Shown: positions 1 through 39,423 of the stretch, piece by piece | Layout of the letters: every line of letters starts with the position of its first letter | Position numbering within the stretch: position 1 is the stretch's first letter | Assembly: GCA_027451625.1 (NCBI GenBank) | Contig: DAIDIY010000007.1 | Span: 1-39,423 of the forward strand | Length of the DNA: 39,423 nt | Direction of reading: 5' to 3' | Origin: Candidatus Daviesbacteria bacterium | GTDB lineage: Bacteria > Patescibacteriota > Microgenomatia > Daviesbacterales > UBA10151 | Notes under the pieces: generated by a model | The model's input: the letters and a program-made list of their open reading frames with translations, nothing else | What the model was told of the DNA's origin: nothing | Databases searched by the model: none | Program-made: the position numbers and the translations under genes

Positions 1-347
1 GTACACCAGTCCCTACTCCTTCTCCACAGATTATTGATCTACCTCAGAATGTAATAATAGATAGTGTAACTCTTTCAGATCCTAACAATATCAGCCCTTG
101 TAATAAAATATACACAGCAGGTCCTATTACCATTGATTTTGCTGATGTTAACGGGGTTATAAGTTTTGATGACGGAACCGGAACATGCCAGAGTATAACA
201 AAAGCTGACATTAAGTTAAAAACTATAACAAGTTCATCTGAGGTCAATTCTTCTGATGTAATAGTGGAGCAAGGAGGAGCTATATATATAAACTCTATTA
301 CCCCTACCCCGCCAACTCCTACAAGTTCTCCAACCCCTACTCCTTAG
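1..347 (+). CDS. C-terminal part of a Thr/Pro-rich, probably surface-exposed protein (5' end outside window)
   Basis: An open frame enters at the left edge (codons from base 3) and ends at TAG 345-347, giving about 114 residues with no start inside the window. Both ends of the visible part are Thr-Pro rich (TPVPTPSP near the start, TPTSSPTPTP at the end) and they flank an 80-residue segment rich in Ile, Val, Asp, Ser and Thr with two cysteines. Such TP linkers are typical of cell-surface proteins in these bacteria. The gene lies 44 nt upstream of a pilin operon, so a pilus or surface role is plausible, but I do not recognise a family. A strong promoter for the next gene follows directly, so this is probably the last gene of a preceding unit. 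Confidence 0.7.
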   Translation, partial: TPVPTPSPQIIDLPQNVIIDSVTLSDPNNISPCNKIYTAGPITIDFADVNGVISFDDGTGTCQSITKADIKLKTITSSSEVNSSDVIVEQGGAIYINSITPTPPTPTSSPTPTP

Positions 348-348
348 A

Positions 349-378
349 TTGACAATCATCCTCTTCAGTCAATATCAT
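349..378 (+). promoter_or_regulatory. Sigma-70-type promoter of the minor pilin operon
   Basis: A perfect -35 box TTGACA (349-354) is followed after 18 bp by TATCAT (373-378, five of six consensus bases). The expected transcription start is near 385, only about 7 nt before the ATG at 392, so the first pilin mRNA would have almost no leader. Confidence 0.75.
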
Positions 379-391
379 AATTGTATAGATT

Positions 392-1015
392 ATGAGAGAA
401 AGCCCTGCCCGTGGACAGTCAATGATTGAGGTCGTTGTGGCAATTTTAATTGCAGGGATCGTTTTAGGGGCAATGGCAATTGCGGTAGTAACGGGACTTA
501 AATCATCTAATTATGCCAAAAATCAAGCTCAGGCAACCAAATATGTTCAACAAGCAATAGATGATATACGAACTATTCGAGATAACGTAGGTGGTGTAGA
601 GAGTTTTAAATGCAGTGGCGGAAGCTGTCCTTCATCAACTACTGACTGTCAAGTCGCTACCTCTCCTTGTACTTTTCAAGATTTATTTTATTATAAATTT
701 CCGCCTTCATCTGGATCCACTGATTATGGAAGTCTGTCTTGTGATGCTAGTGCCTGTTATTTTGAATTTGACACTTCAGGCTCAAGCCTTGCCTTAAAGG
801 GTATATCAAGTACTAGCAATCCTCCTGTAACATCAGTTCCAATCGCAGATGATAATTTTTTTTCTCAAAAAATCGCTCTTTCCACCTCTAACTCTGGATG
901 CAACCAGAAGATAAATATTACGGTGACTGTAGCATGGACTGATCAAAGTGGGCCTCATCAGGCTGAAGCCCAAACAGTTTTAAGCGATTATCAACAACAA
1001 GTCAGTTGCGGGTGA
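392..1015 (+). CDS. Type IV prepilin-like minor pilin 1
   Basis: A 207-residue protein with a class III (type IV) prepilin leader. Cleavage is predicted after Gly8, leaving Gln1 and the hallmark Glu at +5 of the mature protein (G|QSMIE), followed by a hydrophobic N-terminal helix of about 20 residues. The C-terminal part contains several Cys-containing Ser/Gly-rich stretches that could form disulfides outside the cell. It would be processed by a prepilin peptidase (not in this window) and assembled into or at the tip of a type IV pilus. It is the first gene behind the strong promoter at 349-378, and its stop overlaps the upstream region of the next pilin gene. No clear Shine-Dalgarno is present; the start is supported by promoter spacing and the leader peptide. 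Confidence 0.85.
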   Translation: MRESPARGQSMIEVVVAILIAGIVLGAMAIAVVTGLKSSNYAKNQAQATKYVQQAIDDIRTIRDNVGGVESFKCSGGSCPSSTTDCQVATSPCTFQDLFYYKFPPSSGSTDYGSLSCDASACYFEFDTSGSSLALKGISSTSNPPVTSVPIADDNFFSQKIALSTSNSGCNQKINITVTVAWTDQSGPHQAEAQTVLSDYQQQVSCG

Positions 1016-1023
1016 TAATTTTT

Positions 1024-1656
1024 ATGAATCGTGGTTTTACTTTAATCGAACTGGTAGTTGTTTTAGGTATTATGGCCGTATTGGGAACAATTATGACCAA
1101 TTTTTTGGTACAAACAGTGAGAGGTGAAAATAAAAGTAATTTAGTTAACCAACTTAAGCAGAATGGTCAAGTGGTACTTGATACTTTAAGCAGCCAGATT
1201 AGGAACTCAGAAGAGGTTGTCTGTACAGGAAGTATTCAAGAAGGTTCGATAACATATCATCCTACTGATAATATTGTCCTTTATAGTAAAGGAATTTATA
1301 CGCAAATTGTCCTGTCAGAACCGACAGCTTCAACTAATGGATATGTCTATGAGACTACTTTTATAGGTCCAGTCGACAGCTCTGCATGTACTGTTTCTCA
1401 TATAGGAATTTCTATTAATGGTCAAATTAACCTTTCAAATAGCGATCCAGTTAACGGTATATCTTTAGATTTTACCTCATCAAATGGCTCAGGTGAGGAT
1501 GCGTTTTCATATAACGCAAATGGCTCAACTGAGGTGGTAAATATTCAATTTAGCGGTTTTGCTGGAGTAAATAGCGGCTCAAGCTATGATCTTCTTGTAC
1601 CGGGAGGAGTTCCATTTCAGACTGCTGTTGAGATAAGAGGCCAAACTGGTGTTTAA
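1024..1656 (+). CDS. Type IV prepilin-like minor pilin 2
   Basis: A 210-residue protein beginning MNRGFTLIEL, the classic type IV prepilin signature: cleavage after Gly4, mature Phe1 and Glu5, then a hydrophobic helix. I chose ATG 1024 over in-frame TTG 1006 and GTG 1012. It gives a normal short leader peptide, and GGTGAT at 1011-1016, complementary to the 16S anti-Shine-Dalgarno, lies 7 nt upstream. The rest is a Ser/Thr/Asn/Gly-rich globular region typical of GspH/PilW-like minor pilins. It follows the previous pilin by 8 nt and precedes the PilX-like gene by 14 nt, so it is co-transcribed. The exact minor pilin class cannot be fixed by eye. Confidence 0.88.
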   Translation: MNRGFTLIELVVVLGIMAVLGTIMTNFLVQTVRGENKSNLVNQLKQNGQVVLDTLSSQIRNSEEVVCTGSIQEGSITYHPTDNIVLYSKGIYTQIVLSEPTASTNGYVYETTFIGPVDSSACTVSHIGISINGQINLSNSDPVNGISLDFTSSNGSGEDAFSYNANGSTEVVNIQFSGFAGVNSGSSYDLLVPGGVPFQTAVEIRGQTGV

Positions 1657-1670
1657 TAGATATATATACA

Positions 1671-2714
1671 ATGAATCAGAAGGGACAAACAATTATTATT
1701 TTACTTTTGATTATGGTAGTTAGTCTTGGAATTGCGTTATCATTTATAGGCAGAAGTAATACAGAAGTTTCTACTGCTTCTCAAACTGAGGCTTCATCAA
1801 GAGCGTTTTCTGCAGCAGAGGCAGGAATCGAGAGCGCTTTAGCGGGAATTACGCCTACTCCAGATCTGACTGATCAAGCAAAAGTTATAATTTCTCCTAA
1901 CTCTGATTTGCCCCCAGCAGGCAAGCCTTTAGAATATCCTCCTCGCTCCAAATCGGCTCTAACTCAATTTTGGTTATCAAGCCCGGGGATGAATTTAACT
2001 CCTACACCGTATTTTGCAGGATCATCTATGAATTTATATTTTGGGGATACTTCATCAGATGCTGTTAAAGCTTATACCTCAAGATGTAATGGAAATGGAT
2101 ATTGCAGTAATGATAAACCCGCTGTTTCGGTAAATGTCATTTACAATAATAATGGAGTGTATCAAGAAGCAAAATATCTTTTTGACTCTTATGGGGGAGA
2201 TACCGCAGATCCAACTGTGGATACGGATAGTACTCGTTTGAACTCTCCTTATATTCATCCTGGAAACAATACCGGCTTAACTTGCGACCCGATATCATCG
2301 GGTGTAATTACTCCCACTATTGAGGTAACAACTAATGGTAATTCATCTCCTACAAGCTTTTATTGTGTGGCTACTATCAACGGCAATACTAATCCTCCTA
2401 CACCTGAAGTGACAGGAGGAGCGACTACCGAGTACGGAGCTTGTGGTCCTGGTAGAAATGGTTGTACCAGGAATAATATTTATCCTATTATGGCAGTTGT
2501 CAGACTTTTATATACTAACTTAACCCATCCGATAGCTCTTGGACCATCAGATCGCAATGACTCTCTTCCTCCTCAAGCGCAAATTTATACCTCAACAGGA
2601 ACAGTTGGCAGTGTTCAAAGAACAATTCAGGTATTTCAAGAAAAAAACGTTATGCCGGAGATTTTTAACTTTGTGCTCTTTTCTAATGGAGATTTACAAA
2701 AAAATGGCCTTTAA
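1671..2714 (+). CDS. PilX-like pilus assembly protein 1
   Basis: A 347-residue protein starting MNQKGQTIII with a hydrophobic N-terminal segment (about residues 7-26). It is followed by the alanine-rich helix containing SRAFSAAEAGIESAL, which matches the PilX N-terminal pattern in which the 'AEAGI' helix follows the membrane anchor. Unlike the neighbouring pilins it lacks Glu at mature position 5 (G|QTIII), as is usual for PilX/GspK-type members, which sit at pilus tips and cap or initiate assembly. The long C-terminal region has several cysteines and Pro/Thr-rich linkers. It overlaps the next pilin gene by 11 nt, indicating translational coupling. Confidence 0.75.
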   Translation: MNQKGQTIIILLLIMVVSLGIALSFIGRSNTEVSTASQTEASSRAFSAAEAGIESALAGITPTPDLTDQAKVIISPNSDLPPAGKPLEYPPRSKSALTQFWLSSPGMNLTPTPYFAGSSMNLYFGDTSSDAVKAYTSRCNGNGYCSNDKPAVSVNVIYNNNGVYQEAKYLFDSYGGDTADPTVDTDSTRLNSPYIHPGNNTGLTCDPISSGVITPTIEVTTNGNSSPTSFYCVATINGNTNPPTPEVTGGATTEYGACGPGRNGCTRNNIYPIMAVVRLLYTNLTHPIALGPSDRNDSLPPQAQIYTSTGTVGSVQRTIQVFQEKNVMPEIFNFVLFSNGDLQKNGL

Positions 2715-3123
2715 AAAAATAATCTATAACCAAAAAGGAATGACTGTTTTAGAAGTTATTCTTATTGTTTTGATAATTGGATTTATGGCTCTTTTAATAA
2801 ATAATCTTCCTGGAGCAGTAAAAGTTATTTCAATCTCCCACCACTCCTCTATTGCAAAAGATATTGCCGATAAAGAGATAGAGCTTTTAAGGCGCCAGCC
2901 TTATAGTAACTTAGTAAATGGGACAAATAGTTTTACCGACCCTAACTTGGATCAACTTCCAAGTTCGACTGCTTCAGATACAATCTCTGATTGTTCTTCC
3001 AGCATCTGTACCAATAGTGAGTCCGTAAAAGAAGCTCAAGTTATAGTCTCATGGAATGAAGAAGGAACAACCAAATCGGTAGAAATAGATACTTTAATTA
3101 CTGATGGAGGATTAGGTAAATAA
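2704..3123 (+). CDS. Type IV prepilin-like minor pilin 3
   Basis: A 139-residue product from ATG 2704. The leader ends ...NQKG with cleavage after Gly12, then MTVLE with Glu at +5 and a hydrophobic helix of about 20 residues. A much longer upstream reading frame begins at 2539, but it would overlap the PilX-like gene by 176 nt and place the pilin leader far inside the protein, so I rejected it. ATG 2686 is a possible alternative. A GGAG at 2688-2691 may help ribosome binding. The mature domain is small, with a Cys pair (SDCSSSICT) and a final beta-rich stretch (VIVSWNEEG). It is one of four pilins in this operon. Confidence 0.82.
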   Translation: MAFKKIIYNQKGMTVLEVILIVLIIGFMALLINNLPGAVKVISISHHSSIAKDIADKEIELLRRQPYSNLVNGTNSFTDPNLDQLPSSTASDTISDCSSSICTNSESVKEAQVIVSWNEEGTTKSVEIDTLITDGGLGK

Positions 3124-3124
3124 A

Positions 3125-3724
3125 ATGAAGATCAAAGATATAACTTTTAATAAAAAAGGATCATTAGGATTTTCTTTGCTTGAAGTAGTGATTGCTTGCC
3201 TTTTAGGAATTCTTATTTCTGCATACATAGTGAGTATTTTTGTCAAAAATACCGGACTTGTTTATCAACAAGCAACTACCGTCTCTGCAGGATTGGATGT
3301 CAATCAGTCGCTTTACCAGATCACAAATTATATTAAACAAGCAGAATCAGTGAGTACTAGTTATTCAGGTTATACTTCGTCAGGTAGCGTCTTGGTTCTA
3401 CAACTCCCAGGGTTAGATGCCTCTGGAAATGTTTTAAGCGGAGTTTCTGATTATGTAGTAGTTACACAAGATTCTACTAATAATAAAATTTTAAGATTAA
3501 TAGTTATTCCTAATAGCTCATCATCTCGCCCGGCTGCAAACACTGTTTTAACGACTATTCTTAAAAGTATTACTTTTATTTATTACAATAGTACTGGAGG
3601 AATGGTTACTCCATCTAGTGCAAGTCAAGTGAGCACAACCCTTATAACAGGCTCGGGAGAGGGTCCAGTAAGCTCTGAGGCTTCATCTTCGGCTCAGACG
3701 ACACTGAGAAACACAGGATCATAG
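3125..3724 (+). CDS. Type IV prepilin-like minor pilin 4
   Basis: A 199-residue protein with prepilin motif KKGSLG|FSLLEVVIACLLG: cleavage after Gly15, mature Phe1, Glu5, then a transmembrane helix. The body is Ser/Thr/Gly-rich and matches the PilW/GspJ-like style of minor pilin (N-terminal helix followed by a beta-rich head). It begins 1 nt after the stop of the preceding pilin and ends 2 nt before the second PilX-like gene, so all three are certainly one transcript. No Shine-Dalgarno is obvious; coupling to upstream translation is likely. Confidence 0.82.
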   Translation: MKIKDITFNKKGSLGFSLLEVVIACLLGILISAYIVSIFVKNTGLVYQQATTVSAGLDVNQSLYQITNYIKQAESVSTSYSGYTSSGSVLVLQLPGLDASGNVLSGVSDYVVVTQDSTNNKILRLIVIPNSSSSRPAANTVLTTILKSITFIYYNSTGGMVTPSSASQVSTTLITGSGEGPVSSEASSSAQTTLRNTGS

Positions 3725-3726
3725 TT

Positions 3727-5517
3727 ATGAAATTTTTAGATAATAAAGGACAGATACTGCCGATAACCATATTTTTAGTAGGACTTATTTTAGCAAACAG
3801 TCTGGTAATGGTGGGTCAAGCGACGACGTTCTTTTTTAACAGCAGTAATAATATTTATTCAGATGAAGCAGAGAATATAGCTGAAGCGGGCGTAGATAAA
3901 GCTCTTGCTTCTTTAGATAAAAACCCAGGCGGATATTTAGGTGAAACGAATACTTCATTTGGAGCAGGAGTCTTCTCTGTAAATGTGACAAATATTAACA
4001 GCCAGACACAGCAGTTAACTGTCACTGGATATGTTCCTTCTGCGACTTCACCTAAGGCTAAAAAAATAATTACCATCGATGTCTCAAAAGGTGTTGGAGC
4101 TTCCTTTTATTATGGAATGCAAATTGGAAATGGAGGGTTGACGATGAATAACAATTCTATTCTTAATGGATCGATTTACTCTAATGGGAATATTTATGGC
4201 GACGACGGAGTCACGATAAATGGAGATGTATGGGTTGCCGGTGGAACTCAGCCAACAGCAGATCAGCAAAGTGATTGTACAGATCCGAACTGTCAAGATT
4301 ATATTTTTGGAACGAATGTCTCAGGAAATAACATATTAGATGTAGCCCAAAGCTTTAAGCCATCTGTGAGTAGTGTGTTAAATAAAGTTTCTCTAAAATT
4401 GAGGAAAATCGGCACGCCTCCTGACGAGACGGTTAAGATTTTAGGCGACAGTAGCGGAAAACCTAACAAAAATAATGTTTTGGCAACTGGAACTCTATCA
4501 GCAAGTCTTGTAACAAACACTTATGGCTTTATTGATGTTTCCTTCTCAACATCACCTAACTTAACTGCTAACACTACATATTGGATTATGATTGCGACTT
4601 CAGGGGATGCTAATAACTACTGGGCTTGGTCTAATGATACAAGTCAGGGATATGTTAATGGTTCACCGGCCTGGTCATCTAATTGGTCAGCTAAATATCC
4701 CGTCTGGACTCCTATAACAGGTGATTTGGGGTTTCAAACATATATGGGCGGTGTTATAACTTCTGTTTCTTTTTCTTCCAGTAATGGCGGATCTGTTATA
4801 ACTGGTAATGTTCATGCACATACGATAACTAATGCGACTATAAATGGAAGTGCGTATTATCAGATAATTACTAATTCAACAGTTAGTGGTACTTCTTATC
4901 CCGGTTCAGCTGATCCCCCACCAACATCAATGCCGATATCAGATGCTAATATTTCTTCTTGGAAATCACAGGCAGCAAATGGTGGAATAACATCGGGTAA
5001 TGTTAGTTTTAACGGAACAAATGGAACTTTAGGGCCAGGCGAGATTCAAGGAAATCTATCTTTGAGTAACGGGGCAACAGTTACAGTTAAAAGTCCTCTT
5101 TGGATTACCGGGAATTTAACTCTTAGTAACTCATCTATCTTACAGCTAGATTCAAGCTCAGGAGCAGCTTCTGGAATTATTATAGTTGATGGAACTACGA
5201 GCTTGCAAAATGGAGTTACCTTAGAAGGAGATGGGACAAACGGAAGCTTTTTGGTTTTAGTCTCAACTTATAATTCAGAGCAGAATAATGTTATTGCTAT
5301 AAACTGCGGCAATTCATCCTCCACCCAGGTAATGTATGCTCCCTACGGAATTATAAATGTTTCAAATAACGGAAATGTTAAAGAATTGACAGGTTGGGAG
5401 ATTGTTTTGAATAATAATGTAACACTAACTTATGATACAGGTCTTGCTTCACTATTTTTTTCCTCGGGCCCATCTGGATCATTTGCTTTAGTTAAGGGGA
5501 CATATCAAATTAAATAG
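3727..5517 (+). CDS. PilX-like protein 2 with a lectin-like domain inserted in a beta-helix
   Basis: A 596-residue protein. The N-terminus has a short leader ending NKG8|Q, a hydrophobic segment (about residues 10-35) without Glu5, and a PilX-type helix (AENIAEAGVDKALASL). After a small beta domain come short Asn/Gly/Ser/Thr repeats of the polymer-forming or right-handed beta-helix kind (about 135-175, resuming at 340-590: repeated 'N(I/L)xLSNxxxV' turns). Between them, about residues 183-338, sits a beta-sandwich-like insert with the look of a choice-of-anchor/carbohydrate-binding domain: a 'SFKPS...LNKVSLKLRK' start, a central 'TTYWIMIATSGD' strand and aromatic-rich 'YWAWSND' and 'SNWSAKYPVW' loops. 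I infer an exposed adhesin-like tip subunit. It ends 47 nt before pilM. Confidence 0.72.
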   Translation: MKFLDNKGQILPITIFLVGLILANSLVMVGQATTFFFNSSNNIYSDEAENIAEAGVDKALASLDKNPGGYLGETNTSFGAGVFSVNVTNINSQTQQLTVTGYVPSATSPKAKKIITIDVSKGVGASFYYGMQIGNGGLTMNNNSILNGSIYSNGNIYGDDGVTINGDVWVAGGTQPTADQQSDCTDPNCQDYIFGTNVSGNNILDVAQSFKPSVSSVLNKVSLKLRKIGTPPDETVKILGDSSGKPNKNNVLATGTLSASLVTNTYGFIDVSFSTSPNLTANTTYWIMIATSGDANNYWAWSNDTSQGYVNGSPAWSSNWSAKYPVWTPITGDLGFQTYMGGVITSVSFSSSNGGSVITGNVHAHTITNATINGSAYYQIITNSTVSGTSYPGSADPPPTSMPISDANISSWKSQAANGGITSGNVSFNGTNGTLGPGEIQGNLSLSNGATVTVKSPLWITGNLTLSNSSILQLDSSSGAASGIIIVDGTTSLQNGVTLEGDGTNGSFLVLVSTYNSEQNNVIAINCGNSSSTQVMYAPYGIINVSNNGNVKELTGWEIVLNNNVTLTYDTGLASLFFSSGPSGSFALVKGTYQIK

Positions 5518-5564
5518 GTTTACGATTAAAAGAATTTGATTTAAGATGAATATATAACTAAAAT

Positions 5565-6593
5565 ATGGCTGATCTTGTCACAGGTATTGATATCGGTTCA
5601 ACGTCTCTCAAAATTGTCGTCCTTTCTTTGAAGGGTAAAAATCCTAAACTTATCACACTTGGATCATCTCCACTCCCTGGAACAGGGATGAACTCAGATG
5701 CTGATATTGATCTTGAGAATATTTCTCAGGTTATTAAAAATTTGCTTGTTGCTATTAAGGCACCTAATTGTCCTGTGGTTGTAGCCTTGCCTGAGTCTAA
5801 AATTTTTACCCGAGTTATCTCGGATTTGCCTTTTTTGACTGATGATGAACTTGCTTCGGCAATTAAGTATTCGGCGGAGGAATTTGTTCCTTTGCCTACT
5901 GATCAGGTAAATCTCTATTGGGAAGTCATAGAAAGAAGCAAACAAAATAATCGAACTATGGTTTTTGTTGTTGCATCTCCTAAAAACACAGTGAGCAGAT
6001 ATATGAAGGTTCTAAATTACGCCAAGCTTAAGCCACTGGCTTTAGAAACTGAGCTTATTGCTTCTGCGAGGGCTTTAGTTGGAAGTAATATCTATGCTCC
6101 CACAACAATGATAGTCCAATTTGGAGCATCCTCAACTGACTATGCTGTGGTTTCAAAAGGTGTCATTCTTTTGACCCGTTCAATAGCTACAGGAGGTTTG
6201 GCTCTAACTCGCGCTGTAGCACAATACTTAGATTTTGAATTTCCTCAAGCTGAGCAATATAAAAAAGTTTATGGGATTATGCAGGACCAGCTTGAAGGAA
6301 AAATTTATCAAGCTCTGAAACCATTGGTTGATTTAATGGTGGTTGAAGCTGTGCGAATTATTCAAGCATTTCAAGCTAAAAATAAGCAAAATCCGATAAA
6401 ACGGGTAGTCTTATCCGGAGCGGGGGCAAAACTTCCAGGTATTGTAGTTTACTTTGCCAACAGTTTAGGACTAGAGGTGCAAGAAGCTGATCCTTGGTTT
6501 AGCTTGGATAAAGATCAAAATATGATTAAAAAATTTCAAGCTGATGCGCCTAGCTTTTCAGTCGCAGTAGGACTTGCATTGAGGGGAGAATAA
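5565..6593 (+). CDS. pilM: PilM, actin-like ATPase of the type IV pilus inner-membrane platform
   Basis: A 342-residue protein of normal PilM length. It begins with the actin-fold phosphate-1 signature GIDIGSTSLKIVVL (residues 6-19). Later come a second nucleotide-binding region (MIVQFGASSTDYAVVSKG) and an adenosine-binding-like GAGAKLPG segment near the C-terminus. In characterised pili, cytoplasmic PilM binds the N-terminal tail of PilN and links the PilNO complex to the motor ATPases. Here it is followed by pilN with a 1-nt stop/start overlap (TAATG), the standard PilMNO order. Its 47-nt upstream gap is AT-rich, with no convincing promoter. Confidence 0.92.
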   Translation: MADLVTGIDIGSTSLKIVVLSLKGKNPKLITLGSSPLPGTGMNSDADIDLENISQVIKNLLVAIKAPNCPVVVALPESKIFTRVISDLPFLTDDELASAIKYSAEEFVPLPTDQVNLYWEVIERSKQNNRTMVFVVASPKNTVSRYMKVLNYAKLKPLALETELIASARALVGSNIYAPTTMIVQFGASSTDYAVVSKGVILLTRSIATGGLALTRAVAQYLDFEFPQAEQYKKVYGIMQDQLEGKIYQALKPLVDLMVVEAVRIIQAFQAKNKQNPIKRVVLSGAGAKLPGIVVYFANSLGLEVQEADPWFSLDKDQNMIKKFQADAPSFSVAVGLALRGE

Positions 6594-7210
6594 TGAATCC
6601 GCAGCAACCAAATGCTACATCAGAAAAAACGAAGGTCTCTTCTAAACATGATAACTTTTTAGCCACTAAGATACTTATTAACTTACTTCCTCCAGAGATA
6701 ATTATGCGTCGTAAGCATAATGCTAAGATCTCTCTTTTAAATAAAGTAAGTATTGCAGCTCTTGTAGTTTTAATATTTTTCACTTCAGCAACTATCTCAC
6801 TTCGAGTTAGCCAATCACTTCAACTTAAAAAAAGCCAGAGTGATTTGGTTTATGCTCAAGGACAGGTAAATAGTTTAAGCCAAAAAGGAGCCCAAACAGC
6901 TTTAATAAAGCAAAAAATCGAAGAGATCCAGCAAGAGCTGGGAACCGATAGTAAACTGAAAAAATCATTTAATGTTATAACCTCAATGATGCCGGTAAGT
7001 TTTAAGATTTACGATATGGCGATAGATAGAAATGGAAACATAAATATCTCTTTAAGCAGTCCTTCTATTTTCGACATTGATAGCTTTTTTAACGACCTTA
7101 TGGATCCCTCGAAAAATGGTGGAATTGTTTCTAATGTAAAGTTAGATGGTATTAGCTGGGCCCCTGATTCAACTTATAAATTTAGTATTAAAATATTAGC
7201 TAAAAATTAA
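6593..7210 (+). CDS. pilN: PilN, inner-membrane pilus alignment protein
   Basis: A 205-residue bitopic membrane protein. The cytoplasmic N-terminus contains INLLPPE (residues 29-35), the conserved PilN motif that docks into PilM. A transmembrane helix follows (about 50-70), then a coiled-coil region (about 75-115) and a small alpha/beta periplasmic-like domain. A GGGGAG Shine-Dalgarno lies just upstream of the ATG, which shares its A with the pilM stop. The N-terminal tail before the motif is longer than the usual few residues. PilN pairs with PilO through the coiled coil. Confidence 0.88.
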   Translation: MNPQQPNATSEKTKVSSKHDNFLATKILINLLPPEIIMRRKHNAKISLLNKVSIAALVVLIFFTSATISLRVSQSLQLKKSQSDLVYAQGQVNSLSQKGAQTALIKQKIEEIQQELGTDSKLKKSFNVITSMMPVSFKIYDMAIDRNGNINISLSSPSIFDIDSFFNDLMDPSKNGGIVSNVKLDGISWAPDSTYKFSIKILAKN

Positions 7211-7211
7211 T

Positions 7212-7931
7212 ATGTCATCAATTTTATTATTGCGGATTAAAGATCTATATAGTAAATATAAATTCATTGTTTGGCCTATTGCCTCAGGGATATCTTGCAT
7301 CATTGTTTTAGTTTTTATTGTGATTCCTCAACTTTATGTTTATATAAAATCCAGAGGAGAGGTTGATAATTTAAAGTCTCAAATTACCATACTCACCGCT
7401 AAAGCGGCTGAATTGCAGAATATAGATTCTGCGTATAATAAAACAAGTCTGCAGGCTATCTTAAACGTTCTCCCTGCTGACAGTAAGGTTCCTGAATCTT
7501 TTGTCCTTTTACAGGGATTAATTAATACTTCAGGACTTGTTTTAAAAGACGTTACATATAATGCTCCATCGACCCCTACTACAAATAATTATCATTTGAT
7601 CATAACAGTCGGTGGTGATATAACTGGCTTAAGGACATTTTTAAATAAACTTAATCAGATTCCGCGGGTCTTTACTGCTGATTCATTAGGAATTCAGATC
7701 CAGCTTGATGGGGCAGAAATTACAGCAACTATTCCGGTGACGGTATATTTTGACTCAAATTTAACCTCCTCTATTAATTTAGAGAATTCGGATGTGCCAA
7801 AATTTACCAGTAGCGACCAGAAGTTTATCGAATCTTTGACGGAAAAGATAGCCTTAGGTGAGAGCTTGGCTGTATCTTCTTCATCATCATCTGGGACAGT
7901 TAAGCTAGGAAAGGCTGATCCGTTTCAATAA
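7212..7931 (+). CDS. pilO: PilO-like inner-membrane pilus protein
   Basis: A 239-residue protein with a short cytoplasmic N-terminus, one transmembrane helix (about 17-41), a coiled coil (RGEVDNLKSQITILTAKAAELQ) and a ferredoxin-like alpha/beta domain (about 100-190), the standard PilO architecture. It ends in a Ser-rich, low-complexity tail (AVSSSSSSGTVKLGKADPF). The DPF-type ending is common in PilO/PilP-linked proteins. It follows pilN by 1 nt. Sequence identity to classical PilO is low; the call rests on architecture and position. It converges on trmD with a single base between the stops. Confidence 0.82.
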   Translation: MSSILLLRIKDLYSKYKFIVWPIASGISCIIVLVFIVIPQLYVYIKSRGEVDNLKSQITILTAKAAELQNIDSAYNKTSLQAILNVLPADSKVPESFVLLQGLINTSGLVLKDVTYNAPSTPTTNNYHLIITVGGDITGLRTFLNKLNQIPRVFTADSLGIQIQLDGAEITATIPVTVYFDSNLTSSINLENSDVPKFTSSDQKFIESLTEKIALGESLAVSSSSSSGTVKLGKADPFQ

Positions 7932-7932
7932 T

Positions 7933-8607
7933 TTATTTTTTTAAAAGATCAGGGCGTATATTTTTTGTCTTTAGTAGTGATTGCTCTTCTCTCCATTTCG
8001 CAATTTTTAAATGGTTACCTGATCTGAGAATTAGCGGAACACTCTCTCCTTCAAATACCTCAGGTCTTGTGTATTGAGGGTACTCTAAAGTATCTTTCTC
8101 AAAACTTTCTTCAAAAGTAGCTTCTGATTTCGATAAAACGTTAGGGATTAATCTAACTACAGCATCTGCTACAACCATTGCCGGAAGTTCTCCGCCAGTT
8201 AAAACATAATCACCTATTGAAATTTCCAGATCAACTGATTTATCGATAAATCTTTGATCAACTCCCTCGTAATGTCCTGCAATAAGAATTAAATGGTCAT
8301 AATTAGAAAGTTGGCGAGCTGTTTTTTGTTTGAAAGGTTTTCCTGATGCAGATAAAAGGATAACTAAAGGTTTATTAGAAGATTTTATAGATTGAAGACA
8401 TGCCGAGAGAACATCTGGACGAAGAATCATCCCTGGTCCCCCGCCAAAAGGACGATCATCGACATTCTTATGTATTCCTACTCCAAATTGACGAAGATCA
8501 ATTATTTCAAATTCAACTAGTTTTTTTGTTTGGGCCCTATTGATTATAGATGTACTAAGAAATTCAGTAAAAAGTTGAGGGAATAAGCTTACGATAGATA
8601 TTTTCAC
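7933..8607 (-). CDS. trmD: tRNA (guanine-37-N1)-methyltransferase TrmD
   Basis: A 224-residue SPOUT methyltransferase that makes m1G37 in tRNAs with G36G37, preventing +1 frameshifting. Visible motifs are GGGPGM (55-60), LSASGKPF (85-92), the trefoil-knot SAM site AGHYEGVDQR (110-119) and EISIGDYVLTGGELP (128-142), and the catalytic-type Asp in ADAVVRL (about 148). The start is GTG at 8607, overlapping the stop of the upstream KH gene by 4 nt (GTGA). It is the last gene of the minus-strand housekeeping run. RimM and rplS, its usual partners, are absent here. Confidence 0.96.
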   Translation of the reverse strand: MKISIVSLFPQLFTEFLSTSIINRAQTKKLVEFEIIDLRQFGVGIHKNVDDRPFGGGPGMILRPDVLSACLQSIKSSNKPLVILLSASGKPFKQKTARQLSNYDHLILIAGHYEGVDQRFIDKSVDLEISIGDYVLTGGELPAMVVADAVVRLIPNVLSKSEATFEESFEKDTLEYPQYTRPEVFEGESVPLILRSGNHLKIAKWREEQSLLKTKNIRPDLLKK

Positions 8608-8846
8608 TTAACTTCGGCTAGATTTAAATAAACTCTTTGTTGAATATTTTCAGCTTGTGCCCGGACGATCATTAGTTTTCTTATAGCTTTAATGGTTTGT
8701 CCACCCTTACCTATTACCATGCCCATGTCTTCAGGTTTCACGGTTAAAGTAAAATTGATAGTGTTATCTTCTCTACTCTCTTTGAGGTCAACTTCTTCAG
8801 GACTTGAAACTAAATTCTTGACGATATATAAGATAAGTTCTTCCAT
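8604..8846 (-). CDS. khpA: KhpA-type single KH-domain RNA-binding protein
   Basis: An 80-residue KH protein starting MEELILYIVKNLV at 8846. A longer frame from 8960 exists but lies inside rpsP, so I reject it. The RNA-binding GxxG loop is GKGG in 'MGMVIGKGGQTIKAIRKL'. KhpA/YlqC proteins bind RNA broadly, often as a heterodimer with the Jag-like KhpB, and are normally encoded between rpsP and rimM/trmD, exactly as here. It starts 7 nt after the rpsP stop and overlaps trmD by 4 nt. Confidence 0.9.
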   Translation of the reverse strand: MEELILYIVKNLVSSPEEVDLKESREDNTINFTLTVKPEDMGMVIGKGGQTIKAIRKLMIVRAQAENIQQRVYLNLAEVK

Positions 8847-8853
8847 AAATAGA

Positions 8854-9288
8854 TTATTCTGTCTTTTCCTCTTTGTCAGCAGTAGATGCCTCAGGTCCAG
8901 TTTCATCAGGAGTTTGAGATACCTGTTCTTCTGGATTCTCAACAATCTTTTCTGAGTCATTTGTTTCTTTAGTTTCTTCCTCAGACTTTGTTTTTATCTC
9001 TTTTGCTGGAGATTCTTCTGGCTGACTCTTTTTTGGTTTTCTAGGTTTTCGTTTCGGGGCTTTACCGATTATCCTTAAATATCCAACAGATGGAATTGCC
9101 CCGGCTTTTAGCCAGAAGTCTATTCTTGTTTGATTAAGAGTTACTTCATGAGGCTCAGTAAGTGGGTTATATGTTCCCAAAAGTTCCAGATACCCTCCAG
9201 TTCTTTTACTTCTTTCGTGAACTGCTACAACTCTATAGAACGGACGTTTTTTAGAACCAATTCTTGATAGTCTAATTTTTACAGCCAT
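8854..9288 (-). CDS. rpsP: 30S ribosomal protein S16 with a long charged C-terminal tail
   Basis: Residues 1-80 match S16 (MAVKIRLSRIGSKKRPFYRVVAVHERSKR...TRIDFWLKAGA). After that comes a tail of about 60 residues made almost entirely of Lys, Pro, Glu, Thr, Ser and Asp: first basic (KAPKRKPRKPKKS), then acidic. Bacterial S16 is usually 80-90 residues, so the 144-residue length is an extension, probably disordered at the ribosome surface. Gene order rpsP-khpA-trmD is conserved. It starts 24 nt after rnc. Confidence 0.95.
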   Translation of the reverse strand: MAVKIRLSRIGSKKRPFYRVVAVHERSKRTGGYLELLGTYNPLTEPHEVTLNQTRIDFWLKAGAIPSVGYLRIIGKAPKRKPRKPKKSQPEESPAKEIKTKSEEETKETNDSEKIVENPEEQVSQTPDETGPEASTADKEEKTE

Positions 9289-9312
9289 GTTGCAGATTAT
9301 ATCTTTTATCTC

Positions 9313-10002
9313 TTATTCAGTCAATGCAGTCAATGCTTTCTTCGCAGCCTCCTCTTCTGCTTGTTGTTTACTGCTTCCTTCGCCTATTCCTAATAACTTA
9401 TCATCAACAAAGACACCTATCTTAAAATGTTTTGCATGATCAGGTCCGAAAGTTTCTAAAACTTTATACCTAGGTGAGATTTGAAATTTACTTTGAGTCA
9501 CCTCTTGAAGTTGGCTTTTGTTATCTTTAGGAGCTCCTTTTTTGATATCTTCTTCAAATGTGGGAAGCAAAGTCTGAAGGATAAAACTGCGTGTTTGCTC
9601 CAGCCCTAAATCTAAATAAATGGCTCCTACTAAGGCTTCATAGGTATTTGCCAAAAGCTGAGGGTTATTTCGACCTCCTGAGATCTCTTCACCTCTTGAA
9701 AGCCTTAGAAAGTTACCAAGATTTAAGCTTTGGGCGACTTTAGCTAATGATTCAGTTTTGACTATATAAGCTCGGGTATGAGTTAGCTCTCCTTCGGGAG
9801 AGTGAGGCTGATGTTTATATAAATAGGTAGATATCACAAGAGACAAAACTGAATCTCCGAGAAACTCCATTCTCTCATTAGATTCCATTCTCCCCCTGAC
9901 TTCATTAAGATAAGAGCGATGAGTAAAGGCAGTTGAATAATAATTTGTGTTTTGGGGGTTTACAGAATATCTATTTAAAATTAGATTTATCTCATCATCC
10001 AT
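9313..10002 (-). CDS. rnc: Ribonuclease III
   Basis: A 229-residue protein. It has a catalytic RNase III domain with the signature NERMEFLGDSVL (42-53, metal-binding Glu/Asp) and the second metal motif ANTYEALVGAIYLD. A C-terminal double-stranded-RNA-binding domain ends in the typical GEGSSKQQAEEEAAKKAL. In the second motif the position equivalent to E. coli Asp114 is Asn (ANTYEA rather than ADTVEA); the essential Glu is kept, so activity is still expected. RNase III processes rRNA precursors and cleaves structured mRNAs. It lies between the ACP-like gene and rpsP in the same transcript. Confidence 0.95.
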   Translation of the reverse strand: MDDEINLILNRYSVNPQNTNYYSTAFTHRSYLNEVRGRMESNERMEFLGDSVLSLVISTYLYKHQPHSPEGELTHTRAYIVKTESLAKVAQSLNLGNFLRLSRGEEISGGRNNPQLLANTYEALVGAIYLDLGLEQTRSFILQTLLPTFEEDIKKGAPKDNKSQLQEVTQSKFQISPRYKVLETFGPDHAKHFKIGVFVDDKLLGIGEGSSKQQAEEEAAKKALTALTE

Positions 10003-10045
10003 CTATAATTTTTCTTTCCGGCAGAAGTTGGTATATAAATGATCA

Positions 10046-10282
10046 TTATTCAAGTAGTTTATCTTCTATTAATTCAACTAAATTACCTACTGTTTCCATC
10101 CTTTCTGTCTCCCCAGGCTCAAAAATTATATTAAAACGGGATGCTAAAGAATTTAGTAGATCTGCAATCTCGATTGGATTCAAACCAAGATCGGTTTGCA
10201 GTGATGCATCTAAATCAACATCCGCTACTGGAAGTGTTAATTGATCTGCGATTGCTTCTATTATATCTTGCTGATTTGCCAT
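10046..10282 (-). CDS. Acyl-carrier-protein-like protein lacking the phosphopantetheine serine
   Basis: A 78-residue acidic, all-helical protein with ACP length and pattern (helix I, DASLQTDLGL, helix II, helix III ending VELIEDKL). The attachment motif D-S-L is replaced by N-P-I (DLGLNPIEIADL), so the serine that carries 4'-phosphopantetheine is Pro. It therefore cannot be a normal holo-ACP. It has a strong Shine-Dalgarno (AAGGAGG, 8 nt before ATG) and an intact frame, which argues against a pseudogene. Position next to rnc mirrors the acpP-rnc neighbourhood of many bacteria, so it is probably a descendant of acpP retained for a carrier-independent, perhaps protein-binding, role. Confidence 0.75.
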   Translation of the reverse strand: MANQQDIIEAIADQLTLPVADVDLDASLQTDLGLNPIEIADLLNSLASRFNIIFEPGETERMETVGNLVELIEDKLLE

Positions 10283-10295
10283 ATAGTCCTCCTTT

Positions 10296-10661
10296 TTAAG
10301 CTAAATTTTTACTTGTTATTACATTTCCTAAAGCCCCATTAATAAATGCTGGACTTGACGAGCCTCCGAACTCCTTTGCCAGTTCCACCATTTCATCAAC
10401 AACAACTTTAATCGGATGTTCCTTTTCTATTATTAACTCAAAAATTCCTAAACGCAAGATAGCTAAATCAATTTTATTGATTTGGTTTAAAGGACGATTA
10501 GGTGCTGCTTTTTTGATTTCCTGATCAATTTGATCTATATTTTTTACTACTTCTGTAGCTAGAAGATTATCTGTATTCTCATTTTGCTGAAAACTCCAAG
10601 AGAAAAGATTTTTTATAGCCTGTTGGCGTAGTAGATGTCTGGGGTCGCGGGAAGTTTTCAT
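10296..10661 (-). CDS. nusB: Transcription antitermination factor NusB
   Basis: A 121-residue helical protein matching NusB: N-terminal RHLLRQQAIKNLFSWSFQQ and C-terminal NKIDLAILRLGIFELI...IKVVVDEMVELAKEFGGSSSPAFINGALG, the most conserved part of the family. NusB with S10 (NusE) binds boxA RNA and promotes rRNA antitermination. It follows rpmF by 15 nt and precedes the ACP-like gene by 13 nt. It is slightly shorter than the usual 130-140 residues. Confidence 0.93.
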   Translation of the reverse strand: MKTSRDPRHLLRQQAIKNLFSWSFQQNENTDNLLATEVVKNIDQIDQEIKKAAPNRPLNQINKIDLAILRLGIFELIIEKEHPIKVVVDEMVELAKEFGGSSSPAFINGALGNVITSKNLA

Positions 10662-10676
10662 AGGCAGATTATTTTT

Positions 10677-10877
10677 TTATACTTTTGTTACTTTTACCGC
10701 AGTTTTTTCGGTTACTTGTTTTCCTCGATAAAATCCACATGATTTACAGGCCTGATGTGGGACAACTAAAGCGTTACAGTTAGGACAGCGCTGCAAAACG
10801 GTTTCTTGTAAATTGATCGATGCTCGTCTAGTCCTCTTTCGTGCTTTACTATGTTTTTTCTTTGGTTCTTGTGGCAT
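10677..10877 (-). CDS. rpmF: 50S ribosomal protein L32 (zinc-ribbon form)
   Basis: A 66-residue basic protein: MPQEPKKKHSKARKRTRRAS is the standard L32 N-terminus. It is followed by a four-cysteine zinc ribbon, CPNC (31-34) and CKSC (44-47). It lies 12 nt after recG and 15 nt before nusB. The four-Cys form implies zinc-dependent folding. Confidence 0.95.
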   Translation of the reverse strand: MPQEPKKKHSKARKRTRRASINLQETVLQRCPNCNALVVPHQACKSCGFYRGKQVTEKTAVKVTKV

Positions 10878-10889
10878 ATTTTTTGATTT

Positions 10890-12929
10890 TTAATCAGGCA
10901 TTACAGCCATTTGCTTTTGCAATTTTCCCGCAAGTAGTGGGTATTTGTCAAGCTCTTCATCTTCAGATAAAATTTTTGCCGCTGATGTTCGGGCTCTTTC
11001 TATAAGTTCTAAATCTGACGGCTGGGCTAATTTAAAGTTCCAACTTCCACTTTGGCGTGTGCCAAATATCTCTCCGCTCCCGCGAATTTTAAGATCTAAT
11101 TCAGCTAATTTTAGACCATCGTGAATATTCTCTAAATTTTTTAACCTATTAACTATTTGTGGACTTTCAGACTCTGCAAATAGTAGTGTATATGATTGTT
11201 CATCTCCTCTTCCTACTCTCCCCCTTAATTGGTGAAGCTGTGCCAGTCCAAATCTTTCGGCCCCTTCTATGACCATAATTGTAGCATTTGGAACATCAAC
11301 TCCTACCTCGACTACTGAAGTTGAAACTAAAATATCTATTTTTAGGTCTTTGAATTTATTGATAACATCTTCTTTCTCCTTTGGTTTAAGTCTGCCGTGA
11401 AGTAAACCTAATTTGAATCTAGGAAAAATTTTTTTACTAAGATTTTCAAATTCGACAACTGCGGCTTTGGCGGAGATCAATGTTTCCGATTCTTCTATTA
11501 GAGGAGTAATAATATATGCTTGTCTTCCTTTGGATATCTCTTTGGCTATAAACTCATAGGCTGAAGATCTCTTTTTGTGAGGGACATAATAAGTTTTTAT
11601 AATCTTTCGTCCTGAAGGCCGTTCATTAATAATTGAGAGGTCTAAGTCTCCATAGGTTGTTAAAGCGATAGTCCGCGGAATTGGAGTTGCTGTCATAGTA
11701 AGAAAGTGAGGAGATGATGCTTTTGATCGTAAGAATGAACGCTGTTCGACTCCAAAACGTTGCTGCTCATCAATAACGACTAGTCCGACGTTTTTGATCT
11801 GTAGTTTATCCGAAAGTAATGCGTGAGTGCCAACTATCACATCCGGATCTTCTTTTTGTAAATCCTTTGATCTTGTGTGATTAAATTTTTGACTTCCAGT
11901 ATAAAGGCCTACTTCAACCCCTAAAGGAGTTAAAAATTTATTTAAAGTTTGATAATGTTGTAAAGCCAAAATTTCTGTCGGAGCCATAATAATTGTTTTT
12001 AATTTATTTAGATAGACAAGATAAGCGTTTACAACCGCAACGATAGTTTTACCTGAGCCGACATCTCCTTGAACTAGACGGTTCATAGGATGAGTCTTTC
12101 CTAAGTCAAATGAGATCTCTTCGATGACACGCTTTTGGGCTGAAGTTAAAGTAAATGGTAAAGATAGGATAAATTGATTCATTTTTTGGTGGTTTATTAA
12201 AAGAGGTCTTACCGCTTGAGCCTTTTGCCACTCAAGTCTTCTTTTAAGTGTTGTTAAAGATACTAAAAACAACTCTTCAAAGGCGAGTCTTTGCCAAGCC
12301 TGATTAAATTCATCAAGAGTGTTTGGAAAATGGATTTTTTGGTATGCTTCAGGTAACGGAAGATAATCTTGTTTTAAAAATTCTGGAAGCGGGTCAATTA
12401 TTTGAGCTATGATTTGAGGAAGAATTTGTGAAATTTTTGAACGAAGCCATTTTGAACTAATTCCTAATGTTTCGGGGTAAACTGGGACAAGTCTTCCTGT
12501 ATGGAGACTACTGTTTAAAGATCCTCCATCACTTTTTTCCCATACGGGGACTAGTATAGTAAGTTTTGAGCCGAATTTAGCTACCTTCCCTGAAACCTGT
12601 ATAAAGTCTCCTGATCTTATAGATTTGGTAAGATATGGCTGGTTAAACCAGGTAAGATCTAAAGAACCAGAACCGTCATTAACAATTGCTTTTGTTAGGA
12701 CCCTTCTGCTTTTTGTGTAGGTGTTTGTAATTGACCAGATTTGTCCTTGGATCGTAACTTGTTCCCCAGCTCTTATCTGTGAGATATTTGTAAAATTAGT
12801 AAAGTCATTGAACCTGAATGGAAAGTGATTAATTAAATCCCAAACTGTCATGATTCTCAAAAGTTGAAGTTTTTGTGCCATTGCTGGACCTACTCCCGGA
12901 ATATAACGAACTGAGGTGTTAAGATCCAT
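10890..12929 (-). CDS. recG: ATP-dependent DNA helicase RecG
   Basis: A 679-residue protein with full RecG layout: N-terminal wedge/OB region (helix-hairpin PGVGPAMAQKL near residue 11, OB fold about 55-130), then SF2 helicase motifs. These are Walker A GDVGSGKT (288-295), motif II DEQQRFGVEQR, motif III MTATPIPRTIA, motif V STSVVEVGVDVPNA and motif VI QLRGRVGRG. Motif II reads DEQQ instead of the usual DEQH; this is a visible change but within SF2 tolerance. RecG remodels stalled forks and branched DNA. It is the promoter-proximal gene of the minus-strand run. Confidence 0.96.
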   Translation of the reverse strand: MDLNTSVRYIPGVGPAMAQKLQLLRIMTVWDLINHFPFRFNDFTNFTNISQIRAGEQVTIQGQIWSITNTYTKSRRVLTKAIVNDGSGSLDLTWFNQPYLTKSIRSGDFIQVSGKVAKFGSKLTILVPVWEKSDGGSLNSSLHTGRLVPVYPETLGISSKWLRSKISQILPQIIAQIIDPLPEFLKQDYLPLPEAYQKIHFPNTLDEFNQAWQRLAFEELFLVSLTTLKRRLEWQKAQAVRPLLINHQKMNQFILSLPFTLTSAQKRVIEEISFDLGKTHPMNRLVQGDVGSGKTIVAVVNAYLVYLNKLKTIIMAPTEILALQHYQTLNKFLTPLGVEVGLYTGSQKFNHTRSKDLQKEDPDVIVGTHALLSDKLQIKNVGLVVIDEQQRFGVEQRSFLRSKASSPHFLTMTATPIPRTIALTTYGDLDLSIINERPSGRKIIKTYYVPHKKRSSAYEFIAKEISKGRQAYIITPLIEESETLISAKAAVVEFENLSKKIFPRFKLGLLHGRLKPKEKEDVINKFKDLKIDILVSTSVVEVGVDVPNATIMVIEGAERFGLAQLHQLRGRVGRGDEQSYTLLFAESESPQIVNRLKNLENIHDGLKLAELDLKIRGSGEIFGTRQSGSWNFKLAQPSDLELIERARTSAAKILSEDEELDKYPLLAGKLQKQMAVMPD

Positions 12930-12935
12930 GATTGT

Positions 12936-12964
12936 ATTTTAATACTTAAAGATGATCTATTAAA
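12936..12964 (-). promoter_or_regulatory. Promoter of the recG-trmD run, leaderless spacing
   Basis: On the minus strand TTTAAT (12959-12964), 17 bp, then TAAAAT (12936-12941), with exactly 6 nt to the recG ATG. That spacing puts the transcription start at or next to the A of ATG. The -35 box is weak; the -10 is good. Confidence 0.5.
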
Positions 12965-12983
12965 AGTAAATTATCAAATCTGG

Positions 12984-13088
12984 TTATTGAATAAAAAGAG
13001 GAAGAAGTGATGCAGCAATTATACTTATTGTCCCTAAGGTGACTAAAATTAAAAATAATAGTCGATGTTTTTTAATTAAAGTATCCAT
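12984..13088 (-). CDS. 34-residue single-span membrane peptide, function unknown
   Basis: ATG at 13088 to TAA at 12984 encodes 34 residues. A short basic N-terminus (MDTLIKKHR) is followed by one hydrophobic span of about 22 residues ending LLPLFIQ. The positive N-terminus followed by a helix predicts an N-in membrane peptide. TAAAAT at 13096-13101 sits 7 nt before the ATG, the same leaderless spacing seen at other genes here. Gene-like composition, promoter position and the otherwise empty gap between tyrS and recG support it, but it is too short to prove by eye. Confidence 0.5.
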   Translation of the reverse strand: MDTLIKKHRLLFLILVTLGTISIIAASLLPLFIQ

Positions 13089-13128
13089 AAATATTATTTT
13101 ATCATAGCCTAAATTATCGCAAAAGATT

Positions 13129-14265
13129 TTAAATTTTAGGCGCTGTTAGACTTTCTATCTCTTCTAATGCTTTTTTCCTCTGTGGTTCTTCGAAATATTC
13201 TCTAGCAGGTTGTAAAGTTTTAACAAGCCACTCTGCAACAGCTTTTTTTAGATCTTGGGGATGTAATTTTTTTACAATATAATCGTGTTCTAGATCGTCA
13301 TATGAGGTGTAAGTTAAATCTCCGCCCCACCTCTCTTCTCTTTGTATTGTAAAGCTGGTATCGGGATAGTAAAAGATTAAATGTTTAGCCCAATCTAAAA
13401 TTGGATTAAATTTAACCTCTCCTTCTGGAGCAAAAGCATTATTAATCTTTCTTCTTATCTCCTCCGGTGAATCAAAGATAAACACTGCAGTGTCTGGCTT
13501 TGATTTACTCATTTTCATCGAGATTTTTATATCTCTTAAATTTTCCTCAGGTATAGGCCAAACTGGCGGTTTAGCTAAACCTAAAAGTATATGGTTGTGC
13601 AGTGCAACAGGTTTTATTTTTCTACCCTCCTTATTGAGTAAAGGATTAGTTTCTATTTTTAAAGCCGTATCTTGGGCGATAACATGTGCTTTTCTTTGCT
13701 CCATTCCAGCATGAACTAAATTTACTTGTAGAGCAAATATATCTGCTGCCTGCATCGCTGGATACAAAAGAATAGCAAAATCAACGTTTTCTCCTTCCTG
13801 TCTTCCAGCGATAGATATCGATCTTAACATTCTGTTAAGTGAGGTATTTTGACTTACTTCCACTACAGTAGCCCAATAATCAGGATGATTCCGATAAAGA
13901 TCTGTTCCTTGAACAAAGTGTAAATCTTCGGGATCTCCTCCCGCTGCTTTATACCCTGCTTTCATCGCCTCTATCCAAAACTGGCGTCCTAGCCTTCTGA
14001 TAGTTTCAATTTTTCCATCAAGTTTTTTATTAATCCAGGTATGCCAGTCGGCAACAAATATAGTACACTCTACTCCGGCATCGACTAGATCTTTTATCTT
14101 ATACATTAATGCAAGACCGGAACCTAGATGAGGCTTCCCGGATATTTCAAAACCAATGTAATGCCTAAGGGGTGTCCCAGATTCTATTAGCTCTTTTAAA
14201 TTCTCTTCTGTTAGAACTTCCTCTAAGTTCCTAGTTATCAGTTTTATTCTCTCTTCTGTTGTCAT
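13129..14265 (-). CDS. tyrS: Tyrosyl-tRNA synthetase, archaeal/eukaryotic type
   Basis: A 378-residue class I synthetase. YIGFEISGKPHLGSG (36-50) holds the HIGH-equivalent motif PHLG. Tyrosine-pocket residues are in YPAMQAADIF (168-177), and KMSKS is at 251-255. The 'YIGFExSGKxHLG' and 'YPxMQxxD' forms and the lack of the bacterial C-terminal S4 domain are those of archaeal/eukaryotic TyrRS, not of E. coli/Bacillus TyrRS. Archaeal enzymes recognise C1-G72 in tRNA-Tyr, and the tRNA-Tyr at 27257-27328 has exactly that pair. It is transcribed from its own TATAAT box 6 nt upstream of the ATG, so it is probably leaderless. TrpRS was considered and rejected because of the pocket motifs. Confidence 0.9.
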   Translation of the reverse strand: MTTEERIKLITRNLEEVLTEENLKELIESGTPLRHYIGFEISGKPHLGSGLALMYKIKDLVDAGVECTIFVADWHTWINKKLDGKIETIRRLGRQFWIEAMKAGYKAAGGDPEDLHFVQGTDLYRNHPDYWATVVEVSQNTSLNRMLRSISIAGRQEGENVDFAILLYPAMQAADIFALQVNLVHAGMEQRKAHVIAQDTALKIETNPLLNKEGRKIKPVALHNHILLGLAKPPVWPIPEENLRDIKISMKMSKSKPDTAVFIFDSPEEIRRKINNAFAPEGEVKFNPILDWAKHLIFYYPDTSFTIQREERWGGDLTYTSYDDLEHDYIVKKLHPQDLKKAVAEWLVKTLQPAREYFEEPQRKKALEEIESLTAPKI

Positions 14266-14271
14266 ATAAAA

Positions 14272-14277
14272 ATTATA
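14272..14277 (-). promoter_or_regulatory. -10 box of tyrS with leaderless spacing
   Basis: Perfect TATAAT on the minus strand, 6 nt before the tyrS ATG at 14265. No convincing -35 box is seen at 16-18 bp. The transcript is expected to start at the start codon. Confidence 0.55.
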
Positions 14278-14363
14278 TCCTAAAGAGATTTGTAAGAAAA
14301 GAGTGGCTTCGGGATAACTTTGGAGTAAAATAGAGGCTAATTATCAGAAGAGTTAATTAAAAA

Positions 14364-16172
14364 ATGAATAATGAAAAGCTATCACAAATCAAAGATGCCT
14401 GGAATGTTAGTTTACGGACTTTAGGTTTGGTATGGGAAATAGATAAAAAATTATTTATAGGATCAATTATTTCTTTTGTAGTCCCCGCAGTCTTGCCATT
14501 TATTAACATGTATATTTATAAGTTGATTATCGATCTTGTGGTCAAAATCGTATCCGGATCTCCATTTATTCCGCAAGCTTTTTATCCATTAATCGGTTTA
14601 AGGCTTATAACTTATTTTGTTCAAGATGCTCTATTTAGGCTTCAAGATCTAATGGATAGTCTGCTTTGGACTAAGGTTCCTATTGAACTTAATCAATTAG
14701 TTTTTGAAAAGATCGCCGGTCTTGATATCCATTATTTTGAAAATGATAAATTTAGAAATTTACTTGAAAAAGTAAAAGAAGCGTATGATTTTAGGCCTCA
14801 AAGACTTATCAGCGCTATTTTATATTCTCTGCAGAGTTTGACACAATTGATTTTAGCTTTTGTGGCTCTGTCGCAGCTAAATTATCTTTTGGTGATGATT
14901 TTATCATTGGTTGCTATCCCTGAGTTTGTGAGTCAAACATATGTATCCAAACTCGCCTATGGAATATGGAACGCTCAAAGCCCTTTGAAAAAAAGATTTC
15001 ATTATTTAACTCATCTTCTTCAGCATCAGCGGGAGATTAAAGAGATAAAGTTATATCGTTTAGCTCAAAATTTCCTTCTAGATCTTAGAAAATTACAAAC
15101 TGGATTTTATGAGGATAATAAAAAAACTGCATTTAAGAGCTTTAGATATGGATTAAGTTTTAATGGATTTTCAACATTTGTTTCTATAGGAATCGAGGTT
15201 TATGTCATCCTGCAGGCTATATCTAAAAGATTATCAGTAGGAGATATCAGTTTTTACACTGGAGTTGTCAGCAATTTCCAAAATGGTTTGGAGGGGGTTT
15301 TAAGAAATCTCAATAGTATTTTTGAAAACACCCTTTATATTAAATCAATCTTTGAAGTATTGGATTCAAAACCGATTATTACAATTAGTAGCAATCCAGT
15401 AAAACTTACTTCTAATACCGCGCCACTGATAGAATTTAAAAACGTCACATTTACCTATCCTGATGCACCTCAGCCTACTCTTAAAAATTTTTCTTTAATC
15501 ATTAAAGGAGGAGAAAAGGTCGCTTTTGTTGGCGAGAATGGAGCTGGTAAATCAACGATTATAAAACTATTAGTCAGATTCTACGATGTTGACGAAGGAG
15601 AGATTTTAGTTGATGGGATAAATATCAAAAGTTTGGACCTTAATAGCTGGTACAGTAAGATCGGAGTTTTGTTCCAAGATTTTAACAGGTATGAAGATAC
15701 GTTGAAAAATAACATTCACTATGGAGATATTAATAAGGAACTGGAGGATCAACTTATTACTCAAGCAAGTACTTTAGCCGGAGCCGATTTTTGGGTTCAA
15801 GGGCTAGAAAAAGGATACGAAACGATGTTAGGCAAAATGTTTGAAGGAGGGTTAGAACTATCAGGCGGACAATGGCAGAAAGTAGCTCTATCACGGGCAT
15901 TTTTTAGAAATGCTCCAGTTTTAGTTTTAGATGAACCTACATCTTCAATTGATGCCAAGGCTGAAGCTGAGATATTTCAAAGGGTTGAAAATCTCTCCAA
16001 AGATAAAACAGTAGTTATTATCTCTCATCGTTTCTCCACGGTACGGAATGCAGATAAAATTTATGTTTTAAAAAACGGTCGGATTGTTGAGGCTGGGGAC
16101 CACAATGATCTGATTAAACTTGACGGTCTCTATGCGAAGCTATTTTTACTTCAGGCAAAAGGTTATCGTTGA
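14364..16172 (+). CDS. ABC exporter half-transporter (fused membrane and ATPase domains)
   Basis: A 602-residue protein: an N-terminal type IV ABC exporter membrane domain with about six transmembrane helices (residues 20-320) and a C-terminal ATPase. ATPase motifs are Walker A GENGAGKST (390-398), Q-loop LFQDFNRY, signature LSGGQ (499-503), Walker B VLVLDEPTSS and H-loop SHRFSTV. All catalytic residues are present. Half-transporters of this kind work as dimers and export lipids, peptides or drugs; the substrate cannot be told from sequence. It is a single-gene unit, divergent from tyrS (98-nt gap) and followed directly by the atp operon promoter. Confidence 0.93.
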   Translation: MNNEKLSQIKDAWNVSLRTLGLVWEIDKKLFIGSIISFVVPAVLPFINMYIYKLIIDLVVKIVSGSPFIPQAFYPLIGLRLITYFVQDALFRLQDLMDSLLWTKVPIELNQLVFEKIAGLDIHYFENDKFRNLLEKVKEAYDFRPQRLISAILYSLQSLTQLILAFVALSQLNYLLVMILSLVAIPEFVSQTYVSKLAYGIWNAQSPLKKRFHYLTHLLQHQREIKEIKLYRLAQNFLLDLRKLQTGFYEDNKKTAFKSFRYGLSFNGFSTFVSIGIEVYVILQAISKRLSVGDISFYTGVVSNFQNGLEGVLRNLNSIFENTLYIKSIFEVLDSKPIITISSNPVKLTSNTAPLIEFKNVTFTYPDAPQPTLKNFSLIIKGGEKVAFVGENGAGKSTIIKLLVRFYDVDEGEILVDGINIKSLDLNSWYSKIGVLFQDFNRYEDTLKNNIHYGDINKELEDQLITQASTLAGADFWVQGLEKGYETMLGKMFEGGLELSGGQWQKVALSRAFFRNAPVLVLDEPTSSIDAKAEAEIFQRVENLSKDKTVVIISHRFSTVRNADKIYVLKNGRIVEAGDHNDLIKLDGLYAKLFLLQAKGYR

Positions 16173-16198
16173 TTTTTGGGTTTGAGTTAATCTTTAAC

Positions 16199-16228
16199 TT
16201 GACCTCCAAGCCTTTATTCCGGTAAAAT
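16199..16228 (+). promoter_or_regulatory. Promoter of the ATP synthase operon
   Basis: TTGACC (16199-16204), 18-bp spacer, TAAAAT (16223-16228). The expected start near 16235 leaves a leader of about 6 nt before the atpB ATG at 16241. There is no Shine-Dalgarno in that space. Confidence 0.75.
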
Positions 16229-16240
16229 AGGCTTGAATTT

Positions 16241-16996
16241 ATGCAAAATACTATAGTATTGGCTCCTGAAATAATTTTTCATATAGGGCCGCTTCCAATT
16301 ACGAATACATTATTTACAAGCTGGATCGTGATGATTGTTTTAATAATCCTTAGCAAGCTTTCGACTAAAAACATGTCGCTTATTCCTAATGGATTACTAA
16401 GAAATATATTTGAGCTGACAATAGAGGGATTTTATGATCTGACAGAAAGTTTGGCTCATAGCAGAGCAGCTATGTTTTTCCCTTTTTTGATGACTTTTTT
16501 TCTTTATATTGTTATTGGAAATTGGCTCGGTCTTTTTCCTGGATTTTCGACGATAGGATTTTTTAACGATGTAGGAGGACATATGGATTTTATTCCCCTT
16601 CTCCGTTCTATGAATACAGATTTAAATATGACTTTGGCTCTAGCTTTAATCTCAGCATTTTTAACTCACTTTTTTTCTATTAGATATTTAGGAATTAAAG
16701 GATATCTAGCTCACTGGTTTAACCTAAATCCACTTTTTATGTTTGTAGGTATCTTAGAAATTATCTCGGAGGTAACAAAAGTTATTTCTCTTTCTTTTAG
16801 GCTATTTGGTAATATTTTTGCAGGTGAGGTTGTTATGTCAACGATATCTACCCTCGCTGCTTTTTTTGTACCTCTACCATTTTATTTCTTAGAGATCTTA
16901 GCTGGTGTAATTCAAGCCGCAGTATTTATGATACTTACTATGGTATTTATGGTTTTGTTGACTGAAAAGCATATCGGAGAGGAAGAATCACGATGA
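16241..16996 (+). CDS. atpB: F1Fo ATP synthase subunit a
   Basis: A 251-residue membrane protein with five to six predicted helices. The essential Arg lies in SLSFRLFGNIFAGEV (Arg187). The C-terminal helix IQAAVFMILTMVFMVLL matches the last conserved helix of subunit a. It forms the proton half-channels against the c-ring. First gene of atpBEFHAGD; no atpI-like gene precedes it. The start is fixed by promoter spacing; a shorter start would remove the first helix region. Confidence 0.95.
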   Translation: MQNTIVLAPEIIFHIGPLPITNTLFTSWIVMIVLIILSKLSTKNMSLIPNGLLRNIFELTIEGFYDLTESLAHSRAAMFFPFLMTFFLYIVIGNWLGLFPGFSTIGFFNDVGGHMDFIPLLRSMNTDLNMTLALALISAFLTHFFSIRYLGIKGYLAHWFNLNPLFMFVGILEIISEVTKVISLSFRLFGNIFAGEVVMSTISTLAAFFVPLPFYFLEILAGVIQAAVFMILTMVFMVLLTEKHIGEEESR

Positions 16997-17036
16997 TGAT
17001 TTACAATTTATTAGTTTCAAATTACAATTAGTCAGG

Positions 17037-17100
17037 AAAGGAGGTTGTAAAAACTCAAAAATAGCGGTAAAAAAGAGATTTTTTTAAAGCTAGAATTTTT
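17037..17100 (+). promoter_or_regulatory. Leader of atpE: isolated perfect Shine-Dalgarno plus nested hairpin
   Basis: AAGGAGGT at 17038-17045 is fully complementary to the 16S 3' end, but no usable start codon follows within 30 nt; the atpE ATG is at 17115. Between them lies a potential nested RNA hairpin. AAAAAT 17057-17062 pairs with ATTTTT 17095-17100, AGC 17063-17065 with GCT 17089-17091, and an inner run of six A (17069-17074) with Ts across a GAGA tetraloop (17075-17078). The structure would bring the ribosome site nearer the ATG. I infer a standby or enhancer site for high c-subunit synthesis. Confidence 0.45.
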
Positions 17101-17111
17101 CGAATTTATAA

Positions 17112-17318
<207 letters not shown>

Positions 17319-17332
17319 ATAGTTATTTTTTT

Positions 17333-17403
17333 GTTCGTAGTTCATAGTTAGATTTTTAAAGCTTAAAATTTTTAAGTAAATTAATAAGCTATGAACTGCG
17401 AAC
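17333..17403 (+). repeat. Long inverted repeat (15-bp RNA stem) between atpE and atpF
   Basis: GTTCGTAGTTCATAG (17333-17347) pairs with CTATGAACTGCGAAC (17389-17403). All 15 positions pair in RNA, with one U-G wobble. The 41-nt loop contains an inner AT-rich palindrome (CTTAAAA/TTTTAAG, about 17362-17376). No T-run follows, so it is not a normal terminator. Likely roles are 3' protection of atpB-atpE mRNA, an RNase III or processing site, or partial attenuation before atpF. An old mobile repeat is also possible. Confidence 0.65.
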
Positions 17404-17413
17404 TTGCCTTATT

Positions 17414-17908
17414 ATGGAAATAATAAAAAATTTTGGAATACAACCTATACTGCTTCTGGCACAGCTAGTAAATTTTACTATCTTGCTTATTATCCTGCAA
17501 AAGTTTTTGTATAAACCGATGCTTAAAGTCTTAAATGAAAGAAAAAATAAGATTGCAGATAGTTTAAAAAATGCCGATGAGATTGAAAAAAGGCTCAAAA
17601 GCATGGATGCTGAACGTGATAAAAGACTAAATGACGCTATACATGAAGCAAAAGAGATTGTTGAAGAGGCTGCACAAAATGCAAGCGATATCATAAGACA
17701 ATCTCAACAAAAGGCTGCGGCAGACGTGCAGATTATGACTGATCGAGCTGAAAAGCTATTAGAATTGGAGCGAGAGAAGCTTCATAAAGAGATTCGAGAA
17801 GAGATTGGGAATATGGTTATACTAGGTATTGAAAAAGTTATAAATAAGACTCTATCAACTGAAGATCGTAAAAAATTAGCTGATGAAGCTGTTACTGGAT
17901 TAAAATAA
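17414..17908 (+). CDS. atpF: F1Fo ATP synthase subunit b
   Basis: A 164-residue protein with an N-terminal transmembrane helix (about 10-30, ending LYKPMLKVLNERK, the classic b-subunit junction) and a long right-handed coiled coil rich in Ala, Glu, Lys and Arg. It forms the peripheral stalk with delta. Only one b gene is present, so a homodimer is expected. It starts 10 nt after the inverted repeat; no Shine-Dalgarno is visible. Confidence 0.94.
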   Translation: MEIIKNFGIQPILLLAQLVNFTILLIILQKFLYKPMLKVLNERKNKIADSLKNADEIEKRLKSMDAERDKRLNDAIHEAKEIVEEAAQNASDIIRQSQQKAAADVQIMTDRAEKLLELEREKLHKEIREEIGNMVILGIEKVINKTLSTEDRKKLADEAVTGLK

Positions 17909-17920
17909 ATTATTTAAGTT

Positions 17921-18319
17921 ATGAAAAAAAATAAGAGACTGTTGAAACTTATAGATAATTTTATAGTTCTGAGTTTTGATCAAAATGATAATTTAGTTGA
18001 AGAGAGTGTCAGAAAATTTTCCAAAATGTTGGGCAACTTACCAACCTCTCAAGCTATACCTGCACTTTCAGATTACTATCGCATGTTAAAAGAAAGGATT
18101 GATAAAACTACATTAACTATTGAATCACCAATTGATCTTAGTCCGGGACAGATTGAGAGGATAAAAAGTTATTTCGGCAAATGGCATCAAATAAAAAGAG
18201 TAAGCATTGAGATAAACCCTTCCCTTTTTGGGGGAATAAAGGTTAAAATTGGCGATATGGTTTATGATAATTCAGTGCAGAGACGGATTTTAGAATTAAA
18301 AGGAGTAATAAATGGCTGA
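17921..18319 (+). CDS. atpH: F1Fo ATP synthase subunit delta, shortened
   Basis: A 132-residue protein. The C-terminal domain is clear: [29 protein letters not shown] is the family signature. Bacterial delta is usually about 175-180 residues; here the N-terminal helical domain that binds the alpha N-termini is cut to about 65 residues. The frame is open and the gene overlaps atpA by 8 nt, so this looks like genuine reduction, not a frameshift. It links F1 to the b stalk. Confidence 0.88.
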
Positions 18320-19820
18320 CCTATTAACTACTATAGAAAAGCAGATTCAAGATTTAAAGACTAAACCAGTATCGGAGAATATTGGGATTGTTATTGAGGC
18401 TGGGGATGGAATTGCCAGGATAGAGGGATTATCGAATGTTAAATCTTTTGAGCTTCTTCAGTTTGAAAATCAAATTGCAGGGCTTGCTTTAAATTTGGAG
18501 AAATATGATATCGGAGCGGTAATTTTGGGAGATTTTACTAAAATCTCTGAGGGCAGTCAGGTTAAAACTACGGGAAGAGTTTTGGAAGTACCTGTTGGAG
18601 AAAATCTCTTAGGAAGAGTAATCAATCCCTTAGGTGAACCTTTGGATGGAAAAGGTAAAGTTGATTTTAAAACTTATTATCCAGCAGAAAAAGTAGCCCC
18701 GGGAGTTATTACCAGAGAAGAGGTTAAAGTTCCATTACAGACAGGAATTCTATCTATAGATTCTTTAATCCCTATTGGAAGAGGTCAAAGAGAGTTAATC
18801 ATCGGTGATAGGTATACGGGAAAAACGTCTATCGCGGTTGATACAATAATAAATCAAAAAGATGTTATCTGTATTTATGTTGCAATTGGACAAAAGACCT
18901 CTAAGGTCGCTCAACTTGTAGCAAAGCTTGAAGAATTCAAGGCTATGGATCATACGATAGTAGTTGCAGCTAATGCTTCAGATCCAGCACCTATGCAGTA
19001 TCTTGCTCCATATGCCGGAGCAGCTATGGGTGAGTATTTTATGGATCAAGGAAAAGATGTATTAATTGTTTATGATGATTTATCCAAACATGCTGCAGCC
19101 TACAGGCAAATGTCACTTCTCCTTCGTCGTCCCTCTGGGCGTGAAGCTTATCCCGGAGATGTCTTTTACCTCCATTCAAGACTTCTGGAACGATCAGCGA
19201 GGTTAAATAAAGAGTATGGAGGAGGATCTATGACGGCTCTCCCTATAATTGAAACTCAAGCAGGAGATGTATCAGCATATATTCCAACTAATGTTATCTC
19301 CATTACTGACGGACAAATATTTTTGGAATCAGATCTTTTCTACTCTGGTATAAGACCCGCCATTAATGTTGGGATTTCTGTTTCTAGAGTGGGTGGAAAC
19401 GCTCAGACTAAGGCAATGAAAAAAGTAGCAGGGAGATTGAAGCTCGATCTGGCTCAGTTTAGAGAGCTTGCTGCTTTTGCACAATTTGCATCTGATTTGG
19501 ATAGCGCTACCAGGTCCCAAATAGAAAGAGGCCAAAGGTTAACTGAAGTGTTAAAACAGCCTTTGTATCAACCGATGTCACTGTCTGAACAAGTTGTTTC
19601 TTTATGGATTGTTACTAATGGTTTTTTTGATGAAGTTCCTCAAGATAAAATTAAGGAAGCTCAGAGTGAGTGGCTAAGATTTTTGAAAATAAAATATGAA
19701 AAGATTTTACAAACTATTGAAGGAGAAAAAGATCTTTCTGAGCAAACGACTAAATTATTAGAGAAAGTTCAATCAGAATTTAAAAAATCACCTGGATTTA
19801 ATAAGCTCGGTTTAAAATGA
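18312..19820 (+). CDS. atpA: F1Fo ATP synthase subunit alpha
   Basis: A 502-residue subunit of normal length. P-loop GDRYTGKT at 165-172, with Tyr where most alphas have Gln (GDRQTGKT). The conserved [19 protein letters not shown] segment and the Arg-finger region [13 protein letters not shown] are present. It binds non-catalytic nucleotide and supplies the arginine finger to beta. The Shine-Dalgarno AAGGAG lies 6 nt before the ATG, inside the end of atpH. Confidence 0.97.
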
Positions 19821-19832
19821 TTTTTAGATAAC

Positions 19833-22108
<2,276 letters not shown>

Positions 22109-22115
22109 TAAGAGA

Positions 22116-22481
22116 TTAAGATATCACCTCAAACTCTCCATCTAAATGAAGAAAATAAAGGTCTATAGCAAGATCAGGATAAAGTTTTTGAAGTGCACTC
22201 TTTGCATCTTTTAGATCTTCAGCGTGATTTTGGGGAGTCCCCTCTTCTCCATAAGCTCCACAATCTTCATGATTTATTAAAATAACTCTTTTTATTTGAT
22301 GGAGTTTTTTGGAAAGATCTATCTGGCTTAAAATTATGTCTAAGTTTTTAACTCCTCCTGCAAAAGATATTCGATCCCAAGATCCTTCTTCAAGATTTGT
22401 TTTTGTCCAATTGTTGATATATCCTTGGAGTCTATAGTCAATACAACTTAGTAAACAATTATCACATGTATGGCTGGACAT
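22116..22481 (-). CDS. Small beta-carbonic-anhydrase-like protein
   Basis: A 121-residue protein with the zinc-site pattern of beta-carbonic anhydrases: Cys13-Ile-Asp15-Tyr-Arg17 near the N-terminus, then AGG, and NHEDCGAYG carrying His71 and Cys74. Spacing Cys-x-Asp-x-Arg ... His-x2-Cys is that of the family, where Cys, His and Cys hold zinc and the Asp-Arg pair gates it. It is much shorter than true enzymes (about 190-220) and has an extra Cys6-x2-Cys9. Activity is therefore uncertain; a minimal zinc or anion-binding protein is as likely. It is transcribed divergently from the next gene from a leaderless promoter. Confidence 0.65.
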   Translation of the reverse strand: MSSHTCDNCLLSCIDYRLQGYINNWTKTNLEEGSWDRISFAGGVKNLDIILSQIDLSKKLHQIKRVILINHEDCGAYGEEGTPQNHAEDLKDAKSALQKLYPDLAIDLYFLHLDGEFEVIS

Positions 22482-22488
22482 GATATTT

Positions 22489-22517
22489 AATATATCTCAC
22501 TAATTTTTTTTTTTCAA
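22489..22517 (-). promoter_or_regulatory. Leaderless promoter of the small carbonic-anhydrase-like gene
   Basis: Minus strand: TTGAAA (22512-22517), 17 bp, TATATT (22489-22494), then 7 nt to the ATG at 22481. It lies back-to-back with the divergent promoter; only 5 bp separate the two -35 boxes. Confidence 0.7.
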
Positions 22518-22522
22518 TATTC

Positions 22523-22551
22523 TTGATCTTAAGCTCATTTAGGAGTATAAT
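22523..22551 (+). promoter_or_regulatory. Leaderless promoter of the 226-residue gene
   Basis: TTGATC (22523-22528), 17 bp, perfect TATAAT (22546-22551), 6 nt to TTG at 22558 and 15 nt to ATG at 22567. It is divergent from the promoter at 22489-22517, so both could be controlled by one regulator. Confidence 0.75.
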
Positions 22552-22557
22552 ACGTTT

Positions 22558-23238
22558 TTGTTGCTTATGGTTGATTTAGACCCATATTCTATCTCTGAAT
22601 TAAGACGAATATTTTCTCCAACGAAAGGCTGGGAGGTTGTGGAAATTAAAGATTCACAAATTGATCGAAGGCCAACAATTCCCGGAAGCCAGATTCGTTG
22701 TATAGATAAAAGATACGGCCAAACTGAAAATGGCTATGACCCGAATATTATTCCTAAAGGTCCAGCATGGCTGGGAGGAGTAGATGGTATCTCTGCTTTT
22801 AGTTCCGGAATTTGTGAGAGTAGAATGAGAGATGCACTAAATATAACACGAATCTTAGGTTTTGATGGACATCTGCATGGGGATGAGAAAAACAACGATC
22901 TAGGTTGCGCATTTCGTAAAGCTTTAATTGACGGAAATCTTCCTGATCTGTCTCCACTTGATTTGGATGATTGGAGAAAAGTTAGAGATAGATGGTCAAT
23001 TCCATACACCGAACTTCACCTTTCGGATAAGAATGCAGAAGGATTCTTGTTTAATCAAAGACCGCTTACAACTGGTTTGCCAATGGATTGTAGATATTAC
23101 CCGATAGATTTTTGGTTTTCCCGGATGGTGGGAATAGATTCCACTCAAGCTTTATCTGCTGTTGAAAAATGCGGTGAGCTGATTTTAAATCATGGAAATA
23201 AGACTCTTTATGTGGTTTCTGATAGAATTATAAGGTAG
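22558..23238 (+). CDS. Protein of unknown function with a carbonic-anhydrase-like Cys-x-Asp-x-Arg motif
   Basis: A 226-residue protein (TTG start at 22558; ATG 22567 would give 223). I do not recognise a named family. Visible features are IRCIDKRYG (Cys48-x-Asp50-x-Arg52), WLGGVDGIS, and GHLHGDEKNNDLGCAF with His105, His107 and Cys117. The Cys-x-Asp-x-Arg plus later His/Cys order recalls the zinc site of beta-carbonic anhydrases and is also present in the divergent neighbour, but the His-Cys spacing is longer (His107 to Cys117). I infer a distant zinc-binding relative. No signal peptide; cytoplasmic. Its last 11 nt overlap the end of the convergent hydrolase gene. Confidence 0.6.
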   Translation: MLLMVDLDPYSISELRRIFSPTKGWEVVEIKDSQIDRRPTIPGSQIRCIDKRYGQTENGYDPNIIPKGPAWLGGVDGISAFSSGICESRMRDALNITRILGFDGHLHGDEKNNDLGCAFRKALIDGNLPDLSPLDLDDWRKVRDRWSIPYTELHLSDKNAEGFLFNQRPLTTGLPMDCRYYPIDFWFSRMVGIDSTQALSAVEKCGELILNHGNKTLYVVSDRIIR

Positions 23239-23830
23239 TATTGGTTATTTTTTCCTTTATTTCTTCAGCTATCTCTGGAAACTCTATCTTATCCCAATTC
23301 CCTCCGAAATGACCTTGATCAGAATATTCATAATAATATGAAGAGAGCATTTTATGGACAGATCTTCCTTCTTCTATGGGTATATATGGATCGTCAGAGG
23401 ATGAGAACTGAATTATAAAATTTTGATTTTTTTTAATATTTTCCCATTTCCAGGGTTTTTTATAGTAACCACTAATTTTTTCTGACTTCATTCCTAGATC
23501 GCTAATACAAGGTGCAACAAGAACACTCCCTAAAATTTTATTATTTTCAGCGTACCTCATCGCTGCTTCAGCTCCAGATGAGTGCCCTATTAAAATAGTA
23601 TTTTCATTAGCTCCAAGCGAGGTAATAAAAGGCAACCAGATAGATGATCGGGCTATGATAGGATCTGGAAAGTCTTCATCTATAACTTCGATTTTAATCT
23701 TTTGAAGCCTTTTTTTAACATCAGGAAACCATCCACTTTTTACTGAGGCTCCCCCATTGCCTGGTATAAAAATAACTTTAATTTTAGGTAAATTAATATG
23801 AATATCTCCCTTTTTGGATAAAATTTTCAT
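23228..23830 (-). CDS. RBBP9/YdeN-type alpha/beta serine hydrolase
   Basis: A 200-residue hydrolase: the first strand KVIFIPGNGG is followed by nucleophile elbow GHSSGA (Ser84), the acid in SSDDPYIP and the histidine in DQGHFGG. This order, small size and the 'GNGG...W.P' start match the RBBP9/YdeN family. The catalytic triad is complete; the substrate is unknown. The start overlaps the end of the upstream Tat-like gene by 38 nt, unusually long, but no later Met gives a full first strand. Probably co-transcribed with that gene. Confidence 0.82.
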   Translation of the reverse strand: MKILSKKGDIHINLPKIKVIFIPGNGGASVKSGWFPDVKKRLQKIKIEVIDEDFPDPIIARSSIWLPFITSLGANENTILIGHSSGAEAAMRYAENNKILGSVLVAPCISDLGMKSEKISGYYKKPWKWENIKKNQNFIIQFSSSDDPYIPIEEGRSVHKMLSSYYYEYSDQGHFGGNWDKIEFPEIAEEIKEKITNTTL

Positions 23831-25256
23831 AATATAAATTAGCTGTCTTTAAGATTGGATCGGCTTCATTTTTTTTATCATTATTCCATTTTAAGAGACT
23901 ATCTAGTCTTAAATCCTCTCCAATATCTGTCTTTTCTCCAGTCTGGGGATTAATCCAATAATAAGTACCTTTTAAATAACCAAAACGAAAACCTGTACCT
24001 ACATTTTGTCCTCGAGCCAAAAATATCCAGTTAATTATTAGTTGGCAGTTAATATCGGCAAAATTATCACAAAGTTTTGTTCCGGAGGCTTTGAATGGCT
24101 CTTGGTACTTGTCTAAAAAGTCTAGTAAATTAATGAGAGATGATGGTTCAATCTGTTGGAATACTGCTCCTCCCCATTTTTCACTGCTAGCTGAATTTGA
24201 ACCGGCAGAATTGTTAGTATCAGGTGCGGATCCTATAATATTTTCTACTTTGAATTGTAAGCCTGTTTTTTTATTCAGCCTTAAAACAAGAGATTTAAGA
24301 TCTGCTAAGCCTGTTGGAAATTCTTGGCTGTTAATTTCAGATATGGCTGGTTTTTCTCCAAGTTGAGTAGATCCAATTTTTATCTTTCGATAATTCTTTC
24401 CTTTAAACTGATAATCTATTTCTACTCCTCCTGTTTCTATGGTAGTTAATTTTGCCATCCCCGCAATGTTGATCATTACATTATCTGCTGCCAGGTTATC
24501 AAAAACAGATTGAGGGAGTCTACCTCTGGAGATCTCATAGATTAAATCTGGTCTGAATTCATTTTTGGCTATTTTTAAAAGAATCTCTATCACCTTCTGA
24601 GATGCTGAATAATTATCTCTACTCAATGCAAAAATTTCTGGATGGATTCCATTTTCTAAAGCAAATTCTATTAAATCGTCAGGTAAAACTTTAAGAGATT
24701 CATCTTTGCCTGATTGGCGGATCTCGAATCTTTTTTTGATAAGGTCTGCTCGCAGATATGGATCAATAATTACCTCTGCCATAAGCCCTTTATCTATGAG
24801 TTTTGGGGTATTAGCTGATTCAACAAATAATGTTTCAAGCTTTTTTCTCTGCAAAGATAAAGGATCTAAGGCTAAAATTTGATTTATTAGTATATCCTCC
24901 GGTGGTGGCTTGACCTCAACTGGCATTGATTGAGGTGAAGATTCGGATATTATCTGTGATGGTTTTATGTCAGTCTGGAGACTAGGAAGCTGGGTATTTT
25001 CTTTAGGTTGTTGAACTGTAGCTTGAGTTTTAGGCTGCTTATCTAAAAAAATACTTTCATTAGACTGAGAGTTTTTATGAGAATTAAATAATGACAAAAT
25101 GTTATGGAAGAGTCTTCCTAATAATTTATTCTCTATACCATATGTTCCTGCTGATGCAATGCCTCCTGCTGCGAATAGTTTTAAAAGCTCTCTTCGAGTT
25201 GGTTTTTTAGTCAAGTCTTTTTGCTGTAGTGGATTAGTCTCCTGGCTATTATCCAT
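23793..25256 (-). CDS. Large secreted protein with twin-arginine-like signal, function unknown
   Basis: A 487-residue protein. The N-terminus holds TRRELLKLFAAGG (Arg21-Arg22), a good twin-arginine motif followed by a short, weakly hydrophobic stretch. Next comes a Ser/Pro/Gln-rich linker (about 60-120), a helical region (about 125-270) and a mixed C-terminal domain. The C-terminal part (SEKWGGAVFQQIEPSSL ... CQLIINWIFLARG ... YYWINPQTGEKTDIG) faintly resembles lytic-transglycosylase-like folds, but I cannot support an enzyme call. It is followed by the serine hydrolase. The start shares a bidirectional AT-rich promoter region with atpC. Confidence 0.65.
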   Translation of the reverse strand: MDNSQETNPLQQKDLTKKPTRRELLKLFAAGGIASAGTYGIENKLLGRLFHNILSLFNSHKNSQSNESIFLDKQPKTQATVQQPKENTQLPSLQTDIKPSQIISESSPQSMPVEVKPPPEDILINQILALDPLSLQRKKLETLFVESANTPKLIDKGLMAEVIIDPYLRADLIKKRFEIRQSGKDESLKVLPDDLIEFALENGIHPEIFALSRDNYSASQKVIEILLKIAKNEFRPDLIYEISRGRLPQSVFDNLAADNVMINIAGMAKLTTIETGGVEIDYQFKGKNYRKIKIGSTQLGEKPAISEINSQEFPTGLADLKSLVLRLNKKTGLQFKVENIIGSAPDTNNSAGSNSASSEKWGGAVFQQIEPSSLINLLDFLDKYQEPFKASGTKLCDNFADINCQLIINWIFLARGQNVGTGFRFGYLKGTYYWINPQTGEKTDIGEDLRLDSLLKWNNDKKNEADPILKTANLYYENFIQKGRYSY

Positions 25257-25277
25257 ATTCCGTTTTTCTAGTATAAT
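25249..25277 (+). promoter_or_regulatory. Promoter of the separate atpC gene
   Basis: TATAAT (25272-25277) with a weak TTATCC (25249-25254) 17 bp upstream. The expected start near 25284 leaves a leader of about 23 nt containing AAAAGG before the ATG. The same AT-rich block could drive the divergent gene (TATTAT on the other strand). Confidence 0.55.
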
Positions 25278-25306
25278 AGGTAGAATAAATTTCTAAAAGG
25301 CTCAAA

Positions 25307-25714
25307 ATGGGAAAACTTAATTTAAAGATTATTACACCTGAAAAAGTGATTTTTGATAGTCTAATTGACTCTTTATACCTTACTACCTCAGAGGGTGAGA
25401 TTGGAATACTTTCTGATCACGAGCCTTTAATGGCTAAAGTCGTTCCTGGAGAGGTAAGAATAATTCAAGATCAAAAAATTAGAATTTTAGCTTCTGGTAT
25501 TGGGATAGTCCAAGTATCTGGCGATAATATTTCACTTCTTATTGATCTGGCCGAGGATGTAAAGGACATAGATGAGAAGGTCGCTGAAGAAGCTCGAAAA
25601 AGGGCTGAAGAAGCAATGGAACATATTCAATCAGAGGAAGAATATGCAAATACGATGGCTATTTTAGATAAAGCTGTAGCTCAACTAAAAATTAAAAGGA
25701 AACACCGATTTTAA
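25307..25714 (+). CDS. atpC: F1Fo ATP synthase subunit epsilon
   Basis: A 135-residue protein of normal length. The N-terminal beta-sandwich (LNLKIITPEKVIFDS...TSEGEIGILSDHEPLMAKVVPGEVRI) is diagnostic. The C-terminal helical hairpin is Ala/Glu/Arg/Lys-rich. Epsilon sits on gamma and can inhibit ATP hydrolysis through its C-terminal helices. It is normally directly behind atpD, but here it is 3.2 kb away behind four unrelated genes and has its own promoter. Confidence 0.95.
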   Translation: MGKLNLKIITPEKVIFDSLIDSLYLTTSEGEIGILSDHEPLMAKVVPGEVRIIQDQKIRILASGIGIVQVSGDNISLLIDLAEDVKDIDEKVAEEARKRAEEAMEHIQSEEEYANTMAILDKAVAQLKIKRKHRF

Positions 25715-25734
25715 ATAAAAAAAATAAACTCTTA

Positions 25735-27111
25735 TTAGGGATAGAATAAAGAATAAACAGTTGCCAAAGCTGCAATTACCATCACTCCAGTGATAAGCCA
25801 ACCTAGAATATTCATTATAGCGTTATTAACTCTTTTACCCATAATTTTCGAGTCATTACTAATAATAATAATTAAAGCTAAAATTAGAGGTGCGATTACT
25901 CCATTTGCAACAGCTGAATAAATTAAAGCCTTTATTGAATCTATCCCCACAAAGTTTATAAGTAATCCAATAGCCATAGAAAAAATTATGACTCCATAGA
26001 AAGCATTGGCTTCTCCCAGTTTCCTGTAAAGTCCTAGTTTCCATTTGAAGCTCTCTGCCAAAGCATAAGCTGTAGCACCTGCTAGTACCGGAACAGCTAG
26101 CATTCCTGTTCCTACAATCCCTAATGTAAATAGTAGATATGCTTGTCTTCCTGCAAAAGGTTTAAGAGCCATTGCAGCATCAGATGCCGTTGCAATATTG
26201 GTAATATTATGGACATTTAAAGTTGCAGAACAGGCTGTAATTATAAAAAACATAATCATATTTGAAAAAAACATCCCCGACCAAACATCAGTTCTCATTT
26301 TGCGAATCTCTTTGTTTGTAGTAATTTCTTGACGGGACGTAATAGTCATTTTTCCTTCAAGAATTTGCTCTTCCACTTCCTGAGAAGTCTGCCAAAAAAA
26401 TAGATATGGAGAGATGGTGGTTCCTAAAATACCACAGACTAGAATAATTTGGTCTTTGGAAAAGTTAATTGAAGGAATAATAGTAAATTTTATTATCTGC
26501 AGCCAGTTAATATCATTTATCTTTAAAGTTGTAAGTATATAAGAAAATAAAATTAGAGAAAGCCATTTTAGGTACTTTGCATATTGCTGATAGGAGGTAA
26601 AAATAATTAATGAAAGACTGATTATAGTTATAGAAATTAGAACTAAATAATAGTTAGCAACCGGAAGAAGCAGCTGGATTGCTTTAGCCATAGCTCCTAG
26701 ATCAGCACCGATATTTAAAGTATTGGCAGCAAAAAGGAGTATAGTACAGATGATAAGTACCCACTTAGGGAAAAATATTCTAATATTTCCAGCCAGCCCT
26801 CTCCCTGTAACAAGTCCTATTCTGGCACACATTTCTTGAACTATAGCCATAAGAGGGAAAGTAAAAAGTGATAACCATAATAAATGGAATCCATATGCTG
26901 CTCCTGTTTGAGAGTATGTGGCTATTCCGGATGGATCGTCGTCAGCAGCTCCGGTTGTAAGTCCTGGACCTAAGTTATCCCAATACTCTTTTGCCTTCTT
27001 TAGATGAGGCTGCTTACCAATTTGGTTTACTAAGCTCTCAGAGCTTGAGATTGTTTTATCCAATGCAACTGATGGAGCCCCAACCATTTTTTCCAGTATT
27101 TCAGCATTCAT
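25735..27111 (-). CDS. Nramp-family transporter with an altered metal site
   Basis: A 458-residue protein with about eleven transmembrane helices and the Nramp fold. ATG 27111 is preferred over TTG 27138, because -10-like sequence lies in between. In helix 1 the canonical metal motif DPGN is replaced by DDDPSG (57-62); in helix 6 the canonical MPH is replaced by SPY (GTTISPYLFFW). The methionine that selects Mn/Fe over Mg/Ca is thus missing. I infer a changed substrate, possibly Mg2+ as in NRAMP-related Mg transporters, but this cannot be settled from sequence. A hydrophilic N-terminal tail of about 45 residues precedes helix 1. Single-gene unit. Confidence 0.85.
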   Translation of the reverse strand: MNAEILEKMVGAPSVALDKTISSSESLVNQIGKQPHLKKAKEYWDNLGPGLTTGAADDDPSGIATYSQTGAAYGFHLLWLSLFTFPLMAIVQEMCARIGLVTGRGLAGNIRIFFPKWVLIICTILLFAANTLNIGADLGAMAKAIQLLLPVANYYLVLISITIISLSLIIFTSYQQYAKYLKWLSLILFSYILTTLKINDINWLQIIKFTIIPSINFSKDQIILVCGILGTTISPYLFFWQTSQEVEEQILEGKMTITSRQEITTNKEIRKMRTDVWSGMFFSNMIMFFIITACSATLNVHNITNIATASDAAMALKPFAGRQAYLLFTLGIVGTGMLAVPVLAGATAYALAESFKWKLGLYRKLGEANAFYGVIIFSMAIGLLINFVGIDSIKALIYSAVANGVIAPLILALIIIISNDSKIMGKRVNNAIMNILGWLITGVMVIAALATVYSLFYP

Positions 27112-27120
27112 TACCAAAAG

Positions 27121-27148
27121 CTTAAACGAAGTCAGCAAGGCGGGTCAA
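27121..27148 (-). promoter_or_regulatory. Possible promoter of the Nramp-like gene
   Basis: Minus strand: TTGACC (27143-27148), 16 bp, TTTAAG (27121-27126), 9 nt to the ATG at 27111. The -10 box is only a moderate match. Confidence 0.4.
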
Positions 27149-27256
27149 GTAGGATTATTTTTTAAATTTAGTTTCTTTTTGTAACTTTTTTATAGATGAT
27201 TTATAATTTTAAATATATAGTGATAAGCTTTTTTAAAAGTTTTTTTAATTTAACAG

Positions 27257-27328
27257 TCCTGCGGGTAGGACTTGCACCTACTTTGGACAGATTTACAGTC
27301 TGTTGCCTAACTATTCGGCCACCGCAGG
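27257..27328 (-). tRNA. tRNA-Tyr (GUA), class I form with C1-G72
   Basis: 72 nt on the minus strand. The acceptor stem CCTGCGG pairs fully with CCGCAGG, giving C1-G72; the discriminator is A73 and CCA is not encoded. Anticodon arm ACAGA-CTGTAAA-TCTGT gives anticodon GUA. The variable region is only five nt (CCAAA), so it lacks the long arm of bacterial tRNA-Tyr. The T arm is GTAGG-TGCAAGT-CCTAC with G at position 55 where U is nearly universal, and the D loop has only one G. C1-G72 and short variable loop are archaeal/eukaryotic tRNA-Tyr traits and fit the archaeal-type TyrRS at 13129-14265. Confidence 0.92.
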
Positions 27329-27350
27329 GTTGGTATTTAGAATCCGGATT

Positions 27351-27380
27351 ATTATATCAGCTTGAGTGAAGTTTAATCAA
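27351..27380 (-). promoter_or_regulatory. Promoter of tRNA-Tyr, interlocked with the PBP promoter
   Basis: Minus strand: TTGATT (27375-27380), 18 bp, perfect TATAAT (27351-27356), start expected near 27345, about 17 nt before the tRNA. Its -35 lies between the -35 and -10 of the opposite promoter, so the two cannot be occupied together. Confidence 0.7.
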
Positions 27381-27390
27381 TTGATATACT
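27362..27390 (+). promoter_or_regulatory. Promoter of the penicillin-binding protein gene
   Basis: TTGAGT (27362-27367), 17 bp, TATACT (27385-27390), then 11 nt to the ATG at 27402. The leader would be about 5 nt, with no Shine-Dalgarno. Confidence 0.7.
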
Positions 27391-27401
27391 AAAAACCAAT
27401 C

Positions 27402-29942
27402 ATGGCTTTGAAACGTTTACAAAAAAATTATTCAAGTTATTCTAAACCGAAGGCGGCGGGGAAAGCGAAGCTATTTTCTCTCCTTTCAACTTTTATATTA
27501 TTTGCTATTTTCATCTCAATTATTTTGGCTATTGCGATTATAATCTATTTTGCATTTCGAATACCTTCTCCAAAATTACTTACTGATAGACCTCAACCTC
27601 AGGCGACAAAAATTTATGATAGAAATGGTGAGCTTCTATATAATATTTTTAAGAATCAAAATAGAACACCTATAAAACTGGCTGATGTTCCCCCTTATAT
27701 GCGGGATGCAACAATTTCAATTGAGGACAGGACATTTTATACTGATCCTGGATTTTCTGTCACTGGAATTTTAAGAAGCCTTTGGGAGCTTATCTTAACC
27801 CATCATATTCAAGGTGGTGGATCAACGTTAACTCAACAATTAGTTAAGAATGCTCTTTTATCAAATGAACAGACTGTGTCAAGAAAAATTAAAGAATTTA
27901 TTTTAGCAATAGAGGTAGAAAGGTTATATACCAAAGATCAGATTTTGGATATGTATCTTAATGAGATTCCCTATGGAGGTACAGCCTACGGAATCGAAGC
28001 AGCGGCTAATTTGTATTTTGGAAAGCATGCGAAAGACTTGGATTTAGCTCAAAGCTCTCTTCTTGCTGGACTTCCTCAAGAGCCTTCGGTCTACTCTCCT
28101 TATGGAACACATCCAGAACTTGCAAAAGTAAGACAAAAAGAGGTCCTGCAGAGTATGGTATCAAACGGCTATATCTCTCAAAAACAAGCAGATGATGCAT
28201 ATAATGAAAAACTAACATATCGAACACCTCAAAGTCAGGTTGGGTTTAAAGCTCCACATTTTGTTCTTTATGTAAAACAGAAATTAGAAGAGCAATTTGG
28301 AACCGCTATGGTTGAAGAGGGAGGACTTCATGTTACTACCACTCTAGATTATAAACTTCAAGAACAAGCGCAAAATATCGTTAAAAATGAGATAAATAAT
28401 TTGACCCAATATCATGTCGGAAATGGTGCAGCTGTTATCCTAGATCCTAAAACGGGAGAGATACTTGCTATGATAGGGTCGAAAGATTACTTTGACGCAG
28501 CTGATGATGGGAATTTTAATGTTGCAATTAATCCTAGACAACCAGGATCATCGACCAAACCTATTATTTATGCTAAAGCATTAGAAAAGGGATATACTGC
28601 CTCTACAGTGCTTATGGATGTACAGACTAAATTCCCGGGTGGATCTGGAACCCAATGGTATATCCCAGGAGATTATGATGGTACGTTTCATGGGCCGGTT
28701 CAGGTGAGATATGCTTTAGCGAATTCACTTAATATTCCTGCAGTAAAGATGTTGGCGATGGTTGGCATAAAAGATGCTATGGAGCTGGGGTATGAGATGG
28801 GTGTCTCAACTTGGCAGCCGACTCAGCAAAATATCAGTAATATTGGTCTGTCTTTGGTATTAGGAGGAAGAGAAGTAAAACTTTTAGATCTGGCGACTGC
28901 ATATTCTGTATTTGCAGATGAAGGATACCATCACGATCCTGTATCTATACTCAAAGTGACTGACTCTACGGGAAAAGTGCTTTATGAATATCATCCTGAT
29001 CAAGGACAAAAAATTTTAGACCCAGGAATTGCATTCATAATTTCAAGTATTTTATCTGATAATGGTGCTAGAACTATGGCGTTTGGTCCAAACTCTGTTT
29101 TGGTTGTTCCTGGTAAAACAGTTGCAGTGAAGACTGGAACAACTGATGATAAACGGGATAATTGGGCTGTAGGCTACACCCCATCATATGTAGTTGGAGT
29201 TTGGGTTGGAAATAATGATGATACTCCGATGAACCAGGCAATAGCTTCAGGAATAACAGGAGCTTCTCCTATTTGGAATAAGATTATGTCTGCTGCTCTA
29301 AGTGGTAAAAAGGATGAACCGTTTGTTCAACCCCCTGATGTTGTGCAAGAAAATATAGATGCTTTGATGGGCGGATTACCAAAAGATGGATATCCAAACC
29401 GTAAAGAGTATTATCTGAAAGGAACTGAACCAACAGCTATATCCTCCGCTTATCAGAATCGGAAAGTCTGTTCTGTTAATCCGCATAGGCTCGCTTCTCC
29501 GTCTGATCCAGGAAGTAATCAAGACGTAGTTGTTTTGCAAGAGAATGATCCTACAGGAGCTAATCAATGGCAGGATGGAATTGATAAATGGGTCTTAACT
29601 TCTGCGAACCCAAAATTTGTGGGAACTGCTGTCGGTTGTAGTGGAATCCCTGGGTTTTCATCTGGAACAGGGGGTGTAATCTCAATAGTGAATATTCCCA
29701 ATGGTGCTAATGTGCCTAAAGTGTTTGATGTTTTGGCTGCTGTAAACTCTCCTAACGGGGTTAAATCGGTTAAATGGCAGATTGATGGTCAAGATAAAGC
29801 AACTCAAACAGCGGAGCCATTTTCTCTGCACGTTTCGTTTCCTTCTGTAGATAAGAGTAATCATACTATAAGTGTGACTCTTACAGATAATACAGGGGCG
29901 ACATTTACTTCTTCAATACAGGTATCAGTTGCTTTGCAATAA
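27402..29942 (+). CDS. Class A penicillin-binding protein (glycosyltransferase-transpeptidase)
   Basis: An 846-residue bifunctional peptidoglycan synthase. A cytoplasmic basic N-terminus and one transmembrane helix (about 25-50) are followed by a GT51 glycosyltransferase with catalytic Glu in ISIEDRTFY and the motifs GGSTLTQQLVKN and LDMYLNEIPYGG. The transpeptidase has SSTK (Ser383, Lys386), SLN (442-444) and KTG (577-579). All active-site residues are present. The last 95 or so residues form an Ig-like beta domain (IVNIPNGANVPKVFDVLAAV...), probably wall-facing. It polymerises and cross-links peptidoglycan outside the membrane. It ends 9 nt before a convergent gene. Confidence 0.95.
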   Translation: MALKRLQKNYSSYSKPKAAGKAKLFSLLSTFILFAIFISIILAIAIIIYFAFRIPSPKLLTDRPQPQATKIYDRNGELLYNIFKNQNRTPIKLADVPPYMRDATISIEDRTFYTDPGFSVTGILRSLWELILTHHIQGGGSTLTQQLVKNALLSNEQTVSRKIKEFILAIEVERLYTKDQILDMYLNEIPYGGTAYGIEAAANLYFGKHAKDLDLAQSSLLAGLPQEPSVYSPYGTHPELAKVRQKEVLQSMVSNGYISQKQADDAYNEKLTYRTPQSQVGFKAPHFVLYVKQKLEEQFGTAMVEEGGLHVTTTLDYKLQEQAQNIVKNEINNLTQYHVGNGAAVILDPKTGEILAMIGSKDYFDAADDGNFNVAINPRQPGSSTKPIIYAKALEKGYTASTVLMDVQTKFPGGSGTQWYIPGDYDGTFHGPVQVRYALANSLNIPAVKMLAMVGIKDAMELGYEMGVSTWQPTQQNISNIGLSLVLGGREVKLLDLATAYSVFADEGYHHDPVSILKVTDSTGKVLYEYHPDQGQKILDPGIAFIISSILSDNGARTMAFGPNSVLVVPGKTVAVKTGTTDDKRDNWAVGYTPSYVVGVWVGNNDDTPMNQAIASGITGASPIWNKIMSAALSGKKDEPFVQPPDVVQENIDALMGGLPKDGYPNRKEYYLKGTEPTAISSAYQNRKVCSVNPHRLASPSDPGSNQDVVVLQENDPTGANQWQDGIDKWVLTSANPKFVGTAVGCSGIPGFSSGTGGVISIVNIPNGANVPKVFDVLAAVNSPNGVKSVKWQIDGQDKATQTAEPFSLHVSFPSVDKSNHTISVTLTDNTGATFTSSIQVSVALQ

Positions 29943-29951
29943 GGTTTGATG

Positions 29952-31427
29952 TTAAGTTCGTTTTTTAAATAAATAGAAATGCCCTTGTTGGAATATGAGT
30001 TGATAGACTTTATCTTTTAGTAGTTTTTTAATTAATGAAACTTCATATTTATGCGGTGAAAAGTTTCCTACTACTCTGCTTTGATCAATAATTGCAATAT
30101 ATTGTGTAGATGACGGAATAGTCGGAAGGTTGTAGGCATATTTTCGGTGTGTCAAATGGGGTCTTATTTCATCTGAGGCGCTTATGATTGCTGTTTGAGG
30201 TATATCCTTAAGAACTTTTTGGAAATTTAAATCCGCTTGGTCGACATGATAAATTTTGCACCAACATGATTTGGAAGTAGGTAAAGGGCCATAAATATAG
30301 TTATTAATTAAAGCATTTCCAACTAAAAGAATAGATAAAGCTATGATTATTTTAAAACGGTTTCTCTCTATCCATTTTGATTTCCCAAGAATTGATAATT
30401 TTTTTAATCCTAATTTAAAATAAAACAGTGAAAAAATTAGAGCAATAATTAACCCAGGAACAATTCCACTTTCGTAATGCTCTCTTATCGATTGCATCCC
30501 TGGGTTTTTACTTAAGACATTTATTATTACTTCAGGGCCAGCCATTAAAACCCAGGGAATGCCGATAATGGGTAGATATCCAAAAGGTTTTAAAGTCAGA
30601 TTGTAGTAGTTTCCAGACTTAAAAACTGAGCCTCCAATTAAAAATATCAGATCAGAAAGATCGCCGTTATCTATATCTACTTTTGCTGGACTGTACCATT
30701 TGTTAAATGCCCAGTGTTGTCCATTTGAGTTAAACTGAGGAATTACAATAAATATCATTAGAGGAAACCAGATTATCCCGACTAAAAATGAGATAAAACC
30801 TACTTTCCATGATTTTAAAAAAATAAATATAAAAAGGCCCATCAAAGACAAAAATAGTGAAATCTCTTCTTTGGTTATTAGTGAAAGAAGGAAAAATATA
30901 CTGTACCAAAACCATTTTTTATGATAAGCAAAATAAAATGTAAAAAGAAGTAATGGTATAGCTAAGGCAACACCATGAAAGTCATATATATTGGTCCATT
31001 CAACTGCTGGATTTAAAAGATATATTGCTGAAATCGAAAGAGATAGAATTTTACTTTTCAGTATTGTTTGTGATATTAGAAAAACAGCTAGTGCTCCTAA
31101 AGCAATAAATATAGATTGAGTTATAAGAAGTATTTTGACATTATTCCAAATAAAGTATAAAGGAGTAAGGAGGATTAGGACAAAATCTGCATGAGTTCCT
31201 AGCCGAGAATTATTTCCTTCCGATGTGGTCATAGTAAAAATCCTTCCATGAAGAGTGTTCCATACAGTTTGGTCTGCATTAGCAAGATCAAAATTAGATG
31301 CGAAAGCATTATGTCTTAGAATGGAAAAAGTAGAAAAAGTTACGGCATATAGAATAATTAAAAAGACAAGAGCCGTTATTTCCCAATGATTAATTGATTT
31401 GCTTATTACTTTACCGAGGATATTCAT
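29952..31427 (-). CDS. DUF2079-family multi-spanning membrane protein
   Basis: A 491-residue membrane protein with about eleven helices. The N-terminal extracellular loop holds NFDLANADQTVWNTLHGRIF...RLGTHADFVLILLTPLY, and YLLNPAVEWTNIYDFHGVA plus the LITKEEISLFLSL helix follow. These are the conserved segments of DUF2079. That fold resembles GT-C glycosyltransferases, with the acidic loop residues as putative catalytic site, so transfer of a sugar from a lipid carrier is a reasonable but unproven role. The C-terminal soluble part is short. It follows the acyltransferase gene by 20 nt in the same operon. Confidence 0.85.
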   Translation of the reverse strand: MNILGKVISKSINHWEITALVFLIILYAVTFSTFSILRHNAFASNFDLANADQTVWNTLHGRIFTMTTSEGNNSRLGTHADFVLILLTPLYFIWNNVKILLITQSIFIALGALAVFLISQTILKSKILSLSISAIYLLNPAVEWTNIYDFHGVALAIPLLLFTFYFAYHKKWFWYSIFFLLSLITKEEISLFLSLMGLFIFIFLKSWKVGFISFLVGIIWFPLMIFIVIPQFNSNGQHWAFNKWYSPAKVDIDNGDLSDLIFLIGGSVFKSGNYYNLTLKPFGYLPIIGIPWVLMAGPEVIINVLSKNPGMQSIREHYESGIVPGLIIALIFSLFYFKLGLKKLSILGKSKWIERNRFKIIIALSILLVGNALINNYIYGPLPTSKSCWCKIYHVDQADLNFQKVLKDIPQTAIISASDEIRPHLTHRKYAYNLPTIPSSTQYIAIIDQSRVVGNFSPHKYEVSLIKKLLKDKVYQLIFQQGHFYLFKKRT

Positions 31428-31447
31428 ACAATGGAGAAATTAACCTT

Positions 31448-32464
31448 TCATATAATTTTTATCATCCTAGAAATTTTTACCAAAAATAAGCTGAGAATAA
31501 CAACTATCCCAAATTGTAATCCTACTTCATGACCAATCAGACTTTGGCTGGAAGTAGTAAGTATTATATCGAGAATTATAAAGTGGATAAAGAAGAGTTG
31601 ATATGAGTTAGTGCTTATAAAAGTGATAAATTTCTCCAAGATGGTAGCTTTCATAAAATATAGTGTTCCTAAAATAAGAATAATAAATGAGACAGATATT
31701 CCATAAAATAGGTAGTAGAGGTTAGGTGGATATTTATTATTAATCAAAATTAGGCTTTTGTCGAGATGAACCCAAAGGGCATAAAATATTAAATATAAAA
31801 TAGCAGATATAAAAACAACTTTTGAATATCTTATTAGCTGAATTTTTAGATTTGAAATTTTTTGATCGAGTTTATAAGTATAAATTCCTAGAACTAAAAT
31901 CAAAGACCAGGGAATCCACATAATAAGCCTGTAATAAGGATGAAAATTCCAAACCCCAAATGAAAAAGTAATTAGCAAAGAAATTGTTAAGTATGTGATT
32001 AAAGCCTTTTTTTTATTTAAGATATACATCAATAAAGGAAATATAACAGTAATTTGTAAAAATAGAAGCACAAGCCAATTGAGGTTGTCCCCTGATACTA
32101 AAAGAGCTGAATTTAGAAAATAAGGAATAGTTTTCTTCAAATCTAATCCTGATAAATATTTAGGAAATATGATCCATAGACTGTAGTGAACAATAAGATA
32201 AATGTAAAATGGAATTAGAAGTCTTAAAAGTCTTTTTTTATACCACCCTAGAAGAGTTTGTAAATTTATAATTTTTTCGGAATAAGATGAGGCGTTAACG
32301 TATCCTGAACAAAAGACAAAGCCGATGACTACAAAATGCAACCAATCCCATAAGAATATTTGAAGAGATGTATGCATGTTATAAGACAACGTGTGAATTG
32401 CAATCATTCCTAAAATAGATAAAGCCCTAAGAAAATCTATATTTAAGAATCGGCTTTTTGACAT
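31448..32464 (-). CDS. Acyltransferase-3 family membrane protein
   Basis: A 338-residue protein with about ten transmembrane helices. It starts with the family pattern NIDFLRALSILGMIAIHTLSY, where the His in the first helix and the following Arg residues are the expected catalytic or acyl-binding elements. Another family-like segment is WYKKRLLRLLIPFYIYLIVHYSL. Acyltransferase-3 proteins O-acylate sugars and lipids of the envelope. With the downstream DUF2079 gene it makes a two-gene envelope-modification unit. No clear promoter or Shine-Dalgarno is visible. Confidence 0.85.
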   Translation of the reverse strand: MSKSRFLNIDFLRALSILGMIAIHTLSYNMHTSLQIFLWDWLHFVVIGFVFCSGYVNASSYSEKIINLQTLLGWYKKRLLRLLIPFYIYLIVHYSLWIIFPKYLSGLDLKKTIPYFLNSALLVSGDNLNWLVLLFLQITVIFPLLMYILNKKKALITYLTISLLITFSFGVWNFHPYYRLIMWIPWSLILVLGIYTYKLDQKISNLKIQLIRYSKVVFISAILYLIFYALWVHLDKSLILINNKYPPNLYYLFYGISVSFIILILGTLYFMKATILEKFITFISTNSYQLFFIHFIILDIILTTSSQSLIGHEVGLQFGIVVILSLFLVKISRMIKII

Positions 32465-32511
32465 ATTTTAATCTATAAAGGGGTAATGGATCATAAACTG
32501 AAAAGTTTAGT

Positions 32512-34224
32512 TTAAATCTCTAGTTCCAGTACTGCTACCCTTTTGTTAACATGAAATTTATCTGTTTGTCGGGGATGTATCTCAGCAATAAATCCGCTTT
32601 TTTTATCATTTAAAGTTAGCAGCATTGATTTTACTGGATGAAAATACTCTAATGGATAATTCTTTGGAGTTTCAGACTTAAATTCAAAATTAAGATTCAT
32701 TTTTTTCGCCACTTTTTTAAAAAGTTCAAAAAGCCTCTCCATCGGCTCAGAGGAGCTATCGGTCAAAAGAAGCGAAACGTGGTATCTCTCAACAGGAAGA
32801 AAACGTTGACTGAGATAAGTTTTTCCAATCTCAAAAATAGAGATTCTATCTCTAAATTTTAAGTTTTTAGCAGCTATTTCTAAAAGATTAGGCCAGATAT
32901 CTTCTCTTAAATATTTTGTTTCTTTAGATATAGGATTGGAGATTTTTACTAAATGATTTCTGTCCCAGGAGAAATGATTTATAACATCACTTGAAAAAAA
33001 GTGATAGGTTTGAATCTCGATTAATCCTTCTTCCGCTAAAGCCTGTTTTAAATTATATAGAAATTCATGGTCAACATCTTCTTTGGAATTTGGGTCTTTG
33101 AGAGTATTAATCTTTGTTTGATCGAAATTTATGATGTTTGCACCATTCCCTATGATATTTCGATAGTCAAACAGTCTAGCGATTTCTTCGATAAGATCTT
33201 CTTCTCTTAAAATATCTAAACGAAAATAAGGAACTTTAATTTCCCATACTTCAGGTTTAGTCTTTTTTACATCAAATCTTAATCTAGTTAAAAAGTTTTC
33301 TATCTTTTCATCACTAATATGAACACCGATTAGTGTGCGAACATGGCTTAAGTTAAGCTCTATAATATTTTCTTGTTCATCTAAATGATCATACAATGAA
33401 ATTTGTGTAAGTTTTCCACCAAGACTCAGATATCTCTTAATGGCACTGTTTAGTGCTTGCATTAATCTTCTCTTTGTTAATCCATGATAAAATCTTTTAC
33501 TTGCTTCTGAATGAAGTCCTAATCTATTAGAGGTCTTTCTTAAATGAACGGGATCAAAAATAGCTGCTTCTAGTAAAATTGAAGTAGTTGATTGTGTAAT
33601 CTCACTCTCCTCTCCTCCCATAACTCCTGCTATACCTAAAACTTTCATTTGATCAGCAATTACGATATCTCCTTTTTCAAGTATTCTTTTTTTGTGATCT
33701 AGTGTAGTAATCTTCTCAGCCGTACTAGTTTCTCTCACAATTATATGTTCATTATTTACTTTTTCGGCACTGAATGCGTGAAGTGGTTGACCATACTCAA
33801 GCATCACTAAGTTAGTTATATCTACTAAATTATTAACTCCTCGAAAGCCTGCCGCCTGAAGTTTTTCTAAATCTTCTGTTTTGGATGGTGTTACTTTTAA
33901 GTTATCTATTTTAGCTAAAGCATAGACTGGAACTAAAGGAGTTTGTATGTCAATTTTTAGATTTGGATAATTATCTTTTTCCCAGATATATTCTTTCTCT
34001 TCTTCAAAAAGAACTGGAGACTCGTTTAAAGCTGATATCTCATAAGCGACGCCTCTTAAAGAGAGCAAATCTGCTCGATTGTATCCTTTCATATCCAGTT
34101 CAAAGTGATCAGGAGTTACTTCTTTAATACCAATTGTTTTGTAGGATAGATCGTTAACATAATTATCAATAGGTACCTGAGGTTTAACAAATTCATCTTC
34201 CAGCCATTTAATAGGTACTTTCAT
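32512..34224 (-). CDS. pheT: Phenylalanyl-tRNA synthetase beta subunit, shortened
   Basis: A 570-residue beta subunit; bacterial PheT is usually near 790. It starts KVPIKWLEDEF (domain B1), goes straight into the B3/B4 core (GVNNLVDITNLVMLEYGQPLHAF), then B5 and the catalytic-like B6/B7 domain, and ends at FIAEIHPRQTDKFHVNKRVAVLELEI. Missing are the EMAP-like tRNA-binding domain inserted in B1 and the C-terminal ferredoxin-like anticodon-binding domain (B8). The frame is clean, so the loss is evolutionary reduction. It begins 3 nt after pheS. Editing residues in B3/B4 look retained. Confidence 0.93.
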   Translation of the reverse strand: MKVPIKWLEDEFVKPQVPIDNYVNDLSYKTIGIKEVTPDHFELDMKGYNRADLLSLRGVAYEISALNESPVLFEEEKEYIWEKDNYPNLKIDIQTPLVPVYALAKIDNLKVTPSKTEDLEKLQAAGFRGVNNLVDITNLVMLEYGQPLHAFSAEKVNNEHIIVRETSTAEKITTLDHKKRILEKGDIVIADQMKVLGIAGVMGGEESEITQSTTSILLEAAIFDPVHLRKTSNRLGLHSEASKRFYHGLTKRRLMQALNSAIKRYLSLGGKLTQISLYDHLDEQENIIELNLSHVRTLIGVHISDEKIENFLTRLRFDVKKTKPEVWEIKVPYFRLDILREEDLIEEIARLFDYRNIIGNGANIINFDQTKINTLKDPNSKEDVDHEFLYNLKQALAEEGLIEIQTYHFFSSDVINHFSWDRNHLVKISNPISKETKYLREDIWPNLLEIAAKNLKFRDRISIFEIGKTYLSQRFLPVERYHVSLLLTDSSSEPMERLFELFKKVAKKMNLNFEFKSETPKNYPLEYFHPVKSMLLTLNDKKSGFIAEIHPRQTDKFHVNKRVAVLELEI

Positions 34225-34227
34225 AGA

Positions 34228-35289
34228 TTACCGTTTCTCCTCAATCTCTAATTTTTCTAAAAAGTCTAGATCTCCATTCCTAAATAGCCGTAGATCATTG
34301 ATACCGTATTTGAGCATTAACATTCTTTCTGGTCCTATCCCCCAGGCAATTCCGCTGTATTCTTTAGGATTTATACCGGCATTTTCTAATACTTTAGGAT
34401 GAATCATTCCTGCACCTGCAAGCTCTATCCATCCTGTGTTCCCACAAATTTTGCAGCCTTGGCCTTTACAGAAAATGCATAAAGCGTCAATTCCCGCACC
34501 AGGTTCAACAAATGGGTAATATTTAGGTCTGAGTCGAGCTTTCATCTGTTGACCAAAGGCTTCTTTAAGATAATATTCGGATAGATATTGCAGATCAGCT
34601 AGGCTAAGATTTTTATCAACAAATACAAGCTCGAACTGATCGAAAGTATGTTCGTGTCTAGCATCAAGATTTTCATATCGAAAACTAGTCCCTATATTCA
34701 TAATTCTTATGGGAGGATTGTATCTTTTAAGAATTCTCAACTGAGAGTTGGAGGTATGAGTTCGAAGAAGTAGTTTTCCAGGCTGGATACCATATTTTTC
34801 GGAATCTATGTAAAGTGTGTCCCAAAGATCACGGGCTGGATGCTCTTCAGGTATATTCAGAGCTTCAAAATTATAATAATCTGTATCTATATAAGGGGCT
34901 TCAAATTGGGAGAAACCTATTTTTTTAAAAATATCGGCAGTTTGTCTTTCAAATACTGTTAAGGGATGAAGTTTTGCTTTGGGTAGAGTGAAATTTATCT
35001 TTTCATTAATGCTTAATGTTTCAGTAGAGAGCTTGGAGTAAGAATCCTCTTTTATCTGAGCTCTCTTTAATTCAATTTGTTCCGAAAGATAGTTTTTAAT
35101 CTTATTAAAAAGAGGAGAAATTATTTTGAGCTCTTCTTTTATAAGTTTAGAAAATTGTCTTGGCAGCAAAGTCATCTCTCCATTTTTTCCAAATAGATCA
35201 ATATAAATTAGATCAAGGTCTGAGAGATTTTTTGCTTGGTCTATTTTTTGTTTATACACAATTGATATTTGGTTAATTTTTTCTTCCAT
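34228..35289 (-). CDS. pheS: Phenylalanyl-tRNA synthetase alpha subunit
   Basis: A 353-residue class II synthetase of normal length: N-terminal coiled coil, then catalytic core with motif 2 (FRYENLDARHEHTFDQFE) and motif 3 (AWGIGPERMLML). The CIFCKGQGCKICGNTGWIE segment, a Cys-rich loop, is also found in Bacillus-type PheS. It forms the alpha2beta2 enzyme with PheT. Although it lies downstream of rplT, it has its own promoter at leaderless distance, so it can be expressed apart from the thrS-rplT part. Confidence 0.96.
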   Translation of the reverse strand: MEEKINQISIVYKQKIDQAKNLSDLDLIYIDLFGKNGEMTLLPRQFSKLIKEELKIISPLFNKIKNYLSEQIELKRAQIKEDSYSKLSTETLSINEKINFTLPKAKLHPLTVFERQTADIFKKIGFSQFEAPYIDTDYYNFEALNIPEEHPARDLWDTLYIDSEKYGIQPGKLLLRTHTSNSQLRILKRYNPPIRIMNIGTSFRYENLDARHEHTFDQFELVFVDKNLSLADLQYLSEYYLKEAFGQQMKARLRPKYYPFVEPGAGIDALCIFCKGQGCKICGNTGWIELAGAGMIHPKVLENAGINPKEYSGIAWGIGPERMLMLKYGINDLRLFRNGDLDFLEKLEIEEKR

Positions 35290-35295
35290 CAGCTG

Positions 35296-35324
35296 ATTTT
35301 AGCATAGATTAGGGACTACTCCAA
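35296..35324 (-). promoter_or_regulatory. Internal leaderless promoter of pheST
   Basis: Minus strand: TTGGAG (35319-35324), 17 bp, TAAAAT (35296-35301), then exactly 6 nt to the pheS ATG at 35289. Confidence 0.65.
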
Positions 35325-35387
35325 TTGGATTGTTAAGATAGGATGGACTCTTATGGAGAAAAGAGCTAAATACAACTTAAATGGCGG

Positions 35388-35732
35388 CTATTTTATTTCA
35401 GATACAATTTTTTTAAATGAGTCAAGGTTATTAACTGCAAGATCTGCAAGGACTTTGCGGTTTGCCGAGATACTTTTTGTCCTTAAGCCGGCTATAAACT
35501 TTGAATAAGAGATTCCTTCATCTTTTAGCGCACTATTTATCTGTGATATCCAAAGTCTTCTAAAATCGCGTTTCTTCTGTTTACGGCCTGCATAGGCATA
35601 TTGACCCGCATGAAGAACAGAAGACTTAGCCTGCTTAAAAAGTTTGCTTCTTCCACCAACAAACCCTTTGGCAAGGTTTAAAATTTTTTTATGCTTTCTA
35701 TGTGCTACTATTCCTCGTTTTACTCTTGGCAT
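35388..35732 (-). CDS. rplT: 50S ribosomal protein L20
   Basis: A 114-residue basic protein: MPRVKRGIVAHRKHKKILNLAKGFVGGRSKLFKQA and AGRKQKKRDFRRLWISQINSAL are diagnostic for L20. L20 represses its own operon in E. coli and Bacillus by binding leader RNA. It follows rpmI by 7 nt. About 100 nt of AT-rich sequence separates it from pheS, holding the pheS promoter. Confidence 0.96.
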   Translation of the reverse strand: MPRVKRGIVAHRKHKKILNLAKGFVGGRSKLFKQAKSSVLHAGQYAYAGRKQKKRDFRRLWISQINSALKDEGISYSKFIAGLRTKSISANRKVLADLAVNNLDSFKKIVSEIK

Positions 35733-35739
35733 ATTTTAT

Positions 35740-35940
35740 TTACGCTCTCCCTAAAAGTCTGTTAACACTTTTAGTAATTGTTTTGCTAAGGATAATAGGT
35801 CTTTTATGGCGTCTTAACGCTTGTTTACTCTTATTCCTTCTCAAATGGCCCGAACGAAACTGATGAGAGATAATTATCTTTCCTCTCTTTGATATCTTTA
35901 TTTTTTTTAATAAAATTTTTTTAGTTTTTACTTTTGGCAT
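35740..35940 (-). CDS. rpmI: 50S ribosomal protein L35
   Basis: A 66-residue, very basic protein: PKVKTKKILLKKIKISKRGKI..., GHLRRNKSKQALRRHKRPI and a final VNRLLGRA match L35. It starts 9 nt after the infC stop, in the universal infC-rpmI-rplT order. Confidence 0.93.
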   Translation of the reverse strand: MPKVKTKKILLKKIKISKRGKIIISHQFRSGHLRRNKSKQALRRHKRPIILSKTITKSVNRLLGRA

Positions 35941-35949
35941 AGTTTATTT

Positions 35950-36486
35950 TTAAGTTAATTGATTTTCAACAGACTCAGCTGATTTAGATTTTCCAATTAT
36001 CGTTGTTAGATTTCTTCCTTCAAATTTAGTTTCCCTTTCAACTGAGATTTTCTCTCCCAAATAAGCCAATGCATGGTCTACTACTTGTTTTCCTTGTTCT
36101 GGATGAGCCATCTCTCGCCCTCTAAATTTGATTGTAAGTTTAACTTTATTACCTTTATCCAAAAACTCCTCTGCCTTTCTCAGTCTTATCTCCAGATCAT
36201 GGGAGGCAATCCGAGGAGAGAGCCAAATCTCTTTTAACTCAACTTCTTTAGCTCTTTTCCTTGCCGCCTGCTCTTTCTTCCCTTCTGTATATCTAAATTT
36301 TTGGAAATCGATGATCTTAGCAACGGGTGGATTAGCAGCAGCTGCCACCTCAACTAAGTCTAATCCTTGCTCTTGCGCGAGTTTTAATGCTTCTTCTTTG
36401 CTTATAACTCCTAACTGAGTTCCATCAGCATTTATTACTCGAAGACTCAGAGCTTGGATTCTATCATTTAGACGATAGTACTTAAT
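35950..36486 (-). CDS. infC: Translation initiation factor IF-3 with an AUU start codon
   Basis: 178 residues when started at ATT 36484-36486. The protein then begins (M)KYYRLNDRIQALSLRVINADG, the normal IF-3 N-terminus, and is full length. The only upstream signal is a perfect AGGAGG at 36493-36498, 6 nt before the ATT, and no ATG, GTG or TTG is usable there. The first ATG/GTG/TTG start lies at 36348 and would remove the N-terminal domain. AUU starts are known for infC in E. coli, where IF-3 represses its own mRNA by rejecting the non-canonical start. I infer the same control here. The C-terminal domain (KLTIKFRGREMAHPEQG) is standard. Confidence 0.93.
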   Translation of the reverse strand: MKYYRLNDRIQALSLRVINADGTQLGVISKEEALKLAQEQGLDLVEVAAAANPPVAKIIDFQKFRYTEGKKEQAARKRAKEVELKEIWLSPRIASHDLEIRLRKAEEFLDKGNKVKLTIKFRGREMAHPEQGKQVVDHALAYLGEKISVERETKFEGRNLTTIIGKSKSAESVENQLT

Positions 36487-36565
36487 CTTTTACCTCCTAA
36501 TTTAAAATAAGCCAACTTATCTTTTTAAGCTAGCTTGTTATAATTCATCGCTAATATTAGCATAT
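36487..36565 (-). promoter_or_regulatory. thrS-infC intergenic leader with palindromes and a small hairpin
   Basis: 79 nt between thrS and infC hold a perfect 12-bp palindrome GCTAATATTAGC (36550-36561), a 10-bp palindrome AAGCTAGCTT (36527-36536), and, read on the minus strand, ATAAG-TTGG-CTTAT (36507-36520) followed by TTTT. The Shine-Dalgarno of infC follows at 36493-36498. This could be a target for IF-3 or L20 feedback, a weak attenuator or a secondary promoter region (TATAAC). Confidence 0.35.
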
Positions 36566-38329
36566 TTAGTTTTTAGATTCAATCTCAGTTTGAAGTTGAT
36601 CAATAAATTTATTTAGAGGTACTGCCCCTAGGTCTTTTCCTTCTCTTGTTCTTATTGAGACAGTATTATTTTCTTCCTCTCTTCCTCCAACTATTGCCAT
36701 ATAAGGAATCTTCATTAGCTGAGCATCTCTTATCTTGCCCTGCATCTTTTCATTTCGCAAATCGGCATCGGCTCGAATATCTTTTTCTCGAAGTTTAATA
36801 TTTATTACCTCAGCATATTTATTACTTTTATCAGAGACAGGTACGATCTCTACTTGAATTGGAGATAACCATAAAGGAAAGGCTCCCGAAAAGTGTTCAA
36901 TCAAAAAAGCAATAAGCCTTTCTATAGCTCCAATAGATGACCGGTGGACAACTATTGCTTCCTCTTCTCTACCAGCTTCATTTATATAATTTAAATGAAA
37001 TCTCTTAGGCATTACAAAATCATATTGGACTGTGAAAGCAGTGTCCTCTTTACCATGAATATTTTTCATCTGAATATCAATCTTTGGACCATAAAATGCT
37101 GCTTCCCCGTTTGCTTCGACAAAAGGTACAGAACGGCTTTTTAGTACATCTCTGAGAATATTTTCCGCTTCATTCCAGGCTTTGTCATCTTTATAATATT
37201 TTTTTTCATCATTTCTATCGCCTAAAGACAATCTATAATAATAATCCCCTCCAGCTTTAAGATGAAATACTGAAGCTAAGTATTCTATTAGTTCTAAAGC
37301 TCCGCCGATCTCTGCTTTAGCTTGATCTGGTCTTGCTATAATATGCGCATCGGCTAAAGTAAATGCGCGAACTCGTAAAAGTCCCATTAGCTCTCCCGAT
37401 TTTTCATAACGGTAGAGCTTTGCTAATTCTGCATATCGTATAGGCAATTCTTTATAAGAATGTGGCTTAGAAAGATAAAGCTCAAAATGATGAGGACAAG
37501 TCATGGGTCTTAGCATATATTCTTCATCCTCAATCTGTATTGGTGCATACATTGATTCTTTATAATAAGGATAATGACCTGACTTTTTATATAATTCTAA
37601 TGAAGCAATATCAGGAGTTATAACATGCTTGTATCCCCGTTTTATCTCTTCATCAGTTATAAATCTTTCTAGTATTCGGCGAATTGTGGCTCCTTTTTCA
37701 GTCCATAGAGGAAGACCTTTGCCTACCGTTTCAGAAAACGTAAACAAATCTAACTCTCGTCCTAATTTTTTATGATCTCTTTTTTCGATTTCAGTTAATT
37801 TTTGTAAATAGTTGTCTAGTTCATCCTGAGTTGGAAAAGCAGTTCCATAAATACGAGTTAACATCTTATTTTTTTCATTTCCTCTCCAGTACGCTCCAGC
37901 TATCGATAGAAGCTTGAATGCTTTTAGCTCTTCTGATGGATGTTCCACATGTCCTCCTTTGCACAGATCAATGAATCCACCCGACTCATATAAGCTAAGA
38001 GTTTTCCCCTCTTTTACAAATTCATCTATAAGCTCTAATTTATATGGATTATGAGCAAAGATTTTTTTTGCCTCTTCAGGGCTTATTTCTTTGTGTGTAA
38101 ACTCTATCCAATTTGAAAGGAGTTGAGACATTCTCTTCTCGACTTCTTTTAGGTCTTCCTCTTTTATAGGTTCTTTAAAGTCAAAATCATAATAAAAGCC
38201 ATTTTCGATAACAGGCCCGATAGTGTTCTTAGTTTCTGGATAAAGATCCAAAACAGCTGCAGCAAGTAAATGGGCTGCTGAATGTCTAAGATGCTCTAAA
38301 TAAGTGTTATTAGATTGAGTTTGTTCCAT
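36566..38329 (-). CDS. thrS: Threonyl-tRNA synthetase lacking the TGS domain
   Basis: 587 residues from ATG 38329. An upstream ATG at 38353 lies inside the terminator hairpin and is rejected. The protein starts almost directly with the editing domain (HSAAH, residues 16-20; later CKGGH); the N-terminal TGS domain of E. coli ThrRS is absent. The class II core has the zinc ligands in MTCPHHFELYLS, RVRAFTLADAHI and VVHRSSIGAIERL, and a C-terminal anticodon-binding domain (LSPIQVEIVPVSD). It is first gene of thrS-infC-rpmI-rplT-pheS-pheT, controlled by a T-box. The ATG follows an 8-T run directly; AGGG in the hairpin arm may serve as ribosome site when the hairpin is open. Confidence 0.95.
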   Translation of the reverse strand: MEQTQSNNTYLEHLRHSAAHLLAAAVLDLYPETKNTIGPVIENGFYYDFDFKEPIKEEDLKEVEKRMSQLLSNWIEFTHKEISPEEAKKIFAHNPYKLELIDEFVKEGKTLSLYESGGFIDLCKGGHVEHPSEELKAFKLLSIAGAYWRGNEKNKMLTRIYGTAFPTQDELDNYLQKLTEIEKRDHKKLGRELDLFTFSETVGKGLPLWTEKGATIRRILERFITDEEIKRGYKHVITPDIASLELYKKSGHYPYYKESMYAPIQIEDEEYMLRPMTCPHHFELYLSKPHSYKELPIRYAELAKLYRYEKSGELMGLLRVRAFTLADAHIIARPDQAKAEIGGALELIEYLASVFHLKAGGDYYYRLSLGDRNDEKKYYKDDKAWNEAENILRDVLKSRSVPFVEANGEAAFYGPKIDIQMKNIHGKEDTAFTVQYDFVMPKRFHLNYINEAGREEEAIVVHRSSIGAIERLIAFLIEHFSGAFPLWLSPIQVEIVPVSDKSNKYAEVINIKLREKDIRADADLRNEKMQGKIRDAQLMKIPYMAIVGGREEENNTVSIRTREGKDLGAVPLNKFIDQLQTEIESKN

Positions 38330-38369
38330 AAAAAAAACCCTGCTCCACATCATTGATGCTGGATCAGGG
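38330..38369 (-). terminator. T-box terminator in front of thrS
   Basis: Minus strand: CCCTG...CAGGG hairpin (38338-38369) with inner TCCA/TGGA pairs and a loop near 38350, followed by eight Ts (38330-38337). Its 5' CCC (38367-38369) is shared with the antiterminator, so only one of the two can form. Confidence 0.88.
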
Positions 38370-38481
38370 ACCTTAAATAGTACTCAAGGTGGTTCCACCC
38401 CGACATTATACTCTTGGAATTAATATCGTTTTTCCTTACGGAAAGCTCCAAAGGTGGTAAGTCTTTATCAACGCTCTCTAT
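38367..38481 (-). ncRNA. Compact T-box riboswitch (tRNA-Thr sensor) of thrS
   Basis: Antiterminator: GGG (38399-38401 region) pairs with CCC 38367-38369; a 7-nt bulge TGGAACC follows, then ACCTT (38386-38390) pairs with AAGGT (38370-38374). UGGA in the bulge would pair with an uncharged 3' UCCA end, implying U73 on tRNA-Thr. Upstream, CGTT (38470-38473) and AACG (38427-38430) can close a short stem I that contains two ACC threonine codons (38456-38458, 38453-38455) and a TTTCC-GTAA-GGAAA hairpin. Total leader is only about 150 nt, with no room for classical stems II and III. Uncharged tRNA-Thr would favour readthrough into thrS. Confidence 0.85.
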
Positions 38482-38487
38482 AAAACA

Positions 38488-38516
38488 ATCTTACTTTAGA
38501 GGAAATTTTTTGTCAA
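38488..38516 (-). promoter_or_regulatory. Promoter of the thrS operon
   Basis: Minus strand: perfect TTGACA (38511-38516), 17 bp, TAAGAT (38488-38493). Start expected near 38481. The -35 abuts the stop codon of the upstream gene. Confidence 0.75.
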
Positions 38517-38741
38517 CTATTTGAAGATAATTTTGTTCTGGCTAACTATGTCTTGAACAGATTGGAAAATTCCCAGCCATTTAAGTATCAAAATAATAAT
38601 TGCAACGATAATAGTCGCTCCTACTACTGATCCCAATCCCCAAGCAAGTCCTCCTAAAAAATTTCCTATAATAATTTGTTTTTTACTAAGTGATGTATTT
38701 GCTGATAAGTGAGAGTTGATCTGTTTATTTGTGGCATCCAT
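38517..38741 (-). CDS. Small DUF5665-like membrane protein
   Basis: A 74-residue protein: polar N-terminus (about 22 residues), then GNFLGGLAWGLGSVVGATIIVAIIILILKWLG, a single membrane helix with the 'F..G.A.G.G..VGAT' pattern typical of DUF5665-type proteins. Function unknown. It has one of the clearest leaderless promoters of the window. It ends directly in front of the thrS promoter. Confidence 0.75.
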   Translation of the reverse strand: MDATNKQINSHLSANTSLSKKQIIIGNFLGGLAWGLGSVVGATIIVAIIILILKWLGIFQSVQDIVSQNKIIFK

Positions 38742-38747
38742 TACTTT

Positions 38748-38776
38748 ATTATTTAAAAACTGAAAATTGATGTCAA
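38748..38776 (-). promoter_or_regulatory. Leaderless promoter of the DUF5665-like gene
   Basis: Minus strand: perfect TTGACA (38771-38776), 17 bp, AATAAT (38748-38753), 6 nt to the ATG at 38741. Confidence 0.7.
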
Positions 38777-38865
38777 TTGTTAATTTATAAAATTAATGAT
38801 TAATTATAAGACTTATTCATAGATTCTTTTATATCTAGACCCAAATATGGTAATATTTGTTCGAA

Positions 38866-38939
38866 GGGCGGTTAGCTCAGCTGGTATGAGCGTGTGATTG
38901 ACGTTCACAAGGTCGCAGGTTCGATCCCTGCACCGCCCA
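38866..38939 (+). tRNA. tRNA-Val (GAC)
   Basis: 74 nt. Acceptor GGGCGGT pairs fully with ACCGCCC, A73, CCA not encoded. D arm GCTC/GAGC, anticodon arm TGTGA-TTGACGT-TCACA with anticodon GAC, T arm GCAGG-TTCGATC-CCTGC. Position 37 is G where tRNA-Val usually has A. A possible promoter is TTTATA (38828-38833), 17 bp, TAATAT (38851-38856). Confidence 0.95.
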
Positions 38940-38992
38940 CAGGATATAAAGATATATTAAATTTTAAGGGTGAACTTCTATTTAGATAAGTT

Positions 38993-39412
38993 TTATCCTG
39001 CTGCTTGGTAGATAGATTGAACTGATTGTTCTCCCGCTTTGCGTTTATCAAATTCAGGACCATTACTTCTTTCGAAACTTGCTTCAATAATTGATTCTTG
39101 GACTTGTTTCTGTTTTTTTAATTGTTCTACCTGCTTCTGTCTGATCGAGGCCCATCCATAAGCATTATCAATATGTGTTACGTTAAAGCTCTTATTACCA
39201 TGAATAGTTCCTACTTCATGTTGAGAGATCCCTGGAGTCTCTGCGATAGCTTCCCTCGCTTTGACTTCTCTCTCTGCTTGAGATTTCTGAATTCCTTTTA
39301 GAATATCATCCTCAAACTTATGAACTCTTTGTTGCTCAAGAGCTTTTTTTCGCTGAGTTTCTTCTTCTTTTGGGTGGTGCTTATTTTCTTTAACTATTTT
39401 CCCAAAAATCAT
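38993..39412 (-). CDS. Charged soluble protein of unknown function
   Basis: A 139-residue protein, no signal peptide or membrane span. It is rich in Lys, Glu and Gln and looks largely helical (KKALEQQRVHKFEDDILKGIQKSQAEREVKAREAI; QKQVEQLKKQKQVQESIIEASF). A short middle segment, TPGISQHEVGTIHGNKSFNVTHIDNAYGWASI, is less charged and may fold. I do not recognise a family. The start at 39412 is 11 nt from the window edge, so its promoter and upstream neighbours are not visible. Confidence 0.6.
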   Translation of the reverse strand: MIFGKIVKENKHHPKEEETQRKKALEQQRVHKFEDDILKGIQKSQAEREVKAREAIAETPGISQHEVGTIHGNKSFNVTHIDNAYGWASIRQKQVEQLKKQKQVQESIIEASFERSNGPEFDKRKAGEQSVQSIYQAAG

Positions 39413-39423
39413 AGAGAATAAAT

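Follow-up and report, generated by a model that had tools for sequence, protein, structure and literature searches.

The leader of thrS, the gene for threonine--tRNA ligase, in a Candidatus Daviesbacteria genome is very likely a T-box riboswitch of reduced, minimal form that senses tRNA-Thr. The element reads directly as a transcriptional T-box of about 150 nt and lies at 38330-38516 on the minus strand of the window, i.e. the whole stretch of 39,423 nucleotides that was analysed. What has been shown is the sequence itself, the covariation of its helices, the cognate specifiers present in the same element before other genes, and the matching discriminator bases of the tRNAs. We regard it as a known regulator in a structurally new version, one that is widespread among Patescibacteria and, provisionally, undescribed; the open-access full text that was searched held nothing on T-boxes together with Patescibacteria, Parcubacteria or the candidate phyla radiation, subscription papers being outside the scope of that search.

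Architecture of the thrS leader

The features of the leader and of the adjacent genes are collected in Table 1. The promoter hexamers match the consensus at 10 of 12 positions (consensus scan) and, judging from sequence alone, the transcript is expected to start just 5' of Stem I. Because the promoter places the start there, no longer Stem I is hidden upstream. The identity of thrS is supported by a TIGR00418 score of 660 bits against a cut-off of 384 (NCBIfam), and its start codon, ATG at 38329, abuts the U-run of the terminator. It should be noted that the thrS frame stays open upstream across the terminator (window 38327-38353, minus strand: ATG ATG TGG AGC AGG GTT TTT TTT ATG), and automatic annotation may therefore set the start of thrS eight codons too early. 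The source genome is a draft assembly of 51 contigs. Cotranscription of infC, rpmI, rplT, pheS and pheT with thrS is possible, but only inferred.

Table 1. Positions, in the window, of the elements of the thrS leader and of the genes that follow it.
Feature	Position	Strand	Evidence or remark
-35 hexamer TTGACA	38511..38516	(-)	sequence and consensus scan
-10 hexamer TAAGAT, 17-nt spacer	38488..38493	(-)	sequence and consensus scan
Ultrashort Stem I, 38 nt	38441..38478	(-)	covariation (53 thrS leaders), ungapped check, GA/GA in family
Specifier ACC (Thr) in apical loop ACUU-ACC-AC	38456..38458	(-)	leaders of relatives; cognate codons at this position upstream of other genes
Mini hairpin GGAA/UUCC, between Stem I and discriminator, in the place of Stem II	38416..38435	(-)	covariation
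Purine-rich linker AAGAGUAUAAUGUCG	38401..38415	(-)	alignment A1; family consensus AAAGAGUAUAAU
T-box antiterminator	38367..38400	(-)	sequence, covariation, folding, core count
Helix A1, GGG with CCC	38400-38398 with 38369-38367	(-)	
T-box bulge TGGAACC, 7 nt	38397-38391	(-)	UGGN-ACC type
Helix A2, ACCTT with AAGGT	38390-38386 with 38374-38370	(-)	
Terminator hairpin CCCUG...CAGGG	38338..38369	(-)	3' arm GGAGCAGGG where a ribosome site would be
Terminator arms CCCTG / CAGGG	38369-38365 / 38342-38338	(-)	
Terminator U-run, 8 U, then thrS start codon	38330..38337	(-)	sequence; arrangement conserved
thrS, threonine--tRNA ligase, presumed regulated gene	36566..38329	(-)	NCBIfam TIGR00418
Same-strand genes downstream of thrS (infC, rpmI, rplT, pheS, pheT)	32512..36348	(-)	
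infC	35950-36348	(-)	NCBIfam
pheS	34228-35289	(-)	NCBIfam
rpmI, rplT, pheT	within 32512..36348	(-)	sequence and gene order

Stem I consists of a lower helix of 6 bp (GAGAGC/GCUUUC), an internal loop with the sequence of a K-turn (GUU bulge, GA/GA) and an upper helix of 5 bp (UAAAG/CUUUG), topped by a 9-nt apical loop that carries the specifier; a second ACC reaches into the upper helix on its 3' side. The elbow-binding distal part of Stem I (the interdigitated double T-loop motif) is absent from this leader, whose Stem I has only 38 nt and whose promoter lies directly upstream. Absent as well are a Stem II with S-turn and the IIA/B pseudoknot, the 43 nt from Stem I to the T-box bulge containing one 4-bp hairpin. 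In the covariation analysis of thrS leaders this mini hairpin was 91.7% paired, with double changes in 4/4 pairs.

The loop of the mini hairpin can also pair over 8 bp with the bases before helix A1 (CGAUAUUA/UAAUGUCG, window 38401-38428, minus strand). A pseudoknot between loop and linker is conceivable, with weak support in relatives (123 of 3000 permutations reached the observed score in 11 members).

The window contains the exact antiterminator core GGGTGGAACC a single time, while shuffles predict 0.01 copies. At the foot of helix A2 the canonical G-U is A-U here, and it is variable in relatives. Two other GGGTGGCACC sites in the source genome (L003, L004) gave no model match and were taken as chance occurrences.

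The CCC that forms the 3' strand of helix A1 is common to antiterminator and terminator. The terminator, which a simple terminator scan misses because its stem is bulged, is the more stable of the two (-16.6 vs -10.0 kcal/mol, ViennaRNA), and the 11 nearest leaders gave -10 to -17 kcal/mol for the terminator and -5 to -10 kcal/mol for the antiterminator. Such energies are what one would expect of a switch whose default state is off and whose antiterminator has to be held by tRNA. When the complete leader is folded without tRNA, the structure of lowest energy lacks Stem I, the ACCACC of which pairs instead with GGGUGG of the T-box; this pairing could be an extra lock on the off state, which is untested.

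In 10/11 family members the ATG lies 0-4 nt past the U-run, and the 3' arm of the terminator is often GGAGG- or AGGAGG-like among the 11. The terminator hairpin may therefore also hide the ribosome site and so add a second level of control. This inference is less certain for the window leader, where the Shine-Dalgarno match is weak (only GGAG or AGGG).

The original prediction, made from this sequence without database searches, had described the promoter TTGACA-17-TAAGAT, an exact T-box antiterminator, a shared CCC and a terminator with eight T, all of which held in the minus-strand sequence. Its reading as a compact transcriptional T-box before thrS held in substance, the function being inferred, and so did the absence of a classical Stem II and IIA/B, in whose place one 4-bp mini hairpin is found. 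Two claims held only in part: both of the in-line ACC codons are present, but the relatives point to a single specifier (38458-38456), and the one short stem upstream is more structured than was supposed, with K-turn sequence in its internal loop. Double control, with the terminator arm acting as ribosome site, remains plausible on the ATG spacing.

Conservation and covariation in relatives

The same plan is found upstream of thrS in related genomes, of which those with named contigs are Daviesbacteria, Gottesmanbacteria and other Patescibacteria MAGs. Affiliation was inferred from sequence identity to such contigs (Daviesbacteria ND2_Bin_11 for the same family, Gottesmanbacteria for the same class). 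An alignment of seven leaders (alignment A1) shows the 6-bp helix, an internal loop GUUGAU/GGA, the upper helix, the 9-nt loop with an invariant ACC, the mini hairpin, the linker AAAGAGUAUAAU and the T-box. In it the upper helix AAAG/CUUU is exchanged for UGAG/CUCA, GAAG/CUUC, AGAG/CUCU and UAAG/CUUA. With three bulged bases and G-A on both strands, the internal loop reads as a K-turn, a structure that is inferred. GA/GA is present in 11/11 family members; elsewhere in the class other families have a different internal loop, and only some of them show GA on both strands.

A covariance model built from the seven thrS leaders only (R1) matched 16/45 genomes of the family and, beyond its training set, found further thrS leaders as well as leaders of valS-, trpE- and argH-type genes, among them the valS leader of the source genome. 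A second model, built from 24 matches (R2), matched 178/374 class genomes when E up to 0.01 was allowed and, with E up to 1e-4, 48/287 genomes of a phylum sample. The E-values of both models are rough, and the class-wide matches near E=0.01 include false ones, because 208 kb of thrS loci without the T-box motif, used as a negative control, gave one weak match of 27 bits.

Strong covariation was observed among 53 aligned thrS leaders, in which 94.4% of cells were paired vs 57.8% in shuffles, a value reached by 0/500 shuffles. Two-sided changes occurred in 21/21 pairs (416 cells vs 121 in shuffles), the covariation score was 0.94 vs 0.25, and sliding the partners by one to three columns left a pairing of at most 54.6%. 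The antiterminator helices A1 (GGG/CCC) and A2 were 98.7% and 96.7% paired, respectively, with changes on both sides in every pair. Because the 53-leader alignment had been fitted to the model structure, as is true of alignments A2 and A3, a comparison anchored on ACC-A and free of gaps was added; positions -6/+6 to -8/+8 pair in 42-48 of its 52 sequences, with several pair types, and the upper helix of Stem I thus covaries here too.

The thrS leaders outside the family of the window (L197, L200, L202, L207, L214, L222, L235, L261 and others) have a different terminator layout, in which the arm ahead of the U-run has its pairing partner 5' of the T-box (e.g. CCACC/GGUGG, GUCACG/CGUGGC, AGCGUC/GACGCU), and the terminator therefore encloses the whole antiterminator hairpin. 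This pairing exceeds that of permuted partners (268 vs 224, sd 7, 0/1000), and how such a terminator would be opened is unexplained.

In one related Patescibacteria genome, a TPP riboswitch above the Rfam cut-off was observed upstream of thrS (L092 433-542 / L200 709-818).

Specifier codons before other genes

The first gene was read after about 75 leaders, and representatives were annotated as thrS, glyS, glyA, aspS, proS, proB, ileS, valS, serS, trpS, trpE and argH. A finder of K-turn hairpins that was blind to the codon showed the cognate codon in 15/16 non-thrS leaders, while permuted genes gave a mean of 5.4 (p=4e-5). The finder was loosened once and placed the hairpin in only 16/29 annotated leaders, and the 15/16 covers those only. 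It had been substituted for a free hairpin finder lacking the K-turn constraint, which was too permissive (9/28 cognate, permutation mean 2.9).

The cognate loop codons are GGC before glyS and glyA, GAC before aspS, CCC or CCU before proS and proB, AUC before ileS, GUC before valS, UGG before trpE and CGC before argH; the specifiers of trpS (L271) and of valS in the source genome (L131) were read by eye. Moreover, three specifiers called before the gene was known proved correct, i.e. GUC for a valS-like (L126), GGC for a glyS-like (L244) and CCC for a proS-like gene (L258), although these synthetase genes were identified by N-terminal sequence only. In our view, nothing supports the role of the hairpin as tRNA-reading domain more strongly than the codon-blind recovery of cognate specifiers, tRNA binding itself being inferred.

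The valS element is a second short-Stem-I T-box of the source genome (G000:C5:45720-45850), with specifier GUC and T-box UGGU, and its gene was confirmed at L174 5892-6788. By eye, it has a longer middle section with an S-turn-like GAAGAAA...UAGA and a GGGC..GCCC element, and it may keep a Stem II region. The gene of the tRNA-Val(GAC) that would serve this T-box lies in the window (38866-38939, plus strand), about 350 bases upstream of the thrS promoter and on the opposite strand.

The presumed tRNA partners

In the T-box the bases are UGGA where the amino acid is Thr or Gly, UGGU where it is Val, and UGGC in trpE and trpS leaders. The fourth of these bases is complementary to base 73 of the tRNA, UGGA matching U73 of tRNA-Thr in the source genome and in relatives, UGGU matching A73 of tRNA-Val and UGGC matching G73 of tRNA-Trp. 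Among source-genome tRNAs, tRNA-Thr(UGU), tRNA-Thr(CGU) and tRNA-Gly have U73, tRNA-Val A73 and tRNA-Trp G73; all tRNA-Thr(GGU) genes read in relatives carry U73.

An uninterrupted tRNA-Thr(GGU) was not found by pattern search in the source genome, because the gene is interrupted by an intron. BLAST with the gene of a relative as query located its halves about 200 bases apart on contig C10 (L306, G000:C10:20100-20750, minus strand). The insertion follows directly after the anticodon (CUUGGU / AAUCG...AAGCG / AAGAACGG) and shows group I features, with U before it and G at its end; the match to Intron_gpI RF00028 is sub-threshold (19 bits, E 0.019, Rfam). On these grounds a group I intron is inferred as the likely identity of the insertion. 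The mature tRNA has U73 and, since this presumed ligand is split after its anticodon, the switch could sense the spliced tRNA only.

The outcomes that would have refuted the original prediction were named beforehand, and neither was met: the GGG/CCC and A2 helices covary in relatives, and the tRNA-Thr genes carry a discriminator, U73, able to pair with UGGA. The tRNA-Thr with GGU anticodon that it called for is present, although interrupted. The scan of the leader with the Rfam T-box model RF00230 was run and was negative. The assignment to a Patescibacteria-like genome was borne out by the named contigs of relatives, but the element is no lone case and belongs to a clade-wide family.

Alternative explanations

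The alternative that survives best, though we consider it unlikely, is a T-box acting on translation only, with the ribosome site masked by the CCCUG/CAGGG hairpin and the U-run serving merely as spacer to the ATG. In its favour are the start codon 0-4 nt past the U-run in 10/11 members, a 3' arm that often contains GGAGG or AGGAGG, and the fact that known short-Stem-I T-boxes are mostly translational (PMC7583486, PMC10482949). However, 5-8 U directly behind a hairpin of -10 to -17 kcal/mol are kept in 11/11 members, in other thrS leaders, as upstream of many other genes, tens of bases separate hairpin and U-run from the start codon, and the ribosome-site match of the window leader is weak.

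Two further explanations are all but excluded. E. coli thrS is autoregulated by ThrRS through tRNA mimicry, and the leader could likewise be a ThrRS binding site, given that the gene is thrS and that the hairpin shows three bases important for tRNA-Thr. However, the loop carries the codon ACC and not the anticodon GGU, and with other codons the element also stands before valS, glyS, aspS, proS, ileS, trpE and argH, the specifier swaps following the gene. A peptide-leader attenuator, with ribosomes stalling at Thr codons, would account for ACCACC followed by a terminator, but there is no conserved open frame around the codons, and every relative has a single codon per leader, always at the same position of a covarying hairpin loop and followed by a T-box bulge.

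Proposed mechanism and implications

In the T-box reading, which remains our preferred one, tRNA binding, sensing of aminoacylation, termination and the effect on translation are all inferred. The apical loop of the Stem I hairpin would offer ACC for pairing with the tRNA-Thr anticodon GGU, and the U73-CCA end of an uncharged tRNA would pair with UGGA of the T-box bulge, stabilising the antiterminator (GGG/CCC and A2). While the antiterminator is held, RNA polymerase would continue into thrS. With charged tRNA, or with none bound, the more stable terminator would take the CCC, and transcription would stop at the U-run beside the start codon; in RNA that escapes termination, the ribosome site would be locked in the same hairpin. 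As the thrS element has neither of the known tRNA clamps, its binding strength is unproven. Also counting against this reading are the missing RF00230 match, the A-U pair at the foot of A2, the fitting of alignments to the model structure and the tRNA-free fold that lacks Stem I.

Patescibacteria, with genomes of about 1 Mb, are regarded as poor in regulators. The data point to candidate short T-boxes in close to half of the class genomes sampled, most of them unreported by the standard model. The question of how little RNA can read a tRNA and its charging state, in the short time left before a transcription decision, becomes directly testable. Being short (about 120-150 nt with the terminator), these elements lend themselves to structural studies and to use as synthetic tRNA sensors.

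Comparison with known T-boxes

The T-boxes described by RF00230 share with the thrS leader the antiterminator with its UGGN-ACC bulge, the competition with a terminator and the position upstream of aminoacyl-tRNA synthetase genes. They differ in that the thrS leader goes undetected by that model and its relatives stay under the cut-off. No match was obtained in the window at the gathering score or at E up to 10 (Rfam scan), because the element is too short for the model, nor at E up to 5 in six Patescibacteria leaders of the same architecture and six related ones. In a later set of 20, six relatives scored 29-54 bits, under the 93-bit cut-off, and the window leader was again unmatched. RF00230 exceeded its cut-off in 18/351 genomes of the class, and therefore longer T-boxes also exist in these bacteria.

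Four classes of T-boxes have been distinguished, in which binding is helped by an elbow-contacting distal Stem I motif, by the S-turn of Stem II, or by both (PMC10482949). Class II (Bacillus subtilis glyQS; PMC10482949) resembles the thrS element in being transcriptional, in lacking Stem II and in having a linker from Stem I to the discriminator; however, it is glycine-specific and keeps a long Stem I with the elbow-binding motif, whereas the thrS element is Thr-specific and its Stem I has 38 nt. Short-Stem-I Gly versions were also found (e.g. L204).

With Class III (ileS of Nocardia farcinica and Mycobacterium tuberculosis; PMC10482949, PMC7583486) the thrS element shares a short Stem I without the elbow-binding motif, a specifier in the apical loop, a K-turn in Stem I and a standard T-box discriminator. 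Class III members, however, need a Stem II with S-turn and the IIA/B pseudoknot, are mostly translational and have a loop of 5-6 nt, while the thrS element has a transcription terminator, a 9-nt loop and, where Stem II would be, only a mini hairpin. Of the two elements of the source genome, that of valS is nearer to Class III, its Stem II being read by eye, and yet has a terminator; the Class III-like status of the non-Thr leaders was likewise judged by eye.

A bolder reading, towards which the balance of evidence leans slightly, is that Patescibacteria possess, in their thrS (and glyS) leaders, one more structural class of T-box. Taken as one joint claim, it combines a hairpin with K-turn and apical-loop specifier, no elbow-binding distal Stem I, no S-turn Stem II and transcriptional action, with, in the family of the window, a terminator that doubles as a lock on the ribosome site directly before the start codon. 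If true, the published rule that every T-box relies on at least one of the two tRNA clamps would no longer hold. Transcriptional T-boxes are described as generally needing a long Stem I, i.e. the elbow clamp, for fast binding (PMC7583486); unlike these, the Patescibacteria elements appear to manage without it.
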